Source: Cytobacillus oceanisediminis 2691 (GTDB lineage Bacteria > Bacillota > Bacilli > Bacillales > Cytobacillaceae). Taken from it: a stretch of 64,000 nt of DNA. Made by a program: the position numbers and the translations under genes. The notes beneath the pieces were generated by a model. The model searched no databases and was not told where the DNA came from. It saw nothing but the letters and a program-made list of their open reading frames with translations. Below, one piece after another: positions 1 through 64,000 of the stretch (its first letter is position 1; each line of letters begins with the position of its first letter). The stretch covers positions 4,935,501 to 4,999,500 of the forward strand of contig NZ_CP015506.1 in assembly GCF_000294775.2 (NCBI RefSeq), written 5' to 3'.

Positions 1-308
1 CCGCCGTTTTCAATTTTCATGAGCTCTGTTCCCTGTGCAGCCCTTCTCTCCATTCCTTTTAGCCAATCCTGGTACCCATTTTGGGCAAACTCCTCTATTC
101 TTCTGCCGACACTTTTCAGGTCGACATCCTCGCGTGCTTTCGTCTGGTCGATCGTCAGCTTTCCAGGGATTGTTTCGATTTCCAGGATGGCTTTAGGCTG
201 CTGGATGGATTGGATCGCAGGGGGCTGTTCAATTTCCTGCACCGGTTTTTCTATTTTTAATCCCATCTTGATAAAGTTGGATTCCAGCCTGATCTGCGGC
301 ACATTCAT
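1..308 (-). CDS. yviE: YviE-like DUF6470 family protein (partial, 3' end outside window)
   Basis: The reading frame begins MNVPQIRLES and stays open to the window edge, giving about 102 residues. The N-terminus, with a short beta-rich start followed by a Q/P-rich spacer and the stretch around IETIPGKLTID, resembles the YviE/DUF6470 proteins found directly after flgL in Bacillus. Their function is unknown, but they travel with fliW and csrA. The start is the ATG preceded by AGAGGTG with a six-base spacer. A hairpin terminator separates it from flgL, so it may be partly uncoupled from the flg operon. The assignment rests on position and the N-terminal sequence; the C-terminus cannot be seen. 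Confidence 0.75.
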   Translation of the reverse strand, partial: MNVPQIRLESNFIKMGLKIEKPVQEIEQPPAIQSIQQPKAILEIETIPGKLTIDQTKAREDVDLKSVGRRIEEFAQNGYQDWLKGMERRAAQGTELMKIENG

Positions 309-327
309 ATTAGACACCTCTTTTATG

Positions 328-357
328 AAAAAAAGCTATCACTGATGGATAGCTTTT
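328..357 (-). terminator. Hairpin terminator between flgL and yviE
   Basis: The inverted repeat AAAAGCTATC / GATAGCTTTT (331-340 and 348-357) with a seven-base loop is followed on the minus strand by a run of T. It lies directly after the flgL stop and would end or attenuate flg operon transcription before yviE. Confidence 0.7.
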
Positions 358-363
358 CACTGA

Positions 364-1224
364 TTATCTTAAAAAGTCGGTTAAGCTCGGCTGAATGATT
401 CTTGCCCCAACACTTAGTGCTGCACGATGGATGCTTTCCTGAGTTGTAAGCTCGATGATGGCTTTCTCCATATCGATGTCTTCATTATCAGAGAGGATCC
501 TTGTTGAGAAGACTTCCTGCTGGGAAAGACGGTCCTCCATCAGCTCGACCCGATTCTGTTTGGCGCCAATTAGTGCACGAGCAGACAAGAAATTATCTAT
601 GTTTTTATCAACATTTTCAAGCATTTCCCCAACGGCAGGATCATTCGTTTCAAGAGCTGTAATTAGCTTTTGAATATCTCCTTCGTCACTGAGCATGTCT
701 CCAAACAAAGCTTTCCCTTCCGTGTTGACAGGAATTTTGATGCCTGAAAAAACCTCTAGCTCGATGGTTCCGCTTTGAAAGCCTGATTCAGATGGCCGTA
801 CGTTTGTCTGATTGCCATTGAAAATATACTTACCGCCAACTTGTGTATCCCCGATATTCTGTAAGTGCTCTTTAAGCTGTTTGACCTCTTCAGCAACCGC
901 TTTGCGCTGATCTTCTTCCAGTGTGCCATTGCTTGCCTGGAGAGTCAGCTCCCTAATTCGCTGCAGAGCCAAAACACCCTTATCCAGGGCATCATCCGTA
1001 CTATCAACCCAATTTCTCACTTCCCCGATGTTGCGGGTAAATTGCTGAATTCGGTTTAAGTCCGTACGATAGTTCATTCCCATCATCGCAGCAACCGGAT
1101 CATCCGACGGCTTGGTAAATTTCTTCTGCGTAGAAATTTGATCCTGCAGCTTGTCCAGCCTGCTGTAGCTGTTGCTTAAATTGCGAAGCATGTTATTTGA
1201 TAGCATTGATTGTGTTACGCGCAC
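364..1224 (-). CDS. flgL: Flagellar hook-associated protein 3, FlgL
   Basis: A 286-residue FlgL, close to the family length. It forms the second hook-filament junction zone between FlgK and flagellin. The N-terminus (MRVTQSMLSNNMLRNL) and C-terminus (ELTTQESIHRAALSVGARIIQPSLTDFLR region) are the paired flagellin-like coiled-coil segments typical of the family. The start is a GTG with AAAGGGTG upstream, 13 bases after the flgK stop, so it is co-transcribed with flgK. It is exported through the flagellar type III apparatus, and no Sec signal peptide is seen. Confidence 0.95.
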   Translation of the reverse strand: MRVTQSMLSNNMLRNLSNSYSRLDKLQDQISTQKKFTKPSDDPVAAMMGMNYRTDLNRIQQFTRNIGEVRNWVDSTDDALDKGVLALQRIRELTLQASNGTLEEDQRKAVAEEVKQLKEHLQNIGDTQVGGKYIFNGNQTNVRPSESGFQSGTIELEVFSGIKIPVNTEGKALFGDMLSDEGDIQKLITALETNDPAVGEMLENVDKNIDNFLSARALIGAKQNRVELMEDRLSQQEVFSTRILSDNEDIDMEKAIIELTTQESIHRAALSVGARIIQPSLTDFLR

Positions 1225-1237
1225 TTTATTTCACCCT

Positions 1238-2800
1238 TTATCTGCCTACAACGCCCATGCCGTTGATGATTTTATCGAGCATTTCATCAACCACAGTTAT
1301 GTTTCTTGCTGAAGCGTTATATGCATGTTGGAATTTAATCATATTGGTCATTTCTTCGTCTAATGACACGGCACTCACGGATTGCCTGTTCCGGTCTACT
1401 GAATCTGCCAGCACAAGGGAGTTTTTCAGGTCCTTTTTGGCACTCTGAGAGTCTACTCCTAACCGTCCGATAATTCCTGAATAATAAGAATCAAGGCTTC
1501 CGTTCAGCTTTGATTTTTCATCATCAGACAAGGAGGTGTAATCACTAAAGCTTTTCTTTCTTAAATCAGCCAAAAGCTGAGCATTGTGGTTATCTCCGGA
1601 AGCTCCGCCTTTTTCTGCAGCTGCGGCAATTTTAGAAGAGTCATCCAGCAGCTCTTGATTTACTTTAATGCTTTGTGCAGGATTATCCTCATCAAACTGG
1701 AAAAAGTCCAGGCCTGAGATTGTATCCGCTCCCAAGGCATACCCGTTTTTATGAATTTCATTGAATTCCTTGGCAAAAGCAGCTGTCATTCTATTCAGCT
1801 TCTCCAGCATTTCAGGATAAGCACCCTTAGCAGAACCGCCTGCTTCATAACCATAGCTGTTAATTAAACCGGTAAGTTCACCGGATAAAGTTTCAAATTG
1901 CGTAAAGGAAATGGATCCGATCTTTAGTCCTGTTACAAGTCCGCTCTCTTCACTTTTTTCAAGCTCCACCTTGTTTGTGCCAACAATACCGCTCTCTTTT
2001 GTAGCAGATATGAGGTTAATTGGCGGATTATAGGATTTTCCATCCTTTTGGACAATCTCGATATTATAAAGGCCCGATGCCATCGGTTTGGCATCTCCAT
2101 ATGTATTAGGAACCACACTGGTCACTTTCACGTTAACCAATTGTGAAAGGCTATCTACCAATAAATCCCGCTCGTCATAAAGGTCATTTGGGAGGTATCC
2201 GTGCGGCTCAACAGAGGCGATCTGCTTATTCAGATGGTCAATCTGCGCGACGATTGCGTTAATTTCATCAACCTTCACATCAACCTGATTGCCGATATCC
2301 TCTTGAACCCGCGACAGGGAATTATGATAATAATTCAGTGTATCCGCAACCATCTGACCAGTAGCAGCTACTACATCCCTGGCTCCGGTATTTTCGGTGT
2401 GGCTTGATAAATCCTGCAGGGCGTTCCAGAACTTTTCCAGGGTACTGTGCAATCCATTCTCTGACGGCTCATTCATGATTTCTTCCATCTTAGTCAGAGA
2501 CTCGCTCATGGCTCCATAGTAGCCCATTTTTGTGTTTTCGGTTCTATATTGCAGGTCTAAAAATGATTCTCTTATTCTCTGGACTGTCCCCGCTTCGACA
2601 CCTGTTCCCATTTGTCCGGGTATTTGGGGACGATTCATACCAACGCCTGGATAAGGCTCGGTTTGCGCGAAATTAATCCGCTGCCTGGTGTATCCTGGCG
2701 TATTCGCATTTGAAATATTATGTCCGGTTGTATATAAAGCACTTTGCTGGGTGAACATGCCGCGGCGGGCCGTTTCAAGTCCCATGAAAGTTGAACGCAT
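1238..2800 (-). CDS. flgK: Flagellar hook-associated protein 1, FlgK
   Basis: A 520-residue FlgK, the first hook-filament junction protein. The N-terminal rod-type motif is clear (GLETARRGMFTQQSALYTTG followed by HNISNANTPGYTRQR, the conserved flagellar rod/hook signature). The C-terminus (SLDEEMTNMIKFQHAYNASAR followed by ITVVDEMLDKIINGMG) is the matching helix of the D0 domain. It lies 18 bases after flgN, whose product is its export chaperone. Nothing is truncated. Confidence 0.97.
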   Translation of the reverse strand: MRSTFMGLETARRGMFTQQSALYTTGHNISNANTPGYTRQRINFAQTEPYPGVGMNRPQIPGQMGTGVEAGTVQRIRESFLDLQYRTENTKMGYYGAMSESLTKMEEIMNEPSENGLHSTLEKFWNALQDLSSHTENTGARDVVAATGQMVADTLNYYHNSLSRVQEDIGNQVDVKVDEINAIVAQIDHLNKQIASVEPHGYLPNDLYDERDLLVDSLSQLVNVKVTSVVPNTYGDAKPMASGLYNIEIVQKDGKSYNPPINLISATKESGIVGTNKVELEKSEESGLVTGLKIGSISFTQFETLSGELTGLINSYGYEAGGSAKGAYPEMLEKLNRMTAAFAKEFNEIHKNGYALGADTISGLDFFQFDEDNPAQSIKVNQELLDDSSKIAAAAEKGGASGDNHNAQLLADLRKKSFSDYTSLSDDEKSKLNGSLDSYYSGIIGRLGVDSQSAKKDLKNSLVLADSVDRNRQSVSAVSLDEEMTNMIKFQHAYNASARNITVVDEMLDKIINGMGVVGR

Positions 2801-2818
2801 GTTTGTTCCTCCGTTCTG

Positions 2819-3298
2819 CTACACTTTCGAGTTGAAAATTCCTGGATTCATCTTTTCCGATTTCTTATTGGCTGGCGGGCCGTAATTCATCGATTCAGGC
2901 TGCGGCCTTAAAAGATTCATAGATACATTTACAAACTGAAGCGAATGATGAACAAGCTGCTGGTTTAGGAAATTCTGCTCTTTCAGTTCATATACCAGCT
3001 CAGCAAGCTCCTTCGTGATGGCCTCCAGCTTGAGGCGATCAGGCTGCGTGAGGATATTCAAACAATCTGATACTGTAGGGCTTTCCAGCATGGGTGCGAT
3101 CGAATTTGCTGCCTTTTCCCGCTCGTTTTCCAATCTGCTGATAGCCGCAATATGAGCCTGCTCATCCTTCAGCATCTGATTCAGGCCGTCCATGTCGCCG
3201 GTCTTAATAATGTCTGTCTTTTTAACTGCGAGTTCATATAGGCTTTTATGAAGCTTTAGCAGCTTTTCCATCGTTGCAGTAAGTGCTTCGGCTGACAT
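2819..3298 (-). CDS. flgN: Flagellar export chaperone FlgN
   Basis: A 159-residue, mostly helical and charged protein, starting MSAEALTATMEKLLKLHKSLYEL and sitting between flgM and flgK. FlgN-family proteins keep FlgK and FlgL export-competent in the cytoplasm. The long heptad-like helices (residues about 1-75 and 85-125) fit that family; the sequence itself is weakly conserved, so position carries much of the call. The start ATG has GAGGAGGGA upstream. Confidence 0.9.
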   Translation of the reverse strand: MSAEALTATMEKLLKLHKSLYELAVKKTDIIKTGDMDGLNQMLKDEQAHIAAISRLENEREKAANSIAPMLESPTVSDCLNILTQPDRLKLEAITKELAELVYELKEQNFLNQQLVHHSLQFVNVSMNLLRPQPESMNYGPPANKKSEKMNPGIFNSKV

Positions 3299-3313
3299 GC
3301 CAATCCCTCCTCA

Positions 3314-3580
3314 TTATTTTTTTGTATAAAAATCAGCGATGCTTTTCGCCACTTCTTTTGGATTAATTTTATAAGTACCGTTCTCTACCTGAATTTTAAG
3401 CTCTTCTACTTTTGCTTTACGGTTTTCGCTTAGCTGGGATACCTGCTGCATTTCCTTTGCAGTAGAGCTGATTTCAATTTTATCTGATGCCGTTCTGGCT
3501 GGTTTTCCTGCATGTTCAAGCTTATTCATTTGGCGTTTGTATGGGTTCACGCCTGAAGGACCAAAGTTATTGATTTTCAT
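3314..3580 (-). CDS. flgM: Anti-sigma-D factor FlgM
   Basis: An 88-residue FlgM. It starts MKINNFGPSGVNPYKRQ, typical of Bacillus FlgM, and has the C-terminal sigma-binding helix region (KVEELKIQVENGTYKINPKEVAKSIADF). It holds sigma-D inactive until the hook-basal body is complete and is then exported. A sigma-D promoter lies just upstream, so sigma-D would drive its own inhibitor and the downstream flgN, flgK and flgL genes. The ribosome binding site is GTGAGGGG. Confidence 0.95.
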   Translation of the reverse strand: MKINNFGPSGVNPYKRQMNKLEHAGKPARTASDKIEISSTAKEMQQVSQLSENRKAKVEELKIQVENGTYKINPKEVAKSIADFYTKK

Positions 3581-3623
3581 GTGTACCCCTCACTTTCTTT
3601 CCGGTCGATTTAACCTAAGTCTA

Positions 3624-3650
3624 TTATCGGCTAATGTGGCGGTATGTTTA
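3624..3650 (-). promoter_or_regulatory. Sigma-D promoter of the flgM operon
   Basis: On the minus strand TAAA (3650-3647), a 15-base spacer and GCCGATAA (3631-3624) match the sigma-D consensus TAAA-N15-GCCGATAT almost exactly. The flgM ATG lies about 44 bases downstream of the -10 element. Confidence 0.92.
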
Positions 3651-3691
3651 AATGTTAATTTAAGTTTGGCAAAAAATACATCTATAAGCCT

Positions 3692-3725
3692 ATAGAAAAA
3701 GCTATGCGAATAAGTCACATAGCTT
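3692..3725 (-). terminator. Terminator after yvyF
   Basis: The stem AAGCTATG / CATAGCTT (3699-3706 and 3718-3725), followed by TTTTTC on the minus strand, overlaps the yvyF stop codon. It would reduce read-through from the com/yvyF unit into the flgM operon, leaving the sigma-D promoter in charge. Confidence 0.7.
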
Positions 3726-4155
3726 AGAAACGACTATTAATTTTTTCATTGACGGCAAAATAAGTACCGTGTTTTTCTCTTTGGACTGCTTCTTTTCTTC
3801 GTTCTTCCTCAGCGGTAAACTGCTGAAGATCTTTCCTCAGATCACCCGCACAGCTGCGGCATAGCTTGCCTTCCCGGATGCTTGTCCCGCATTTCTCGCA
3901 AGGGTACCCTAAATTTGGAAATTGCGCTAGCTTCAAACGGCCGGTCTTAATGAACTTTATGATGAGTTCTTCTTCGACTTCGGTCGCCTCGACAACCTCC
4001 ATCATCTTCGCTGTCCTGTTTTCCCTCTTCCGGATGAACTGGTAAACCGTCTCATAGGCCTTTTCTTCTTCCTTCCAGCAATCCTGGCAAACATCGCGGA
4101 ACTGGTTTTTGACAAAAATGGCATCACATTTCGGGCAGTTGGATAACTCAGCCAT
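3724..4155 (-). CDS. yvyF: YvyF-like flagellar operon zinc-ribbon protein
   Basis: A 143-residue protein with two zinc-ribbon halves: CPKCD and CQDC at the N-terminus, and CEKC and CRSC near residues 90-110, with a helical segment between (YETVYQFIRKRENRTAKMMEVVEAT). The family sits upstream of flgM in Bacillus flagellar operons and has been proposed to be a regulator. The helical middle part resembles a MerR-like winged helix, but no DNA target is known. The start ATG has GAGAGGAAG. It is a separate unit from flgM because a terminator overlaps its stop. Confidence 0.88.
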   Translation of the reverse strand: MAELSNCPKCDAIFVKNQFRDVCQDCWKEEEKAYETVYQFIRKRENRTAKMMEVVEATEVEEELIIKFIKTGRLKLAQFPNLGYPCEKCGTSIREGKLCRSCAGDLRKDLQQFTAEEERRKEAVQREKHGTYFAVNEKINSRF

Positions 4156-4225
4156 ATGATTCTTCCTCTCTCAGTTTGTGATGAAATTATTATAGCTCGA
4201 AGAATAGGATTATTATAGGAAAAAA

Positions 4226-6811
4226 TTATTCGAAATACAGCAGACTGCTGGCTGTTTCTATGAATCGGGATTCGGGAACAGAGCGGTTCTGCTCGAGCTG
4301 ACTTTGCAGAATATCAAGCATCGCCGCCAATTCAGCTCTCGGTCCCTCTTCGATAATAAATTGAAATCCATAATTAGTCAGAGCATCTGATATTTCATCT
4401 TTTCGGACAATCGTCCCAGTAAAGGAAAGAACCTCTCCTAAAAGCTTGGTTTCAATTAATAGAATGATATCTTTCCTCACAGGAAGTTTCATCTTTGAAA
4501 CAAATTTAACTCCGCCTGCACTCATATCTTCAATCAGGATTTTCGTGCTGCCCATTTTGACAGGCTTGCTGTTAAGCTCTAAGATGGTCATCTCTGCCTC
4601 CAGCGGATAGGGAAACTCGACCCGGACATACTTGCGCAAACCTTTGAACACATTGTCTTCCTTGATATTCTGCGGCTTCAGGGTGCCAATTAAGAGTTTC
4701 TGCTCGAAAGCGGAAGGCGGAAGCGGCTTACTGAAAAGATATCCCTGTATTTGATCACACTCATTCTTCCTTAAAGAATAGAATTGTTCAAAAGTCTCTA
4801 CGCCTTCTGCTACCACCTTCATATTCAGCCCATGGGCAAGCTGAATCAGATTGGCCGTAATGATTGCATCTTCCGCGTTTTTATCCATTGCTTGGATAAA
4901 CGTTTTATCAATCTTTAAAACATCAAATTTATAATTTTTCAGCTGTGTGATGGAGGAATACCCGGTCCCAAAGTCATCCAGTGCAATCTTCACTCCCATT
5001 GAACCCAATTCTTTAAGCACTGAAATGACGTTCTCTGAGTAATTGATTAGGGAAGATTCCGTCAATTCAATTTCAATTAGTGACGCATCGAGGTGACTCT
5101 CATCCAATGCTTTTTTTATAGTGGAAACAAGACAACTTTTCAAGAAGCTCAGCGGAGAGATATTTACGGATATCGGAACAATCGATAACCCTTTTTCCTT
5201 CCAGGAATAAATCTGGCTGCATACTTTCCTTAGCACATATTCACCTATATTTATGATTAAACCGGTTTCCTCTGCCACTGTTATAAACTCCAGCGGCGAA
5301 ACTCTGCCCCATTCCGGATGATTCCACCTTAGTAAAGCTTCGGCACTTACTATTTTGCCGGTCTTCGTATCAACTCTTGGCTGGTATTCAAGAAAAAATT
5401 CATCATTTTGAATGGCTTTTCTCATATCCTGTTCAAGGGTAAAAAGCTTATAAGATTCAATATCCATGGAAGGATGGTAAACCTGGAATCTATTATTCCC
5501 TTTCTGCTTGGCATGGTACAGGGAAGATTCCGTATTTCTGACTAATTCATCAGCTGTTCTTCCATTATCCGGATATAAACTAATGCCTATAGAAGGGGTA
5601 ATATTAAGCTCAAAGCTGTCGATGTGGAATGGTTCAGAGAAAATTTGATTAATGGAATCTGCTAATTGAGCAGGATCCTCCTTTTCCTGGATATATTCCA
5701 TTATAACTGCAAATTGATCACCGGAAATTCTTGCTGAAAAACAGACTGAATTTAGCTTCTCCTTAATTCTATGTGAAACAAGCCTAAGAAGTTCATCTCC
5801 TGAGGAATGTCCAAAGGTATCATTAATCTGCTTTAACCGTTCCAGATCAAAGAACAAGACAGCGAAATTCTGTTGTTCATCGTCTTCAATAAGGCTCTGC
5901 AGCTTCTGATCAAAGTACCGGCGGTTCGGCAGATCGGTCAAATGATCATAAAATGCCATACGCCTCATTCTCTTTTCAAGCCATTTTTGTTCTGTTATAT
6001 CTGTTACAAAGCCATCAACCCGGATAAGTTCGCCCCTTTCATCTAAATAGGGGATACTATGATCATTCACCCATCTAAGCTCACCGGATTTATGGAAGAT
6101 ACGATATTGGCAGCGAACGCTCTTCCCATGAATAAGATTTACCCGATTGGCTTCCAGACTTTGCAGGTCGTCTGGATGGATCACTTCGTCCCATAAATCG
6201 AAATTGTCAATCAGCTCACTGGCTGTGTACCCGAAAATGCCTTCCACTCCCCTTGAGAAATGAAATACCTTTCTTTCTATTAAATCGGCGGAATAAATGC
6301 CAACATCAAGATTTTCATAGATTTGTCCTATTTTCCGCTCGTTTTCATAGAGCTTCTCTTCCATGCGCCTTTTTTCAGTTATATCCTGAATCGTTGCAAC
6401 GATTTTCGGTGATCCGCTTTCTCCTGCAAAATAGTCCGCACGATGATGAATATACCGTTCCTCTCCATCCTGCCTAATGATCCGGCATATCAGATCCACA
6501 CTGTCCTTTTCCTCTAACAGTCGAGTAAACTGATTTTCAAAAGCCGGCCGGTCGTCTGGATGCAGATAACTCAAATACATTTTGTAGTCCGGAAAAAAAC
6601 CTTTTTGAGGCTTTAGCCCAAATATCCGGAACAGCTGATCTGACCAAAACCCTCTATCGTTTTCAATATCGTACTCCAGGCTCCCAATATTTGCGATCTT
6701 CTGAGCCTGGTTCAGGTTATTTTTTATTTTCGTCAATTCCAATTGCTGACTGTTATATTCAGCAGTATCTTTAGTGGTGTTTTCACCATCCTGTGAGTTT
6801 ATTTCGTCCAC
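4226..6811 (-). CDS. PAS-PAS-GGDEF(degenerate)-EAL-PilZ cyclic-di-GMP phosphodiesterase
   Basis: An 861-residue cytoplasmic protein with no membrane segment. Two PAS domains with PAC tails lie at about 30-150 and 160-275 (DITEKRR and DITEQKW ends). A GGDEF domain follows (about 285-440) whose active-site motif reads SGDQF, so cyclase activity is doubtful. The EAL domain (about 450-700) keeps EALLRW, ELTESS, DDFGTGYSS, KIDKTFI and EGVE, so phosphodiesterase activity is expected. A C-terminal PilZ domain has RKYVRVEF and DMSAGGVKF, the c-di-GMP-binding pattern. It starts at GTG with GAAAGGATG. A c-di-GMP-I riboswitch precedes it. In B. subtilis no such gene stands between comFC and yvyF. It probably lowers c-di-GMP and favours motility. 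Confidence 0.92.
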   Translation of the reverse strand: MDEINSQDGENTTKDTAEYNSQQLELTKIKNNLNQAQKIANIGSLEYDIENDRGFWSDQLFRIFGLKPQKGFFPDYKMYLSYLHPDDRPAFENQFTRLLEEKDSVDLICRIIRQDGEERYIHHRADYFAGESGSPKIVATIQDITEKRRMEEKLYENERKIGQIYENLDVGIYSADLIERKVFHFSRGVEGIFGYTASELIDNFDLWDEVIHPDDLQSLEANRVNLIHGKSVRCQYRIFHKSGELRWVNDHSIPYLDERGELIRVDGFVTDITEQKWLEKRMRRMAFYDHLTDLPNRRYFDQKLQSLIEDDEQQNFAVLFFDLERLKQINDTFGHSSGDELLRLVSHRIKEKLNSVCFSARISGDQFAVIMEYIQEKEDPAQLADSINQIFSEPFHIDSFELNITPSIGISLYPDNGRTADELVRNTESSLYHAKQKGNNRFQVYHPSMDIESYKLFTLEQDMRKAIQNDEFFLEYQPRVDTKTGKIVSAEALLRWNHPEWGRVSPLEFITVAEETGLIINIGEYVLRKVCSQIYSWKEKGLSIVPISVNISPLSFLKSCLVSTIKKALDESHLDASLIEIELTESSLINYSENVISVLKELGSMGVKIALDDFGTGYSSITQLKNYKFDVLKIDKTFIQAMDKNAEDAIITANLIQLAHGLNMKVVAEGVETFEQFYSLRKNECDQIQGYLFSKPLPPSAFEQKLLIGTLKPQNIKEDNVFKGLRKYVRVEFPYPLEAEMTILELNSKPVKMGSTKILIEDMSAGGVKFVSKMKLPVRKDIILLIETKLLGEVLSFTGTIVRKDEISDALTNYGFQFIIEEGPRAELAAMLDILQSQLEQNRSVPESRFIETASSLLYFE

Positions 6812-6862
6812 TTCAAAACATCCTTTCCAATAAAAAAAGGCAAACGAAAATAGTTCTTCTTC

Positions 6863-6942
6863 TGTGCAGCCCGGCTGCCATGGCAGAAACCTGCTTTAGG
6901 CCCGCAGCTTTGCGTCTTTTACTTTCGTAAAATTTGCCCTGG
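6863..6942 (-). ncRNA. Cyclic-di-GMP-I (GEMM-I) riboswitch
   Basis: On the minus strand the leader of the phosphodiesterase gene has the conserved blocks in order: AGGGCAAA, a TTTTAC-GAAA-GTAAAA hairpin with a GNRA tetraloop, GACGCAAAGC, GGGCCTAAAGC (the tetraloop-receptor strand) and CATGGCAGCCGGGCTGC. These are the signature of the GEMM-I aptamer. The aptamer ends about 50 bases before the GTG start, and a T7 run lies between (near 6833-6839). TTTGCC just before that T-run is complementary to the aptamer's GGCAAA, so an expression-platform switch is possible but was not folded. Confidence 0.93.
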
Positions 6943-7021
6943 ATTAGAATATTTTAACATAGGATTATTTTCCTAATAACTATCCAGATCAAAAACATCA
7001 ACTTGTAATTAATTCCATCCA

Positions 7022-7720
7022 TTATCCTCTTGCTAATGTAACCGAGCAGACTGAAGCAGCACCCCCTGCTTTAAGAACTTTCGCTGCATGATATAGAGTT
7101 GAGCCGGTAGTATAGATATCGTCAATTAGGATAATTTTTTTATTCTTGATATTGAGATTTTGCAGCTGGAAGACCTGGTGCGAATGAATTCGGTCCATTC
7201 GCGATTTCTTAGATTGCTTTTCTGAGTGAATTCGCTGCAGCGGTTCCGTCACGGTAAAGCCTGCCTCATGGATGAGTGCTGCAGACTGATTGAAGCCTCG
7301 TTCATAAATCCTTTGGGGACTTAGAGGGATTGGGACGAGATAGTCGAATTCCACGCTACTCAGCTTTTCCCTAATGATAGGAGAAAAAGCTCTCGACAAA
7401 ATATAGTCGCCCCGGAACTTATAGCGGGCTATAGTTTCTTTCAGAAAGTCATCGTATATAAAAAGGGAATTGTTTTTCAGAAGCTGCCCTGACCATTCTG
7501 GATCCCCGTTCCACCTTAGACAATCTGCGCAAAGGTTCCCTTTTCGAAATTGAGGATCTAAGTTACTGAAGGGCCGGCTGCATTTACTGCAAGTATCGCC
7601 ATTGATAAATGGGAGTTTATCGGTGCAGCATTGGCATAAATGATTTTCTTTTGGCCGCGACCAGAGAGTTGTCCAGCTGACAGCTGAAAGGATTTCTTCA
7701 TGGCATATTAAGCAGTTAAT
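7022..7720 (-). CDS. comFC: Competence protein ComFC (phosphoribosyltransferase-like), ATT start
   Basis: Read from an ATT codon at 7720-7718, the frame is open for 232 residues, close to B. subtilis ComFC (about 240). The N-terminus NCLICHEEILSAVSW carries CxxC, CQCC, CSKC and CADC zinc-type cysteines. The C-terminal half is a type I phosphoribosyltransferase domain with VPIPLSPQRIYERGFNQ and the PRPP loop IILIDDIYTTGSTL. Starting at the first ATG/GTG/TTG (7399) would lose the whole zinc region. No in-frame ATG, GTG or TTG exists upstream before a stop. ATT overlaps the comFA TAA, and AAAGGA stands ten bases upstream. ComFC is needed for DNA uptake. Confidence 0.88.
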   Translation of the reverse strand: MNCLICHEEILSAVSWTTLWSRPKENHLCQCCTDKLPFINGDTCSKCSRPFSNLDPQFRKGNLCADCLRWNGDPEWSGQLLKNNSLFIYDDFLKETIARYKFRGDYILSRAFSPIIREKLSSVEFDYLVPIPLSPQRIYERGFNQSAALIHEAGFTVTEPLQRIHSEKQSKKSRMDRIHSHQVFQLQNLNIKNKKIILIDDIYTTGSTLYHAAKVLKAGGAASVCSVTLARG

Positions 7721-9203
7721 GGTCGATCAGTCCTTTCTTTTTGGCTTCAATGTTCATTTTGAGTATTTGTTTTTGCGCATTGACCATGCTTTCGGTTTTG
7801 CCGTAGTGAAAAAAGGTGATTTCTCCTTTCGGGTATTCAGAGCTTCTTCCAACACGGCCGGCAATTTGAACAAGAGCGCTTTCGGTAAAAATACGGTCTT
7901 CTGCTCCAAATACTGCTACATCAATATTAGGGAAGGTAACCCCTCTTTCCAGGATGGTCGTTGTGAGTAACATGGGGATCTCTTTATTGCGCATCATTTG
8001 GACTTTGTCTTTTCGATCGGGGTCTTCCGCGTGGACAGCTTGGATTTTAGGATAGGTTTTACGAAGGATGGTGAGGACTTTTTCCATTTTATCGATTTTT
8101 GGAAGGAAGAGCAGGAACTGCTTCTGGTTGTCGTGCCTCTTCTTGATCCATTGGGTAACTGCAGACGGGAGTTTGTCTTTTTTTAGTGATTTCTCCCAAT
8201 TTCCGCACCATTTGAAAGCCGGTACAGGCAATGGATGACGATGATATCTAGCCGGGATAGTGACAAAGTTTCTTTTTCCGCTGCGGCATTCATTTTGCCA
8301 TTTTTGACTGGGGGTGGCAGTTAAATAGATCATAGAGGAGGTTTCTTTGCGGGATTGGCGGACGGCATACTGCAGGGTTTCGTCTGCCGTATAAGGAAAG
8401 GCATCCACTTCATCAAGGATTACGGTGTCAAAAGCTTTATAAAAGCGGAGGAGCTGATGGGTGGTGGCGATGGTCAAAGGAGCTTGAAGGTGGCGGCCTT
8501 CACTGCCGCCGTAAAGGACAGCCACCTGAATACCGGGGAAGACTGCTTTTAGCCGCGGACCAAGCTCAAGTACAACATCTGTTCTCGGAGTAGCAATGCA
8601 GATTCTTTTTCCAGAGGCAAGGGCAGCATTGATTCCTTCAAATAGAACTTCTGTTTTTCCTGCTCCGCAGACAGCCCAGACGAGGAATTCCTTGCTTTCG
8701 ATTACAGCCTGCTTTACCTGGTCAGAGGCAATTTGTTGCCCGGGTGAAAGGTTGCCTGCCCATATCAGGGGATGTTCAGCTAGCTCCCGAACGGGCTCAG
8801 GTCCGCACCATCCAATCAGAGGAGTGCACTCACTGACCCGTCCCATCATGATACATTTCCGGCAGTAGGTACATTCTTTCTCACCGCATCGGGCACAGGG
8901 AAAACTTGCAAACAGTGAACGATCTTTATTGCCGCACCTGGCACAAACTATCTTGCTTTTGGTGTTAATTATCCCTTTTCGGTAAGAAATATAGCCATTT
9001 TCATAGTGCTGATGGATTTCTTCAATTGAATGCGGTAAGTTTTCGAATAGAAGCTGTTTTCCGCAGAGGATTTGCTGGAGTTCTTTGTTATATGAATAGT
9101 TTTCGTTGAGTGGCGGCTCTGGAATGTTGTCAATGGAGGAAATCGGGAGGCTTTCTGGAGGAAAATCATTTATATATGGGGTCATATTAGGAGTAAATCT
9201 CAA
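7716..9203 (-). CDS. comFA: Competence ATP-dependent DNA translocase ComFA
   Basis: A 495-residue superfamily 2 helicase-like ATPase that drives single-stranded DNA into the cytoplasm during transformation. A four-cysteine zinc finger lies at about 95-135 (CARCG, CARCGEKECTYCRKC). Walker A is AVCGAGKTE, the Walker B box is DEVD, motif III is YLTATPS, and motif VI is in QIAGRVGRS. The start is TTG with AGAGGTGA five bases upstream. It is followed directly by comFC with a four-base overlap. comFB, which separates the two genes in B. subtilis, is missing. Confidence 0.95.
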   Translation of the reverse strand: MRFTPNMTPYINDFPPESLPISSIDNIPEPPLNENYSYNKELQQILCGKQLLFENLPHSIEEIHQHYENGYISYRKGIINTKSKIVCARCGNKDRSLFASFPCARCGEKECTYCRKCIMMGRVSECTPLIGWCGPEPVRELAEHPLIWAGNLSPGQQIASDQVKQAVIESKEFLVWAVCGAGKTEVLFEGINAALASGKRICIATPRTDVVLELGPRLKAVFPGIQVAVLYGGSEGRHLQAPLTIATTHQLLRFYKAFDTVILDEVDAFPYTADETLQYAVRQSRKETSSMIYLTATPSQKWQNECRSGKRNFVTIPARYHRHPLPVPAFKWCGNWEKSLKKDKLPSAVTQWIKKRHDNQKQFLLFLPKIDKMEKVLTILRKTYPKIQAVHAEDPDRKDKVQMMRNKEIPMLLTTTILERGVTFPNIDVAVFGAEDRIFTESALVQIAGRVGRSSEYPKGEITFFHYGKTESMVNAQKQILKMNIEAKKKGLIDH

Positions 9204-9236
9204 TTAGTTCACCTCTTGATTAATTAGTTTGTATCT

Positions 9237-9348
9237 CTATTTGCAAGTTTTGCGGCTCTATTTGCAAGTTCTCCGATCTATTTGCAGATTTAGGCTGCTA
9301 TTTGCAAAATTAAACATTCTATTTGCAGGCATCCTGGATCTATTTGCA
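9237..9348. repeat. Six phased CTATTTGCA direct repeats upstream of comFA
   Basis: CTATTTGCA occurs at 9237, 9258, 9278, 9298, 9319 and 9340, each 20-21 bp apart (two helical turns), with unrelated sequence between. The array fills the gap between the degV terminator and the comFA start (9203). The 20/21 alternation breaks any reading frame, so it is not coding. All copies would face the same side of the helix, which suits protein binding. Confidence 0.85.
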
Positions 9349-9376
9349 AAACCCTTACATCCACATCACCCCTCCC

Positions 9377-9409
9377 AAAAAAATCTGCGCCACCCTTAAG
9401 AATGGCGCA
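9377..9409 (-). terminator. Terminator after degV
   Basis: The stem TGCGCCA / TGGCGCA (9386-9392 and 9403-9409) is followed on the minus strand by a T7 run. It lies just after the degV stop. Confidence 0.85.
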
Positions 9410-9421
9410 CTCAAACAAAAC

Positions 9422-10261
9422 CTACTTCTTCACCCAGCCAAACCCCATAGCACCTTCACCTAGATGGGTTCCAATGACCGGACCAAAATAGCTGATCATA
9501 AACTCAACATTAGGATATTCCGCTTCAAGCTCTGCCTTCCACTCGCGGGCTTCTGCTTCGCGATTGGCATGAATAATAACAGCCTGGTATGGCTCCCCGC
9601 TTTTTACGTCTTCCCAGAAAAGATCAACCATCCGCTTCATCGCTTTTTTGCGCGTGCGAATCTTTTCAAACGGAACAATTTTCTTATCCTCAAAATGAAG
9701 CAGCGGCTTCACCTGGAGTAGGCTGCCGATCAATGCCTGTGCACTGGACAAGCGGCCTCCTCGCTGAAGATGTGATAAGTCATCCACCATGAAATAGGCA
9801 CGAATGCTTTTCTTCATCTCCTCAAGACGTTCAACGATCTCCTGTGGACCCTTACCGGCAGCAGCAAGCTCTGCAGCTTCAATCACATAAAACCCCTGCA
9901 CCATACAGCTGATTTCCGAATCAAATGGAAAAACCTGAATCCCATCAACCATGCTCCCGGCAGTAACTGCCCCCTGGAACGTACCGCTGATGCCGCTTGA
10001 CAGATGAATCGAAATCACCGCATCATACTCTTTCGCTAATTTCTCAAACAGCTCGGCAAACTCACCCACAGGAGGCTGCGAAGTAGTCGGAAGATCTTTA
10101 TGCTTCACTTCTTCATAAAAGTCTGCAGCCGTAATTTCCACTTCTTCCCGGTACGTCTCACTGCCAAAAATAACACTAAGCGGAATCATATGTATATTTA
10201 ACTTTTCTCTTAAATCCTTAGGAATGTATGCTGTACTATCCGTTACAACAGCCGTTTTCAT
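9422..10261 (-). CDS. degV: DegV family fatty-acid-binding protein
   Basis: About 279 residues. The start MKTAVVTDSTAYIP is the canonical DegV N-terminus, so the ATG at 10261 is preferred over an upstream in-frame ATG at 10276, which overlaps the ribosome binding site AAGGATGG. The family folds into two domains holding a fatty acid and acts with fatty-acid kinase FakA. Conserved pieces seen are TTSQPPVGEF, HLSSGISGTFQGA and the C-terminal GPVIGTHLGEGAMG. In B. subtilis degV also lies next to degSU and comF. Here a separate terminator and promoter region isolates it from comFA. Confidence 0.93.
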   Translation of the reverse strand: MKTAVVTDSTAYIPKDLREKLNIHMIPLSVIFGSETYREEVEITAADFYEEVKHKDLPTTSQPPVGEFAELFEKLAKEYDAVISIHLSSGISGTFQGAVTAGSMVDGIQVFPFDSEISCMVQGFYVIEAAELAAAGKGPQEIVERLEEMKKSIRAYFMVDDLSHLQRGGRLSSAQALIGSLLQVKPLLHFEDKKIVPFEKIRTRKKAMKRMVDLFWEDVKSGEPYQAVIIHANREAEAREWKAELEAEYPNVEFMISYFGPVIGTHLGEGAMGFGWVKK

Positions 10262-10483
10262 AAATAGAGTTACCATCCTTATCTTTTTTCTCTACTGTAT
10301 GTTCATGTTCCATTTTATATGATAGCGGGGGAAATTGCATTAAGTTATAGAGCAGGTGATTAAATAATGCTGTGCTCCATTATACCTACTTTTAAGACCT
10401 GGTATATTTTTACCTTCAAATCTTTGCCAGGCATATGATAAAATGCTTTTTGTGTCTTTATTTTGTAAAGGAGCTGTAACACA

Positions 10484-10762
10484 TTGATTAAAAACACTTC
10501 TTCCACAAATAGCCCCACTTCCAATAGATACAGCACAGATACTCTTCATCAAATGCTTAATAATGAATTAAGTAAATTTAAGCACATTAAAGTTCCAAAT
10601 ATTGACCATTCTATCAGCGGACCTGAACTTGCTTCCTGGCTCATAGACAGTTTGCCTCCCAAGGAAATCGAGAAGCTTGTTTATTTAGTGAATCAAGCAA
10701 AAAAGAGATCTTCCAATACAAAACCTATCTTTCAAACAGCTGCAGCCGCACTTATAAAATAA
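10484..10762 (+). CDS. Small hypothetical protein
   Basis: A 92-residue protein of unrecognised family. It starts at TTG with AAAGGAGC about nine bases upstream and is followed at once by a strong terminator, so it is likely a real single-gene unit. The sequence is hydrophilic: a Ser/Thr/Asn-rich start, a helical middle (LHQMLNNELSKF) and a segment with LASWLIDSLPPKEIEKLVYLVNQAKK. No signal peptide, cysteines or membrane span are seen. It lies between degV and degU, pointing away from both. Confidence 0.6.
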   Translation: MIKNTSSTNSPTSNRYSTDTLHQMLNNELSKFKHIKVPNIDHSISGPELASWLIDSLPPKEIEKLVYLVNQAKKRSSNTKPIFQTAAAALIK

Positions 10763-10799
10763 TCACGCAGAGGTGGTAACTTCCTGCGTGATTATTTTT
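10761..10799 (+). terminator. Terminator after the small gene at 10484
   Basis: The stem AATCACGCAG / CTGCGTGATT (10761-10770 and 10784-10793) is followed by ATTTTTGG on the plus strand. Confidence 0.85.
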
Positions 10800-10931
10800 G
10801 GTTAATATTTCAAAAAAAGTGTATAAATACCTTTAATTTACCTGCTATTTCCGCTATCATAAAATAGAGGAAAAACTTTCTTTTTAGACAAAAAAAGATA
10901 GAGGATAACCTTATATTATAGAGAATAGGTA

Positions 10932-10965
10932 AAAAAGAAAAAGCCCCTATGAAAAAGGACTTTTT
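10932..10965 (-). terminator. Probable terminator after degU
   Basis: The minus-strand sequence AAAAAGTCC, a loop, GGGGCTTTTTC (arms about 10957-10965 and 10938-10946) makes an imperfect hairpin ending in a T-rich stretch just past the degU stop. Confidence 0.6.
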
Positions 10966-10977
10966 CTCTCAATAATA

Positions 10978-11658
10978 TTATCGCACCTCTACCCAGCCAT
11001 TTTTGATCGCTACGACAACTGCCTGAGTACGGTCGTTCACATTCATTTTTTGCAGGATATTGCTTACGTGGTTCTTTACGGTTTTTTCACTTATGTATAA
11101 TGCTTCCCCAATTCCGCGGTTGCTTTTTCCATCAGCAAGGAGCTGAAGCACTTCACATTCACGGCGTGTCAGCAAGTGAAGCGGACGGCGGATTTCCACC
11201 TGTGAATAAGATGTGGTCCCTGTACCTTCTGCTGCAAGTCTGCGGTATTCATTTACCAGGTTATGTGTTACCTTCGGATGTAAGTAAGATCCTCCATCAG
11301 CGACAACCTTTACAGCTTCGACTAATGCATCTGCATCCATTTCTTTTAAAAGGTATCCGCTTGCTCCTGTTTTAAGTGCGTGGGTTACATAATTCTCATC
11401 GTCATGGATGGAAAGAATGATTACCTTGGATTCTGGATATTTATTAATCAGCTGGCGGGTCGCTTCCACACCGTTTGTGTTCGGCATATTGATGTCCATG
11501 ATGATTACATCTGGATCATACTCTTCAACGAGACCCATGGCTTCACTGCCATCATCACCTTCTGCCACTACATTAAAGCTCTTTTCGAAATCTAAAATGC
11601 GTTTTACCCCTTCTCTGAATAATTGATGGTCATCAATTATGACGATCTTTGTATTCAA
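10978..11658 (-). CDS. degU: Two-component response regulator DegU
   Basis: A 226-residue NarL/LuxR-type regulator. The receiver domain has the acidic pair DD at 9-10, the phospho-acceptor Asp55 in [10 protein letters not shown] and a conserved Lys near 105 in GYLLKEM. The C-terminal LuxR-type helix-turn-helix is [20 protein letters not shown] followed by [21 protein letters not shown]. DegU controls the switch between motility, competence, exoenzyme and biofilm programmes. It follows degS by 56 bases in the same operon. Its presence in this cluster fits the flagellar and com genes next door. Confidence 0.97.
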
Positions 11659-11714
11659 ATGCTTCGCCTCCCAAATCTCCAGTTAGTTTTCTATCTCTAT
11701 TCTTAAGGTGTTTC

Positions 11715-12854
11715 TTATTTCAATGGCACCTGGATAATAACAATGGTTCCTTTGCCTGGTTTAGAATCTATGGACATCTGGCCATCCAATAGTTCAAGCC
11801 TTTCACCCATTCCCATAATTCCAAAAGATCCAGGACGCTTCTCGCGAATATTGAAGCCCTTCCCATCGTCTTTGACGACTACGGCTACCCTGGTACAGTT
11901 TATTTCTATTTTCACTTGGATTTCTTTAGCATCCGCATGTTTTAGAGCATTTGTCACAGACTCCTGAATCAGACGGAACAGTGCGACTTCATATTGTGGC
12001 GGGAGCCTCTTCTCTTCGCCAACATTCGCGAAATATATCTTGGTGCTCCTGTGATACTCTTCGATCGTTGTTAAGTATTTTTTGAGGGTAGGTATTAAAC
12101 CCAAATCATCAAGAGCCATTGGGCGCAAGTCATAAATAATCCTGCGGACTTCATATAAAGCATTGCGGACCATTTTTTTCAGGTCTTTTATTTCAGTAAT
12201 GGCTTCATCAGCACCGCGCTCTTTGTATACCCGTTCAATTAAATCGGACCTCATCATGACATTCGCCATCATCTGGGCCGGTCCGTCATGGATTTCGCGG
12301 GACACTCTTTTCCGCTCTTCTTCCTGTGCCTCGATGATCTTCAGACCAAAATCCTGTTTGAGCTTCGCATCTTCAATGATTTCTCCCATTTGCTTTAAGT
12401 CACTGGTCAGATAATTCATCACGACCGTAATTTGAGAAATGAGGACTTCCGCTCTATCAATGGTGTCATTAACACCAATAAGCCTTCTTTCAATATCATC
12501 ACGGCGATCCCTCAGCTGTTTTTCAAGCTGACGGTTCATGGATAAATCCATTTGAAGCTGATGGGCCTTCTCATATGCTTCACGCACTTCAGACTCTGAA
12601 TAATCCTTAAAATGCATGCTTACTTCAGAAAGGCGCTTTCTTGCAAACCGGGTTTGCACTTCCAGCTTATCCCCTTCTTCGATTACCTTAAGAACCATTT
12701 GTTTAACTTCCATAAGTTCTTCGGTTAAAGTCTTATGGTCTTTACGGCATTGTTCACCTATACGGAAAATTTCATCTTTACTGGTGCCTACTGTTTGAAC
12801 CATTTTTTCAAGAATAAGATCCAGAGTCTTGGAATCAAATTTCTTAATACTCAT
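11715..12854 (-). CDS. degS: Sensor histidine kinase DegS
   Basis: A 379-residue soluble kinase with no transmembrane segment, as in B. subtilis DegS. The N-terminal sensor part (1-170) is a long coiled coil. The dimerisation/phosphoacceptor motif EEERKRVSREIHDGPAQ places the phosphorylated His at residue 189, the same number as in B. subtilis. The C-terminal HATPase has ESVTNALKHA (N box) and VKDDGKGF (G1 box). It phosphorylates and dephosphorylates DegU, encoded downstream. Confidence 0.97.
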   Translation of the reverse strand: MSIKKFDSKTLDLILEKMVQTVGTSKDEIFRIGEQCRKDHKTLTEELMEVKQMVLKVIEEGDKLEVQTRFARKRLSEVSMHFKDYSESEVREAYEKAHQLQMDLSMNRQLEKQLRDRRDDIERRLIGVNDTIDRAEVLISQITVVMNYLTSDLKQMGEIIEDAKLKQDFGLKIIEAQEEERKRVSREIHDGPAQMMANVMMRSDLIERVYKERGADEAITEIKDLKKMVRNALYEVRRIIYDLRPMALDDLGLIPTLKKYLTTIEEYHRSTKIYFANVGEEKRLPPQYEVALFRLIQESVTNALKHADAKEIQVKIEINCTRVAVVVKDDGKGFNIREKRPGSFGIMGMGERLELLDGQMSIDSKPGKGTIVIIQVPLK

Positions 12855-13263
12855 TTACACTCCTCCAAGGGCGTAACCCTTCCGCTATGTACCTTTATTT
12901 TAGCGCTAAATGAGTTAAGATACTATCTTTCCAGTCTGAAAATTATACCAAGTTACCTAAAATTCGGTAAAAAGGCTTAGACTTGTGATTTCACCCCATG
13001 TCTTATATCCTATATAAAAGCAGGGTAAACATGACTACCAAGCAAAATAATATGTATATTTATACCACTTAAAGATTAAAATCGGCACATTTTTTATTAT
13101 AGCAGCATAAACATCAGAATTGTTTTCATTATAACATGGGAAAAAATGTTCTATATTAAAGTTTCATTACATTCTGTTAAAAAATTGATGTTGGGAAACT
13201 TGTCGAATTATAATGAATTTAGCTGAATTTTTTTAAACAAATAGTTAAGAAAGGAGCGGTCCT
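12855..13263. other. Divergent intergenic region degS / yvyE
   Basis: A 409-base AT-rich gap between two genes that point apart. It must contain both promoters. The yvyE ribosome binding site (GAAAGGAGCGG) is clear. I see no reliable -35/-10 pair, no hairpin with a T-run and no plausible reading frame in it. Confidence 0.5.
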
Positions 13264-13902
13264 GTGCTGCCCTCTTATTATACAGTTAAAGGATACGGAG
13301 AAAATGAAATCTTAATAGAAAAATCAAAGTTTATAGCCCATGTAGCAAGAGCCGAAACAGAAGATGAGGCCCTGGATTTCATTCAAAAAATTAAGAAGAA
13401 ACATTCCAGTGCCAATCATAATTGCTCTGCATACTTAATTGGTGAAAACGATCAGATTCAAAAAGCAAATGATGATGGAGAACCAAGCGGAACAGCTGGT
13501 GTACCTATCCTTGAGGTATTGAAGAAAAAAAAGCTTAAGGATACTGTTGTTGTCATAACCAGGTATTTCGGAGGAATAAAATTGGGAGCAGGCGGTTTAA
13601 TTCGTGCTTATAGTAAAGCCACCACTGCTGGCCTTGAAGCAGCAGGAATTGTTGAAAGAACGCTTATGAGGATTGTCCATACGATAGTTGATTATACCTG
13701 GCTAGGGAAACTGGAAAACGAACTTAGATCCTCCATTTATAAAATAAAAGAAATCCACTATCTTGACCTTGTTAAGATAGAAACATATGTTAAGGATAGT
13801 AAAACTGAACTTTTTGTTGAATGGATAACTGAGCTGACGAATGGGCAAGGAAAATGTCTAGAAGGAAATCATCTATATTTGGAAGAATTAATAGACACCT
13901 AA
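13264..13902 (+). CDS. yvyE: YvyE/YigZ IMPACT-family protein
   Basis: A 212-residue protein. The IMPACT N-terminal domain (UPF0029) has FIAHVARAETEDEALDFI, HNCSAYLIG and the strongly conserved DDGEPSGTAGVPILEVL and TRYFGGIKLGAGGLIRAYS. A C-terminal ferredoxin-like DUF1949 domain follows. The family is thought to bind translation-related partners, but its bacterial function is not settled. The start is GTG with AAGGAGCGG. It lies beside degS in the same order as in B. subtilis. Confidence 0.93.
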   Translation: MLPSYYTVKGYGENEILIEKSKFIAHVARAETEDEALDFIQKIKKKHSSANHNCSAYLIGENDQIQKANDDGEPSGTAGVPILEVLKKKKLKDTVVVITRYFGGIKLGAGGLIRAYSKATTAGLEAAGIVERTLMRIVHTIVDYTWLGKLENELRSSIYKIKEIHYLDLVKIETYVKDSKTELFVEWITELTNGQGKCLEGNHLYLEELIDT

Positions 13903-13982
13903 ATATTTCTATTAAAAAATCTTATAAAGTATTTTATAATTAGTTCCTAGGTTCTCGAAAATTATTACAGAGGATGTTTTGA

Positions 13983-14990
13983 ATGAATAAAAAAGAAACT
14001 ACTCCTTTAGATAGGAGAAGAATAAATAAAAAAAAGAGAAGAAGACGCTTATTGTTAACATTATTATTAACTTTATTTCTCACAGTTCTTAGTACTTTGG
14101 GATATTTTACATTTAAAACTTATCAGGTAGCAAGTGACTCATTTAGCGATATAGATGGCCGGCAGGAAAAATCCGAACTAAGAGAAGAACCCGTATATGT
14201 ATCATCAGATCCTTTCTCTATTCTTTTACTAGGTGTTGAAGATTATTCTGATGAGTACGATGCAGGGAGATCTGATACTATTCTTGTAGCAACCTTTAAC
14301 CCCGATAAACAGTCTATGAAGCTTCTTAGCATTCCGAGAGACACGCTTGTGGAAATTCCTGATGAGGGTGAAGATAAAATAAATCACTCCTTTGGTGTTG
14401 GTGGTAAAGAAAAAGTGATAGAAACTGTAGAACATTTTTTAGATATTCCCATTGATTACTACGCAACTGTAAATTTTAAGGGTTTTATAAATATTGTTGA
14501 TATTGTCGGTGGTGTGACTGTTGATGTTCCCTTCAGTTTTAATGACATAAATAGTGATTGGGATCGTTTTTTCTTTGAAGAAGGCGAGCAAACTCTTCAA
14601 GGTGAAGAAGCCCTGGTTTATGCTAGGATGCGTAAAAAAGATCCACGCGGAGACTTTGGAAGGAACTATAGGCAGCGCCAAATAGTTAGCGGGTTAATCG
14701 ATAAGATGTCTTCACCCGCCACATTATTAAAAATCGATGATATTGCTGATGAAATCGGAAAAAATATTGAAACAAATATGAGAATCAAGGAAGCGTTAGC
14801 CTTTAGAAAGAAATATCCTGATTTTAACTCTTCAATGATTCAACAGCTAGAATTGAAAGGTGAAGATTACAACAACTCTTATGGAACCTATTATTATATT
14901 CCTAATGAAGAAAGTGTGGAAGAATTAAAATATACTTTAAAGGAACATCTCGAGTTATCAAATGAAATTGAGGCTGAAACTTCATATTAG
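13983..14990 (+). CDS. LCP (LytR-CpsA-Psr) wall-polymer ligase 1
   Basis: A 335-residue membrane protein. It has a Lys/Arg-rich cytoplasmic start (1-25), one transmembrane helix (about 26-48) and an extracellular LCP domain with PFSILLLGVEDY, GRSDTILVATFNP, SIPRDTLVEIP and the R-rich MRKKDPRGDFGRNYRQRQ motif. LCP enzymes move undecaprenyl-diphosphate-linked polymers onto peptidoglycan. Its position after yvyE is that of the LCP gene in B. subtilis, so this is likely the ancestral copy. Two further copies lie at 38600 and 56108 and resemble each other more than this one. Confidence 0.93.
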   Translation: MNKKETTPLDRRRINKKKRRRRLLLTLLLTLFLTVLSTLGYFTFKTYQVASDSFSDIDGRQEKSELREEPVYVSSDPFSILLLGVEDYSDEYDAGRSDTILVATFNPDKQSMKLLSIPRDTLVEIPDEGEDKINHSFGVGGKEKVIETVEHFLDIPIDYYATVNFKGFINIVDIVGGVTVDVPFSFNDINSDWDRFFFEEGEQTLQGEEALVYARMRKKDPRGDFGRNYRQRQIVSGLIDKMSSPATLLKIDDIADEIGKNIETNMRIKEALAFRKKYPDFNSSMIQQLELKGEDYNNSYGTYYYIPNEESVEELKYTLKEHLELSNEIEAETSY

Positions 14991-15000
14991 ACATAAAAAG

Positions 15001-15046
15001 AAAAGGGTCAAGACAAGCAGAATGAACGCTTGCCTTGGCCCTTTTT
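15001..15046 (+). terminator. Terminator between LCP 1 and locus A (probably bidirectional)
   Basis: The arms AAGGGTCAAGACAAGC and GCTTGCCTTGGCCCTT form a long stem with a few G-T or mismatched pairs. It is followed by TTTTT on the plus strand and by TTTT on the minus strand. It separates two convergent units. Confidence 0.8.
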
Positions 15047-15066
15047 GTGGGAGTATAAAGTTTGAT

Positions 15067-15741
15067 TTAGTTTTCTTCATTTCTGATGAAGAACTCTGGG
15101 ATGATAGGTAAAGCGAATGATACCAATAACCCAACAATTACTCCTAACAACGCATCTCTTACGGGTGATGTAGCCTGTGTTGCTACAGAGACTTCTTTAT
15201 TTAATTCTGTTGGTGTCAAGTCAATCATTCTACCTTTAAGATCGAACAGGAATTTTTCCTTGTCAATTTGCGATTCCGAATCGGTTTCAGCTGCTTCTAC
15301 TTTGTCAATTTGTGATGTCAGCAGGTTTTTCTGCTGGTTGTAAGTATCCTCACTCATCTTTAGAAATGCATCTGTTACTTTTTGAGCTTCCTCTTCAACT
15401 TTTGAAGAATCATTCCCTGATATAGAAAATGTCAATACTCTGCCTGCTTTAGGACTAACAGTCAGATTTGATAATAAGTACTTCACATCCAAATCAATCC
15501 CAGTTTGATTGCTCAGCTTTTCTAAAAAAGCTTCATTTGGCATCTGATCCTTCATTAACTCTTGATGTGTTAAGCCCTCTTTCTGAAAATTACCCAGCAT
15601 GATTTCCGATGTTGCGGTATAGCTACTTTGTGCATTTTGAGCAAAAAGATAAGCTAGTCCACCTGTAATAATAGGGACGATTAGAAAAATAAGCCAAAAA
15701 CGTTTTATTCTATTCAATATTCTTATTGGTATATCTTTCAT
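15067..15741 (-). CDS. Wzz/YveK-type polysaccharide chain-length protein
   Basis: A 224-residue protein with two transmembrane helices (about 14-34 and 195-215) bracketing an extracellular part with a coiled coil (NQQKNLLTSQIDKVEAAE). This is the Wzz/capsular co-polymerase layout. The proline-containing motif before the second helix fits the family (QATSPVRDALLG). No tyrosine kinase or phosphatase partner (YveL/CapB type) is seen in the locus, so this is a Wzz-only system. It is the last gene of locus A, three bases after the polymerase gene. Confidence 0.85.
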   Translation of the reverse strand: MKDIPIRILNRIKRFWLIFLIVPIITGGLAYLFAQNAQSSYTATSEIMLGNFQKEGLTHQELMKDQMPNEAFLEKLSNQTGIDLDVKYLLSNLTVSPKAGRVLTFSISGNDSSKVEEEAQKVTDAFLKMSEDTYNQQKNLLTSQIDKVEAAETDSESQIDKEKFLFDLKGRMIDLTPTELNKEVSVATQATSPVRDALLGVIVGLLVSFALPIIPEFFIRNEEN

Positions 15742-15743
15742 TC

Positions 15744-17228
15744 TTATACCTCCTTTAAATCTAAAGGCTCTTTAATTCGTTTCGCCTGATGCATATTAAT
15801 AAAGCCTAGGGAAAATCCGAAAAGTAGCCAATGATAATTTAATCCTAAGATAGAGCTAGGACTAATTCCAGCTAATGTAAATGCAACCAGAGCAATCAAT
15901 AAAAATTCTGCTACCATCTTCATGTTAGAACTCTGTTCTTTTTTCCAAATGATGTAGACGTGGTAGATAATTGCTGAGTATAAAGCAAGATATAAAATAG
16001 TAATAACAACCCCATAATTCATTAATATCTCTATTATCCAATTATGAACGTTGTAATCACCGTATGTTGGATAGATCCCTTTATGCTCCATAAAGTACTC
16101 AGCGTTTCCTGCACCGACTCCGAAGCCCAGGCTTTCCTTCACTGAATAGAACCCGTTCAGAATTAGGTTCACTCGCTTTTCCATGGAACCTCCGCCGCCA
16201 ATATCTGATATGCGATTTAGGCTTTGTAATTCACTTAAAACTTTTGTAATTACACTCATCACAACATCACGCACAGCAACAGCCCCTAAAGTTCCACCTA
16301 CTACAAATATACCTAGATAAAACAGTTTTTGCTTTCTATTCAACATAAATAGATACCAAACAGCCAGGCCAAATCCAATTGCAAGCAAATTTGCTCTTGA
16401 AGAGGATACAACTATTAGAAACAAAATAAGCAGTATAAATAGAATATTTAATCCCTTAAAGATAATCTTTTTACTGTATGTATAAAAGGTGAGAAACAGG
16501 AAAAATGTTACGGAAAGAAAACTGGCAAAATCATTTTCATTTGTAAAAACTGCAGTTGGAATACTCTTTTGGTAAGCAGAAGCAGTATATATTCTTGAAA
16601 TAGGCAGATGTATTTGCAGGAAATGATTTACCAATCCTATGAAAACAATAAAAGCTCCCATAAACCACCAGATATAAGCTACCTTTATATAGTCTTCATG
16701 ATTTCTTAAAAAGTAAATAATAAAAAATGTAAAACCCATCCCAAATCCTAAAAAGACAATACTTTTGAGAGCAGCCGATAAATTGTCGGCCCACAGAGTA
16801 GACAATATGGCGTATAAAAACCATATTGTCAGGAATAAGATTGGAGGTTTATATGCTAAAGTTGTGTTTTTAAAGTCAATCCTCAAATTGAAGAGTATAC
16901 TTAGCACAACTAAAAAAACAAGCAAAATAAACAGAACCCTAAAAGGAAAAATTGAAAAAAAACCAAGATTAAAACTAAAAAATGCTGCTCCTAAAAACGA
17001 AGTTGCAATTAATAGAAATACAATATTTTGAATGGATGAGTATTGATCAAACAAGGATTTTTTATAAATAAGTAATATACCTAATCCCGCTAATAATACA
17101 AAAGGAAATATCAATGCTAAGTAACCTTTAAACACCTGACCAATGATACTACTTAAGAGCAAAGCAATTATTGTAAGGACGGTTATGGTTAAGATCAGAT
17201 TCATTTTATTTTTTATAGTAAAGTTCAT
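15744..17228 (-). CDS. Wzy / O-antigen ligase family polysaccharide polymerase
   Basis: A 494-residue protein with 11 to 12 hydrophobic spans. The Wzy_C-type loop at about 350-400 holds EKRVNLILNGFYSVKESLGFG followed by GAGNAEYFMEHKG and YNVHNWIIEILMNYG, the standard arrangement of conserved Arg, Gly and His residues. It would polymerise repeat units on the outer membrane face after Wzx flipping. It is in the same operon as the upstream acetyltransferase gene, but a hairpin with a T-run lies between them. Substrate specificity cannot be read. Confidence 0.9.
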   Translation of the reverse strand: MNFTIKNKMNLILTITVLTIIALLLSSIIGQVFKGYLALIFPFVLLAGLGILLIYKKSLFDQYSSIQNIVFLLIATSFLGAAFFSFNLGFFSIFPFRVLFILLVFLVVLSILFNLRIDFKNTTLAYKPPILFLTIWFLYAILSTLWADNLSAALKSIVFLGFGMGFTFFIIYFLRNHEDYIKVAYIWWFMGAFIVFIGLVNHFLQIHLPISRIYTASAYQKSIPTAVFTNENDFASFLSVTFFLFLTFYTYSKKIIFKGLNILFILLILFLIVVSSSRANLLAIGFGLAVWYLFMLNRKQKLFYLGIFVVGGTLGAVAVRDVVMSVITKVLSELQSLNRISDIGGGGSMEKRVNLILNGFYSVKESLGFGVGAGNAEYFMEHKGIYPTYGDYNVHNWIIEILMNYGVVITILYLALYSAIIYHVYIIWKKEQSSNMKMVAEFLLIALVAFTLAGISPSSILGLNYHWLLFGFSLGFINMHQAKRIKEPLDLKEV

Positions 17229-17244
17229 CCATAATCACCCACTT

Positions 17245-17283
17245 GTAAAAAAGTGTAAAAAAGGATAAACCTTTTTTACACTT
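17245..17283 (-). terminator. Hairpin with T-run inside locus A
   Basis: A 14-bp stem, AAGTGTAAAAAAGG / CCTTTTTTACACTT (17251-17264 and 17270-17283), is followed on the minus strand by TTTTTTAC. It lies between the acetyltransferase and the polymerase gene and may attenuate expression of the polymerase and Wzz. Confidence 0.65.
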
Positions 17284-17292
17284 TCCTATTTA

Positions 17293-18000
17293 TTATTGGT
17301 TCCTGAGCAGTTGATCTTCAGGGACATTTCGAAGCTTCCTAGCCGGGCTGCCGACTACTAAATCTTCACTTTGTACATCCCTTGTTACGACGCTTGCAGC
17401 TGCTACTGTGCCATCCTTTTCGATCACCCTTCCAGGCAGGATGGTAGAATTGGCACCCACACGGCCGCCTTCCTTAATGGTAACCCCTTTAAACTTATCG
17501 AAACGTTCTTTAGACCTAGCCATATAATTATCATTAGTAGTGACAACATAAGGAGCAATAAAAACAAAATCTTCTAATGTTGAATAAGCAGTTATATAAG
17601 AGTTGGTCTCCAGTTTGCATTTGCTTCCTATTGTACAGTCATTCTCAATCGCTACACCGCGACCTACAATAGTTCTTTCTCCGACAGTAACCCGTTCCCT
17701 TATAGTAGCTAAATCAGCAACAAAAACATCGTTTTCCAACCTGGCATTTGCATAGATAATGGAGGACGTCCCTATTGTACAGCCTGAACCAATGATAGTT
17801 GGCGGAAGTTGTCCAACCTCAGGCAATATAGAGTTTTTAGCCCGTGCAGGCTGTTTTCCTATTACCACATTATCTTGAATGACAACATTATCACCTATCT
17901 CCACACCTTCATAGATAATAACATTATTTCCAATAGTGATATTCTCTCCAAGTTTGACGTGATCTTTAATAAGCACATTTTGTCCTTTAGTTAGAGACAT
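17293..18000 (-). CDS. wbpD: Left-handed beta-helix N-acetyltransferase (WbpD/WlbB type)
   Basis: A 235-residue hexapeptide-repeat acyltransferase. Nearly the whole chain is made of [LIV]G-x4 turns (ENITIGNNVIIYEGVEIGDN at the start, GRVGANSTILPGRVI near 190), and it ends with a short C-terminal helix. In the UDP-ManNAc3NAcA pathway WbpD acetylates the 3-amino group of UDP-2-acetamido-3-amino-glucuronate. The other four enzymes of that pathway are in the same operon, which supports this specificity. The sequence alone only proves the fold. It is 14 bases after the epimerase gene. Confidence 0.78.
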   Translation of the reverse strand: MSLTKGQNVLIKDHVKLGENITIGNNVIIYEGVEIGDNVVIQDNVVIGKQPARAKNSILPEVGQLPPTIIGSGCTIGTSSIIYANARLENDVFVADLATIRERVTVGERTIVGRGVAIENDCTIGSKCKLETNSYITAYSTLEDFVFIAPYVVTTNDNYMARSKERFDKFKGVTIKEGGRVGANSTILPGRVIEKDGTVAAASVVTRDVQSEDLVVGSPARKLRNVPEDQLLRNQ

Positions 18001-18014
18001 AGTTACAATTCTCC

Positions 18015-19085
18015 TTAGTTAAAAAATTGGATTATCTTATCCACAATTTTTTCAGATGCCTTGCCATCCCCGTATAGGCCTTCGATATAAGGCTTTTCTT
18101 CCTTTTCAGATACCAGGCTGCTTAAGTTATCTTCTAATGGATTAACAAGCTTGTTCCAGCCAGCATGTACCGTTTCAACCCATTCTGTTTCATTTCTTAA
18201 AGTAAAGCATGGAACTTTTGCAAAATAAGCCTCTTTTTGCACTCCACCAGAATCAGTAACTATAGCAGATGCATTTTTCTCAAGAGCCAGCATTTCTAAA
18301 TAACCAGCAGGTTCTACTATCTGAAGGCTGCTTGTTGAATCATTAGGAACTATATTTAGCTCTTCAAGCTTCTTTTTTGTTCTTGGATGCAAAGGAAGAA
18401 TAACCTTTTGATTTAAGCTGCCCAATTGATTTATGATAGCAGTCAACCTATCCGGGCTATCCGTATTTTCTGCCCGGTGGATAGTTGCCAATATGTATTC
18501 TTTTGGTTGCACCCCATATTGACTTAGAATATCCTTTGATTTGGCAAGTTCAGTATTGTATAAAACTGCATCATACATAACATCGCCAACATTAAATACG
18601 TTTTCAGTTACACCTTCACTGCTTAAATTGTTCACAGCAGTTTCTGTAGGTGTAAATAAAAGAGAAGAAATATGATCCGTAAGCACCCGGTTTACTTCTT
18701 CAGGCATTTTTTTATTATAGCTCCTCAGCCCTGCTTCGATATGAATGACAGGAATGTGAAGCTTGGCTGAACTCAATGATCCTGCAATGGTTGAATTAGT
18801 ATCACCATATACAAGTACAGCATCAGGTTTTTCTTTAATAAGAATTTCTTCAATTTTAATTAACATCTCCCCTGTCTGGTATCCATGTGTACCAGACCCT
18901 ACCTGCAAATTGTAATCAGGTTTGGGTATCTGAAGTTCTTCAAAGAAAACACCTGCCATTTTATGATCATAATGCTGGCCAGTGTCTACTATAATTTCCT
19001 CAAAGTGTTTTCTCAATACTCTGGATACAGGAGCAAGTTTAATGAATTGCGGCCTTGCACCGACTACAGTGACGATTTTTTTCAT
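18015..19085 (-). CDS. wbpI: UDP-N-acetylglucosamine-type 2-epimerase (WecB/WbpI family)
   Basis: A 356-residue enzyme with the GT-B-like epimerase fold. Motifs are VGARPQFIKLAP, VYGDTNSTIAGSLSSAKL, HIEAGLRSYNKKMPEEVNR (catalytic Asp/Glu region), LHPRTKK and TDSGGVQKEAYF. The GDTNST and RSYNKKMPEE variants resemble WbpI-type enzymes, which use UDP-2,3-diacetamido-glucuronate, more than classical WecB. Together with the neighbours this points to UDP-ManNAc3NAcA as product. A WecB role (UDP-ManNAc) remains possible. Confidence 0.82.
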   Translation of the reverse strand: MKKIVTVVGARPQFIKLAPVSRVLRKHFEEIIVDTGQHYDHKMAGVFFEELQIPKPDYNLQVGSGTHGYQTGEMLIKIEEILIKEKPDAVLVYGDTNSTIAGSLSSAKLHIPVIHIEAGLRSYNKKMPEEVNRVLTDHISSLLFTPTETAVNNLSSEGVTENVFNVGDVMYDAVLYNTELAKSKDILSQYGVQPKEYILATIHRAENTDSPDRLTAIINQLGSLNQKVILPLHPRTKKKLEELNIVPNDSTSSLQIVEPAGYLEMLALEKNASAIVTDSGGVQKEAYFAKVPCFTLRNETEWVETVHAGWNKLVNPLEDNLSSLVSEKEEKPYIEGLYGDGKASEKIVDKIIQFFN

Positions 19086-19090
19086 TTAAT

Positions 19091-20206
19091 TTATGCCTCC
19101 TTAAAAAAGTCAGCAATCTTAGAAACGACATATTCCTGCTGTTCAGGCTTTAGTTCCGGGAACATTGGTAAAGATAGAGCCTCTTCACAAGCCTTTTCTG
19201 TAACAGGCAGATCTCCTTCTTTATATCCCAGTTCGCTGAAAACAGGCTGCAGATGAAGCGGCTTTGGATAGTAAACCATTGTAGCTACTCCATTTTCACG
19301 CAAATATTGCTGGAGTTCATCTCTTTTCTCAACACGTATTGTATACTGATGGAATATATGATAATGATCTTCCTTGATGAACGGAGTTTTTACCTTATCC
19401 CTTAATTTTTCGTTTAATAGCCCAGTATAATAATCAGCTTTGTCTCTTCTCTGCTTGCTCCAGTCATTTAAGTGCGGAAGCTTTACATTCAAAATAGCTG
19501 CCTGCATTTCATCCAGGCGGCTATTATAGCCTAATACATGGTGGTAGTATTTCGGTTTGCTTCCATGTACACGGATGACACTCATCTTTTCTGCAAGATC
19601 TTCATTATTGGTTACAATCATTCCGCCATCGCCATATCCGCCAAGATTCTTGGTAGGGAAAAAGCTGAAACAGCAGGTAGTTCCCAATTCGCCTGGCTTC
19701 TTCCCCTTATATTCAGCACCTATTGCCTGAGCTGCATCCTCCACTACACTTAAATTATGCTGATTAGCTATTTCCATAATTTCATCCATATCAGCCATTT
19801 GGCCATATAAATGAACAGGTATGATTGCCTTTGTCTTATCTGTAATTGCTGCTTTGATTTTCTGAGGATCAATATTAAATGTTAATGGATCAATATCTAC
19901 AAATACAGGTGTGGCACCTATACGTGCAACCGCTCCAGCGGTGGCAAAAAAAGTAAATGAAGGAACGATTACCTCATCTCCAGGCTGCACCCCGCAAGCA
20001 ACTAATGAAATGTGAAGTGCGTCACTTCCGTTAGCTACACCCACTCCAAATTTAACATTACTATATTCTGCAACATCCCGTTCAAGCTTTTTAACATTAG
20101 GCCCCAAAATAAATTGAGTATTTTCCATAACATCTTCAAGGGATGCTAAGATTTCTTTTTTTAAACTTTGATATTGTTCAGATAAATCAAGCATAGGTAC
20201 TTTCAT
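19091..20206 (-). CDS. wbpE: DegT/DnrJ/EryC1 sugar aminotransferase (WbpE/WlbC type)
   Basis: About 371 residues from ATG at 20206, whose A-T-G-A overlaps the stop of the upstream glycosyltransferase. The N-terminus MKVPMLDLSEQYQSLKKEI supports this start over one 36 bases upstream. It is a PLP-dependent enzyme of the sugar aminotransferase family: GVANGSDALHISL (phosphate site), EDAAQAIGAEYKGK and the catalytic Lys in FFPTKNLGGYGDGGM. WbpE aminates the 3-keto sugar made by WbpA plus WbpB, using glutamate. The context with the dehydrogenase and oxidoreductase genes fits exactly. Confidence 0.85.
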   Translation of the reverse strand: MKVPMLDLSEQYQSLKKEILASLEDVMENTQFILGPNVKKLERDVAEYSNVKFGVGVANGSDALHISLVACGVQPGDEVIVPSFTFFATAGAVARIGATPVFVDIDPLTFNIDPQKIKAAITDKTKAIIPVHLYGQMADMDEIMEIANQHNLSVVEDAAQAIGAEYKGKKPGELGTTCCFSFFPTKNLGGYGDGGMIVTNNEDLAEKMSVIRVHGSKPKYYHHVLGYNSRLDEMQAAILNVKLPHLNDWSKQRRDKADYYTGLLNEKLRDKVKTPFIKEDHYHIFHQYTIRVEKRDELQQYLRENGVATMVYYPKPLHLQPVFSELGYKEGDLPVTEKACEEALSLPMFPELKPEQQEYVVSKIADFFKEA

Positions 20207-21444
20207 GATAACAAACCTTCTTTCTTTGTATTTGATGAACATACGTTTAAAAATTTTTCAGCGAGTTTTTCAATATTATGGTGCTCATTAACATATTGAA
20301 ATGCCTTATCTTTAATTTGTTGAACATCCTCTTCACTTAAATGCAGAAGGATTTCAATACCTTCCGCAAACCCCATAGGATCTTCGGGCTGTACAGTAAC
20401 ACCAGCCCCAGAAGCCTCAATAATATTATTTAAGACATTGCCGGCAAATATAACCGGCTTTCCGGCAAGCAGGTAATCATTAAGCTTGTTAAGGCTAATC
20501 CCATACTTGTATAGTGAAGTATTTAACATAGAAACCATCAGAATATCTGCTAAGTTTAAAGTAGATAAAACTTCCTCTTTAGGAATACTTTCAAAAAAAT
20601 AAATATTTGAATAAGGTTCAGCCAATTTTTTTAAGGAGGACTTCTCTGCACCTTCCCCAATAAAAACTAAGGCTACTTGTTTGGAGTCTAAATACTTAGC
20701 ACTTTCTATTATGGTTTCCAATGCATTGGCATGTCCATGAGAACCTACATACATAGCAACCTTTTCATGGTTTTCCCTTATTTTATTGATCTCTCCCTCT
20801 AAAGAAGGTTGATTAGCTAAACCCTCGATTCGGGACATATGGATGCCATTAGGTATATAGTATATTTTGTTTCTTTCTATCCCTAAACTTGCAATATAAT
20901 CTTCCGCTCCAGGCAATGTCACTATTATTTTTTCCGCCTTTTTATAGACGAACTTTTCTATGATCCCTAACAAAATGGACAAGGGGTGCCTTTCAGATAT
21001 AACACCGAAATCAATCAAAGTCCTTGGCCATAAATCCCTAATTTCAACAACATATCTCGCCTTTAATAGTTTGCTCAAGAAATAAGCTGCAAGACAGGCA
21101 AAAAGATGGACAGATGAACCTACAATAACATCAGGCTTCTCTTTCCTTTTTTTGAGCCCTCGGAATATGGCTAAGAAAAAATAACTAATCCAATTTAAAA
21201 AACGTTTTGGTCCATTTCCAAAGTAAGGAAGACTCCACAGCCATTCAAAAATTACTCCATTAACGTTTTCCTGATAGTTTTTCTTTCGTGGATTTCTCCA
21301 CTGAAAACGAAAGACATTAAAACTGCTGCCGAAAATTGTAACTTGATGCCCCATTTTTACAATTTCGTTCGATAAATCATAATGTCTTGTAATTCCGCTT
21401 TCGTTTGGCTTTAACGCAACATGATTAAGAATCCATAGTTTCAA
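20203..21444 (-). CDS. Glycosyltransferase family 4 (WbuB-like)
   Basis: A 413-residue GT-B glycosyltransferase. The N-terminal part begins KLWILNHVALKPNESGITRHYDL, typical of the WbuB-like GT4 group that transfers amino sugars. The C-terminal nucleotide-binding half has AMYVGSHGHANALETIIESA, VFIGEGAEKSSL and the acceptor motif SLNKLNDYLLAGKPVIFAG in place of the usual EAMACG. It probably adds one sugar of the locus A repeat. It has no membrane anchor apart from a hydrophobic patch near 85-120. Confidence 0.85.
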   Translation of the reverse strand: MKLWILNHVALKPNESGITRHYDLSNEIVKMGHQVTIFGSSFNVFRFQWRNPRKKNYQENVNGVIFEWLWSLPYFGNGPKRFLNWISYFFLAIFRGLKKRKEKPDVIVGSSVHLFACLAAYFLSKLLKARYVVEIRDLWPRTLIDFGVISERHPLSILLGIIEKFVYKKAEKIIVTLPGAEDYIASLGIERNKIYYIPNGIHMSRIEGLANQPSLEGEINKIRENHEKVAMYVGSHGHANALETIIESAKYLDSKQVALVFIGEGAEKSSLKKLAEPYSNIYFFESIPKEEVLSTLNLADILMVSMLNTSLYKYGISLNKLNDYLLAGKPVIFAGNVLNNIIEASGAGVTVQPEDPMGFAEGIEILLHLSEEDVQQIKDKAFQYVNEHHNIEKLAEKFLNVCSSNTKKEGLLS

Positions 21445-21479
21445 TTTACCACCAACTTAAATTATAAGGCTTTGGCTGC

Positions 21480-22574
21480 TTATAGAGTTTTATATAACTC
21501 AATGAGTTTTTCCGCTTCCACGTCCCAATTATATTTCTCTTCCACGGCCTTTCTGCCGTTTCTTCCCATTCTTTCAGCTTCTGATCTATTTTCTGTAATC
21601 TGGTTTATGGCATTGGAAATTTCATAAGGATTTAATGGATCTGCACAAATACCGCAGTCGTTTCCTTCTACAATTTCTTTCCACAAATCAAAATGGGAGG
21701 CTATAACCGGTATGCCTGCAGACATATATTCGAACATTTTATTTGGCTGCGCATTATTGTGATTAGGTGCGGGATGATATAAAACCAGTCCCGCCAAACT
21801 TTTGGCCATTGTTTCAGCAACTCTTTTTCTATCTGCGAATCCCAAATCAATAACCTGCTCCCATCCAGCTGCATTTTGAGCCTTTTCTTTTAATGATGGA
21901 GGGGAAAAATTACCGCCTAAATAAAGTTTAGAATCTGTATAAGAAATAGCCTCTAACATTTCATCAATTCCGCGTATCTTATTAATACCGCCAATAAAAC
22001 AAACTGCTTTCTTTTTTTCATCCCACCCGGAATCAGGGACATATAACTCCGACAAAATGGGATAATTATTAACATTTGCAGCTCGACACCCAATTTTTTT
22101 AAACCTTTCAGTTATATGTGGAGTCGCTGCTATAACAGCATCGAACTTTTTTGCTGAAAAATTTTCAAATTTCTCAAAAGCCCATGAAATCGCTGACCTT
22201 ATCTTTGGGTTAATCCAAGCTTTGGAGAGGATTTGCCTTGGCACATCTTCATGAACATCATAGATGACTTTTTTTCCCTTAAGCTTCAAAAGAAGCCCAA
22301 AAAAGATCATTTCTGGGTCATGAATGTGATAAATGTCAGCATTCTCTTTGGCAGCCCTCTGATAAACTTTATAGGAGGCTTTCAGCAACCTCGTTGCACG
22401 CGATGTAATGTTCAGTTTTACAGCAATGATATTTACACCGCGGTCAGTATGATCGTCTTCTTCAGGAACTACTAAATTGACATTAAATCCTTGCTCAGCA
22501 AGGCTCACGCATTCCTTCCTGAATATCCTTGTATCCTTGGAAGGATGTGAGGAGGTTATATGGCAAACTTTCAT
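21480..22574 (-). CDS. Glycosyltransferase family 4
   Basis: A 364-residue GT-B enzyme. It starts MKVCHITSSHPSKDTRIFRKEC, typical of the GT4 group with a long N-terminal acceptor domain. The donor domain shows VCFIGGINKIRGIDEMLEAI, LVLYHPAPNHNNAQPNKMFEYM followed by SAGIPVIAS. In many relatives this subgroup acts on undecaprenyl-linked GlcNAc acceptors. It is expressed with the dehydrogenase gene upstream, although a hairpin lies between them. The transferred sugar is unknown. Confidence 0.85.
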   Translation of the reverse strand: MKVCHITSSHPSKDTRIFRKECVSLAEQGFNVNLVVPEEDDHTDRGVNIIAVKLNITSRATRLLKASYKVYQRAAKENADIYHIHDPEMIFFGLLLKLKGKKVIYDVHEDVPRQILSKAWINPKIRSAISWAFEKFENFSAKKFDAVIAATPHITERFKKIGCRAANVNNYPILSELYVPDSGWDEKKKAVCFIGGINKIRGIDEMLEAISYTDSKLYLGGNFSPPSLKEKAQNAAGWEQVIDLGFADRKRVAETMAKSLAGLVLYHPAPNHNNAQPNKMFEYMSAGIPVIASHFDLWKEIVEGNDCGICADPLNPYEISNAINQITENRSEAERMGRNGRKAVEEKYNWDVEAEKLIELYKTL

Positions 22575-22590
22575 TAATTAATCATTCCCT

Positions 22591-22629
22591 AAAAAAATGT
22601 AGTTAGAACCAGAATTACTCTGGTTCTAA
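22591..22629 (-). terminator. Intra-operon hairpin between wbpA and the next glycosyltransferase
   Basis: An 11-bp perfect stem, TTAGAACCAGA / TCTGGTTCTAA (22603-22613 and 22619-22629), is followed on the minus strand by CTACATTTTTTT. It starts right after the wbpA stop and is a probable attenuator. Confidence 0.65.
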
Positions 22630-22633
22630 ACTT

Positions 22634-23965
22634 TTATAAACGGTAATATCCTTTATGTTGAGATCCGATTTGCTTCATTGCATTTCGTGTATCGAAAATT
22701 AGCTCTGTCTTTTTCGCTATATGATTATAGTCAAAATCACTATGATCTGTAAGAATCAATACTAAATCTGCTTCTTCCAATAATTGATCTGTCAATTCTT
22801 GGGTTTCCACACTCATATCACATGATCTAAATGCCTTTACGTATGGATCCACAACTGTCCAATCCGCACCAGCTTCGTTTAAACCTTCAATTACTTTCAA
22901 TGCTGGTGATTCACGTACGTCATCTATATCCTTTTTATAAGCTACACCTAGAATTAATACCTTTGCTCCATTCAGAGCCTTTTTGTTTTTATTTAGAAGC
23001 TCCATTGAGCGGCTAACAACAAACTCAGGCATGCTATTATTAATCTCACCTGCAAGTTCAATAAGGCGTGTATGATAGTTATATTCCCTTGCTTTCCATG
23101 TTAAATAGAATGGGTCGATAGGAATACAATGCCCGCCAAGGCCTGGACCTGGATAGAAGGCCATAAAGCCGTATGGCTTTGTAGCTGCTGCATCGATTAC
23201 TTCCCACACATCAATTCCCATCCTGTCACAAAGGATGGCCATTTCGTTAGCTAATGCTATATTAATATGTCTAAATGTATTTTCAAGGATCTTCTCCATT
23301 TCAGCTACTGCTGGGCTGGAAACCTCATGAACGTCACCTTCAAGTACATTTCTATATAGCGAGCTAGCTATCTGTGTACAAGCTTTAGTGATGCCTCCAA
23401 TAACCTTTGGAGTGTTTTTTGTATTATAATGCTTATTTCCTGGGTCAACACGTTCAGGTGAATATGCAAGGAAAAAGTCTTCTCCGCATCTTAATCCTGT
23501 TTCTTCAAGAATTGGCTTTAATACCTCTTCTGTAGTGCCTGGATAAGTAGTACTTTCCAAAACAACGAGCATACCAGGGTGCAAGTGTTTTGCGATTTCT
23601 TTTCCTGAACTTTCAACATAAGATGTATCAGGCTGCTGATAAATATCTAGAGGTGTAGGTACACAAATTGCAACTGCATCAACTTCGTTAATATGTGAAT
23701 AGTCTGTTGTTGCAAAGATTTTACCTTCGTTTACTAATTCTTTTAACTCTTCGTCTACAACATCACCAATATAGTTTATGCCGCTATTGACCATATCTGT
23801 CCGGGATGCCTGTACATCAAACCCGATAACTTTATACCCGGCTTTTGCCTTTTCCACAGCAAGGGGCAAACCTACATAACCTAGTCCAACAACACCAATT
23901 GTAGCTTCTTTGGCCATTATTTTATCCATAAGTTCATTTCCAACTTTATTAAGAGTTTCTGACAT
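22634..23965 (-). CDS. wbpA: UDP-GlcNAc 6-dehydrogenase (WbpA/WecC type)
   Basis: A 443-residue nucleotide-sugar dehydrogenase. The Rossmann motif is IGVVGLGYVGLPLA, then ESTTYPGTT, and the catalytic Cys lies in GPGLGGHCIPIDPFYL. The C-terminal UDP-binding domain holds KVLILGVAYKKDIDDVRESP. It oxidises UDP-GlcNAc or UDP-ManNAc twice to the uronic acid. GGHCIPIDP with Y/FYL is the WbpA-type pattern rather than the UDP-glucose type (compare the enzyme at 39665, GGSCFPKD). It feeds the oxidoreductase encoded next to it. Confidence 0.88.
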   Translation of the reverse strand: MSETLNKVGNELMDKIMAKEATIGVVGLGYVGLPLAVEKAKAGYKVIGFDVQASRTDMVNSGINYIGDVVDEELKELVNEGKIFATTDYSHINEVDAVAICVPTPLDIYQQPDTSYVESSGKEIAKHLHPGMLVVLESTTYPGTTEEVLKPILEETGLRCGEDFFLAYSPERVDPGNKHYNTKNTPKVIGGITKACTQIASSLYRNVLEGDVHEVSSPAVAEMEKILENTFRHINIALANEMAILCDRMGIDVWEVIDAAATKPYGFMAFYPGPGLGGHCIPIDPFYLTWKAREYNYHTRLIELAGEINNSMPEFVVSRSMELLNKNKKALNGAKVLILGVAYKKDIDDVRESPALKVIEGLNEAGADWTVVDPYVKAFRSCDMSVETQELTDQLLEEADLVLILTDHSDFDYNHIAKKTELIFDTRNAMKQIGSQHKGYYRL

Positions 23966-23984
23966 ATTAAATCCCTTCCTTATC

Positions 23985-25001
23985 TTATGATAGTTTTACC
24001 GGAGTATTATTTTCTGCAGATTGATCAAGTGCAAGAACCAGCTGCAGTGCTTTTCTTCCATCTTCCCCGGTGACAATTGGCTCTCTATTTTCTTTTATTG
24101 CCTCTACCATGTCTTCTATAATACATTGGTGTCCCGGCTTGCCAATCGGATTATTTTTAATTTTTGTTTTTAACTCTTCTACATTTTCTTCATTTACAGA
24201 TTCCATCTCCCAGTGTTCAATAAGACTTGCTGTTACACCGCCAACCTTGACTGTACCCTTTTCTCCGAAAACACTAATCGTTTCCTCTAGATTTTTAGGA
24301 TATATGGTAGTCGCAGCCTCAATTACACCAAGAGCACCATTTTTAAACTTAACGACACCTGTAGAAACGTCCTCTGTTTCAATGTTCCTAAGCCGGGTAG
24401 CAGCCATACTATAGACTTCATCAACATCACCCATAAGCCAGATAAGCAAATCTAAATTGTGGATGGCTTGATTCATGAGTACTCCACCATCTAAAGCTTT
24501 TGTGCCCCTCCAAGCCGCCTGCTGATAGTATTCATCATTTCTGTTCCAGCGAACAGTTGCATTCGCATGGCTGAGTTTCCCAAATTTTTCGTCTGCCATT
24601 GCCTTTTTAAGTTCAATCATGACAGGCCTGAAACGGTTGGGATGAACAACTGAAAGTTTAACATTATTCTCTTTGCAAGCCTCTATTATGTCATCAGTAT
24701 CTTCAAGGGTAAGTGCAATAGGCTTTTCAATGACAATATGTTTTTTAGCATTTGCACATTTCACAGCAAGGGAAGCGTGAAAACCACTAGGAGTGCATAT
24801 ATTCACTACATTGATTTGATCATTTTTAAGCATTTCATCTAAATCTTCATAAGGTTGAGCCTCATAGTCCTCAACATACGGAGTCATCCTATTGGGGTCG
24901 GTGTCACAAACCGCCAATAAATTAGCACCTTCTGAATTCTTGATAGCTTCCGCATGTTTTTTGGCAATATGCCCACATCCAACAATAGCAAAATTTATCA
25001 T
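23985..25001 (-). CDS. wbpB: Gfo/Idh/MocA sugar oxidoreductase (WbpB/WlbA type)
   Basis: About 338 residues from ATG at 25001 (MINFAIVGCGHIAKKH), which has GAGAGGACAAG upstream. An upstream in-frame ATG at 25124 would add 41 residues unlike the family. Rossmann motif AIVGCGHIAKKH, then the catalytic EKPIALTLEDTDD and GGVLMNQAIHNLDLLIWL are present. WbpB/WlbA oxidises UDP-GlcNAcA at C3 so that the aminotransferase can act. This gene stands directly before wbpA in the transcript. Confidence 0.85.
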   Translation of the reverse strand: MINFAIVGCGHIAKKHAEAIKNSEGANLLAVCDTDPNRMTPYVEDYEAQPYEDLDEMLKNDQINVVNICTPSGFHASLAVKCANAKKHIVIEKPIALTLEDTDDIIEACKENNVKLSVVHPNRFRPVMIELKKAMADEKFGKLSHANATVRWNRNDEYYQQAAWRGTKALDGGVLMNQAIHNLDLLIWLMGDVDEVYSMAATRLRNIETEDVSTGVVKFKNGALGVIEAATTIYPKNLEETISVFGEKGTVKVGGVTASLIEHWEMESVNEENVEELKTKIKNNPIGKPGHQCIIEDMVEAIKENREPIVTGEDGRKALQLVLALDQSAENNTPVKLS

Positions 25002-25137
25002 TTTCTTGTCCTCTCTTTCTACTCCTATTTTTAAACAAAAAAATTTAATAAGTAAAGCAATAACCATATGATTCGCATAATGTTCATTTTTCGACTTATC
25101 AGATAGGTTAAGATTCATATTCAACTAATGACAGAAG

Positions 25138-26487
25138 TTAGCCAGAACTGGCTTTTAAGCGTCTAAGTATTAATGACATCAAATTTTTTATTCTGAGGAA
25201 ATCAGAGCGATCAATTAATAGAAACTGTCTATATGACAAACCTGTAATGCGGTGAAAAATAACTATTTTTATAATAAAACTAAAGAAATAAGAAATAGTG
25301 GTAGCATATGCAGCACCAGATACTCCTATTTTTGGCACGAGAATCAGGTTCAAAGTAACATTACCAACAACATTGATGATAGCAACATACATATTAAGCT
25401 CAGGCTTCCCACGGCCTGCTATATCATTTGACAATACTTTTTCAACTGCAAGCAGCATAATTCCCGGCAAAAGAATCTTCAGCAGCAAAGAGCTTTTTTC
25501 GTATTGTGATCCAAAGAAAAGTTCAAAAACCAGGTCTGATAGCAAAAAGGCAAAAATTCCGCCAATAAGGGTGATAAAAGCAATGTTCCTGGAGACAATT
25601 GCTGTTACTTTGTCACGCTCTCCTTTATCAGTTGTTGAGGAAATCCTGGGAAATAGGACACTTGAAATAGCTACTGCCAATATGGTGATTCTCTCTCCTA
25701 CATTTACAGAAACAGTATAAAGCCCTACAGATGCTGAACTTACAAAATAGCCTAAGATTAGAATATCCAGTCTGTAGTTTAAAAAGGTCATAGCATTACT
25801 GATGTGCGCTTTGATGCCATAATTAATGGCTTTCTTTAAATATAGGGTATCAAATTCCCCTCCAGCAACATCTACTTTCTTTTTCCTCAAATAATAAAAA
25901 ATGGTTATCACAATAATAATATTAGCCAAAACAAATGCAATTATCGCACCATTTATCCCAAGGCCGCCCAAAATCACCAAAAGCGCTACCAAAATTAGTA
26001 AGAAGGCCTGAAAATAAACCATCAATTTATTAAAACTTTTGAAGTCCTGCAATCCATGGAAAACGGTCATAAGCATTTCCTTTATAAACATAAAAGGCAA
26101 TGCCGCAAGAACAAGATAGAGCAGGCTGACATCTATTCCTTTAAAAAACTGACCTGAAAAAAAATAAATGAAAATAAAGCCAAAAGCTACAGCTATACCG
26201 CTTAAAATGAAAGAAACTAAAATATTCGTTTTAATCACGTTTGAAACAGAGATATTCCCTTTGCTAATAAAATATGTAGTAGAAGTATTAAGCCCAAGCG
26301 TAAGAAAAGTTACTAAAAGCAAAGGTAATAAAGTAATTAAAGAGTATTGCCCCTGGCCTTCAGGCTGTAAATAGCGTGCCAAAATAACTATCAGCAATAC
26401 TCCCAAAAGAATATTAGACATCTGCCTTACAATGGTACTAACAGTATCAGAAATAAACTTTTTATTTTTATCCATATTGTTCACCAC
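25138..26487 (-). CDS. Wzx-type polysaccharide flippase
   Basis: A 449-residue MATE/PST superfamily transporter with 12 to 14 hydrophobic helices over the whole length. The N-terminal part FISDTVSTIVRQMSNILLGVLL and the YLQPEGQGQYSLI motif are typical for Wzx. It would flip the undecaprenyl-linked locus A repeat unit across the membrane. It overlaps the upstream glycosyltransferase gene by 20 bases when read from the GTG at 26487. An internal ATG four codons later is an equally good start. Confidence 0.9.
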   Translation of the reverse strand: MVNNMDKNKKFISDTVSTIVRQMSNILLGVLLIVILARYLQPEGQGQYSLITLLPLLLVTFLTLGLNTSTTYFISKGNISVSNVIKTNILVSFILSGIAVAFGFIFIYFFSGQFFKGIDVSLLYLVLAALPFMFIKEMLMTVFHGLQDFKSFNKLMVYFQAFLLILVALLVILGGLGINGAIIAFVLANIIIVITIFYYLRKKKVDVAGGEFDTLYLKKAINYGIKAHISNAMTFLNYRLDILILGYFVSSASVGLYTVSVNVGERITILAVAISSVLFPRISSTTDKGERDKVTAIVSRNIAFITLIGGIFAFLLSDLVFELFFGSQYEKSSLLLKILLPGIMLLAVEKVLSNDIAGRGKPELNMYVAIINVVGNVTLNLILVPKIGVSGAAYATTISYFFSFIIKIVIFHRITGLSYRQFLLIDRSDFLRIKNLMSLILRRLKASSG

Positions 26488-27712
26488 TGTTTAGCAAGTC
26501 CTCTCGGAAATCTGTATAATTTTTGGCCGCGTTATAACTTTTTTCCCAAGTTTCTCTTGCATTCGTTCTTAATGCTTCTTTTTCCTCGATAGAGAGACGA
26601 TAGAATTCTCCGAAATAAGAAGACAATTGTCCCGGGCTTATATCAACTGGCAAAAGTTTTCCGGAACTATCGCTAACAATTTCCGGGACTCCTCCTACCT
26701 CTGTGGCATATGCAGGTATTCCATATCTGAATGCCTCCATTATTGTAACAGGTATCCCCTCTGAAGAGCTTACGTTTACAAAAAGGTCAACAGGATGCTT
26801 TTTATAAAATTGCAATACTTCCAAATTGGTTAAATTGCCCTCTAGCCTTGCATTGATGTTAGGCGGCAGAGCCTTTATTAATTCTTGGATTTTATTTTCT
26901 TCTGGACCCGATCCAATGTGATGCCACACAACTGGTATATCCAGTTCCTTAAGAGCTTTAACGATAATCTCTACCCTTTTAACTGGTACAAGATAGGAGC
27001 AGCTAACAATTACCAGCTCTTTTCCTTTCGGAGCATCATTCCGATAATCATCTCCATCAATCCCCAGTCTGCTTACCTTAATATGGTTAGGTGATATACC
27101 TGTATACTTATTGAGTAAATAATTCTTTCCCTGCTGTGAAATTGTAAACAAACGGGTTAATTCTTGAATAACTTTAAATTGAAATGGTATATATGGAGGT
27201 TTATGCCTTTCAACATAAAGATCTCCACCATGGGCTCTGGAGTAAATGACTGCATCTTTAAATTTTTCTTTAAATAAAACAGCACCTAATGCTGATGGAT
27301 TCTGCCAATAACAATAAATTATATAATTGCTTTGATCTTCTTCATTGTTAAAGTAAGTAACCAAACTATCTCGTGCAATCTTAGCCCACCCAAACCAATT
27401 CACCATAGCTGCCACTCCGCGAACTCCATGACCTTGTGCAATCTTAAGTTCTTTCAGCAGCCACTCACTCATTTGCCGATCAATCAATGAGTTAAGGATG
27501 GATTTGATCTTCGCTGATCTTCCATTTTTCATTTCATAAATACGAACATTATTAGGAACTTCTCTTTTTTCCTTTCTTGTATTAGCATACATAGGAAAAA
27601 TAATAATTTCCTCAAATGACTCACTTAAATATTTTATCTCTGTTTCCAAAAATGCTTCAGAATGCCCAAATGGAAATGAGTGAGTGAAAAGGATGAGATT
27701 CTTTCTCTTCAA
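26468..27712 (-). CDS. Glycosyltransferase family 4
   Basis: A 414-residue GT-B enzyme. It starts MKRKNLILFTHSFPFGHSEAFLETE. The donor-binding half contains LVIVSCSYLVPVKRVEIIVKAL, WHHIGSGPEENKI and the E-x7-E region SSSEGIPVTIMEAFRYGIPAYA followed by TEVGGVPEIV, so both conserved glutamates are present. It probably adds a sugar of the locus A repeat. The initiating TagO gene lies just upstream, with a terminator-like hairpin between them. Confidence 0.87.
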   Translation of the reverse strand: MKRKNLILFTHSFPFGHSEAFLETEIKYLSESFEEIIIFPMYANTRKEKREVPNNVRIYEMKNGRSAKIKSILNSLIDRQMSEWLLKELKIAQGHGVRGVAAMVNWFGWAKIARDSLVTYFNNEEDQSNYIIYCYWQNPSALGAVLFKEKFKDAVIYSRAHGGDLYVERHKPPYIPFQFKVIQELTRLFTISQQGKNYLLNKYTGISPNHIKVSRLGIDGDDYRNDAPKGKELVIVSCSYLVPVKRVEIIVKALKELDIPVVWHHIGSGPEENKIQELIKALPPNINARLEGNLTNLEVLQFYKKHPVDLFVNVSSSEGIPVTIMEAFRYGIPAYATEVGGVPEIVSDSSGKLLPVDISPGQLSSYFGEFYRLSIEEKEALRTNARETWEKSYNAAKNYTDFREDLLNSGEQYG

Positions 27713-27730
27713 AATAAATCACCTTCCAAC

Positions 27731-27762
27731 AAAAAAACCGAAAGTGAAAATTCACTTACGGT
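27731..27762 (-). terminator. Hairpin after tagO copy 1
   Basis: The near-perfect stem ACCGAAAGTGAA / TTCACTTACGGT (27737-27748 and 27751-27762) is followed on the minus strand by a T7 run. It would partly uncouple tagO from the rest of locus A. Confidence 0.75.
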
Positions 27763-27791
27763 CGCAGTCTATTTTTAGATTACGGTCGCAG
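27756..27791. repeat. Short direct repeat TTACGGTCGCAG
   Basis: The 12-mer TTACGGTCGCAG occurs at 27756-27767 and 27780-27791, between the tagO stop and the terminator hairpin. The first copy shares bases with the hairpin arm. Confidence 0.6.
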
Positions 27792-27794
27792 CAT

Positions 27795-28853
27795 TTAGAG
27801 ACGCCCTCTGACCTTCCGGAAAAACTTAATAAAAGGCTTATATTTATCATTTACCAAACCAATAATCTCAGCAATAATCTGTGTCATTATTAATAAAGCA
27901 ACTAGGATTATTAAAGAGCCCCACAAAGTTGAGGTGGAAAATAAAATGGCACTAATACTAAATAGTATTCCCAGCAGATATATAACCAATACAGTATTCC
28001 TATGAGATAGACCTAATGCCAATATTCTATGGTGCAAATGCGACTTATCAGGAGCAGATATTGGCTTTTTATTGATAACTCTTCGGATTATCGCAAATGC
28101 AGTGTCAAACACAGGTACACCAAGGATGATAACCGGTACAATAGTACTGAATAAAGTTACACTCTTATATAACCCCAATAGTGAAAGAACTGCTATTGCA
28201 TACCCCAAGAAAAGAGCACCGGTATCACCCATAAAGATTTTAGCAGGATGGAAATTATAATATAGGAATCCAACGGTGCTGGCCAGTACAATTACGGCAA
28301 GGGTTAATATTAGAAACTTACCGTGAATTCCGGCCATAATACCTATGGTCGCTATCCCAATTGCTGATATCCCCCCAGCAAGTCCATCGAGACCGTCAAT
28401 CAAATTCACAGCATTAGTAATTGCTACAATCCATAAGACAGAGATTGGAATTGCAAGAATTCCTAAATTAAATTTTTCCAAAAAAGGTATAGAAATAAAA
28501 TCAATTGTCAATCCTGTACTTACAACTACTGCGGCAGCCATTATTTGGCCGAGCAGTTTATATTTGGCCGATAGCTCATATTTATCATCAAGAATACCAA
28601 TAATAACGATGATAAACGCACCAATTATGATACCATTCATTTTCTGGGTGTATAGACCAGCGGCAAAGTAGCCGGCAATCACACCGATAAAGATAGCCAA
28701 GCCACCTAAACGGGGCATGATTTTAGCATGAACCTTTCTTTGATTGGGCTTATCTGTCGCATTAATTTTTATGGCAAGTTTTATAATAAATGGTGTTACA
28801 GCCAAAACCGTGACTAAAGAGACAAAAAATGCAAATATTAATTGTATAGTCAT
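27795..28853 (-). CDS. tagO: TagO/WecA family UDP-GlcNAc:undecaprenyl-P GlcNAc-1-P transferase (copy 1)
   Basis: A 352-residue protein with about 11 transmembrane helices. Family motifs are present: RKVHAKIMPRLGG, GILDDKYELS (the DD pair), NAVNLIDGLDGLAGG, GFLYYNFHPAKIFMGDTGALF followed by LGY, and SHLHHRILALG. It starts lipid-linked polymer synthesis by moving sugar-1-phosphate (normally GlcNAc) to undecaprenyl phosphate. It is the first gene of the locus A operon. A close paralogue is at 49586. In B. subtilis tagO lies near the yvyE LCP gene, so this copy could also serve teichoic acid synthesis. Confidence 0.92.
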   Translation of the reverse strand: MTIQLIFAFFVSLVTVLAVTPFIIKLAIKINATDKPNQRKVHAKIMPRLGGLAIFIGVIAGYFAAGLYTQKMNGIIIGAFIIVIIGILDDKYELSAKYKLLGQIMAAAVVVSTGLTIDFISIPFLEKFNLGILAIPISVLWIVAITNAVNLIDGLDGLAGGISAIGIATIGIMAGIHGKFLILTLAVIVLASTVGFLYYNFHPAKIFMGDTGALFLGYAIAVLSLLGLYKSVTLFSTIVPVIILGVPVFDTAFAIIRRVINKKPISAPDKSHLHHRILALGLSHRNTVLVIYLLGILFSISAILFSTSTLWGSLIILVALLIMTQIIAEIIGLVNDKYKPFIKFFRKVRGRL

Positions 28854-29081
28854 TTCGACTTCCCCTTTTTGAAGTTGAAAAAAATATTTTCAATCCTTCA
28901 TTAGTTTAACACATGACAAGCATTATTCAATTTATAACAAATTAATTTTTCATTACATTTGTTTCAGATTAAACAGGTGTATTAAATCTACTCCTACTGT
29001 ACTTAATTTTAATACGAAACTTTCCTCTGTCAATTATTATTTTCCTATATAAGCCTCTCTTCAAACCATGCAATTAAAGGA

Positions 29082-29112
29082 AAATCCCTCTTGGATTCAC
29101 CAACAGGGATTT
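29082..29112 (-). terminator. Terminator after the first CWB2 amidase
   Basis: The arms AAATCCCT / AGGGATTT (29082-29089 and 29105-29112) with an inner TTGG/CCAA pair make a stable hairpin just past the stop. The following minus-strand sequence is TTTTCCTTT. Confidence 0.7.
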
Positions 29113-29119
29113 AAATAAA

Positions 29120-30613
29120 TTATTTTTTGTTATAATAATTCATAATTCCTTTATATATTGCATCTGCCGCCCTTTGCCTGAAGGTATTGTTAGCAAGCTT
29201 CTTAGCATCTTCCGGGTTGGATATAAATGCAATTTCAACTAGGACGCTTGGTATTTTAGTGTATTTAATGACATAAAAGCTTCCTTGCTTTACTCCCCTG
29301 TCATTTGTCCCCATTGCCTTTACGAGTTCCTTTTGGATTTCCTCTGCAAGGAGTTTACTATCTGCCGAAGCATATGCAGTATTATAATATGTCTCTGTTC
29401 CATTTGGAGAAGACCCAGAATAAGCATTTACATGTATACTAACAAATAAATCCGCACCCTGACTATGCGCCATTTGTACGCGCTCATCCAAAGTAGGGTA
29501 AGTGTCGGAATTCCTGGTCATCATTACTTTAGCTAATGAATCATAGAGGCGAGCATTTACCCTTTTGGAAACATCCAGAACGATATCCTTTTCTAACATT
29601 CCATAACCAGAAGCTCCTGGGTCACTCCCGCCGTGGCCAGGATCTATCATAATGGTTTGGCCAACCGCCGGACCTCCCAGGATATTGCTTATGCTGGTAG
29701 AAACAGAAGCAGATCCCCCTAATATAGTAAAGGTTTGATACCCATTATTAATAATAGAATCCTTAGTAGCAGCAGGTATGCTAGATGAGGTTAATAAAAT
29801 TGGGTTATTCCTCTTGGCTGCCAAAACGGAACCTGTTAAAGCATCAGCAAAATTCATACCTGTTGCAACAAAAGCTTGGGATTGCGACTTGTAATAGCGA
29901 TTGGCAATATTAGACGCTACAGCAAAACGATCTTTTCCATCTATCCTTATTGCATTAGGCAGACTATTAAAGACGTTTTGCGATACACTCCCAGTTCCCC
30001 CGACTACAATTGTTTGATTTACCCCCCATTGGGAAATTATACTTTTAGTAGCATCCGGCATACTATTAGTATTCGTTAACAAAATAGGATATCCATTTCT
30101 TGCTGCATATGGAGCAATTGCAAGCGCATCCGGGAAATTCAACCCATATGCTACGACCACTCTATCCTTTTTCCCAATAGACTTAGCAATATTATTAGCA
30201 ACGTCATATCGGTCCTGTCCCGAAATTCTATTAACGGAAATGCCCATAGCTCTTAATTCGGTAATTACTTGGTCAGACACACTTGCTTTTCCGCCTACAA
30301 TTGTAACACTTTTTGCATTTAGTCTAATAATTTCCTGTTTTGTAACACTCGTAAGCTTCCCCGCATGAGTTAAAAGAATAGGTCCATTAAGTTTATAAGC
30401 TAACGGAGCAGCAGCCAATGCATCTGCATAGGCTGTATAATTAGCCAAAACCACATTAGCAGACGTCGACCAGCCCTTTTTTGAAACATTTACAGCAACC
30501 TCAAAACGATCCTGCCCGCCCAGTCTAGTTGTGTAACCTTCTGCTGACGTCTGAGCTGCAAGAAGCATGCTAAATGTGAATGTCAGCAAAAAAGTTACAA
30601 GCAATTTTTTCAT
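29120..30613 (-). CDS. CWB2-anchored N-acetylmuramoyl-L-alanine amidase (LytC-like) 1
   Basis: A 497-residue secreted autolysin. Signal peptide 1-24 ends near TSAEG. Three CWB2 repeats cover about 28-310, each beginning with an RxGGxDRFEVA-type motif and holding an ADALAAAPLA or PDALAIAPYA box. An Amidase_3 domain covers about 318-497. Zn ligands and catalytic residues are seen in DPGHGGSDPG, MLEKDIVLD, FVSIHVNA and VLVEIAFISN. It cuts the peptide from MurNAc in peptidoglycan. The domain order (CWB2 first, amidase last) is that of B. subtilis LytC. A sigma-D-like promoter lies upstream, so it is probably co-regulated with motility. Confidence 0.94.
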   Translation of the reverse strand: MKKLLVTFLLTFTFSMLLAAQTSAEGYTTRLGGQDRFEVAVNVSKKGWSTSANVVLANYTAYADALAAAPLAYKLNGPILLTHAGKLTSVTKQEIIRLNAKSVTIVGGKASVSDQVITELRAMGISVNRISGQDRYDVANNIAKSIGKKDRVVVAYGLNFPDALAIAPYAARNGYPILLTNTNSMPDATKSIISQWGVNQTIVVGGTGSVSQNVFNSLPNAIRIDGKDRFAVASNIANRYYKSQSQAFVATGMNFADALTGSVLAAKRNNPILLTSSSIPAATKDSIINNGYQTFTILGGSASVSTSISNILGGPAVGQTIMIDPGHGGSDPGASGYGMLEKDIVLDVSKRVNARLYDSLAKVMMTRNSDTYPTLDERVQMAHSQGADLFVSIHVNAYSGSSPNGTETYYNTAYASADSKLLAEEIQKELVKAMGTNDRGVKQGSFYVIKYTKIPSVLVEIAFISNPEDAKKLANNTFRQRAADAIYKGIMNYYNKK

Positions 30614-30646
30614 TACTTTGCCTCCCTAATTATTCTCTCTATTATT

Positions 30647-30673
30647 TTATCGGAAATATTCGACAGGATTCTA
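30647..30673 (-). promoter_or_regulatory. Sigma-D-like promoter of the first amidase gene
   Basis: On the minus strand TAGA (30673-30670), a 15-base spacer and TCCGATAA (30654-30647) match TAAA-N15-GCCGATAT with one -35 difference and two -10 differences. Autolysins of the LytC type are sigma-D genes in B. subtilis. Confidence 0.6.
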
Positions 30674-30730
30674 TAAAAATTCCAAAAAAAAATAAATTAG
30701 TATTATCGTCTCACAATATCTAAGACTATG

Positions 30731-32455
30731 CTAATAATGAATTCTTACATAAGAATCTTTTAAAAGCCTATCAAACTGTGTTTTTACAGAATGGTACCCT
30801 GTTGCGTAAAGACCCTTTTTAGGGTTGTAATTTCCGTATATATTCACGGCAGCATTAAGATTTGTTTGGAGATTAGCATCCTCCAATTGAAGCTTTCGAA
30901 TTGGAAGTGATATTGTCTTTCCAGAGAATCTGTCTGTATATACCGAGATAAAATAGGTGGTTTTCAAAGGATGAATCTCACCGGTTTCCTCCAGTTCTTT
31001 TAAAGCTTGGCCTATAAGAGCATGTGGCGGATGCCCATCATGCCATGACATGGACCTAAATTCGGCATCAGGGAACTTAGATAGGTAATTCCGTATTTCA
31101 TTTTTAATATTTTCTTTATTAAAGGTTCCATCCTCAAGTGTATTATCAAGAGTGTGGTCTTCTTTTACACCTAAAGTATTCGCTGCAATAAAATAATCAT
31201 TTAAACGGATATCTCCAAACTCTTTCAATGAAATGTAACCATGCAAAAACCCTTCTTTGCCCGGATCATGATAAACACCATGCCACCAGCACCAAATTGG
31301 GGCATTATTCATATATTTTGCTCTCGATTCTTCATCATAATGACCATTTACAATCTCTCTAGCAACAGAATCGGAACCTTTTGAAAAAATACCTAAATAT
31401 ACATTTCGGTTTTTATTTAATTGATTCAATATATCAATGCCAAAGGTAAGCACCTCGTCATCAGCATGTGGCACGAGATAAATAATAGGAGCAGATGACT
31501 TTTTATGAAAGTGGATATCTGAAATGGCATTGTCACTTACCGAAGCTCGGCCTCCAAGTACAACCAGATTATTAACAATATTGTTTTCAAAAACATCAAG
31601 AGACTCGGAAGGCACAAAATCACTTCTCGTTAATACGATGGACGCCTTCTCTTTTGCTGCAGAAACCGAACCAGTTAAAGCATCGGCAAATGACATTCCC
31701 GTTGCTAAATAAATCGAGTCTGTAGGCATTTTTTCTCTATAAACATTCGCGGCAACCTCAAATCTATTTCTTCCGCCTATTCTATCTGGCTTTGGCAGCG
31801 CTCTTTCTACCAGTTTACTTACACTGGCTTCTCCGCCTATAATTAAAGACTTGCTTACCTTTTGCTTTTTTATTAAATCAGCTGTTTGTACAGGCAGTGA
31901 CTTGGGCCTAGTTAGAAGAATCGGCACTTGATTTATGGCTGCATAAGAGGAGATCGATAGTGCATCTGGATAATTTAATCCATCTGCAATAATAACACTT
32001 TGCCAGTTATTTATTATTTTTGCTACATTGGCGGATACCTCAAATCGATCCTTACCGGAAATTCTCTCAACATTTTTAATACCTAATAAACGAATTTGAT
32101 TAAGGACAGAATCCGATACACTGGCTTCTCCCCCAACAACCACGACTTTTTTAGGAACTAATCTCTTTATTTCTATTTTGGTAGCTTCTGTGAGTTTAGT
32201 TGCATGTGTTAATAAAATAGGAGCATCATATTTATATGCAAGCGGCCCTGCTGACAAGGCATCCGCAAAAGCGTTATAGTTAGCAAGTAAAACCGTGTTT
32301 GCACGATCCCATTTTCTTGATACATTTACCGCTACCTCGAAACGGTCTTCTCCCCCAAGTCTTTCTGGAAAGCTGTCTGCCAAGACTACATTCGTATGAA
32401 ATAATAAACTAATAAGAAATAATGCAATAAAACTATAAAAATATCTTCTTTTCAA
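30731..32455 (-). CDS. CWB2-anchored PIG-L family deacetylase-like protein
   Basis: A 574-residue secreted protein. Signal peptide 1-26; three CWB2 repeats at about 31-320 (ERLGGEDRFEVAVNVSR, ERISGKDRFEVSANVAK, DRIGGRNRFEVAANVYR). A C-terminal PIG-L/LmbE domain starts at about 327 with the zinc motif VPHADDEVLTFG, and the partner motif HDGHPPHALIG follows near 480. PIG-L enzymes remove N-acetyl groups from GlcNAc-type sugars. Being fixed to the wall, it could act on wall glycans or the locus A/B polymers; this is inference. The motif reads PHADDE where many members have PHPDDE. The last 60 residues are unassigned. Confidence 0.87.
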   Translation of the reverse strand: MKRRYFYSFIALFLISLLFHTNVVLADSFPERLGGEDRFEVAVNVSRKWDRANTVLLANYNAFADALSAGPLAYKYDAPILLTHATKLTEATKIEIKRLVPKKVVVVGGEASVSDSVLNQIRLLGIKNVERISGKDRFEVSANVAKIINNWQSVIIADGLNYPDALSISSYAAINQVPILLTRPKSLPVQTADLIKKQKVSKSLIIGGEASVSKLVERALPKPDRIGGRNRFEVAANVYREKMPTDSIYLATGMSFADALTGSVSAAKEKASIVLTRSDFVPSESLDVFENNIVNNLVVLGGRASVSDNAISDIHFHKKSSAPIIYLVPHADDEVLTFGIDILNQLNKNRNVYLGIFSKGSDSVAREIVNGHYDEESRAKYMNNAPIWCWWHGVYHDPGKEGFLHGYISLKEFGDIRLNDYFIAANTLGVKEDHTLDNTLEDGTFNKENIKNEIRNYLSKFPDAEFRSMSWHDGHPPHALIGQALKELEETGEIHPLKTTYFISVYTDRFSGKTISLPIRKLQLEDANLQTNLNAAVNIYGNYNPKKGLYATGYHSVKTQFDRLLKDSYVRIHY

Positions 32456-32666
32456 TTTTGTTACATCTCCCTGTCAAGATTGACCCTTATTGACTTCAAA
32501 AAAAATTTTGTCTATCAAAACTGAATTAATCAATGAACAGCTGCACAACCTCCTAATTACCTAACTATCCCATAAATTAGTTATTTTTACACTAATGCTA
32601 TATTAGCACAATTTTACTATATTTTATTACAAATATTACAAATTCCAATTTTTTCTATTTTCAGGA

Positions 32667-32701
32667 ATAAAAAAAACCGAAACCCCCAAAGGTTTCGGTT
32701 T
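32667..32701 (-). terminator. Terminator after the CWB2 glucosaminidase
   Basis: A perfect 11-bp stem, AAACCGAAACC / GGTTTCGGTTT (32674-32684 and 32691-32701), is followed on the minus strand by T8. It lies just after the stop. Confidence 0.9.
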
Positions 32702-32706
32702 CTATA

Positions 32707-34932
32707 CTAATTTAATTTTTTTACTCCACTAGAGTGAACATATCCGATCTTTCCATCTTTTTCAGAAATGATTTTATACCATACAGTACTTCCGCTTACA
32801 GATTGGCCCGTTACTTGGCCTAAAACAACTACTGGTATATTTGCCTTAGGGTATTTGTATAAAACAGTAGAACCTGAAGTTGTTGCTGCATTCCTAACAT
32901 TAAAGGCTTCTGTAGTTACATATAAATTTTCTTTATTGTAATCCGCGCCACCCAGGAATTTGTCAATTTTATACATATGACCTGCCACTCTTGATCCCCA
33001 ATTTGGGTCAGAGGCATACCAAGTGTTAACTCCAATCCCTTTATGGCCGGCAACCCCGCCATTATATTTCCATGAAGCAGGGTTTGTATAGCCTCTTGAC
33101 ATATATTCATCAGCGAATGCAATTACACTTGCTGTGAAACTGCTAAAACCTTCTGCTGCACTTTCAGGGTTTGAATCATATGCTTTAATACCATATAGAT
33201 TCTTTTTCGCAGTAGCTATATCACTTACACCCCAGGCACTTTCATGGATAGCAGCTGCTAGAATGAACAATGCATTTATATTATAATCATTTTGCGCCTT
33301 AATCATGGAATCAATCAGGGCCTTGTCTCTTAGCGGACTCTGTCTGTTATACCGTTTTTCCCAAGCTTCGATATCGGTGTTATTATTTATAAATCTTAAG
33401 AGCTGGTCAGCCGTATAAGATGTTTTGCTCCTAATGGGAAGGTGTTGGAAGTATTGCTTATGAGTACCGACCGCCTGCCCATTTGAAAGATAAAACAGAT
33501 AGCCATCCCAGCTGTAATAATTAATACCTGAGCTCATAAAACCAGGTGATTTACCAATTACTGTATTGACTCCCCTTACATTATGAATCAAATTTCCATT
33601 GCTAACATAATAATAGCTTCTATTTTTAACTGCATTCCATGGAAGCATGGAAACTTCTGATTGGAGTACATATCCATCAATATCTGCTACCCGCACTTTA
33701 ACTCTGCGGTCATCAGCTGAGATATATTTCATTTCTGTTTGAGGAGCTACATATGTGATTTTACCCCCAGCAGAATTATAAACCTCTACTACCGAATTTC
33801 CAAGTGATGGAGACGCATAAACCATTCCACTTTGCATTTTGACTACTTGATCTCCAAAAACAGCAACTTCACTGTTATTTTTTAGAGGGACTGCATCCAT
33901 ACTGCTATAGTTTGTACTGCTTATATTCAATGAACCGTCATTATTTACAACTGCTTTTCTATAACTTATTAAAGATGTAACAGTTTTATCTGGCACTGAA
34001 GCAGGCCCGCCCAGGATGGTAAGATTGAACATTGATTTCTCAAAGATAACATTTTGGATAACAGGAACCGAGCGATCCGGGTGCGCAAGCAGAATAGGAG
34101 CTTTATTCTTAGCAGCAAGGACTGAACCCGTAAGGGCATCAGCAAATGTAAAACCAGTTGCTATGTATGCCTTATTTGTAGAATAATATCTTTTCGCAAT
34201 GTTAGCGGCCACCTCAAATCTGTCTTTTCCCCCGATCCGAAGAGGATTTTTTCCCTTGCTTTGCAGTTCTTTATATACTGAATCACCGACGCTTCCAGGC
34301 CCCCCAATAATCACTGCTTGTTTTACAGTATCATTGTAAATTGCTGGTTTAATAATTTCAGGGATCTCAGTTAATCTAGAAAGTAAAATTGGGTAGCCTT
34401 CTTCAGCAGCATAAGGAGCAATTGCCAACGCATCCGGGAAGTTTAGGCCATATGCAACGATAACTTTATCGGAGCTGGTAAATTCTTTTGAAATGTTCCT
34501 GGATACCTCAAAGCGGTCACTTCCACCATATCTTTTTATCGTGGTGATTCCCGCATTTTTCAAGTCTGTCTCCACCGCTTTAGAAACGCTTCCTGTTCCT
34601 CCAATAATGATTGCTTTAACAGCCTTCAGCCTTTTAATTTCATCTCTAGTCGCAGAAGTTAATCGATCCTGATGGGTTAAAAGGATAGGAGCATTATTCT
34701 TATATGCAAGTGGCGTTGCCGTTAATGCATCAGCAAAAGCGGCATAATTTGTAATAACAACTGTATTCGAAGTGGACCATTCACTCTTTGAAACATTCAC
34801 AGCAACTTCGAAACGGTCACTTCCGCCAAGTCTTTCAATAGTGGTTGCTGCTGAAGCATTCTCAGCACTACTGAAATTAAATAAAGCAATAACTAAAATA
34901 ATGCTGCAAATACTATATAATAACTTTTTCAC
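32707..34932 (-). CDS. CWB2-anchored endo-beta-N-acetylglucosaminidase with SH3 domain
   Basis: A 741-residue secreted autolysin. Signal peptide 1-28; three CWB2 repeats at about 33-325; an unassigned linker with an SH3-like fold at about 335-500. The glucosaminidase domain at about 515-655 contains FILAAAIHESAWGVSDIATA followed by KKNLYGIKAYDSNP, the conserved catalytic Glu region of the LytD/GH73-type family. A C-terminal bacterial SH3 domain follows (TTEAFNVRNAATTSGSTVLY). It cuts the GlcNAc-MurNAc backbone. The start is GTG (AAAGTGAAAAAG context) with GGAGGAT upstream. The order, with CWB2 at the N-terminus, is the same as in its three neighbours. Confidence 0.92.
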   Translation of the reverse strand: MKKLLYSICSIILVIALFNFSSAENASAATTIERLGGSDRFEVAVNVSKSEWSTSNTVVITNYAAFADALTATPLAYKNNAPILLTHQDRLTSATRDEIKRLKAVKAIIIGGTGSVSKAVETDLKNAGITTIKRYGGSDRFEVSRNISKEFTSSDKVIVAYGLNFPDALAIAPYAAEEGYPILLSRLTEIPEIIKPAIYNDTVKQAVIIGGPGSVGDSVYKELQSKGKNPLRIGGKDRFEVAANIAKRYYSTNKAYIATGFTFADALTGSVLAAKNKAPILLAHPDRSVPVIQNVIFEKSMFNLTILGGPASVPDKTVTSLISYRKAVVNNDGSLNISSTNYSSMDAVPLKNNSEVAVFGDQVVKMQSGMVYASPSLGNSVVEVYNSAGGKITYVAPQTEMKYISADDRRVKVRVADIDGYVLQSEVSMLPWNAVKNRSYYYVSNGNLIHNVRGVNTVIGKSPGFMSSGINYYSWDGYLFYLSNGQAVGTHKQYFQHLPIRSKTSYTADQLLRFINNNTDIEAWEKRYNRQSPLRDKALIDSMIKAQNDYNINALFILAAAIHESAWGVSDIATAKKNLYGIKAYDSNPESAAEGFSSFTASVIAFADEYMSRGYTNPASWKYNGGVAGHKGIGVNTWYASDPNWGSRVAGHMYKIDKFLGGADYNKENLYVTTEAFNVRNAATTSGSTVLYKYPKANIPVVVLGQVTGQSVSGSTVWYKIISEKDGKIGYVHSSGVKKLN

Positions 34933-35138
34933 TTTTTATCCTCCAAATTTTTATTCCTTATAGGAGTAAGTAGGCAGTAAGTGTAAATATTTGACTATAT
35001 AGGAACTTAAATATAAATTATCATCCTCCTTATTACTATTTTGTTACGATACTCTAAATCTATCAAAATGTGTAAAAGGAGTAAATGGTTTAATGCAATA
35101 TTTGTCATTTAATCGTCATTTTTGTCTTATTTAAGTCG

Positions 35139-35178
35139 AAAAGGGGTCATTTCATATAAAAATGAAATGACCCCTTTT
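35139..35178 (-). terminator. Terminator after the second CWB2 amidase
   Basis: A perfect 17-bp stem (35139-35155 and 35162-35178, arms AAAAGGGGTCATTTCAT and its complement) has a six-base loop. The pyrimidine-rich TTTT tail on the minus strand is short, but the stem is very strong. Confidence 0.88.
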
Positions 35179-35182
35179 CTCT

Positions 35183-36892
35183 TTATTTCAAAAACTCTTT
35201 TATAGTATCCGCCATCGCCTCAGCTCTTTTTTCCTGTACAACACTATCAGCTAGAAGCTTAACTTCATTCGGATTTGAAATAAACCCTAGTTCAACCAAA
35301 ACGGATGGCATAGCAGTCCATCTTGTTACAAATAAATTATGATCTTTAACACCAGTTGATGAATAGATTTTACTAATTTCTATTCCGGGATATACCAGGG
35401 ATGCAGCAAGGTCCTCCGCAAATGATTTGCTTTTTACTGCTGCAGCTGAAGGGGTTGGGTCATAAGCGATGTTTGGCCCATTATAGCTTAGTTCCTTTGT
35501 TGATGATCCGTTTTTCACCAAAAACACTTTCCGGCTGGTATCCTCTCTTATAAATGGATATCTTTTTCCGCCTGATAAAACATATACATCTTTTACTTCA
35601 ATAGCAGGTCGATAGGTACTATAATGAAGACTTAAACCCTTTGGCTGAGTAGAGAGATTAGAATCATGATGAATGCTAATAAATAAATCCGCCTTTGCAT
35701 TATTAGCTATCTTGGCTCTAGAAGCTAAATCCACATAAACATCTCTATTAGGGTCTCGTGTGTAGACTACCTTTGCCCCCATATCTTTAAGATACCTTGA
35801 AACTTTCAAAGTAAATGAGTTATTCAAGTCAACTTCCCTTTTTCCATTTTTCACTGCACCAGGGTCTTTACCGCCATGACCAGGGTCCAAAACAATTACT
35901 TTTCCCTCTAATGGATTTTTTATAGGTTCAAGGGCTTGTCCAGTCAATATTAGGAATCTATCATTTGGAACTGACGCCGGGCCACCCAAAATTGTAAAAT
36001 CTTTAATATTCTTATTTGAAATTACTTCCTTAACAGATGATGGAGTATATGCAGGACTAGCTAAAAGCATTGGAGAATTTTCCTTTGCCGCCAGAACAGA
36101 ACCAGTAAGTGCATCTGCAAATGTCATCCCTGTAGCTATAAAGGCTTTACCTGCATTTGGATTTAACTGTCTTAAAATATTTGCAGATACTTCATATCTA
36201 TCTTTTCCGGCAAGTCTTTTAACATTAGGCAGTAACTCTGACACTTTTGGCCCGACACTAGCCTCTCCACCTGAGATAATAGTTGATGATATATTTAATT
36301 CCTTAATAACATTCTTCATTATGGGATGCAGTTCAGTATTTTTCGTCAAAAGGATCGGATATCCTTTTTTGGCTGCATAAGGAGCAATGGAAAGAGCATC
36401 CGGGAAATTAAGTCCGTTTGCGATAACAGCAGTATCAGCTTCACCTAATCTTGTCGCTATTTTATAGGTTACCTCAAAACGGTCTTTACCACCAATTCTT
36501 TCTATATTGGTAATTCCCAACACCCTTAGTTCTTTAACAACGTCATTCGAAATACTCCCAGCACCGCCAATTAGAATGACCTTGTCGGCCCCAAGTCTAA
36601 TAATCTCATTTCTTGTTAGACTATTTAATTTATTTGAAGCTGTCAGCAATATAGGTGAATCTTCCTTATATGCCAGCGGTGATGCTGCCAAAGCATCTGC
36701 AAAAGCTTCATAGTTTGCCAAGAAGATAGTTTTTGTCCCATTTGGCCACCCTGTTTGAGAGACATTTACGGCCACCTCAAAGCGGTCTTTACCTCCTAAC
36801 CTTTTTGTATTAACTTCAGCTGACGCACTTAAAGTGTTAAAAGATAAAATTAAGATGAATACAAAGGTAATAACTGATACATACTTCTTCAT
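35183..36892 (-). CDS. CWB2-anchored N-acetylmuramoyl-L-alanine amidase (LytC-like) 2
   Basis: A 569-residue secreted autolysin. Signal peptide 1-25; three CWB2 repeats at about 30-312; Amidase_3 from about 330 with VLDPGHGGKDPGAV, KREVDLN (Glu), FISIHHDSN and VLVELGFISNPNE. Compared with the amidase at 29120, the domain carries an insertion of about 60 residues between the second His motif and the C-terminal Glu motif (around YRPAIEVKDVYVLSGGKRYP). The insertion holds a second hydrophilic patch of unknown role. The CWB2 segment is closely similar to its neighbours, which suggests local duplication. Confidence 0.93.
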   Translation of the reverse strand: MKKYVSVITFVFILILSFNTLSASAEVNTKRLGGKDRFEVAVNVSQTGWPNGTKTIFLANYEAFADALAASPLAYKEDSPILLTASNKLNSLTRNEIIRLGADKVILIGGAGSISNDVVKELRVLGITNIERIGGKDRFEVTYKIATRLGEADTAVIANGLNFPDALSIAPYAAKKGYPILLTKNTELHPIMKNVIKELNISSTIISGGEASVGPKVSELLPNVKRLAGKDRYEVSANILRQLNPNAGKAFIATGMTFADALTGSVLAAKENSPMLLASPAYTPSSVKEVISNKNIKDFTILGGPASVPNDRFLILTGQALEPIKNPLEGKVIVLDPGHGGKDPGAVKNGKREVDLNNSFTLKVSRYLKDMGAKVVYTRDPNRDVYVDLASRAKIANNAKADLFISIHHDSNLSTQPKGLSLHYSTYRPAIEVKDVYVLSGGKRYPFIREDTSRKVFLVKNGSSTKELSYNGPNIAYDPTPSAAAVKSKSFAEDLAASLVYPGIEISKIYSSTGVKDHNLFVTRWTAMPSVLVELGFISNPNEVKLLADSVVQEKRAEAMADTIKEFLK

Positions 36893-36942
36893 AATATTCT
36901 CCCTGTTATGTATTTTAGTTCTAAAGAATCATTTATTTGCCA

Positions 36943-36951
36943 ATTATAGCA
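36943..36951 (-). promoter_or_regulatory. Probable extended -10 promoter of the second amidase gene
   Basis: The minus strand reads TGCTATAAT (36951-36943), an extended sigma-A -10 about 50 bases before the ATG at 36892. No well-spaced -35 is found, which an extended -10 can tolerate. Confidence 0.5.
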
Positions 36952-36983
36952 TAATACCACACTTCGGTTGACAAATTTCCAGA

Positions 36984-37019
36984 AAAAAAGCGTTACCCAC
37001 ACATCTGGGCAACGCTTTT
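36984..37019 (-). terminator. Terminator after galE
   Basis: The arms AAAAGCGTTACCCA / TGGGCAACGCTTTT (36986-36999 and 37006-37019, one mismatch) are followed by a T-run on the minus strand, directly after the galE stop. Confidence 0.88.
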
Positions 37020-37022
37020 AAA

Positions 37023-37940
37023 TTAATTTTGCATACTCTTTAATGTGTTTTCAAGTCCGGTTCGCAGGTCTACCTGAGGCTGCCAATCCAACACATCAAT
37101 TGTTTCTTTATTTGATAAAATACTATGTTTAATGTCGCCCTTCCTTTCAGGACCGAAGTTAGGTTCAACTTTATAAGATGATAATTCTGACATAATGGAA
37201 TAAAGTTCATTTATACTCACTTTTTCTTGTCTAGACACATTCAAGATTTGGTTATCCCCATACTTTAATGCCTGGACATTCGCCTGGGCAACATCTGTAA
37301 CATATACGAAGTCTCTTGTCTGGGTTCCATCTCCGTCAATAGTAAGCATTTCTTTATTTGAGATTTTATCAGAAAAAATTGCTACTACCCCGCCTTCGCC
37401 CTTGGCATCCTGTCTTGGACCGTAAACATTGGCATATCTTAAAATCGTGTATTTTAAGCCATGCAGTTTTTCAGACATTCTAAGATACCGTTCAACCGAA
37501 TACTTTGAAACACCGTATGGCGCCAGAGGTTCTATGCTATGTTTTATATCAACAGGCAAATAATTGGGGGTTCCATATACAGCAGCACTGGATGCAAATA
37601 TGACCTTTTGAGTGTTATACTTCACAGCATTTTCAATTACATTTAGGGAGCCACGAATATTAATTTCTTCATCCTCTTTCATGTCCAGCACAGATTCTGA
37701 AACGCTTACCTGTGCAGCCTGATGAATAATATATTGAGGTTTATGTTTTTTAAATATATCACTAAGCTTATCATCTAATATAGAGACTTCATAAAATGTT
37801 ACCTTGTTTAAATCAATATTATTTACATTTCCAGTTCTAAGATTATCTACGACAACTACTTCATATCCCTGTTCAATCAGCAAATCAACTATATGAGATC
37901 CGATAAAACCGCAGCCGCCTGTCACTAAGACTTTTTCCAT
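37023..37940 (-). CDS. galE: NAD-dependent epimerase, GalE type (UDP-glucose/GlcNAc 4-epimerase)
   Basis: A 305-residue short-chain dehydrogenase/reductase. The NAD motif is VTGGCGFIGSHIVDLL, then VVDNLRTGN, FASSAAVYGTP and the catalytic Tyr-Lys in YGVSKYSVERYL. Motifs RYANVYGPRQ and VYVTDVAQANVQAL fit the group that makes UDP-galactose or UDP-GalNAc for surface polymers. It is a single-gene unit with its own terminator. It probably supplies a precursor to locus A or B; the substrate cannot be told from sequence. Confidence 0.88.
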   Translation of the reverse strand: MEKVLVTGGCGFIGSHIVDLLIEQGYEVVVVDNLRTGNVNNIDLNKVTFYEVSILDDKLSDIFKKHKPQYIIHQAAQVSVSESVLDMKEDEEINIRGSLNVIENAVKYNTQKVIFASSAAVYGTPNYLPVDIKHSIEPLAPYGVSKYSVERYLRMSEKLHGLKYTILRYANVYGPRQDAKGEGGVVAIFSDKISNKEMLTIDGDGTQTRDFVYVTDVAQANVQALKYGDNQILNVSRQEKVSINELYSIMSELSSYKVEPNFGPERKGDIKHSILSNKETIDVLDWQPQVDLRTGLENTLKSMQN

Positions 37941-38036
37941 TTATTCCACCTTCTTATTCTCTGTCCATACACACATTATATAGAATTGTCATTTCAATTG
38001 CCAATCGACAGCCCTTAATGTTAGTATCTCTATTTT

Positions 38037-38444
38037 TTATTGAGACTTCACGTTTCTGCCTTTCAAAAACTTTCGTACGCCTTTTCCAATACCTTTCAGT
38101 ACTAAAAAACCTGCAAAAAACAATAGGAATCCCCACAAACTAACAACTGCGTCATCGAACTCCATTTTCCCTCTTCCGGTAATTTTTTGCTGAATTTCTA
38201 TAGCAAAAACTAAAATGACCATGAGGGTAAAAGTGTATATAAATGAAATTGAAGTAACACTATATTTAGCCAGCATTCTAAAAATAAAATGTACGAATAA
38301 AAAGGAGCATAAACCAACAATTCCAAAGACCCACAAATGTAAATCTTTATCTGTCAATTCCAAGCCTACAGTCTTAGTTGAACTTCCAATTAAATCGTGC
38401 AAAGCATTAACCACTTCTGTTAATAACAATATAAATTCCTTCAA
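38037..38444 (-). CDS. Small membrane protein of unknown function
   Basis: About 135 residues. The TTG at 38444 is chosen because AGAGGG lies about six bases before it; a TTG six codons upstream lacks a ribosome binding site. Three hydrophobic segments are seen (about 38-60, 67-90 and 105-120), and the C-terminus is basic (GKGVRKFLKGRNVKSQ). I do not recognise the family. It lies between galE and the second LCP gene, which points the other way, so it may take part in the same surface functions. Confidence 0.6.
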   Translation of the reverse strand: MKEFILLLTEVVNALHDLIGSSTKTVGLELTDKDLHLWVFGIVGLCSFLFVHFIFRMLAKYSVTSISFIYTFTLMVILVFAIEIQQKITGRGKMEFDDAVVSLWGFLLFFAGFLVLKGIGKGVRKFLKGRNVKSQ

Positions 38445-38599
38445 AGTATTCCCTCTTTGCAATTAAGATAATTACATTATAAGATGTATTGCTCACTATT
38501 TGTCGAAAATAGGTATTTATTTTAATAAATTCAATTCTTTTTTTTACAAATTTTTGATATTCTATTAGTATTGTTTAAATAGCTTAGGAGGCTGCACAG

Positions 38600-39538
38600 A
38601 TGGGGTCAAGAATAGAAAAAGGAACAAATAAAAAAAAGAAAAAATGGGTTAAAATCCTTATTGCTGCGTTTGGTATTTTGTTTATTGCACTGGGTGCATA
38701 TGTTTTTTCAGTATATAACTCACTAACAGACGCAGTTGAAACGATGCATGAACCTATCGAAAGAGAAAAATCGGAGAAAAGACAAGAAAACATATCACTA
38801 AAAGAGGCTCAACCATTTTCCGTACTATTACTGGGCGTTGATCAGCGGAAGGGAGACACAGGCCGTTCCGACACTATGATTGTTATGACTGTCAATGCTG
38901 AGAAAAATTCAGTTAAAATGCTTAGCATTCCCCGTGATACAAGAACAGAGATTATAGGTAGAGGAACAGAAGATAAAATAAACCACGCTTATGCTTTTGG
39001 TGGCGTGAAGATGTCAATGGATACAGTCGAAAACTTTCTGGATATTCCAATAGACTACTATTTACAAGTAAACATGGAAGGCTTTAAGGATATCGTTGAC
39101 TCAGTCGGTGGAGTTACAGTACAAAACAACTTTAGTTTCTCTCAAGATGGAAATAACTTTCCAAAAGGAGAAATTACTTTAAGCGGAAGTGAAGCTTTGG
39201 CCTACTCTAGAATGAGAAAAGAGGACCCAAATGGCGATTTCGGCCGTCAAGATCGACAGAAACAAATTATCAAGGGTGTAATTAAAGAAGGCGCAAGTTT
39301 AAATTCTCTAACGAACTATAGCAATATTTTCGGTGCATTAGGTAATAATGTAAAAACAAACCTCACATTTGATGAAATGGTTACCGTACAAAGTAAATAT
39401 AGAAGCGCAAGCAAAAATATAGAGCAATTAAAGCTTGAAGGCAGCGGCACAAAAATTGGAGGTATTTATTATTATAGTGTACCGAATGAAGAAGAAATAC
39501 GTATTCAAAATGAACTTAAAGAGCATTTAGGGTTATAA
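38600..39538 (+). CDS. LCP (LytR-CpsA-Psr) wall-polymer ligase 2
   Basis: A 312-residue protein with a basic cytoplasmic start, one transmembrane helix (about 14-34) and an LCP domain: PFSVLLLGVDQR, GRSDTMIVMTVNA, SIPRDTRTEIIG, DKINHAYAFGG and SRMRKEDPNGDFGRQDRQKQ. The Arg and Asp residues that bind the polyprenyl pyrophosphate in the family are kept. The start has TAGGAGG nine bases upstream. It lies between galE and ugd, transcribed towards locus B, and is probably the ligase for one of the two polymers. It is closely similar to the copy at 56108. Confidence 0.93.
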   Translation: MGSRIEKGTNKKKKKWVKILIAAFGILFIALGAYVFSVYNSLTDAVETMHEPIEREKSEKRQENISLKEAQPFSVLLLGVDQRKGDTGRSDTMIVMTVNAEKNSVKMLSIPRDTRTEIIGRGTEDKINHAYAFGGVKMSMDTVENFLDIPIDYYLQVNMEGFKDIVDSVGGVTVQNNFSFSQDGNNFPKGEITLSGSEALAYSRMRKEDPNGDFGRQDRQKQIIKGVIKEGASLNSLTNYSNIFGALGNNVKTNLTFDEMVTVQSKYRSASKNIEQLKLEGSGTKIGGIYYYSVPNEEEIRIQNELKEHLGL

Positions 39539-39565
39539 GAAATAGATTAATTGTTAAATCTAAAA

Positions 39566-39602
39566 CAGCAGGCTCACTAGTCCCGGGTCTGCTATTTTTA
39601 TT
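39566..39602 (+). terminator. Terminator after LCP 2
   Basis: The arms AGCAGGC and GTCTGCT surround a GC-rich loop region and are followed by ATTTTTATTTC on the plus strand. The stem is imperfect. Confidence 0.65.
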
Positions 39603-39616
39603 TCTTTCATAAATGG

Positions 39617-39654
39617 AAAAAGGCCACTTCTTAGAAGAAGGGCCGAAATTACTG
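39617..39654 (-). terminator. Terminator at the end of locus B
   Basis: On the minus strand GGCCCTTCTTCTAAGAAGTGGCC forms an interrupted hairpin followed by TTTTTCC, just after the ugd stop. Confidence 0.75.
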
Positions 39655-39664
39655 TAATTATAAA

Positions 39665-41002
39665 TTAATTTAATACATAAGCCTTACTATTTAAAATAGA
39701 TGCCCTGCCAATAGAATGGTATTCTATATCTGAACTTCTCACTTGCTCTAGATCATATACATTCCTGCCGTCAAAAACAACAGGATTTTTCATTAACTGA
39801 GAGTAGTTTGATGGTTTAAGTTCCACGATTTCTTCCCAATCCGTCATGATGAATGCAATATCAGCATCAGCTAAAGCTTCATTAAGGCTATCTGCATATT
39901 GCACACTAGAGTTTAAAATATTCTTTGCATTATCAGCGGCAATTGGGTCATAGGCAATAACTGCTGCTCCAGCCTTCACCAACAGGTCTGATACTATTAT
40001 AGATGGCGCTTCACGCATATCATCTGTATTAGGCTTGAAAGCCAATCCTAATAATGCGACTCTTTTGCCACCCAAGTTCCCGAATCGTTGAATCGCTTTA
40101 CTAACTAAAAGCTGCTGCTGGTTATTATTCACATTAATCACTGACTGCAGAAGTTCAAAGTCGTGGTTAACATTTTGAGCTATTTGAACTAATGCATGTG
40201 TATCTTTAGGAAAGCAAGAGCCTCCATAGCCAATCCCCGCATTAAGAAACTGGCTTCCAATCCTGCTATCCTGCCCCATTCCTCTAGCTACATCAATAAC
40301 ATCCGCTCCAACCTTTTCGCAAATATTAGCGATTTCATTAATAAAGCTGATTTTTGTTGCCAGAAAGGCATTTGAGGCATACTTAATCATTTCTGCACTG
40401 CGCACATCCGTTTTAAATACCGGAATGCCAAAAGGTTTATTTACTTCCTCAATTAAATTTGCTGCCTGCTCACTATCTGCACCTATAACAATCCGGTCAC
40501 CATTGAAAGTATCATATACCGCTGAACCTTCACGGAGAAACTCTGGATTTGAGACAATATTTATCTTAATATCTAGTTTTAGGTTATTATCAATTACTTG
40601 CTTTATATAATGATTGGTACCTACTGGAACCGTACTTTTCGTTACAACAACAAGATCCTTTTGGGCATGCTCAGCAATACTGTTTGCTACAGCGTCTACA
40701 TAGATTAGATCTGCTGAGCCATCTGCTTTTTGAGGTGTGCCAACAGCGATATAAACAGCATCTGCATCCTGAAATCCTTCTTTATAATCTGTTGTAAAGA
40801 AGAGCCTATTTTCATGTATGTTTTTTTGCATTAACTCTTCTAAGCCAGGTTCATAAATAGGTGATTTACCTGCGCGCATATTTGCAACTTTTTTCTCATC
40901 TATATCAATACACGTTACGTAGTGGCCTATTTCTGATAAAGCAACACCAGTCACTAAGCCAACGTAGCCCGTTCCAACTACTGCAATTTTCATTTTATTC
41001 AA
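39665..41002 (-). CDS. ugd: UDP-glucose 6-dehydrogenase (TuaD type)
   Basis: A 445-residue nucleotide-sugar dehydrogenase. NAD motif IAVVGTGYVGLVTGVALSE; STVPVGTN; catalytic Cys in GIGYGGSCFPKDTHAL; C-terminal KRVALLGLAFKPNTDDMREAPS. The FPKD form marks it as the UDP-glucose type, making UDP-glucuronate. It stands two genes before the UDP-glucuronate epimerase-like gene and next to galU, which makes its substrate. The set galU-ugd is that used in B. subtilis for teichuronic acid. Confidence 0.95.
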   Translation of the reverse strand: MNKMKIAVVGTGYVGLVTGVALSEIGHYVTCIDIDEKKVANMRAGKSPIYEPGLEELMQKNIHENRLFFTTDYKEGFQDADAVYIAVGTPQKADGSADLIYVDAVANSIAEHAQKDLVVVTKSTVPVGTNHYIKQVIDNNLKLDIKINIVSNPEFLREGSAVYDTFNGDRIVIGADSEQAANLIEEVNKPFGIPVFKTDVRSAEMIKYASNAFLATKISFINEIANICEKVGADVIDVARGMGQDSRIGSQFLNAGIGYGGSCFPKDTHALVQIAQNVNHDFELLQSVINVNNNQQQLLVSKAIQRFGNLGGKRVALLGLAFKPNTDDMREAPSIIVSDLLVKAGAAVIAYDPIAADNAKNILNSSVQYADSLNEALADADIAFIMTDWEEIVELKPSNYSQLMKNPVVFDGRNVYDLEQVRSSDIEYHSIGRASILNSKAYVLN

Positions 41003-41024
41003 TCCTTTATTTAACTTATCGATG

Positions 41025-41912
41025 TTATTGATTAATCAGCTCTTTCTCCAAAACCTTTTTAAGATAGTCGACTACATCATGACGGAGATCATCTCTATTT
41101 AACGCAAAATCTACAGTTGCTTTGATAAATCCAAACTTATCACCCACATCATAGCGTATACCTTCAAAATCATATGCTAATACTGCTTGGTTCTCATTTA
41201 GAATATTAATAGCATCTGTTAACTGAATCTCTCCGCCAGCTCCAGGAGGTAGCGAAGCAAGAATATCAAATATTTCAGGACGTAAGATATATCTTCCCAT
41301 AATCGCAAAATTTGAAGGTGCTTCTTCTCGTTTTGGCTTTTCCACTAAAGTGTCAATAGGAATAATAGATTCATCAAGCTCAAAACCTTTTGGTGCAATA
41401 ATTCCGTATTTTGATACATCTTCCTGATCAACCTGCTGCACACCTACCACAGATGAGTGATAACGATCATAAACCTCAATAAGTTGTTTCAAGCAAGGCT
41501 TTTTAGCTTGAACAATATCATCACCGAGGAGAACTGCGAATGGCTCATTCCCAATAAACCGGCTTGCACAATAAATGGCATGCCCCAGCCCCTTAGGTTC
41601 CTTTTGCCGGATATAGTGGATATTAACCATGTTAGAGATTGTCTGCACTTCCTCCAGCTGTACCCACTTTTCCTTCTTTGCAAGGGTTTCTTCCAACTCA
41701 TATGATTTATCGAAATGGTCTTCTATTGCCCTTTTTCCACGTCCGCTTACAATAATAATATCTTCAATTCCAGCTTCAACCGCTTCTTCTACAATATATT
41801 GGATCGTTGGTTTATCTACAATCGGAAGCATTTCCTTTGGCTGAGCTTTTGTGGCTGGCAAAAAACGAGTCCCAAGACCTGCAGCGGGAATAATTGCCTT
41901 TCTTACTTTCAT
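41025..41912 (-). CDS. galU: UTP-glucose-1-phosphate uridylyltransferase (GalU/GtaB)
   Basis: A 295-residue nucleotidyltransferase. The nucleotide-binding start is [21 protein letters not shown] followed by [19 protein letters not shown]; the [15 protein letters not shown] and [20 protein letters not shown] motifs are typical. It makes UDP-glucose from glucose-1-phosphate and UTP. It is 22 bases from ugd in the same transcript. It may be the only GtaB of the cell or a locus-specific copy; this cannot be decided here. Confidence 0.95.
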
Positions 41913-42032
41913 CTACGTGGTTCCTCCCAAACTATAAAATTCATGACTTATATACTATAATAATATGATATTCAGACAAAAAATTACAAAATCACATATC
42001 AATTATAGTAGAGTTTACAATAAAAGTCACTG

Positions 42033-43040
42033 CTAATTTGTATAATAGGTCCTATACCATTTTACAAACTCAGCAAGGCCATCTTTTAATGTTGTCGAAG
42101 GGGCGTATCCCACTTTCATTTGAAGATCTTCAATATCCGCATAAGTCGCTTCAACATCACCAGCCTGCATTGGAAGGAACTCCATATTTGCCTTTTTGCC
42201 TAATAATTCTTCTAAGGTGTTAATGAATTCCATTAACTCTACTGGTTTATTATTTCCGATATTGAAAATTTGATAAGGTGCATAACTAGTACCTGGATCA
42301 GGATTTTTTCTATCCCAATCTTTATTCGGCTGGGGAGCCTTATCAATTAATCTCACAATACCTTCAACAATATCATCAATAAATGTAAAGTCTCTCTTCA
42401 TCTTTCCATGATTAAAGACTTTGATAGGCTCTTCATTTAATATTTTCTGTGTGAAAGAAAAATAAGCCATATCTGGTCTTCCCCACGGCCCATATACTGT
42501 AAAGAAGCGCAAGCCTGTTGTTGGAATTCCATACAAATGGCTATATGTGTGTGCCATTAACTCATTTGCTTTCTTCGTCGCAGCATAAAGGCTGACAGGG
42601 TGGTCCACATTATCATGAACTGAGAAAGGCATCTTTACATTAGCGCCATAAACTGAGCTTGAAGAGGCATACAATAAATGCTTTACCTTGCTGTTACGGC
42701 AACCCTCTAATATGTTAGTAAAACCTACTAAATTTGAATCTATATAAGCATTTGGATTTTCCAGGCTATATCTTACCCCTGCCTGGGCCGCAAGGTTAAT
42801 AACTACCTCAAACTTATTGTTTTGAAATAAATTCTCTATTTTATATCGATCTGCTAAATCTGTTTCATAAAAAGTAAAATTAGAATAGTCTTCAAGTATG
42901 GCAAGACGATCTTGCTTTAACTTTGTATCATAATAGTCATTGATGTTATCTATTCCTATAACATTAAAGCCCTCTTTTAGGAGTCTATTTGTTAGATGAA
43001 ATCCGACAAACCCTGCTGCACCTGTTACGAGTATAGTCAT
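42033..43040 (-). CDS. UDP-glucuronate 4-epimerase-like NAD-dependent epimerase
   Basis: A 335-residue extended short-chain dehydrogenase/reductase. NAD motif VTGAAGFVGFHLTNRLL, then IGIDNINDYYDTKLKQDRL, the mark of the UDP-glucuronate/UDP-galacturonate epimerase group (LpsL/Cap1J/GAE). Catalytic YAATKKANELMAHTY and the TVYGPWGRPDMAYFSFT motif follow. It probably converts the UDP-glucuronate made by Ugd to UDP-galacturonate. An alternative is UDP-glucose or UDP-GlcNAc epimerase, but the DNINDYYD motif and neighbours favour the acid. Confidence 0.85.
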   Translation of the reverse strand: MTILVTGAAGFVGFHLTNRLLKEGFNVIGIDNINDYYDTKLKQDRLAILEDYSNFTFYETDLADRYKIENLFQNNKFEVVINLAAQAGVRYSLENPNAYIDSNLVGFTNILEGCRNSKVKHLLYASSSSVYGANVKMPFSVHDNVDHPVSLYAATKKANELMAHTYSHLYGIPTTGLRFFTVYGPWGRPDMAYFSFTQKILNEEPIKVFNHGKMKRDFTFIDDIVEGIVRLIDKAPQPNKDWDRKNPDPGTSYAPYQIFNIGNNKPVELMEFINTLEELLGKKANMEFLPMQAGDVEATYADIEDLQMKVGYAPSTTLKDGLAEFVKWYRTYYTN

Positions 43041-43070
43041 ATAAGTATAATCCTCACTTTTCTTAAATTT

Positions 43071-44171
43071 TTATAGATTATAGATTTTTTGATATTTTTC
43101 CGACATTTTAATCGCACTTAATTGTTCCCTAATTATTTCAAGAGCTGAATTTACAGATCTTTCATAGTCACCATGTACTAATAAATCTAATTTATTTCCT
43201 AGTTCATCGCTATCACCAGTGGTAAATATCTCGCCAGCATTTTGATTATAGTCAAGAATTTCTTGATGTTGATCAATGTCTGATAAACAAACTGGAATAC
43301 CGCTTGCAAGAGCCTCAAGTACTGAGTTTGGGAGCCCTTCAGATAGAGATGCTGAAACAAAATAGTCAGCACTTTTTAAATATTCATCTACATTTCTTTT
43401 ACGTCCCAATAGTTGGATATTGGTTGTATTTTTAATTCTCTCTCTACATTCATCAATTAATGTTCCTTCACCTAGAAAGAGTAATATACTATTCTTAAAA
43501 AAATTACTTTTTTGAAATCCCTCTATTACAGTTATGGGATCTTTACGTGCACTTAAATGGCCTACCGAAATAAAAATTCTTTTATTTTTTGGTAATCCTA
43601 GTTTTTCTCTAAGATCCGTTTTTTCTATTTCTGACACACTTGAAAATTTATTTGTATCTACTCCATTTTGTACAACCTTAAGTTCTAAACCGTGTTTTTT
43701 TAGTAACTTGTATATTGTATTAGAACATGCAACTGGATTATCAATTTGTTTGAGGGCCTTAATGTGCTGCCAGGCCATCAATTGACCTAAAAATTTGCCG
43801 TACGTCATTGGGTAATCTTCATATGGATAGTTTCTTAATGTTGCAACTCTTTTGTAGCCTTTTAAGTATCTTGATGATAGTGTATCACTTCTAATTCCTT
43901 GTGTATGAACCACATCAGGTTGATACTCTTTAACTAACTTAAGCAATGAGCGTGAACCTTTTATAACCCCCCCCAACCTCGATAACCCCAGTGAAATTAC
44001 AGGAATTTTGGCGTCTTTAAACTTTTGGATATCAGTTTCCTCTGGTTCAGATGATAAAGTTATAACCATAGGTTCAAATATATCCTTAGGAAGGTTATTA
44101 ATAATATTATATAACTGATTTGTTGGACCACTTTTTTTTAGAGTTGATACAACATAACATATTTTTTTCAT
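43071..44171 (-). CDS. Glycosyltransferase family 4
   Basis: A 366-residue GT-B enzyme, first glycosyltransferase upstream of the epimerase gene. It starts MKKICYVVSTLKKSGPTNQLYN, then HTQGIRSDTL. The donor half shows IFISVGHLSARKDPITVIEGF, LFLGEGTLIDECRERI and VSASLSEGLPNSVLEALASG followed by IPVCLSDIDQHQEI, with the two conserved glutamates. The DNA here is more AT-rich than the first 15 kb. The sugar it adds is not known. Confidence 0.87.
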   Translation of the reverse strand: MKKICYVVSTLKKSGPTNQLYNIINNLPKDIFEPMVITLSSEPEETDIQKFKDAKIPVISLGLSRLGGVIKGSRSLLKLVKEYQPDVVHTQGIRSDTLSSRYLKGYKRVATLRNYPYEDYPMTYGKFLGQLMAWQHIKALKQIDNPVACSNTIYKLLKKHGLELKVVQNGVDTNKFSSVSEIEKTDLREKLGLPKNKRIFISVGHLSARKDPITVIEGFQKSNFFKNSILLFLGEGTLIDECRERIKNTTNIQLLGRKRNVDEYLKSADYFVSASLSEGLPNSVLEALASGIPVCLSDIDQHQEILDYNQNAGEIFTTGDSDELGNKLDLLVHGDYERSVNSALEIIREQLSAIKMSEKYQKIYNL

Positions 44172-44207
44172 AGTTATTGCTCCTTAATCCTAGAACAGAT
44201 TTCCTTT

Positions 44208-45446
44208 TTAAACCTGGATCGAACCACTTTCTTTCCTCTTCAAGTAAATTTTTATAGCTACAAAATAAAAACCAAAAGCGAAATAAAATGGCCTAAAGTC
44301 AATAAAAGTTGAAACCAAAACAGATAAAACAATTATTGAAAATAGGAATATTATAAGTGAGTTTGTAAAAAACCTTTTCCCTTCAGAATCTAGACCTTTC
44401 TTTTGTAGTAGGAAATAGTCTTTAAATAACACTATATGCATATATATATATAACAAAGCCGGTATGAATCCATATCCTACTAATAGCGTAAGCAAGAAAA
44501 AATGAAGACTTTGTTTTTTTTCAATATCTGGTTTCCAAACATCTGATATAATAATATTTCCTGCTCCAACTCCCAAGTAATTACTTTCTTGGAATATTCT
44601 AAGGCCTTCATTAAACATATGGATCCTTATATTGATTGAGGAGCCTTGCCGATTAAGCTGTTCAATTAATGTTTCACCCGAAGATTCCTTAGATATTTGA
44701 TACAAAACAATAGGTGAAAGTATTAGAATTATAGAAATAATACCTACAAGAATTTGTTTTTTCCATTTAATTCGACTTTGAATCAAATATAAAAATATAA
44801 ATAAAACAAATTGTAAGAAGAAAGTTAATTGTCCTAGTCTGGCTTCTGCAAGGGATATCGTAACAAGAATTAAAAATAATAATATAGTGTTTATTTTGAT
44901 ATATTTCCGGCTAATTATTTCTGAAAATAAAAAGGGTGCCAGGATGAGCAAGGAAGCTGCCAAGTTATTTTCATTCGAAAAAGTCGCAGTAACTTTTGTA
45001 CCTGGTATAAAAAAATCTATTATTCCATGGATCGAGAGAATAAGTATGACAACCTTGATTGGTGGAATTATCTTTAAAAGAATATTCTCAGAAGTCAAAA
45101 ACTGATTAAATATAATGATTATCAGCAATCCGATTATAATATGAACTACCTCAGTATAACTTTCCATACCATGTGCTTTTACAAGACTAACTATACTTAA
45201 AAGACAAAGTATATAAAAAAAGATATTTTCTTTAGTAATAATGGGAGTTTCTATTTTAAATACACGACGGGTTAGATAAGCATGCAATATAATTAATAAT
45301 ATTATTATTGGAAACAAATATATGAATTTATATAACCCATATCCTCCACCAATAAGAAAAGAAGGTATAAGTAAATAGATGATTAGACTGGTAATTAAGT
45401 CTTTGCTTATTATGGATTTAATTATTGAATCAGATATTTGGTTCAT
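44208..45446 (-). CDS. Wzy / O-antigen ligase family polymerase (locus B)
   Basis: A 412-residue protein with about 11 hydrophobic helices. The central loop has RQGSSINIRIHMFNEGLRIF followed by QESNYLGVGAGN, the Wzy_C-type pattern, and a KQSLHFFLLTLLVGYG stretch. It would polymerise the locus B repeat. It overlaps the next upstream glycosyltransferase gene by four bases (ATGA). It shares little sequence with the locus A polymerase, which suggests different repeat units. Confidence 0.88.
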   Translation of the reverse strand: MNQISDSIIKSIISKDLITSLIIYLLIPSFLIGGGYGLYKFIYLFPIIILLIILHAYLTRRVFKIETPIITKENIFFYILCLLSIVSLVKAHGMESYTEVVHIIIGLLIIIIFNQFLTSENILLKIIPPIKVVILILSIHGIIDFFIPGTKVTATFSNENNLAASLLILAPFLFSEIISRKYIKINTILLFLILVTISLAEARLGQLTFFLQFVLFIFLYLIQSRIKWKKQILVGIISIILILSPIVLYQISKESSGETLIEQLNRQGSSINIRIHMFNEGLRIFQESNYLGVGAGNIIISDVWKPDIEKKQSLHFFLLTLLVGYGFIPALLYIYMHIVLFKDYFLLQKKGLDSEGKRFFTNSLIIFLFSIIVLSVLVSTFIDFRPFYFAFGFYFVAIKIYLKRKESGSIQV

Positions 45447-46552
45447 GTTTTTATCAGTCCTATTAATTCATTAATATTATTTTCCAAATTGAATTTTTCC
45501 AAGGCCTCATTTACTGTATTAAGCGATAATTTTTTAAATTGTACAGTTTTCAGCAACTTTAAACATTCATCATTATTTTCAATTAAATAACCCGTCTTTT
45601 CTGTGATAACTTCCAGTGCACCGCCTTTTTTTCTAGCTATAACAGGAGTACCACTAGCAATAGATTCGATATAAACTAAACCTAAAGATTCTTCATAGTT
45701 AGATAATGACCAAAAAATGTTTGCAGCAGAATAAAAATAATTTAACTCTCTTCTTTCCAGTTTACCCACAAAGGTCATTGATGTATTAATATTATCACCT
45801 AAGGATAACCTTTTAAGCTCTCTTAAATAATCTCCATCACCAACAAGTATCCAATGGTAGTCAAAACCTTGTTTTAGCAGATCCCTGAATATTTCGTACA
45901 TCTCTTTATAACCTTTACCAACTACAACTCTACCAGCTGATAGAATAATTTTTTTATTCATTCCAATATTGTACTTATTTCGGATATCAGTCTTTAGAAA
46001 CTCGTACTCATCCAAATTAATACCATTATATATAACCTTTACTTTTTTTGATGCAGAGGAATCTTTTAAAAAAGGGTACATTTTATTTTTCATATACTCA
46101 CTTACAGCAACAATCGAGTGTGCATTGTTTAAAAGTTTGATATAGCGCTTTTTAAATTTTAATATCCTAAAGAAGACTGAAGGTGATTTAAATATTTTTT
46201 CAGGTTCGCTCCCATGTAGATAAATAATACTTTTTTTTTGTATGGAAACAGGGAAAAATAAGCTGGCTGTTAATGCAGCACCAATGTCGTTAATAATGAT
46301 TTTGTCATAGTCCCCCATATTCATTTCTTTGAGTTTTTTCCAATAAAAATAAGGGCCCATTTTCGGCAATATTTTTACTTCTAAATGTCTAAAACCACTG
46401 TTAATGATAGCTTTACTATTTTTATAATTATTAGTTACAGCAGTTACTTGAATGTTTTTTTTAGTTAATGAATTAGCTATATCATAAGCTACCATCCCAG
46501 CACCACCAACTTTTGGAGGAAACTCATGGGAAAACAACAGAACCTTTGTCAT
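45443..46552 (-). CDS. Glycosyltransferase family 4
   Basis: A 369-residue GT-B enzyme. It starts TKVLLFSHEFPPKVGGAGMVAY, the glycine-rich acceptor loop of this family. The donor half has IILSAGRVVVGKGYKEMYEI, WILVGDGDYLREL and LSNYEESLGLVYIESIASGT followed by PVIARKKGGALEVI. It overlaps the genes on both sides by four bases, so translation is coupled. It probably builds the locus B repeat; donor unknown. Confidence 0.87.
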   Translation of the reverse strand: MTKVLLFSHEFPPKVGGAGMVAYDIANSLTKKNIQVTAVTNNYKNSKAIINSGFRHLEVKILPKMGPYFYWKKLKEMNMGDYDKIIINDIGAALTASLFFPVSIQKKSIIYLHGSEPEKIFKSPSVFFRILKFKKRYIKLLNNAHSIVAVSEYMKNKMYPFLKDSSASKKVKVIYNGINLDEYEFLKTDIRNKYNIGMNKKIILSAGRVVVGKGYKEMYEIFRDLLKQGFDYHWILVGDGDYLRELKRLSLGDNINTSMTFVGKLERRELNYFYSAANIFWSLSNYEESLGLVYIESIASGTPVIARKKGGALEVITEKTGYLIENNDECLKLLKTVQFKKLSLNTVNEALEKFNLENNINELIGLIKT

Positions 46553-47382
46553 GATGCCACCCTTCTTCTCTTTTTCTGCATTAAGCCTTTATAATACAAA
46601 AATTTAAATGGAATACTCATTTTAAATAACAACAAAACCCTTTGTTTGGTATTAAGGTATTTAAAATAATTTAAAGCCTTAACCTTGCTCTTATTAAATA
46701 TGCAAATGTTAGCAAGCTTAAAATATTTATTTTCACCTGAATTTACTCTAACACTTTTTGGATTAATTCTATAAAATAACAACGGTTTTTTTAAATAGTA
46801 AAATTCCACCTTGCTTTTTATAAATTTTGTCCATAATTCATGATCCTGGCCAGTTTTATATTTATCATTATAGTAACTTACATCATCAAAGATTTTTTTC
46901 TTTACCATGACTGTTGGATGGGGAATATAATTTACATAATTCATTACTTTAATTATGTCTTTAATCCCCTCCGGTCTCCATGATTGGCATATTTCATTTC
47001 CTTTATAATCAATTAATATTGTATCTGAAAAAACAAAGTCAACCTTTTCACACTCTTTAAACACTGTTATCTGATCTGCAAACCTATTAGGAAAAGCAAT
47101 ATCATCCCCGTCCATACGTGCAATTAAATCACCTGTTGCTTTTCTAATCATATTATTTAAAGATTTAGTTAATCCAAAATTTTGCGGATTATCTATTAAT
47201 ATAATTCTTTCATCTATTTCAGCATAAGATTTTATTATGTTTAATGAATTATCATTAGAACAATCATTTGTAATAATAAACTCAAAGTTTTTGTATGTTT
47301 GATTTAAAATACTTTCTATAGATTCTATAAGGTAATCTTCATTATTGTACACTGACATTATAACTGAAATCTTCAGTGACAT
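46549..47382 (-). CDS. Glycosyltransferase family 2
   Basis: About 277 residues, a GT-A enzyme. Start MSLKISVIMSVYNNEDYLIES; conserved TNDCSNDNSL, the metal-binding MDGDDIAFPNRF and the TGQDHELWTKFI motif. The ATG at 47382 is preferred because the ribosome binding site GGGAG would be only two bases from a GTG at 47391. A basic C-terminus (MQKKRRRVAS) may hold it at the membrane. It adds an unknown sugar to the lipid-linked locus B unit. A related GT2 is at 50677. Confidence 0.87.
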   Translation of the reverse strand: MSLKISVIMSVYNNEDYLIESIESILNQTYKNFEFIITNDCSNDNSLNIIKSYAEIDERIILIDNPQNFGLTKSLNNMIRKATGDLIARMDGDDIAFPNRFADQITVFKECEKVDFVFSDTILIDYKGNEICQSWRPEGIKDIIKVMNYVNYIPHPTVMVKKKIFDDVSYYNDKYKTGQDHELWTKFIKSKVEFYYLKKPLLFYRINPKSVRVNSGENKYFKLANICIFNKSKVKALNYFKYLNTKQRVLLLFKMSIPFKFLYYKGLMQKKRRRVAS

Positions 47383-47408
47383 TTTAATCACATCTCCCTA
47401 TCAGGATG

Positions 47409-48884
47409 TTACAAATCCTCAACCTCTTTTGTGCTCTTATTCCTTAATACATTTAAATCCAAGAGGTTTAATTTAATAAAAAACAAAGCTGACAAGATAA
47501 AAACAATAACTTTAATTAATATTAATACTATTGGAGAAAGAGGCATTTTATCAATTAAATTTTGAAGAATAAATGCAATTCCAAAAATAGTTATTACTAC
47601 TCCAATTCTATTAAAATTATAAGAGACTTTTATTAACCTTTGACTAACAACATAATATAGTATAGAGACTATTGTATAGCTAATTAATGTAGCATATGCA
47701 GCACCATATATTTCGTATTTGGGTATGAAAAGTAAATTTAGTCCGATGTTTAAAATGGCAGCTGTCATTATTAAATATAGCGTTTTATGTGTTTGCTCTT
47801 TAAGAATAATTGTACTTCCAAGCATATTCGCTATTCCCCATATTATTAAAGAAAGGATAATTATCCAAATGATATTAAATCCTTCACTAAATTTCGGGTC
47901 AATTATTAAGTTATAGATCTGATAAAAGAACGAATATAAGAATAATACTAAAAGAAATACAATCGAAATAAAGTTCTCAATAACTCTTTTTAGAAAACCC
48001 TTAAATTCAGTATCACTGTCGTTCCCTTTCTTCATAACAATAGGGATAACAGCATACCTGTAGGGAACAATGACAAATTTTGAAAATGCATCTGCAAATT
48101 TATAGCCCATAGCATATATACCAACTGCAGACATCATTCCAAAGTACTTTAAAATATATTGGTCTCCAGAAGTTAATACTAGGGAAAAAATCATACCTGG
48201 CACCATTGGAATTCCTATTTTCACCAGGTTAAATGCTACTTCCTTTTCAAACTTAAAATCACTTATATAGTAGTTTTTTAAAGAATATATAATAGAAATG
48301 ATAAAAAAGATTAAGTATGAGTAAAAGTAAGCATCTAGGAAACCGGTATATCCCTGATTAAGAACAACAATATAGTATATTATCAATAAAACTTTTGATA
48401 TGGTTAGGCTTACGCTGAATGTTACATATATTAATGCCTTTTGCTCTAATCTTAGTAAGTTAATGATAAATTCTGCAAAAACAGCAAAAGAGATTATCCC
48501 CAATAATTTAAAAATACTAACTTTCTGCATATCTATTCCAACAACTACATTTATCCAATAAACGTCAGTTAATGCTACAACGGCTAATAAAAATGTTATA
48601 AAGAATAAGTATATAATAAAAATTGTATACAAGATGCTTGTTCTTTTACTTTCATTACTTTTAAAAAACTTTGCCGTAAAGGAAGTTTCCAACCCAAGTT
48701 TAATAATAATTGACCCTATTTGTATAAAAATTGTAAGCAATGCAATTTTACCGAATTCAGCAGTAGAAAGCGCTTTTGAATATATTGGAACAAGAAAGAA
48801 AGTTATTACGGCAACAAGAACGTTACCAAAAAAGTATACTCCTACCTTATTCAGTAAAGGATTAGACATTAGTCTGCTAAACAT
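47409..48884 (-). CDS. Wzx-type polysaccharide flippase (locus B)
   Basis: A 491-residue protein with about 14 hydrophobic helices over the full length. The N-terminal LLNKVGVYFFGNVLVAVITFFL and the PIYSKALSTAEFGKIAL motif are typical of polysaccharide exporters (PST family). It would flip the locus B repeat. It is not closely similar to the flippase at 25138, in line with a different substrate. Very AT-rich DNA. Confidence 0.9.
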   Translation of the reverse strand: MFSRLMSNPLLNKVGVYFFGNVLVAVITFFLVPIYSKALSTAEFGKIALLTIFIQIGSIIIKLGLETSFTAKFFKSNESKRTSILYTIFIIYLFFITFLLAVVALTDVYWINVVVGIDMQKVSIFKLLGIISFAVFAEFIINLLRLEQKALIYVTFSVSLTISKVLLIIYYIVVLNQGYTGFLDAYFYSYLIFFIISIIYSLKNYYISDFKFEKEVAFNLVKIGIPMVPGMIFSLVLTSGDQYILKYFGMMSAVGIYAMGYKFADAFSKFVIVPYRYAVIPIVMKKGNDSDTEFKGFLKRVIENFISIVFLLVLFLYSFFYQIYNLIIDPKFSEGFNIIWIIILSLIIWGIANMLGSTIILKEQTHKTLYLIMTAAILNIGLNLLFIPKYEIYGAAYATLISYTIVSILYYVVSQRLIKVSYNFNRIGVVITIFGIAFILQNLIDKMPLSPIVLILIKVIVFILSALFFIKLNLLDLNVLRNKSTKEVEDL

Positions 48885-48911
48885 TTCTTTGCTCCTTATA
48901 TAAAAATTGTT

Positions 48912-49517
48912 TCAGATATAAAAGTTCAGCTTCTTAATTATTTTTGCTGGATTACCCACAGCCAATGAATTTTCTTCAATATTTTTTACTACGATACTAC
49001 CGGCTCCAATTACACAGTTATCACCAATTTTAACTCCATCCAGGATAGTAACATTGCCACCTATCCATACATTGTTTCCTATTTCAATACCGCTTCCTTC
49101 TATCCCTTGCTGATATATATATTTATCTGAATTAGTAAAAATATGGTTCATTGCCATAATTTGAACGTGGGGTCCTATTCTTACGCCGTTGCCAATTTTT
49201 ATATCTCCCCATGATCGAAAAATAGAGAATTGATTAACTGTAGAATTATCACCAATTTCAATACTTTTATTAAGAGCTTCCAATATAACATAGTCTTCTA
49301 TAGTAACGTTTTTTCCTAAAATTATTTTCCCATCACGGTATGAATACAAATAAACCCTATCTCTAATTCGGCTTTTCTCACCAAGTTCAATATTATTAAT
49401 GTTTTTCATTTTCACAGACCTTGATATTCTTGTAGAGTTTCTAAAATTTAGAAATATGAAAAACCATTTATTAAAAAATAAAGTTCCTGATAATAAAATT
49501 TTACGAATATATTTCAT
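48912..49517 (-). CDS. Hexapeptide-repeat O-acetyltransferase
   Basis: About 201 residues from ATG at 49517, which has GGAGAGG five bases upstream. An ATG at 49583 is in frame but has no good ribosome binding site. Left-handed beta-helix repeats run from about residue 45 to 190 (GKNVTIEDYVILEALNKSIE, GNGVRIGPHVQIMAMNH with the catalytic-type His, GNNVWIGGNVTILDGVKIG). This is the maltose/capsule O-acetyltransferase family. It probably O-acetylates the locus B polymer or its lipid intermediate. Confidence 0.85.
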   Translation of the reverse strand: MKYIRKILLSGTLFFNKWFFIFLNFRNSTRISRSVKMKNINNIELGEKSRIRDRVYLYSYRDGKIILGKNVTIEDYVILEALNKSIEIGDNSTVNQFSIFRSWGDIKIGNGVRIGPHVQIMAMNHIFTNSDKYIYQQGIEGSGIEIGNNVWIGGNVTILDGVKIGDNCVIGAGSIVVKNIEENSLAVGNPAKIIKKLNFYI

Positions 49518-49585
49518 TTCTACCTCTCCAGAATTTCTTTTTATTGTCCCAATAAAAAGAGCTGCCTTCTTGACAGCCAACATTG

Positions 49586-50662
49586 TTAGAATAAATTTAT
49601 TCGACCTACTACCTTTTTATAAATAGATAAAAAAGGCTTGTACTTATGGTTCACTAAACCAATTAGTTCTGCAATAATCTCTAAAACAACCATTAGAATA
49701 AATAATATTATTAATGAACCCCATAATGTTGTTCTTGAAAAGATTATAGCTACCAAACCAAATAGAATACTAATACCATATATAGATAATACAGTGTTTC
49801 TATGAGATAACCCTAGTGAAAGTAGCCGGTGATGCAAATGTCCTTTATCAGGAGCTGAGATCGGCATTTTATTGACCAGTCGCCGAATAATAGCAAAAGT
49901 GGTATCAAACACAGGAACTCCCAGAATAATAACCGGTACGATAAAACTGAATAAGGCCACGCTTTTGTACATTCCCAATAATGATAAGATGGCTATGCAA
50001 TATCCTAAAAATAAAGCACCTGTATCCCCCATAAAGATTTTAGCAGGGTGGAAATTAAAATATAAAAATCCAATACAACTTCCAAGTATAACCAATGACA
50101 AGGAAAGGATAAGTGCATTTCCATTTATTGCAGCAAGTATTGCTATTGATAGAATCGCTATTATTGATATGCCATTAGCCAAACCATCCAAACCATCTAT
50201 TAAATTAATAGCATTTGTAATAGCGACAATCCAAAAAATTGTTATTGGATACGCCCAGATACCAAAGTCCACTGTTCCATAGCCTGGTATGTTAATAAAG
50301 TCTATTAGCAAGCCTGAGTAGGCAATGATGCCAGCAACTGCAAGCTGTCCGATAAATTTAATTTTTGCAGATAATTCAAATCTATCATCTAGTACACCTA
50401 TAATGATGATTATGCAGGCACCCAGTATTATGGCAGTCAAGTCAGACTTATAGAGCCCGCTTGAAAAGTAACCTGTTATACAGCCAATAAAAATGGCCAG
50501 TCCTCCAAGCCGCGGCATAATCTTTTGGTGAACTTTTCTTTGATTTGGTCTATCAGTTGCACCAATTTTAAAAGCAAGTTTTATTATAAAAGGGGTAACC
50601 AGAAATGCCGTAATGAGAGATATGAGAAATGGCAGCAAATTAAATATATCCATATATTGCAC
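49586..50662 (-). CDS. TagO/WecA family initiating glycosyl-1-phosphate transferase (copy 2)
   Basis: A 358-residue protein with about 11 transmembrane helices. It has the same motifs as the copy at 27795: RKVHQKIMPRLGG, GVLDDRFELS, NAINLIDGLDGLANG, GFLYFNFHPAKIFMGDTGAL followed by FLGY, SAPDKGHLHHRLLSLG. The two proteins can be aligned by eye over their whole length, so they are recent paralogues. One would start each polymer. It stands near the 5' end of the locus B operon, after one GT2 gene. Confidence 0.92.
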   Translation of the reverse strand: MQYMDIFNLLPFLISLITAFLVTPFIIKLAFKIGATDRPNQRKVHQKIMPRLGGLAIFIGCITGYFSSGLYKSDLTAIILGACIIIIIGVLDDRFELSAKIKFIGQLAVAGIIAYSGLLIDFINIPGYGTVDFGIWAYPITIFWIVAITNAINLIDGLDGLANGISIIAILSIAILAAINGNALILSLSLVILGSCIGFLYFNFHPAKIFMGDTGALFLGYCIAILSLLGMYKSVALFSFIVPVIILGVPVFDTTFAIIRRLVNKMPISAPDKGHLHHRLLSLGLSHRNTVLSIYGISILFGLVAIIFSRTTLWGSLIILFILMVVLEIIAELIGLVNHKYKPFLSIYKKVVGRINLF

Positions 50663-50676
50663 CTCTTTTATAAATT

Positions 50677-51543
50677 TTATAAACCCCTGCTCCTTGAAAC
50701 ATTTTCTTCTTTGATCCCTAAACGTTGGCGGGGATCCAGATGTTTACTAAATCTCAAAGCAATCTTTTTCAAAAAATCAGGCATTAAACCCAAAACGATC
50801 GGTATTGCAGTATATAAAACACGGCTTTGCAGCGGGAACATTAGCAAACCTGTTCCCCTCCATCTTATTTTAGCATCCAAGATGCGGTGGCTCATTTTGC
50901 GTTTACTAACATGTCCTTCTATTACTCTATACTTAAATAGAAACTCTGGGAGATTTGCTAATAGAAGCCCCTTAGACAAGCACCTGAACCACAGCTCGTA
51001 ATCCTGTGCAACTCTAAAATTTTCATTATAGCCGCCTACACTTTTTATTTGCTCCGTTCTCATCATTGCAGTAGGATGGATAATAGGGTTTGCTTTCCCT
51101 ATCATTTTTTTTATACCATTTATATCAATAGGTACATATCTTTTATTTAGAATCTTCCCCTGTTCATTCACATTGAACGCCCAAGTACCTAATACAGATA
51201 TCTCTGGGTTTTTTTCTAGAAATTGAAATTGCTTTTCAAAACGTTCAGGCAATGCAATATCATCCGAGTCCATTCTGGCAATAAATTTTGATTCTGATAG
51301 ATTTATAAGATAATTAAGGTTTCTCGTTAAACCACAATTTTCTTTATTTACCTTAACTAATTCGATTCGGGAATCCTTTTCACTCCACTCATTAATAATA
51401 GACACGGTATCATCAGTAGAATTATCATCTATTATTTTTACAGTGAAATCTTCAAATGTTTGCTTTGATATGCTTCCAAGAGCTTCATTTAAAAACTCTC
51501 CAGCGTTATAAGTGGACATTATGACTGTTAACTTTCCACTCAA
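50677..51543 (-). CDS. Glycosyltransferase family 2
   Basis: A 288-residue GT-A enzyme. Start MSGKLTVIMSTYNAGEFLNEAL; DDNSTDDTVS; metal-binding MDSDDIALPERF; AQDYELWFRCL. It has the same plan as the GT2 at 46549. It is the first gene of the locus B operon. The C-terminal region (about 230-288) has a hydrophobic stretch (SRVLYTAIPIVLGLM) that may attach it to the membrane. Confidence 0.87.
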   Translation of the reverse strand: MSGKLTVIMSTYNAGEFLNEALGSISKQTFEDFTVKIIDDNSTDDTVSIINEWSEKDSRIELVKVNKENCGLTRNLNYLINLSESKFIARMDSDDIALPERFEKQFQFLEKNPEISVLGTWAFNVNEQGKILNKRYVPIDINGIKKMIGKANPIIHPTAMMRTEQIKSVGGYNENFRVAQDYELWFRCLSKGLLLANLPEFLFKYRVIEGHVSKRKMSHRILDAKIRWRGTGLLMFPLQSRVLYTAIPIVLGLMPDFLKKIALRFSKHLDPRQRLGIKEENVSRSRGL

Positions 51544-51872
51544 AGAATATCACCAACTTACTTTTTTATATAGTTCCGACAAATTCTTACAAAAATCTTA
51601 ATAATTATAACATAAATATGAACCTTTTAAAGGTGATTTTTCTAAAATAAACTTAATCAACGTAAAAATAGCGCCCTTATTTGTAACTTTCAAGTAATTA
51701 TTGTAATGATAATGTTAAAAAACTAATTCATTTTTATGAAAAACGACCTATTTACTCTTTGTCTATTTTTAATCATTATGAGCTGAATTGCAAATACAAA
51801 ATTTGTAAATAATTATCAAAAACTATTTAAAGTAAAAAATCGCTTAGTCAGATATCTAAGCGACTTTTTACT
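51544..51872. other. Intergenic region upstream of locus B
   Basis: A 329-base AT-rich gap before the first gene of locus B and after the S8 protease stop. It should hold the locus B promoter. Apart from the terminator at 51834-51869 I see no repeat, RNA signature or open reading frame that I can support. Confidence 0.5.
51834..51869 (-). terminator. Terminator after the CWB2 subtilase (bidirectional form)
   Basis: The stem TCGCTTAG / CTAAGCGA (51840-51847 and 51856-51863) is flanked by AAAAAA on the left and TTTTT on the right, so it can work in both directions. It lies just past the protease stop. Confidence 0.85.
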
Positions 51873-53831
51873 CTACTTAACTAAATATTGAAATACACCT
51901 TTCCCTACAGACCCTTCCCCTCCAAGGATTGAGTATCTTTTAACCTTATCCCCTGCTATTGACATTGCAGCTAGTTCAGGTAACTCATTTTTCCTCGTTA
52001 AGAGAATAGTAGAATTACTGTTTGCAATGGCAATTGATCCTGTTAAAGCATCTGCAAAAGTACTCCCGGTTGCAATGTATAAGTGGTCTTGATTAGGGAA
52101 GTATTTATTCATAATATTGGCAGCTACTTCATAGCGATCTTTTCCGCCTATCCGTTCAGGTGATACCAGCTTGGTAAAAACCTTCGGCTGGACGCTGGCT
52201 TTCCCTCCAACAACAATGGTCTTTTCAACGTGATTACCGAAAAGCTCATTTTTAGTAACTTCAGGTATTACATCAGATCGAGTAAGAAGAATCGGATATC
52301 CATTAGCAGCGGCAAATGGAGCAATAGCTAATGCATCAGGAAAGTTTAAACCATTTGTTAAAATGGCGTTTTTATACGCACCCATTTTCTCAGCGATATT
52401 TGCAGCCACTTCAAAACGATCCTGACCGCCTATTCTGATTATTTTGACTCCCATCATTTTCAGTTCAGAAAAGACCTTATCACTTATACTTCCTTTTCCT
52501 CCGATGATGATTACTTCTTTAGCTTGCAGCCTTTTTATTTCCGATTTAGTCCCGGTATGCAGCTTTTCGGAATTGGTTAATAGTATAGGTGCATTGTATT
52601 TATATGCTAGCGGGGAAGCTGATAAAGCATCAGCAAATGCCAGATAATTTGTTACAAAAACAGTTTCGGTCGTTTTCCAGCCTTTCTTCGATACATTTAT
52701 CGCGACTTCAAACCGATCTTTTCCGCCTATTCTTTCTGCATTTAGGATTGGCTGAACCAACCCGTAGCCATAAAGTGGATCCTTTCCTTTTTCACCAAGA
52801 TCCCTAGTGTTTTCCTTTATCTTATTTCTAATCCATGAATTAGAAGCAAATGGAAATAACTCTTTTAATAAAGCCAATTTACCCGAAACAAAAGCAGCCG
52901 CCATCGAGGTTCCATCATAAGATGCATATTCATTATTAGGTATGGTGCTTGTTATATTTACCCCAGGTGCAGAAAGCTCAATTCCATTCCCTGTAGCAGA
53001 GAACTCCCCTCGATTATTAAGTTCATCCACTGCCGCAACCCCTATGACCGTTGGATATTTCGCTGGATAAGAAACTGTATCCCCTGTGCCTTCCTTCCTG
53101 CCATCATTTCCACCAGCTGCAACAACGAATATCCCTGCATTAGCAGCTTTATCGATTGCAGCTTTTAATGCTGTCGAACTTCCTGCAGAAACAAGGCTAA
53201 GGTTGATAATATCCATTTTATTTGTAATTGCCCAATCGATCCCCTTTATAATATTTGATACAAATCCGCTCCCGGTCTTATCTAATACTTTAACGGCATA
53301 TAATCGGGAATCCGGTGCAACTCCAACAATGCCTTTATTATTATCGGCTGCACCTATAATACCGGCTACATGAGTTCCATGCCCATTATCATCATGAAAA
53401 GAGTCAGTATATTCTACAAATGAGCGCCCTCCCGCAATAGTCAAATCTTCATGAACTGAGATTCCTGTATCAAGGATTGCTACTTTTACTCCTTTTCCCG
53501 TTGAATCCAGTGACCATGACTGGGTAGCCTTTATTGATTTTATTCCCCATCCCTGCATCTGGCCAACAACTTTAACAGTTTCTTCAAATTCAACACTTTT
53601 AACTGAGGGAACTGCTTTCAATTCATTAATTGCAGATGATGGAAGCTTTGCCTTTATTAATGGCAGATTAGCATACTCTTCTAAAATTAAACCATCAAAT
53701 TTATGAACGGCCTTTATGTCTACTCTATTATCAAACAAAACAATAACTTCTTTCGTTTGCGGTTCTTCTATGCCCGCAACCGGATTTGGGGATGGAAAGA
53801 ATAAAATAGTAATTAAGAAAATAAAAGTCAT
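51873..53831 (-). CDS. CWB2-anchored subtilisin-family (S8) serine protease
   Basis: At least 652 residues. It has a hydrophobic signal start, a prodomain-like region (about 25-88) and an S8 catalytic domain (about 95-355) with Asp121 (AILDTGIS), His151 (HGTHVAGIIG), the oxyanion Asn242 (AAGGNDG) and Ser309 (DGTSMAAA). Three C-terminal CWB2 repeats (about 365-652) begin AERIGGKDRFEVAINVSKKG. The CWB2 order is opposite to its four relatives (enzyme first). The ATG at 53831 lies 21 bases from AAGGGG and gives a signal peptide without a positive N-terminus. ATC at 53846 or ATA at 53843 would add a Lys and sit at proper spacing, so a rare start is possible. Confidence 0.9.
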   Translation of the reverse strand: MTFIFLITILFFPSPNPVAGIEEPQTKEVIVLFDNRVDIKAVHKFDGLILEEYANLPLIKAKLPSSAINELKAVPSVKSVEFEETVKVVGQMQGWGIKSIKATQSWSLDSTGKGVKVAILDTGISVHEDLTIAGGRSFVEYTDSFHDDNGHGTHVAGIIGAADNNKGIVGVAPDSRLYAVKVLDKTGSGFVSNIIKGIDWAITNKMDIINLSLVSAGSSTALKAAIDKAANAGIFVVAAGGNDGRKEGTGDTVSYPAKYPTVIGVAAVDELNNRGEFSATGNGIELSAPGVNITSTIPNNEYASYDGTSMAAAFVSGKLALLKELFPFASNSWIRNKIKENTRDLGEKGKDPLYGYGLVQPILNAERIGGKDRFEVAINVSKKGWKTTETVFVTNYLAFADALSASPLAYKYNAPILLTNSEKLHTGTKSEIKRLQAKEVIIIGGKGSISDKVFSELKMMGVKIIRIGGQDRFEVAANIAEKMGAYKNAILTNGLNFPDALAIAPFAAANGYPILLTRSDVIPEVTKNELFGNHVEKTIVVGGKASVQPKVFTKLVSPERIGGKDRYEVAANIMNKYFPNQDHLYIATGSTFADALTGSIAIANSNSTILLTRKNELPELAAMSIAGDKVKRYSILGGEGSVGKGVFQYLVK

Positions 53832-54050
53832 TAGGTTTTTTATGATTTTCAGCCCCTTATAAGAATTAAGATATATTATAATATGAACTTTATGGAAAAT
53901 TAAGTATTTTAAATATTATTGGAATGAGAGAAAGTGTAATAAAATTTTAAATTTTAAATAATAGGTATTTCGAACTATTCCATTTACAATTTTTCCAAAT
54001 AAAATTAGATTAGGTTTTAAAAAATATAATTAAAAGGATGATTGCTAGAA

Positions 54051-55733
54051 ATGAAGTGGACCAAGATGATATCTGCCTTTACTGCCGCTGCTGTGTTAGG
54101 GTCTGGATTTTTAAGTACAAACGCTTTTGCTCAAGAATCGGATTCATCAATTAATGAATTAAAAAAACACCAAATTGTAAATTATTTGAAAGACAGGGGT
54201 TCAGCAACACAAACTGCTTCCATTTCTTCGGCCTCAGCACAGGCTGCTTCAACTCAAATGCAATACCAAAAAGCAATAGATGCTTATCAATTTCATGAAT
54301 ATCACTTCTCAACTTATGGCGGAAATTTTTCTCTGGAAGAACTGCATCAAGAAAAAGATGAGGTGGATTATTTTATTTATGAATTTGACACCGAGGAACT
54401 AGTTGAGCCTGATGCAGATAATAATTTTAACCTTGATGAAGGTGATTATGTTTTGGTAGTAATGGGTTATAGTGAACAGCCTGTTACATATGACTATATC
54501 CTAAATGGCCCTTTTGCTGGTGATCCTGCCAATACAATCCCTGATTTATTAGTGAATAATCCATCAAACCATGAATCTCGCCTTAACAAGGGCTCATCAC
54601 CAATATTAACGGTTTCAGGAGAAACAAAGAATTCACAGATTGTAAGAATATTTAGTAACCAAAAAGAATATAATGTTTATCCCGGAAAATTCACACAACA
54701 AGTAGAATTGGCGAAGGGGTTTAATAGTGTTTCGTTTCAAGCGACAAACTCAAAGGGGAATACGATCACTTCTTTTTACAGCATTACTCTTCCCGGCATC
54801 TCAAGAATATATGGGAAAGATCGATACCATGTATCTGGCCATGTCAGCAGCACTTTAGATTATTGGGGATATAATAGCGGAACAATCATTATTACTCGAG
54901 GAGATTTATTTCCTGATGCTTTGTCAGGGGGGCCGCTTGCAAATCTTGAAACAGCTCCGGTTATGCTAACTACAACAAAAACACTTCCTGATAAAATTAA
55001 GGAAAAGATCGTTAACTATGGCGCTAATAGGGCAATCATTTTGGGTGGCACTGGTTCTGTATCAACCGAAGTGGAATCACAACTAAAAAAGCTTGGAGTA
55101 AATGAGATTGAACGAATTGGCGGAAAAGACCGCTTTGCAGTATCTGCTAGTGTCGCAGAACATGTATCATCTTACACCGAGTCCGATACAGCTATAATTG
55201 CAAGCGGTGAAGTATTTCCTGATGCACTTTCAGCTTCTACAATAGCAGGTCCAGCAGGAATGCCTATCCTTTTAGTCAAGTCACAGGAAGTTCCAGCAAC
55301 AATTCAAGCATTTATTAAAAGTCATCCTGAAATTAAAAACTTTATCGTTGTTGGCGGACCGGCAACGGTTAAGGATTCTGTTTCAGTGAAACTAAAGGAG
55401 CTCCGCAAAGGAGCGAACGTTCAAAGGATTGGCGGAAAAGACCGTTACGAGGTAGCAATTAACGTAGCGAAATATGGAATGAACAACTATGGCATGGATT
55501 TAAGCACCGTTGCCTTTGCTAGAGGGGACCTTTTCCCTGATGCTTTATCTGGAGCCCCGTTAGCCAACTACTTCTATGCACCAATCCTATTAACGAGAAC
55601 AGAAAAAGTGGAAGATAAGGTTAACGCATTTCTTACAAACCAGAGGAGTGAGCTGGAGCATATGTATCTCATTGGAGATATTGGCTCTATATCACCAAAC
55701 ACAGAAAAACAGCTGTATAATTTAATACGATAA
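54051..55733 (+). CDS. CWB2 wall protein with unrecognised N-terminal region
   Basis: About 560 residues. Signal peptide MKWTKMISAFTAAAVLGSGF with the cut near TNAFA. Residues about 30-250 form a non-CWB2 region I do not recognise: a Ser/Ala/Gln-rich stretch (40-75), an acidic part rich in Asp and Glu (around EVDYFIYEFDTEELVEPDAD) and a beta-sandwich-like part near 190-245. The C-terminal half holds three CWB2 repeats, but they diverge from the other five proteins (ARGDLFPDALSG in place of NYxAFADALAA). The ATG at 54051 is preferred to a TTG at 54042, whose spacing to AAAGGATG is too short. It is transcribed opposite to the protease gene and ends in a strong terminator. Confidence 0.85.
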   Translation: MKWTKMISAFTAAAVLGSGFLSTNAFAQESDSSINELKKHQIVNYLKDRGSATQTASISSASAQAASTQMQYQKAIDAYQFHEYHFSTYGGNFSLEELHQEKDEVDYFIYEFDTEELVEPDADNNFNLDEGDYVLVVMGYSEQPVTYDYILNGPFAGDPANTIPDLLVNNPSNHESRLNKGSSPILTVSGETKNSQIVRIFSNQKEYNVYPGKFTQQVELAKGFNSVSFQATNSKGNTITSFYSITLPGISRIYGKDRYHVSGHVSSTLDYWGYNSGTIIITRGDLFPDALSGGPLANLETAPVMLTTTKTLPDKIKEKIVNYGANRAIILGGTGSVSTEVESQLKKLGVNEIERIGGKDRFAVSASVAEHVSSYTESDTAIIASGEVFPDALSASTIAGPAGMPILLVKSQEVPATIQAFIKSHPEIKNFIVVGGPATVKDSVSVKLKELRKGANVQRIGGKDRYEVAINVAKYGMNNYGMDLSTVAFARGDLFPDALSGAPLANYFYAPILLTRTEKVEDKVNAFLTNQRSELEHMYLIGDIGSISPNTEKQLYNLIR

Positions 55734-55740
55734 CGAAGCC

Positions 55741-55774
55741 AACGGACACCTTTGTATAAAGGTGTCCGTTTTTT
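55741..55774 (+). terminator. Terminator after the divergent CWB2 gene
   Basis: A perfect 13-bp stem, AACGGACACCTTT / AAAGGTGTCCGTT (55741-55753 and 55758-55770), is followed by TTTTTTCG on the plus strand. Confidence 0.95.
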
Positions 55775-56107
55775 CGATTGCTTTTTTGTACGAAGATATC
55801 TCTTTCCAAAAGAAACGGAAGTAGATTTAAACAGACCTCCCGTTAATTCTTCAATTCTTTGAAAAATACTTCCCCCTTTTTAAAATCCGTAAACCTGTAT
55901 ACTAATTTCCATTAACTTACGTCTTCATTTAACAATTAATTGCTTTTTTGTTAATAAAGGAATTATCATGATACTACTAGTTAATTTTTCATTTAAAATC
56001 CCACTGGCTTTTTCAATACGAGAATTATTAGTTCATTTTTTGATTGTTCAGATATTATTTTACGTTAAAAATTAAGAAGGCCCTTTTTAGAAACTGGAGG
56101 AAAATGT
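55775..56107. other. Intergenic region before LCP 3
   Basis: A gap of 333 bases, AT-rich, that carries the promoter and ribosome binding site (CTGGAGG at 56095-56101) of the next gene. No other feature can be supported in it. Confidence 0.5.
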
Positions 56108-57031
56108 ATGCGAACAGAAAGAAAGAAGAAACGAAAATGGGTTAAGTATTTGATGGTGTTAGTTATTTTACTTTTTTTAGCTGGAGGCACTTACGCCTTC
56201 TCTGTTTTCAGATCCTTGAACTCAGCTGTTGAATCTATGCATCAGCCCATAAACCATAAAACAGATAAACGGCAAAATGAAATAACCTTAGCTGAAAAAG
56301 ATCCTTTCTCGGTACTAATACTAGGAGTTGATGAGCGTGAAGGAGATAAAGGGCGCTCAGATACAATGATAGTATTAACTGTCAACCCAACCTTAAAATC
56401 AATAAAAATGATCAGTATTCCACGCGATACAAGAACGGAGATTGCTGGCAAGGGCTTTGAAGATAAGATCAACCATGCTTATGCTTTTGGCAATGAAGAA
56501 ATGTCTATGGCAACAGTGGAAAACTTTTTGGATATTCCACTGGATTATTACATAAAAGTAAACATGGATGGGTTCAGAGATATTGTAGATGCTGTTGGCG
56601 GTATAAATGTGAACAGTCCGATGGCTTTTTCTCAAGGAAGTTATCATTTTAAAGAAGGGCATAATACTATTGGCGGTGATGCTGCCCTCGCATATGTCAG
56701 GATGAGGAAAAAAGATCCCAACGGGGATTTTGGCAGGCAGAATAGACAGCGCCAAATCATTCAAGGAGTAATAAAAAAGGGTATTAGCGTAAATTCCCTA
56801 ACAAAATATGATGATATTTTTGAAGCACTCGGAAGAAATGTCCGCACAAACCTAACTTTTACTGAAATAAAAGATATTCAAAAAAATTATAAAGATTCGG
56901 CAGGAAACATTGAGCAAATGACAATCACAGGAAACGGCAAAACCATCAATAGCTTATGGTACCTAATTGTACCCGAGGAAGAAAAGCAGCGAATTCAAAC
57001 TGAATTACGAACCCATCTGGAATTGGAATAA
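56108..57031 (+). CDS. LCP (LytR-CpsA-Psr) wall-polymer ligase 3
   Basis: A 307-residue protein: very basic start (MRTERKKKRKWVKY), one transmembrane helix (about 14-33), LCP domain with PFSVLILGVDER, GRSDTMIVLTVNP, SIPRDTRTEIAG, KINHAYAFGN and RMRKKDPNGDFGRQNRQRQ. It is closely similar over the whole length to the copy at 38600 and less so to the one at 13983. The conserved Arg and Asp residues are all kept. It lies outside both loci, behind the CWB2 gene, and is a single-gene unit. Confidence 0.93.
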   Translation: MRTERKKKRKWVKYLMVLVILLFLAGGTYAFSVFRSLNSAVESMHQPINHKTDKRQNEITLAEKDPFSVLILGVDEREGDKGRSDTMIVLTVNPTLKSIKMISIPRDTRTEIAGKGFEDKINHAYAFGNEEMSMATVENFLDIPLDYYIKVNMDGFRDIVDAVGGINVNSPMAFSQGSYHFKEGHNTIGGDAALAYVRMRKKDPNGDFGRQNRQRQIIQGVIKKGISVNSLTKYDDIFEALGRNVRTNLTFTEIKDIQKNYKDSAGNIEQMTITGNGKTINSLWYLIVPEEEKQRIQTELRTHLELE

Positions 57032-57044
57032 AATACTGATAAAG

Positions 57045-57072
57045 ACGGAAGGCAACAGGCCTTTCGTTTTTA
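57045..57072 (+). terminator. Terminator after LCP 3
   Basis: The stem ACGGAAGGC / GCCTTTCGT (57045-57053 and 57059-57067, one weak pair) is followed by TTTTATTATTTTC on the plus strand. Confidence 0.8.
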
Positions 57073-57323
57073 TTATTTTCACTTTCATATTGATGAATAA
57101 ACTTTTTAAAGCAAATTAATAAAAACTTTCTCTTAATAATTTCCCCGATTTAAAATTTTTGTTTATATCAGTGTAAGTATAATGATCTGATAACCCTCTC
57201 GACCTTTAAAAGGTGGCGCAGATCAGCTATTGAGATTAACAAGCGTGCCCATTTAATAAATAGATTCCCTCGCACTGGTTTCATCCTTCTACTATAATAA
57301 AGAAAAAAGGATGTTTATTTATT

Positions 57324-57842
57324 ATGTTTAAAGGCAATTCTTTCGCTATTGTTTTTGCAGTAGTTATTCTTTTATTTATTATATTCTCTTCAACTCAGTC
57401 CTTAATTGTCAGGATTCTCTTTATCTTGCTTTCCATCCTGTTTTTAATTCCAGCTGTAAGGAAGATTTTATTTACGAATTATATAGTTCTTAGAAAATTA
57501 AAAGTATCACTATTTACTTCATTAACATTCACGTTCGGATTATTTTTAATAGAATCCTTATCTGCTTTTAATGAAACAGCTATGAATGATTTCATAATTA
57601 CGGATTTAATGTTTATTATTTATTTTAGTTTATTTTTCATTTTAATATATGGTCTTCCTGTTTCTATGATTGCAGAGTTTATTTCAACCCGAATTCCGTA
57701 TAACCGTGCACTGGTTTCTGGAATAATCCATGTTGGATTTGGCTTAATGACTTTTTTAATCTCTATCCCTTTTGATTTAATGGCGTTGATTTGCTCCGTT
57801 ATTTTCTTTGCATTGGATGAAATCTCTAGAAGAAAGTTATAA
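57324..57842 (+). CDS. Predicted multi-pass membrane protein of unknown function
   Basis: A 172-residue protein with five or six hydrophobic segments (about 7-25, 28-46, 62-80, 93-115, 130-150 and 152-166) and a basic end (EISRRKL). The start ATG is preceded by AAAAAAGGATG. I do not recognise the family. The long hydrophobic run and lack of polar motifs suggest a small integral membrane protein with no obvious enzyme activity. Its neighbours are an LCP gene and a region of decayed sequence. Confidence 0.65.
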   Translation: MFKGNSFAIVFAVVILLFIIFSSTQSLIVRILFILLSILFLIPAVRKILFTNYIVLRKLKVSLFTSLTFTFGLFLIESLSAFNETAMNDFIITDLMFIIYFSLFFILIYGLPVSMIAEFISTRIPYNRALVSGIIHVGFGLMTFLISIPFDLMALICSVIFFALDEISRRKL

Positions 57843-57934
57843 GTGAGAGCATTCTCTCCTGCAATCTATTGATATGCTGTCCTATTCCTAAGAATCTACC
57901 AGTATGAGTCCTTCAAAATTAATGTTTTCTTATT

Positions 57935-57958
57935 AATCAATCAAACGTTTGATTGATT
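57935..57958. repeat. Perfect palindrome, operator-like (copy 1)
   Basis: A perfect 24-bp palindrome centred between 57946 and 57947, with core CAATCAAACGTTTGATTG. No T-run follows it, so it is not a terminator. The length and symmetry are like operators of TetR-family repressors. The same core appears at 60750-60777. Confidence 0.75.
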
Positions 57959-58196
57959 TTATTTGTATCGCTGAACTAATACTTTTGTAGAGCAGTGATC
58001 TAGTTAACATTACACTGCTGAGGATTCGATATGATTAGGAAGTAAGATTAGATTGCATTTAGGTGGATCTGCTGATACTTATTTATCAATGCTACTTGAA
58101 GATTCAATCAAATTGTGATCATATCCAAATGAGGATGAACATAATGGAAAAATAACATAAATACAGAGTACTAAAAGAAGCTTTACCGAAAATCTG

Positions 58197-58220
58197 CTCA
58201 GCTAAAAGCTGAGTTTTTTT
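58197..58220 (+). terminator. Orphan terminator
   Basis: The stem CTCAGCT / AGCTGAG (58197-58203 and 58207-58213) is followed by T7 on the plus strand. No intact gene lies just upstream, which fits a lost gene. Confidence 0.8.
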
Positions 58221-58263
58221 ATTCATTTATTTTTCCGATGAATTTACAACGGTACCTGGATTA

Positions 58264-58479
58264 CTATATTGGAGTTACTTTCCTTGAAACTTTATAGAGG
58301 TTTTCAAGGCATTCTTTTTTAATTCTTTCGTGGCAAATAAAATCATATCGAATTTCATACTCCAGTTGTGCGACGATGGTTGAGATTAGTTCATTACCGT
58401 TGTTGTTTAATGGTTGCATGGAAAGTTTATTTTCAATTTTTTGTTCAAAGTATTCTGCTGTTCCAAATAAGGCACTCAA
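58264..58479 (-). CDS. Small hypothetical protein, TTG start
   Basis: A 71-residue acidic-to-neutral protein starting at TTG with AAAGGAGGAG six bases upstream, a very strong site. It has no signal peptide or membrane span. Two helical stretches are likely (FGTAEYFEQKIENKLSM and ELISTIVAQLEYEIRYDFIC), followed by HERIKKECLENLYKVSRK. I do not recognise the family. The strong ribosome binding site suggests it is expressed. Its product might form a small helical dimer, but no partner is visible. Confidence 0.6.
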   Translation of the reverse strand: MSALFGTAEYFEQKIENKLSMQPLNNNGNELISTIVAQLEYEIRYDFICHERIKKECLENLYKVSRKVTPI

Positions 58480-58950
58480 TGTGCACTCCTCCTTTTTCGT
58501 TTTATTTCCCTTTATTAAGCAGTTCCCCTTTATTCAATAAACAAACAAAAAGTAAAAAGGACTGTTTTTCGCAAAAATATCCTAGTATTTCCATTCTTAG
58601 ATTACGAATTACTAAAATATCCAATAAATACTTTTATACTAAAACTTTTATACTACATTTTTCAACATTTTTGAAGATTTTATATAAAAATACTATTCTT
58701 TTTATCTAAATCGCACTATAAGTGGTACTTAGGAAATATTCAGAGTGTTCGCTGTAGAGAATCATATTTTATAGTTAAGCGCCTGTTAATTAATGCCAGT
58801 ATATTTACTAAAAGTATTTATTATTTAAAACACAATACAATTATATTAAAATTATTTTACAATAATGATAGATTTTTGATTTTCCTATACCATTTAGAAG
58901 TAATTGAATATCTCTATCTGCTTCTGACTTAAGTATAAGGATGTGAAATC
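58480..58950. other. Intergenic region before the acyltransferase gene
   Basis: A 471-base AT-rich gap between divergent genes. It carries the ribosome binding sites of both neighbours. I see no repeat, RNA or coding sequence in it that I can support. Confidence 0.5.
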
Positions 58951-60063
58951 TTGAATAAAAAAAATGCACACATTTCAGAAATTCATATAATAAGAGCCAT
59001 TGCCTGTCTATTAGTGCTATTGGTTCATGTTTCAGCTACTTTTTATTATCAACAGGGTAAAGAATTTAATGATATTACTTATTTTATTAATCAAATCAGC
59101 CGTTTTGGAACACCTATGTTTGCTCTTATAAGCGGTTTTTTGCTTTTTTACCAAGTACGGTATAAAGGCTTCAAATTGGATTGGTTCGTCTCCAGCCGTT
59201 TCACTAAGATAGGATTACCCTTTTTATTTTGGAGCATAGTTTATCTGCTGTTTATGTATTTTGAATTGGAAGCAAACCCGTTTGAATCTGGTTTCAAATT
59301 ATTTTTTATCGATTTTATTTTTGGCAATGCTTTTTATCATCTGTATTTTATGTCCATTGTCTTTCAATTTTATTTGTTATTTCCTATTTTACAGCTTTTC
59401 AGGTCTAAATTGATTTGGCCAGCTTTATTAGGTATTTCGGTGTTCATAAATCTATATTTCTTAAAGGTATACAACCCAGGTCAATTTAACGGTCTTTTAG
59501 GAGAAATGCTAAGTCAGCGTGCATTCTTGCCTAATTGGATTTTCTTTTTTATTTTTGGCGGATTTCTGGCTTATTATTATGAGCCCCTTTCAGCTTTCGC
59601 AAAAAAATATAAGATTCTTTTGAGCATAGCTGTTCTTTTTGTTACTGCTGCAGCTGTTTGGGAGTATAAACACACAGGTGCCATTGCTTCCAACAGGGCA
59701 ACAAATATGATTAACATTCCCATTATCACCTTGTTTATTATTGGTATCGGGGAGCAAATCAGTAAGGTAAAGTGGCTAAACTTCTTTTTTGTCAAGATTG
59801 GCACATTATCAATGGCAATTTATTTGGTACACCCCTTGGTTATATATTTTTTCCAGGAAACTGCACCTGTTTTCATTTGGAAAACGGAATTATTTCCAAT
59901 TGTCTTTGGCTTGATTCTAATATTAACTATTTCATTGGTAAAACTAATACAGCTATTACCGAAGAACCAATATATACTGACAATACCTAAAAGGATATCA
60001 TCTCAGGAAAGTTCCAAAGGAATGAAGCCTGCCAGTTTACGATACAGCTCTACCCAGCGCTAA
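58951..60063 (+). CDS. Acyltransferase 3 family membrane protein
   Basis: A 370-residue protein with about ten hydrophobic helices. The N-terminal motif SEIHIIRAIACLLVLLVHVSA (family pattern R-x10-H) contains the proposed catalytic His, and GTPMFALISGFLLF follows. These enzymes move acetyl or succinyl groups from inside to exported sugars or lipids (IcaC, OatA types). No SGNH extracytoplasmic domain is present. The start is TTG with AAGGATGTGA. The C-terminal 30 residues are basic and unstructured. It may modify one of the surface polymers encoded upstream, but it lies outside the loci. Confidence 0.88.
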   Translation: MNKKNAHISEIHIIRAIACLLVLLVHVSATFYYQQGKEFNDITYFINQISRFGTPMFALISGFLLFYQVRYKGFKLDWFVSSRFTKIGLPFLFWSIVYLLFMYFELEANPFESGFKLFFIDFIFGNAFYHLYFMSIVFQFYLLFPILQLFRSKLIWPALLGISVFINLYFLKVYNPGQFNGLLGEMLSQRAFLPNWIFFFIFGGFLAYYYEPLSAFAKKYKILLSIAVLFVTAAAVWEYKHTGAIASNRATNMINIPIITLFIIGIGEQISKVKWLNFFFVKIGTLSMAIYLVHPLVIYFFQETAPVFIWKTELFPIVFGLILILTISLVKLIQLLPKNQYILTIPKRISSQESSKGMKPASLRYSSTQR

Positions 60064-60100
60064 TTTTATATCTGGTAACTATGCTTATCTCGTATGTAAA

Positions 60101-60130
60101 CAGCCACCCTTTCAAAGGGCGGCTGCTTCT
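60101..60130 (+). terminator. Terminator after the acyltransferase gene
   Basis: The arms CAGCCACCCTT / AAGGGCGGCTG (60101-60111 and 60115-60125, one mismatch) are followed by CTTCTTT on the plus strand. Confidence 0.75.
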
Positions 60131-60252
60131 TTAAATTTTCCTTTATTAAGATTGTATATGTATTCTTTTACATTCTTTATTTGTATTATTGATAGAAATT
60201 TCAGATAATTGATCTCATTCCCCCATAAATAGAGAGACTCAAGATTCACAGC

Positions 60253-60522
60253 CTTTTCTTTTCCGGACAAATTTTTAATGGATGATCCACAAAATCGAGA
60301 CTAATGAGTCCTAGCATATCGCTCTTCTGTATATCCCTGTCCAATCCTAAAGCTTCTTTGATGGCCTTGTAAATTTTTTCTTTGAAATAAATCACTTTGC
60401 CAGAAGGCGGCTTCTTTGTCATCAATACAAATGTGCTCTTTCGATCAGCTTTCCCTTTTCATAAGCTTTTACCTTAAAGCTGCTGTCGTATCTGGTTACA
60501 TGCAAGATTTCCTGCCTTTCAT
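60253..60522 (-). pseudogene. Decayed gene of unknown function
   Basis: On the minus strand an ATG at 60522 stands behind GGGGGTGAG but meets a stop after eight codons. The coding sense continues in other frames: one piece reads QEILHVTRYDSSFKVKAYEK and another, beyond a further shift, reads MTKKPPSGKVIYFKEKIYKA and DFVDHPLKICPEKKR. At least two frameshifts are needed to join them. The family is not recognised. The intact ribosome binding site suggests recent decay. Confidence 0.65.
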
Positions 60523-60645
60523 AAAGTCTCACCCCCTTTTATTAATTAACAGCATAAAGTGAGAATATCTGCATATGAGGGAGTCGACATAGAATTCTGC
60601 AATTTCCCCAGGAAAAGATGTTTTTCTGCAAGGTTTTACAAAAAT

Positions 60646-60677
60646 ATAAGAAACGGGTTATATAACCCGTTTCTTAT
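60646..60677. repeat. Perfect 32-bp palindrome
   Basis: A perfect palindrome centred between 60661 and 60662, with core AAACGGGTTATATAACCCG (60651-60669). It has no loop and no T-run on the right side (ATGGTGTGG), so it is not a clear terminator. It could be a strong protein-binding site or a cruciform-forming element. It stands 72 bp before the second operator-like palindrome. Confidence 0.75.
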
Positions 60678-60749
60678 GGTGTGGAAAGGTCACTGTTTAC
60701 GAAACAATGAATCTTGTAAAATTGCTTCTCAGGTAATATTTCTGTTGAG

Positions 60750-60777
60750 GTTATCAATCAAACGTTTGATTGATAAC
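60750..60777. repeat. Perfect palindrome, operator-like (copy 2)
   Basis: A perfect 28-bp palindrome centred between 60763 and 60764. It shares a 22-bp centre with the one at 57935-57958 (core CAATCAAACGTTTGATTG). No gene starts within 280 bases on the plus side, and the sequence between is degraded. Confidence 0.75.
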
Positions 60778-61058
60778 TGTTCCTGTCAGATAAATAGTTA
60801 GTCTAGCCACCGAAGAACTACCAGGCACATTATTATCACAAATTGAAGTACCTATAATTAAATGGCATACTTACCTAATAGTAATGACCACTTTAGAACT
60901 TTCTCATAAATCACTGCCTTCTCAGCCACAAAAAGAAATCAGAAAACACTTTAAATACTAGAAGCAAATCCAAAAGGCATATAGTAAAATAGTTTTAAGT
61001 ATATTTTCATAAATTCATTAAATTTTATTATGCCAAACTTGCAAGAATGGAGGCACAG

Positions 61059-61472
61059 ATGAACCCATGTTTCAAACTGAAAAGATGGCTGAAACATTGA
61101 GTGAATCAGAATACAGTGAATGGACTTTATATCTTGAAAACAGCATTGACTCGGAGCAGGAATCCCTCCATAATACTTTTATCTATATTTGTCGTTTTAT
61201 CTACATATGCACGAAGAATGAAAAACATAAGCCACTTTAAGGAAATAGTCGACAGATTTGGCGAAAGAATTATTCAGTATCCTTTATACCCGCATATTCT
61301 CTCCCTTTTATATAAGGAAATAGGAACCGCTGGAGCGATTGAACAGGCTGTGGCTTTTGCCAAAGATGCCTTACAAAAGTTGCCGAATCAGGTAGGCGTC
61401 CTTCATAATTATGCTGAGGCCATTATTCATGCGAGAGAGAACGGATCTATTCTGGGAATTCCTTTTAAATAG
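61059..61472 (+). pseudogene. Frameshifted gene, TPR-like fragment
   Basis: An ATG at 61059 with GGAGG five bases upstream gives only 13 codons. The coding sense passes through a second frame (MFQTEKMAETLSESEYSEWT) and then a third from about 61155, ending in FKEIVDRFGERIIQYPLYPH, LLYKEIGTAGAIEQAVAFAK and LPNQVGVLHNYAEAIIHARE. The last part has helix-turn-helix spacing and A/L/Y positions like a tetratricopeptide repeat. At least two shifts break it. Function unknown. Confidence 0.65.
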
Positions 61473-61529
61473 TTGAATATTTAAAGAGCTTATGGTAAAG
61501 CTGATGATAGCAGTAAAAAAACCAAGCAT

Positions 61530-61628
61530 CTACAGGTTTTCAGACTTTAACTTAGAAATGGATTGATCGATTTCCTGCTTAGCTTCATCAAAACTCTTTT
61601 CAGTGATGGCAATTTTGTCAGAGAATAC
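61530..61628 (-). pseudogene. C-terminal gene remnant (coiled coil)
   Basis: The minus strand reads FSDKIAITEKSFDEAKQEID followed by QSISKLKSENL and a TAG stop at 61530. It looks like the end of a helical protein whose upstream part is gone; the plus strand decayed gene begins right next to it. The family is not recognised. Confidence 0.45.
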
Positions 61629-61634
61629 CTGTGA

Positions 61635-62146
61635 TGATTACCGAGGAAGAATTACAGGATGCAGGACAAATCATCAATAGTGTTATTCATTTATCTCCAC
61701 GATATGCTAAGTTCTATTGTACAAGAGGATGAATATTTGCTGCACTGGGAAGGTTCATTTTCAATAGAGGAACTGCAAAAAAATCATCAGTTCTTCAGGG
61801 AAAATGTGCAGGAATTGCTCCAGGCGAACCGGAATAAGCTGAACACTCCGGAGGGGTATGGAATTATAGACGGTTCCCATGAAGCTGCAGATTTTCGGAA
61901 TATGGGCATATCCCGCTTATAGCTGTGAATAAAATCCTTTGGCTGTCTGATGGTTTAAAGCTGCATTCCCATCGAGATTCGGACCAGGAGGAAACCTGGC
62001 TTACAACAGCAAAGGTGGCCTTTGAAAAGGGGCTGGATGATTTGGAGAAAAATATTCTGAAGCTTGAAGAATCCGATCCTGCCTGCTTATTTTATCCAAG
62101 GTTAAAACAGCACGATGATAAATCAGGCATCTTGATAGAGTTGTAA
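61635..62146 (+). pseudogene. Frameshifted gene of unknown function
   Basis: The coding sense begins MITEEELQDAGQIINSVIHL at 61635, moves into another frame near 61700 (SSIVQEDEYLLHWEGSFSIE and QKNHQFFRENVQELLQANRN, ending DGSHEAADFRNMG), and moves again near 61905 to read HIPLIAVNKILWLSDGLKLH and EETWLTTAKVAFEKGLDDLE up to the stop at 62146. Two shifts are needed, and the pieces join smoothly, so this was one protein of about 170 residues. I do not recognise it. Confidence 0.65.
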
Positions 62147-62259
62147 AAAAAAGCCGTCCGATTGATTGGGTGGCTTTATTGGCCTATGTATTCCTGACCT
62201 GCAGGAAATACCCTTTTTCCATCCGATTATAGACCACGCTATTAACTATTCTTTTATAT

Positions 62260-62427
62260 TTATATTTGGTTGTAATAGATATTAATTTCTTTCAGGTCTC
62301 TATGTATCGCTTTTTCACTTACATCGAATAGTTCTGCTGCCTCTTTCTTTTTTATTATTTCCCCTCGATTCAACATCTCAAATAGAGATAAAATCCGAAT
62401 CGTTTTCGTTATTGCTTCTTCAATCAC
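62260..62427 (-). CDS. Small helix-turn-helix protein, probably a truncated regulator
   Basis: About 55 residues from a GTG at 62427 with AAGGGAG upstream, reading MIEEAITKTIRILSLFEMLN at the start. The segment GEIIKKKEAAELFDVSEKAI followed by HRDLKEINIY is a DeoR/HTH_11-type winged-helix DNA-binding half, as found at the N-terminus of YafY/WYL regulators. The usual C-terminal sensor domain is absent because the frame stops after NQI. It is either a truncated regulator or a stand-alone HTH protein. It lies between decayed genes and the quorum-sensing pair. Confidence 0.6.
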   Translation of the reverse strand: MIEEAITKTIRILSLFEMLNRGEIIKKKEAAELFDVSEKAIHRDLKEINIYYNQI

Positions 62428-62448
62428 CTCTTTTACTCCCTTCTCCAA

Positions 62449-62888
62449 ATTGTTTTTAAGGAAAATAATAACATATTTATAGTTATTTTATAATATATTT
62501 AACTCTTTTTTTATCTTTTAAACTTTATTTTAATACGAATTTTAAATCAGTTTATGAAACATAATAAATTTTCGAGTGAGTGTACGCCCTAAATTTACTA
62601 GTAATCCAAAATATAATTCAAAGATAAATTAAACAGACATCCAATTTAATACCATTTACTTTCACCTAGTAAATCTATTACATTATTATTACAAAATTCT
62701 AAATTTTACGTTTGATTTTGCACCGGTTACAGGAATTTAGAACTATTATTTCGCCAAAAAAGGCCCTTTTTTGACTCTTTCCGTTAATTATTTATCTTCT
62801 CTAACAGAACATAAGTCGCAGAGGATTTGAAAAACAGTTGATGAAAGTGGAAATTTTGGCATATTATTATAGGAAAGGAGGGAGAGTT
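62449..62888. other. Intergenic region upstream of the PlcR-like regulator
   Basis: A 440-base, very AT-rich gap. It should carry the promoter of the regulator gene. I looked for the PlcR box type palindrome (TATG-N8-CATA) and did not find a convincing one. The GGAGGGAG ribosome binding site at 62877-62884 is clear. An ATG at 62838 is in frame but has no ribosome binding site. Confidence 0.5.
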
Positions 62889-63776
62889 ATGAGCATTGCT
62901 GAAATTAGTTTTGGAGAAATACTCCAGGCTCTTCGGGAATACAAAAAGCTGAGCCCTGAGGAGCTGGCTAAGGGAATCTGCACCGTAGAGGACCTTTATT
63001 CATTTGAAAAAGAAAAAAAGTATCCTGCACTCGACCAGCTTTATGAGTTAGCTGAAAAACTGAATGTCGAAGTAAATTACTTTTTTCACTATGCCTCCTC
63101 AAGTACGTTTAATTATGTAACCGCTGTATTTGAACTGATAAAAAAATACAAGCGGGAAAGAAACTACCAGGCTATCTATGACATTATTAAAAGAGAACGG
63201 CAAAATCCCATCTTCAAGCATATTTCCCACAAACAGTTCTTAATGTGGCATGAAGGAATTTGCATCTACTATTTAAGCAAGGATGTCTATAACTCTGTTA
63301 ATACACTTTATACAGCAATCGACTTAACGAACCCTGATCGTACGAATCTTTCAGAACGGGAAATTGAAATCCTGACAAGCATTGCGATTATCAGATTTGA
63401 GGAAGAGGAATTTGCTGTGGCAAATGATATTTTCGAAGAAGCCCTCAAAAACCTCGAATCCTTGCCACATATCCTTGATCCCAAAGCAAAACTAAGGATT
63501 CTCTATGGCCTCTCTCAAACCCTATCAGCCAGAGAACAGTACGAAAGTTCCCTGCAATACAGCAACCAAGGCATCAAGGACTGTATTAACAATGAACTTC
63601 TTTATTTATTTGGGGAATTTTACTATCAGTCTGGGGAAAATTATATAAAGATAGATGATGTGGATAAAGGAATTGAATATATCAATAAGTCTAAAGAAGT
63701 CTTTTTACTCCAAAACAACGAAAGATTCGTAAAATTAGTGGAAGTCGAACTAGAAAAACTACTAGAAAAATGTTAA
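62889..63776 (+). CDS. PlcR-like RRNPP-family quorum-sensing transcriptional regulator
   Basis: A 295-residue protein from ATG at 62889 (MSIAEISFGEILQALREYKK, GGAGGGAG upstream). Residues 1-65 form an XRE-type helix-turn-helix (LSPEELAKGICTVEDLYSFE followed by KEKKYPALDQLYELAEKL). Residues about 75-295 are all-helical with TPR-type repeats (CIYYLSKDVYNSVNTLYTAI, IRFEEEEFAVANDIFEEALK, GLSQTLSAREQYESSLQYSN, YQSGENYIKIDDVDKGIEYI). The length and plan fit PlcR (about 285 residues), whose TPR groove binds the PapR peptide. The 47-residue peptide gene 41 bp downstream is the expected partner. Which genes it controls is not visible; NprR-like or AimR-like roles are alternatives. Confidence 0.9.
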   Translation: MSIAEISFGEILQALREYKKLSPEELAKGICTVEDLYSFEKEKKYPALDQLYELAEKLNVEVNYFFHYASSSTFNYVTAVFELIKKYKRERNYQAIYDIIKRERQNPIFKHISHKQFLMWHEGICIYYLSKDVYNSVNTLYTAIDLTNPDRTNLSEREIEILTSIAIIRFEEEEFAVANDIFEEALKNLESLPHILDPKAKLRILYGLSQTLSAREQYESSLQYSNQGIKDCINNELLYLFGEFYYQSGENYIKIDDVDKGIEYINKSKEVFLLQNNERFVKLVEVELEKLLEKC

Positions 63777-63817
63777 TATTTTCTTGTTGAATATTAAAAA
63801 CTGAAAGGATGGTAGTA

Positions 63818-63961
63818 ATGAAAAAGTTTTTTGCTACTGTAACTTTAGCCCTATCTGTTTTTGCTTTAGGTGCTGTTTTCTCTGGCGGTGCTGCTACTGA
63901 TGGTCTTCCTACACAGCATAGCCCACAATTTTCCACAATGGGGCTGCCTACACAGCACTAA
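63818..63961 (+). CDS. Secreted signalling-peptide precursor with duplicated GLPTQH
   Basis: A 47-residue protein. It begins MKKFFATVTLALSVFALGAV, a standard Sec signal peptide with an AA-type cut near GGAA. The mature tail is short and contains GLPTQH twice: after the Asp at residue 28 and again as the last six residues, with SPQFSTM between. AAAGGAT lies at the right distance before the ATG, and 41 bp separate it from the regulator stop, so both are probably on one transcript. The layout equals PapR of the PlcR system (48 residues, active C-terminal heptapeptide). The two hexapeptide copies differ at three codons, all synonymous, which suggests selection to keep the peptide. Confidence 0.85.
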   Translation: MKKFFATVTLALSVFALGAVFSGGAATDGLPTQHSPQFSTMGLPTQH

Positions 63962-63968
63962 TGTTTAG

Positions 63969-63997
63969 AAAAGCACTTTCTTCACGAAAGTGCTTTT
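63969..63997 (+). terminator. Terminator after the signal-peptide gene
   Basis: A perfect 12-bp stem, AAAAGCACTTTC / GAAAGTGCTTTT (63969-63980 and 63986-63997), with a TT end at the window edge. It closes the regulator-peptide unit. Confidence 0.9.
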
Positions 63998-64000
63998 TTA

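Follow-up and report, generated by a model that had tools for sequence, protein, structure and literature searches.

A PlcR-like regulator and a putative secreted precursor carrying two copies of GLPTQH: a probable quorum-sensing pair

The sequence comparisons described below indicate that two adjacent genes at the right-hand end of a 64-kb stretch of DNA (the window; C1:4935501-4999500 of a 5.85-Mb genome) very probably constitute a PlcR-like quorum-sensing pair of the RRNPP type, in which the hexapeptide GLPTQH would be released twice from each precursor. The quorum-sensing function itself we infer with high confidence from the regulator, from the recurrence of the precursor beside its closest homologues, and from the conservation of the repeated hexapeptide.

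The regulator gene lies on the forward strand, from an ATG at 62889 to a stop codon ending at 63776, and encodes a protein of 295 residues that was assigned an N-terminal HTH and five TPR helix pairs on the basis of an RNPP_C match, similarity to PlcR, and an AlphaFold2 model. It is separated by 41 bp (63777-63817), within which a Shine-Dalgarno-like AAAGGA can be read at 63804-63809, from a second forward-strand reading frame (ATG at 63818, stop ending at 63961) encoding a putative secreted pheromone precursor of 47 residues that has a counterpart downstream of the closest homologues of the regulator. The precursor begins with MKK and a hydrophobic run (hydropathy 2.44 over 11 residues), and a signal peptide was predicted from hydropathy only, with an approximate extent of 63818-63895. 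The hexapeptide GLPTQH occupies residues 29-34 (63902-63919) and 42-47 (63941-63958), the second copy being the exact C-terminus. A predicted intrinsic terminator hairpin on the same strand, with a 15-bp stem and a T run (63966-64000), had a folding energy of -18 kcal/mol (z -6.5 against 200 shuffles); this hairpin was absent from the output of simple terminator scans. The elements named in the preliminary description, namely the regulator, the 41-bp gap, the 47-residue frame with its ribosome binding site, the terminator, and the two copies with the second at the C-terminus, are thus all present between 62889 and 64000. The two copies are written GGT CTT CCT ACA CAG CAT and GGG CTG CCT ACA CAG CAC, which differ in three codons, all synonymously, again in agreement with that description. 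When residues 21-47 were shuffled 200,000 times, only one shuffle contained a second copy of its own C-terminal hexamer, and the same layout is found in the closest homologues; by these tests the GLPTQH repeat and the layout are beyond chance.

The 41-bp gap and the terminator suggest that regulator and precursor are probably carried on one transcript. A consensus scan gave a sigma-A-like promoter candidate, TTGATG-18-TATTAT, at 62838-62867 (forward strand), which is weak when taken alone because nine such sites were found in the 64-kb stretch against 6.1 expected; by eye, similar TTGATT or TTGATA...TATTAT sequences lie upstream of four orthologues of about 70% identity (L037-L040). Further upstream, 61067-62146 contains several short reading frames in different frames, three of which were tested and had no Pfam match, and resembles a decayed gene region; a 62-residue frame on the reverse strand (62260-62448) has a DeoR-type HTH (PF08220) as its only domain.

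The kinship of the regulator to PlcR was apparent from domain, structure, and profile comparisons. The Pfam domain RNPP_C (PF18768) scored 76 bits against a cut-off of 26.5 (E 3.8e-21), and HTH_3 scored 22.8 bits, slightly below its cut-off of 23. PlcR-like members of the RRNPP group are expected to have an N-terminal HTH followed by five TPRs in 250 to 500 residues, and the regulator has this organization, judged by its length and by the helices of its model (mean pLDDT 90.1, pTM 0.72), which, as we read the helix list, are compatible with an HTH domain, a set of five TPR pairs, and a cap. The best match among PDB sequences was PlcR, with an E value of 4.1e-14 for the single sequence and 4.2e-23 for an alignment of 29 rows. 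When the profile was extended to 55 rows (alignment A2, composed of 54 of the 58 named loci and the window), the PlcR chain 2qfc matched it at E 1.8e-40 over profile positions 1-291 of 293. The earlier designation of the regulator as PlcR-like was therefore upheld by the RNPP_C match, by PlcR being the closest solved structure by sequence, and by the near-full-length alignment. Together with the adjacent putatively secreted precursor, the RNPP_C domain, the HTH with five TPRs, and the homology to PlcR are features expected of the PlcR-like RRNPP branch. The nearest regulators in named organisms, at 68-72% identity, belong to four organisms, all of them Cytobacillus species.

Regulator homologues at E <=1e-10 were detected in 35 of 36 genomes of the genus, and 74 were recovered from the fetched stretches. 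All of the 29 closest (E <1e-80) are followed by a secreted-looking reading frame that contains an xxPxxH hexamer 2 to 16 times and starts 22-59 bp after the regulator in 28 of the 29 (the start in L058, the same locus as L129, is at +44). Outside the genus but inside the family, we fetched 36 loci with homologues at E <=1e-95, some identical with loci among the 58 named ones, and a secreted-looking xxPxxH frame was located downstream in all 36; at least two full copies were present in 34, one full and one partly masked copy in L186, and one copy in L203. The ligands across these relatives include GLPTQH, PLPTQH, GIPSEH, DLPSQH, GYPVQH, DYPSQH, WYPSQH, and EMPTQH. Single-copy relatives among the named loci end exactly at the motif (GLPNQH in Priestia megaterium, DLPDQH in Metabacillus), as do the precursors of all 15 single-copy relatives in the tree described below.

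More distant homologues presented a different picture. Of 43 second-tier homologues in the genus, a set that leaves out L083_0 and L038_1 for want of an assigned start, 16 have a divergent single-copy precursor instead, with ends such as ELPTIF, ELPSVH, and TLPFEH. The precursors of these 16 (in L065-L090) lie upstream of the regulator in divergent orientation, and their ends, which also include ELPSMH, ELPFEH, and DFPDQH, are nearer to PapR in appearance than many of the multi-copy ones. Tandem second-tier receptors in L204-L207 had a downstream precursor in none of eight cases; no precursor was detected by the filter used in the distant named loci L147, L149, L156, and L160, and L152 has a reading frame that lacks the motif. 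The expectation that homologues would be followed by a small frame with a conserved end was thus borne out for the closest homologues inside and outside the genus, but not for many distant ones, which have a divergent precursor or none. Homologues in genome contigs were detected with an alignment query and not by a scan with the single protein. As for mobile elements, 19 plasmid records matched at the protein level (the best at 52% identity) along with two weak phage matches, and no plasmid matched the locus at the DNA level. One of the plasmids, from Cytobacillus oceanisediminis (L223, NZ_CP062791.1), encodes a homologue with a downstream 54-residue precursor that carries GYPTQH twice and is annotated as a hypothetical protein.

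We constructed a maximum-likelihood tree of 87 receptors, with long branches flagged. Of 123 receptor loci, 15 with no precursor by the filter were left out of the counts: 13 distant ones (L146-L154, L156, L158, L160, and L161) as well as L192 and L193, which failed the lysine filter (they begin with MNR) yet carry multi-copy DLPSQH precursors. Merging of identical receptor-precursor pairs reduced 108 to 78. L186 was counted as single-copy, its second copy being masked, and the counts for L171, L177, and L178, which run off contig ends, are minima. All multi-copy systems were placed in one clade of 63 rows (support 100/99), every member of which has at least two copies (L186 partly masked), and the 15 other precursor-bearing rows have one copy each. 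With the tree rooted at its midpoint, a root chosen for drawing only, the repetition would have had one origin, and no reversion to a single copy was seen among the 63 rows (one masked). The distance between regulator and precursor was 19-63 bp in multi-copy systems (n = 62) and 41-303 bp in the others (n = 16, including L186). Four genomes (G021, G012, G023, and G030) contain two multi-copy systems each with different ligands (L037/L063, L038/L064, L058/L047, and L053/L061, respectively), which look like two private channels, for example one with sixteen copies of GLPTQH and one with three of GIPTQH.

Copies within the same precursor were compared in 62 unique multi-copy precursors with 322 copies; pairs of copies are not independent, and the figures that follow are descriptive and not probabilities. 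Codon differences between copies of the hexapeptide were synonymous in 1973 cases and non-synonymous in 51, whereas the corresponding figures for the flanks were 401 and 1074 before the hexamer and 505 and 776 after it. Two of the six positions are dictated by the search motif and a third is restricted by it; a fair comparison uses the remaining three, at which 935 synonymous and 51 non-synonymous differences were counted. Copies of one precursor were 97-100% identical at the six positions, the adjoining residues reached 58% on the N-terminal and 77% on the C-terminal side, and more distant positions reached 30-52%; in a looser recount 314 of 326 stretches sharing at least four of the six residues were exact. 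These patterns argue that selection is acting on the hexapeptide while the flanks drift.

The same comparison bears on whether more than one copy is used. One could envisage that a single copy is active, the C-terminal one here, and that the additional copies are by-products of repeat slippage without an effect on dose. Copy number differs widely between close relatives (16 in L037, 6 in L038), as expected from slippage, the C-terminal copy is the sole one in single-copy relatives, and recombination between repeats could keep the copies alike. Homogenisation alone is insufficient, however, since the internal copies are equally constrained (51 non-synonymous of 2024 differences) while the spacers drift. 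Furthermore, a tail extends beyond the last copy in 28 of 59 complete multi-copy precursors, so that no C-terminal copy exists there, and the 63-row clade shows no return to a single copy, one row being masked. We therefore regard the explanation by one active copy as quite unlikely.

We examined which residues would make up the mature ligand. The residue preceding the hexamer (offset -1) is D or M in the two copies of the window and S, E, or H in L037 and L038. Ten copies in the latter two loci are fused directly to the preceding copy (QHGLPTQH), and no private seventh residue is possible where the spacer is missing. The poor conservation at offset -1 and the fused copies together favor GLPTQH itself, which is the likely mature ligand, and make the pair of heptapeptides DGLPTQH and MGLPTQH unlikely. 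The preliminary description had allowed for either the hexapeptide or a heptapeptide with Asp or Met in front, and for two copies that either double the yield or provide two related ligands. The hexapeptide remains as the likely signal and one ligand made twice as the likeliest use of the copies; the heptapeptides, and with them two related ligands, are disfavored by the fused copies and by the identity at offset -1 (58%, as opposed to 97% at the first hexamer position). A ligand of another length, whether the pentapeptide LPTQH or the two heptapeptides, would be compatible with the report that LPFEF activates PlcR and the heptapeptide does so slightly better (PMC6568020). The presence of Ala at offset -1 in 222 of 322 copies also suggests that N-terminal cleavage at a fixed site may take place in many relatives. 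The pentapeptide is opposed by the 97% identity of the first hexamer residue among copies of one precursor, and the heptapeptides by the variation at offset -1 and the fused copies; on balance, a ligand of another length is not probable, though it deserves some weight. Across the clade, Ser or Gly follows 256 of the 322 copies, and Ala before with Ser or Gly after would be a plausible cleavage pattern; the copies of the window lack the Ala. If the copies in the tailed precursors are used, a cut after His must occur, given that a tail follows the last copy there.

Covariation between receptor and ligand was analyzed in 78 pairs over 295 receptor columns. Among the columns tracking peptide position 5, R91 ranked first and E243 third of the 295. 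In a HMMER alignment counted by hand, these residues correspond to Lys89 and Gln237 of PlcR, which together with Tyr275 are reported contacts of Glu6 in PapR7 (PMC6568020), and Glu6 is in the same register as peptide position 5. Of 57 receptors with Gln5 peptides, 56 have R91 and 56 have E243, whereas all 15 receptors of Glu5 peptides have W91, and all 15 have N or S at 243. R91 and E243 are among only four columns that set the Glu5-type clade completely apart. The column of the third PlcR contact (Tyr275, F280 in the window) ranked 226 of 295, and Lys87, named in an earlier model, aligns with R89, a nearly constant position (R in 73 of 78). Two of three contact columns would fall within the first three ranks with a naive chance of 2e-4. 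The switch between Gln and Glu represents essentially one event and one apparent reversal (L190, which combines a Gln5 ligand with a Glu-type pocket), and the covariation is consequently supportive and not proof. The loss of an acidic receptor residue where the ligand turns acidic makes chemical sense, and the proposed placement of Gln5 against R91 and E243 in the TPR groove is supported by these comparisons.

The covariation also argues against a different role for the precursor, for example as a secreted antimicrobial or metal-binding repeat peptide that the regulator merely controls. The hexamer does end in His in 78 of 78 unique precursors, as might be expected of such a peptide, though the search motif itself demands His. 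The receptor residues that covary with position 5 lie at PlcR-PapR contact sites, single-copy precursors have PapR-like ends (LPxxx), and four imperfect copies lack the His. We consider this explanation highly improbable. In the quorum-sensing interpretation that we prefer, the precursor would be exported by the Sec route, as its signal-peptide-like start suggests, and extracellular proteases would free GLPTQH, copy 2 by one cut and copy 1 by a second cut after His34. An oligopeptide permease would then re-import the peptide; the genome encodes 11 SBP_bac_5 proteins, which indicate a capacity for such import only. GLPTQH would enter the TPR groove of the regulator with Gln5 against R91 and E243, and the bound peptide would, by analogy with PlcR, switch DNA binding of the HTH domain. 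Two identical copies would yield two ligand molecules per precursor.

We searched for the sites at which the regulator might act. No PlcR box (TATGNAN4TNCATA) with up to one mismatch was found between 61012 and 64000, so neither the regulator's nor the precursor's promoter has the box that marks PlcR proper; the window contains a single exact match, at 57581, and seven matches with up to one mismatch compare with 5.2 expected. A perfect palindrome, CAAAAAAGG-C-CCTTTTTTG, is located at 62755-62773, about 115 bp before the regulator, and recurs nowhere else in the genome, even when two mismatches are allowed; it was not among the best dyads of the relatives. A shared operator was also sought among inverted repeats upstream of 72 regulators, and by eye no dyad was common to the multi-copy clade.

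Just past the right end of the window, a second PlcR-like regulator (L006:4036-4911) is 31% identical to the first. By the filter, the only precursor ending in the motif within 900 bp of it is the GLPTQH precursor of its neighbor, and all 12 other intact paralogues adjacent to multi-copy systems likewise lack a precursor of their own. One further second-clade paralogue, beside a system with six GLPTQH copies (G012:C31:186909-187748), contains in-frame stops. The sequence AAATATAACTTTAAGAATATTT lies just upstream of L006:4036-4911, and similar stretches precede many second-clade paralogues in relatives; a conserved stretch resembling AAATATAACTNTANGNATATTT was seen upstream of many second-clade paralogues (both by eye). 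As a regulon motif the AAATATAACTNTANGNATATTT-like stretch was discarded, with one exact site in the genome, its own, and, weaker sites included, 16 in total against 16 in a reversed control. The second regulator is followed by a gene for a LysM-NlpC/P60 cell-wall hydrolase (L006:5060-6085). A full-length gene of this kind is close by in 11 of 31 loci compared, two of which (L112 and L113) look alike, and in L106 and L107 it follows the precursor immediately, the second regulator being absent. No shared promoter motif was found for these genes by eye; from its position, the LysM-NlpC/P60 gene is the best-placed candidate target.

The resemblance to PlcR-PapR that had been claimed from the layout holds for the layout, the regulator, and the LP-type peptide. 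As in that system, the pheromone gene is downstream of the regulator (PMC9765709), the regulator is homologous over nearly its full length with an HTH and five TPRs, the C-terminal peptide contains LP, and two covarying receptor columns align with PlcR contacts of PapR Glu6. Unlike PapR, in which a single C-terminal heptapeptide, ADLPFEF, is active (PMC6568020), the precursor has two copies of GLPTQH ending in His, and the locus has no nearby PlcR box. PlcRa-PapRa of B. cereus likewise combines a PlcR paralogue with a secreted precursor, and no PlcR-like palindrome is reported for the PlcRa targets; in contrast to the present pair, papRa is upstream of plcRa, the precursor has 93 residues, and one signaling heptapeptide is named, CSIPYEY, which is internal and not C-terminal (PMC3519770). 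RRNPPA propeptides with repeated pheromones ('chatterers') have been described: 3 of 15 atypically large PlcR propeptides contain repeats, and a single mature peptide may be present up to six times (mBio 2022, PMC9765709). Duplicated Phr propeptides of two phage systems (Rap3T and Rap105) give rise to active pheromones released by extracellular proteases, with up to eight copies mentioned (PLoS Biol 2024, PMC11343458). In contrast to the 'chatterers', every row of the 63-row clade is repetitive (one masked), with up to 16 copies, although an overlap of the published PlcR repeat propeptides with this clade is possible; the receptor differs from the phage Rap receptors in having an HTH DNA-binding domain and being chromosomal. 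The preliminary description had called the pair new, which may hold for the ligand and the receptor clade but not for repetition, some of it in PlcR systems, as these two papers attest. The 34 high-confidence clusters obtained with RRNPP_detector include 21 new subfamilies (PMC10075063), and a term search of PMC12700828 found none of the words Cytobacillus, Priestia, and Mesobacillus. Among the matches listed from the open PMC literature, judged by title and the start of the abstract, the clade's ligands are not described; searches with the hexamer strings matched only the part LPTQH, in papers unrelated by title, and Cytobacillus is not named among those listed for quorum sensing or RRNPP. 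The ligands of the clade, the copy number of up to 16, and the receptor-ligand covariation are thus new as far as searched, and the group is a PlcR-like clade with apparently obligatory repetition and His-ended hexapeptides.

A broader reading joins these observations: the precursor would be an obligatory 'polyprotein' in which repetition had a single origin, at the base of the 63-row clade, and was lost in no member seen, copy number (2 to 16) would be a fast-evolving gain dial, and the pheromone-less paralogue L006:4036-4911 would hear the same peptide and control the adjoining LysM-NlpC/P60 hydrolase. We put this forward as speculation that is more likely wrong than right; if it were true, one repeated signal would drive two receptors. 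Across the related receptors, a short signal occurs in a natural series from one copy to 16, which allows a direct test of why pheromones repeat, be it for dose, diversification, or drift, and the Gln/Glu switch at position 5 with its matching receptor changes is a ready test of ligand specificity. The comparisons also name ligand candidates for environmental Bacillaceae, including Cytobacillus, Mesobacillus, Robertmurraya, and others.
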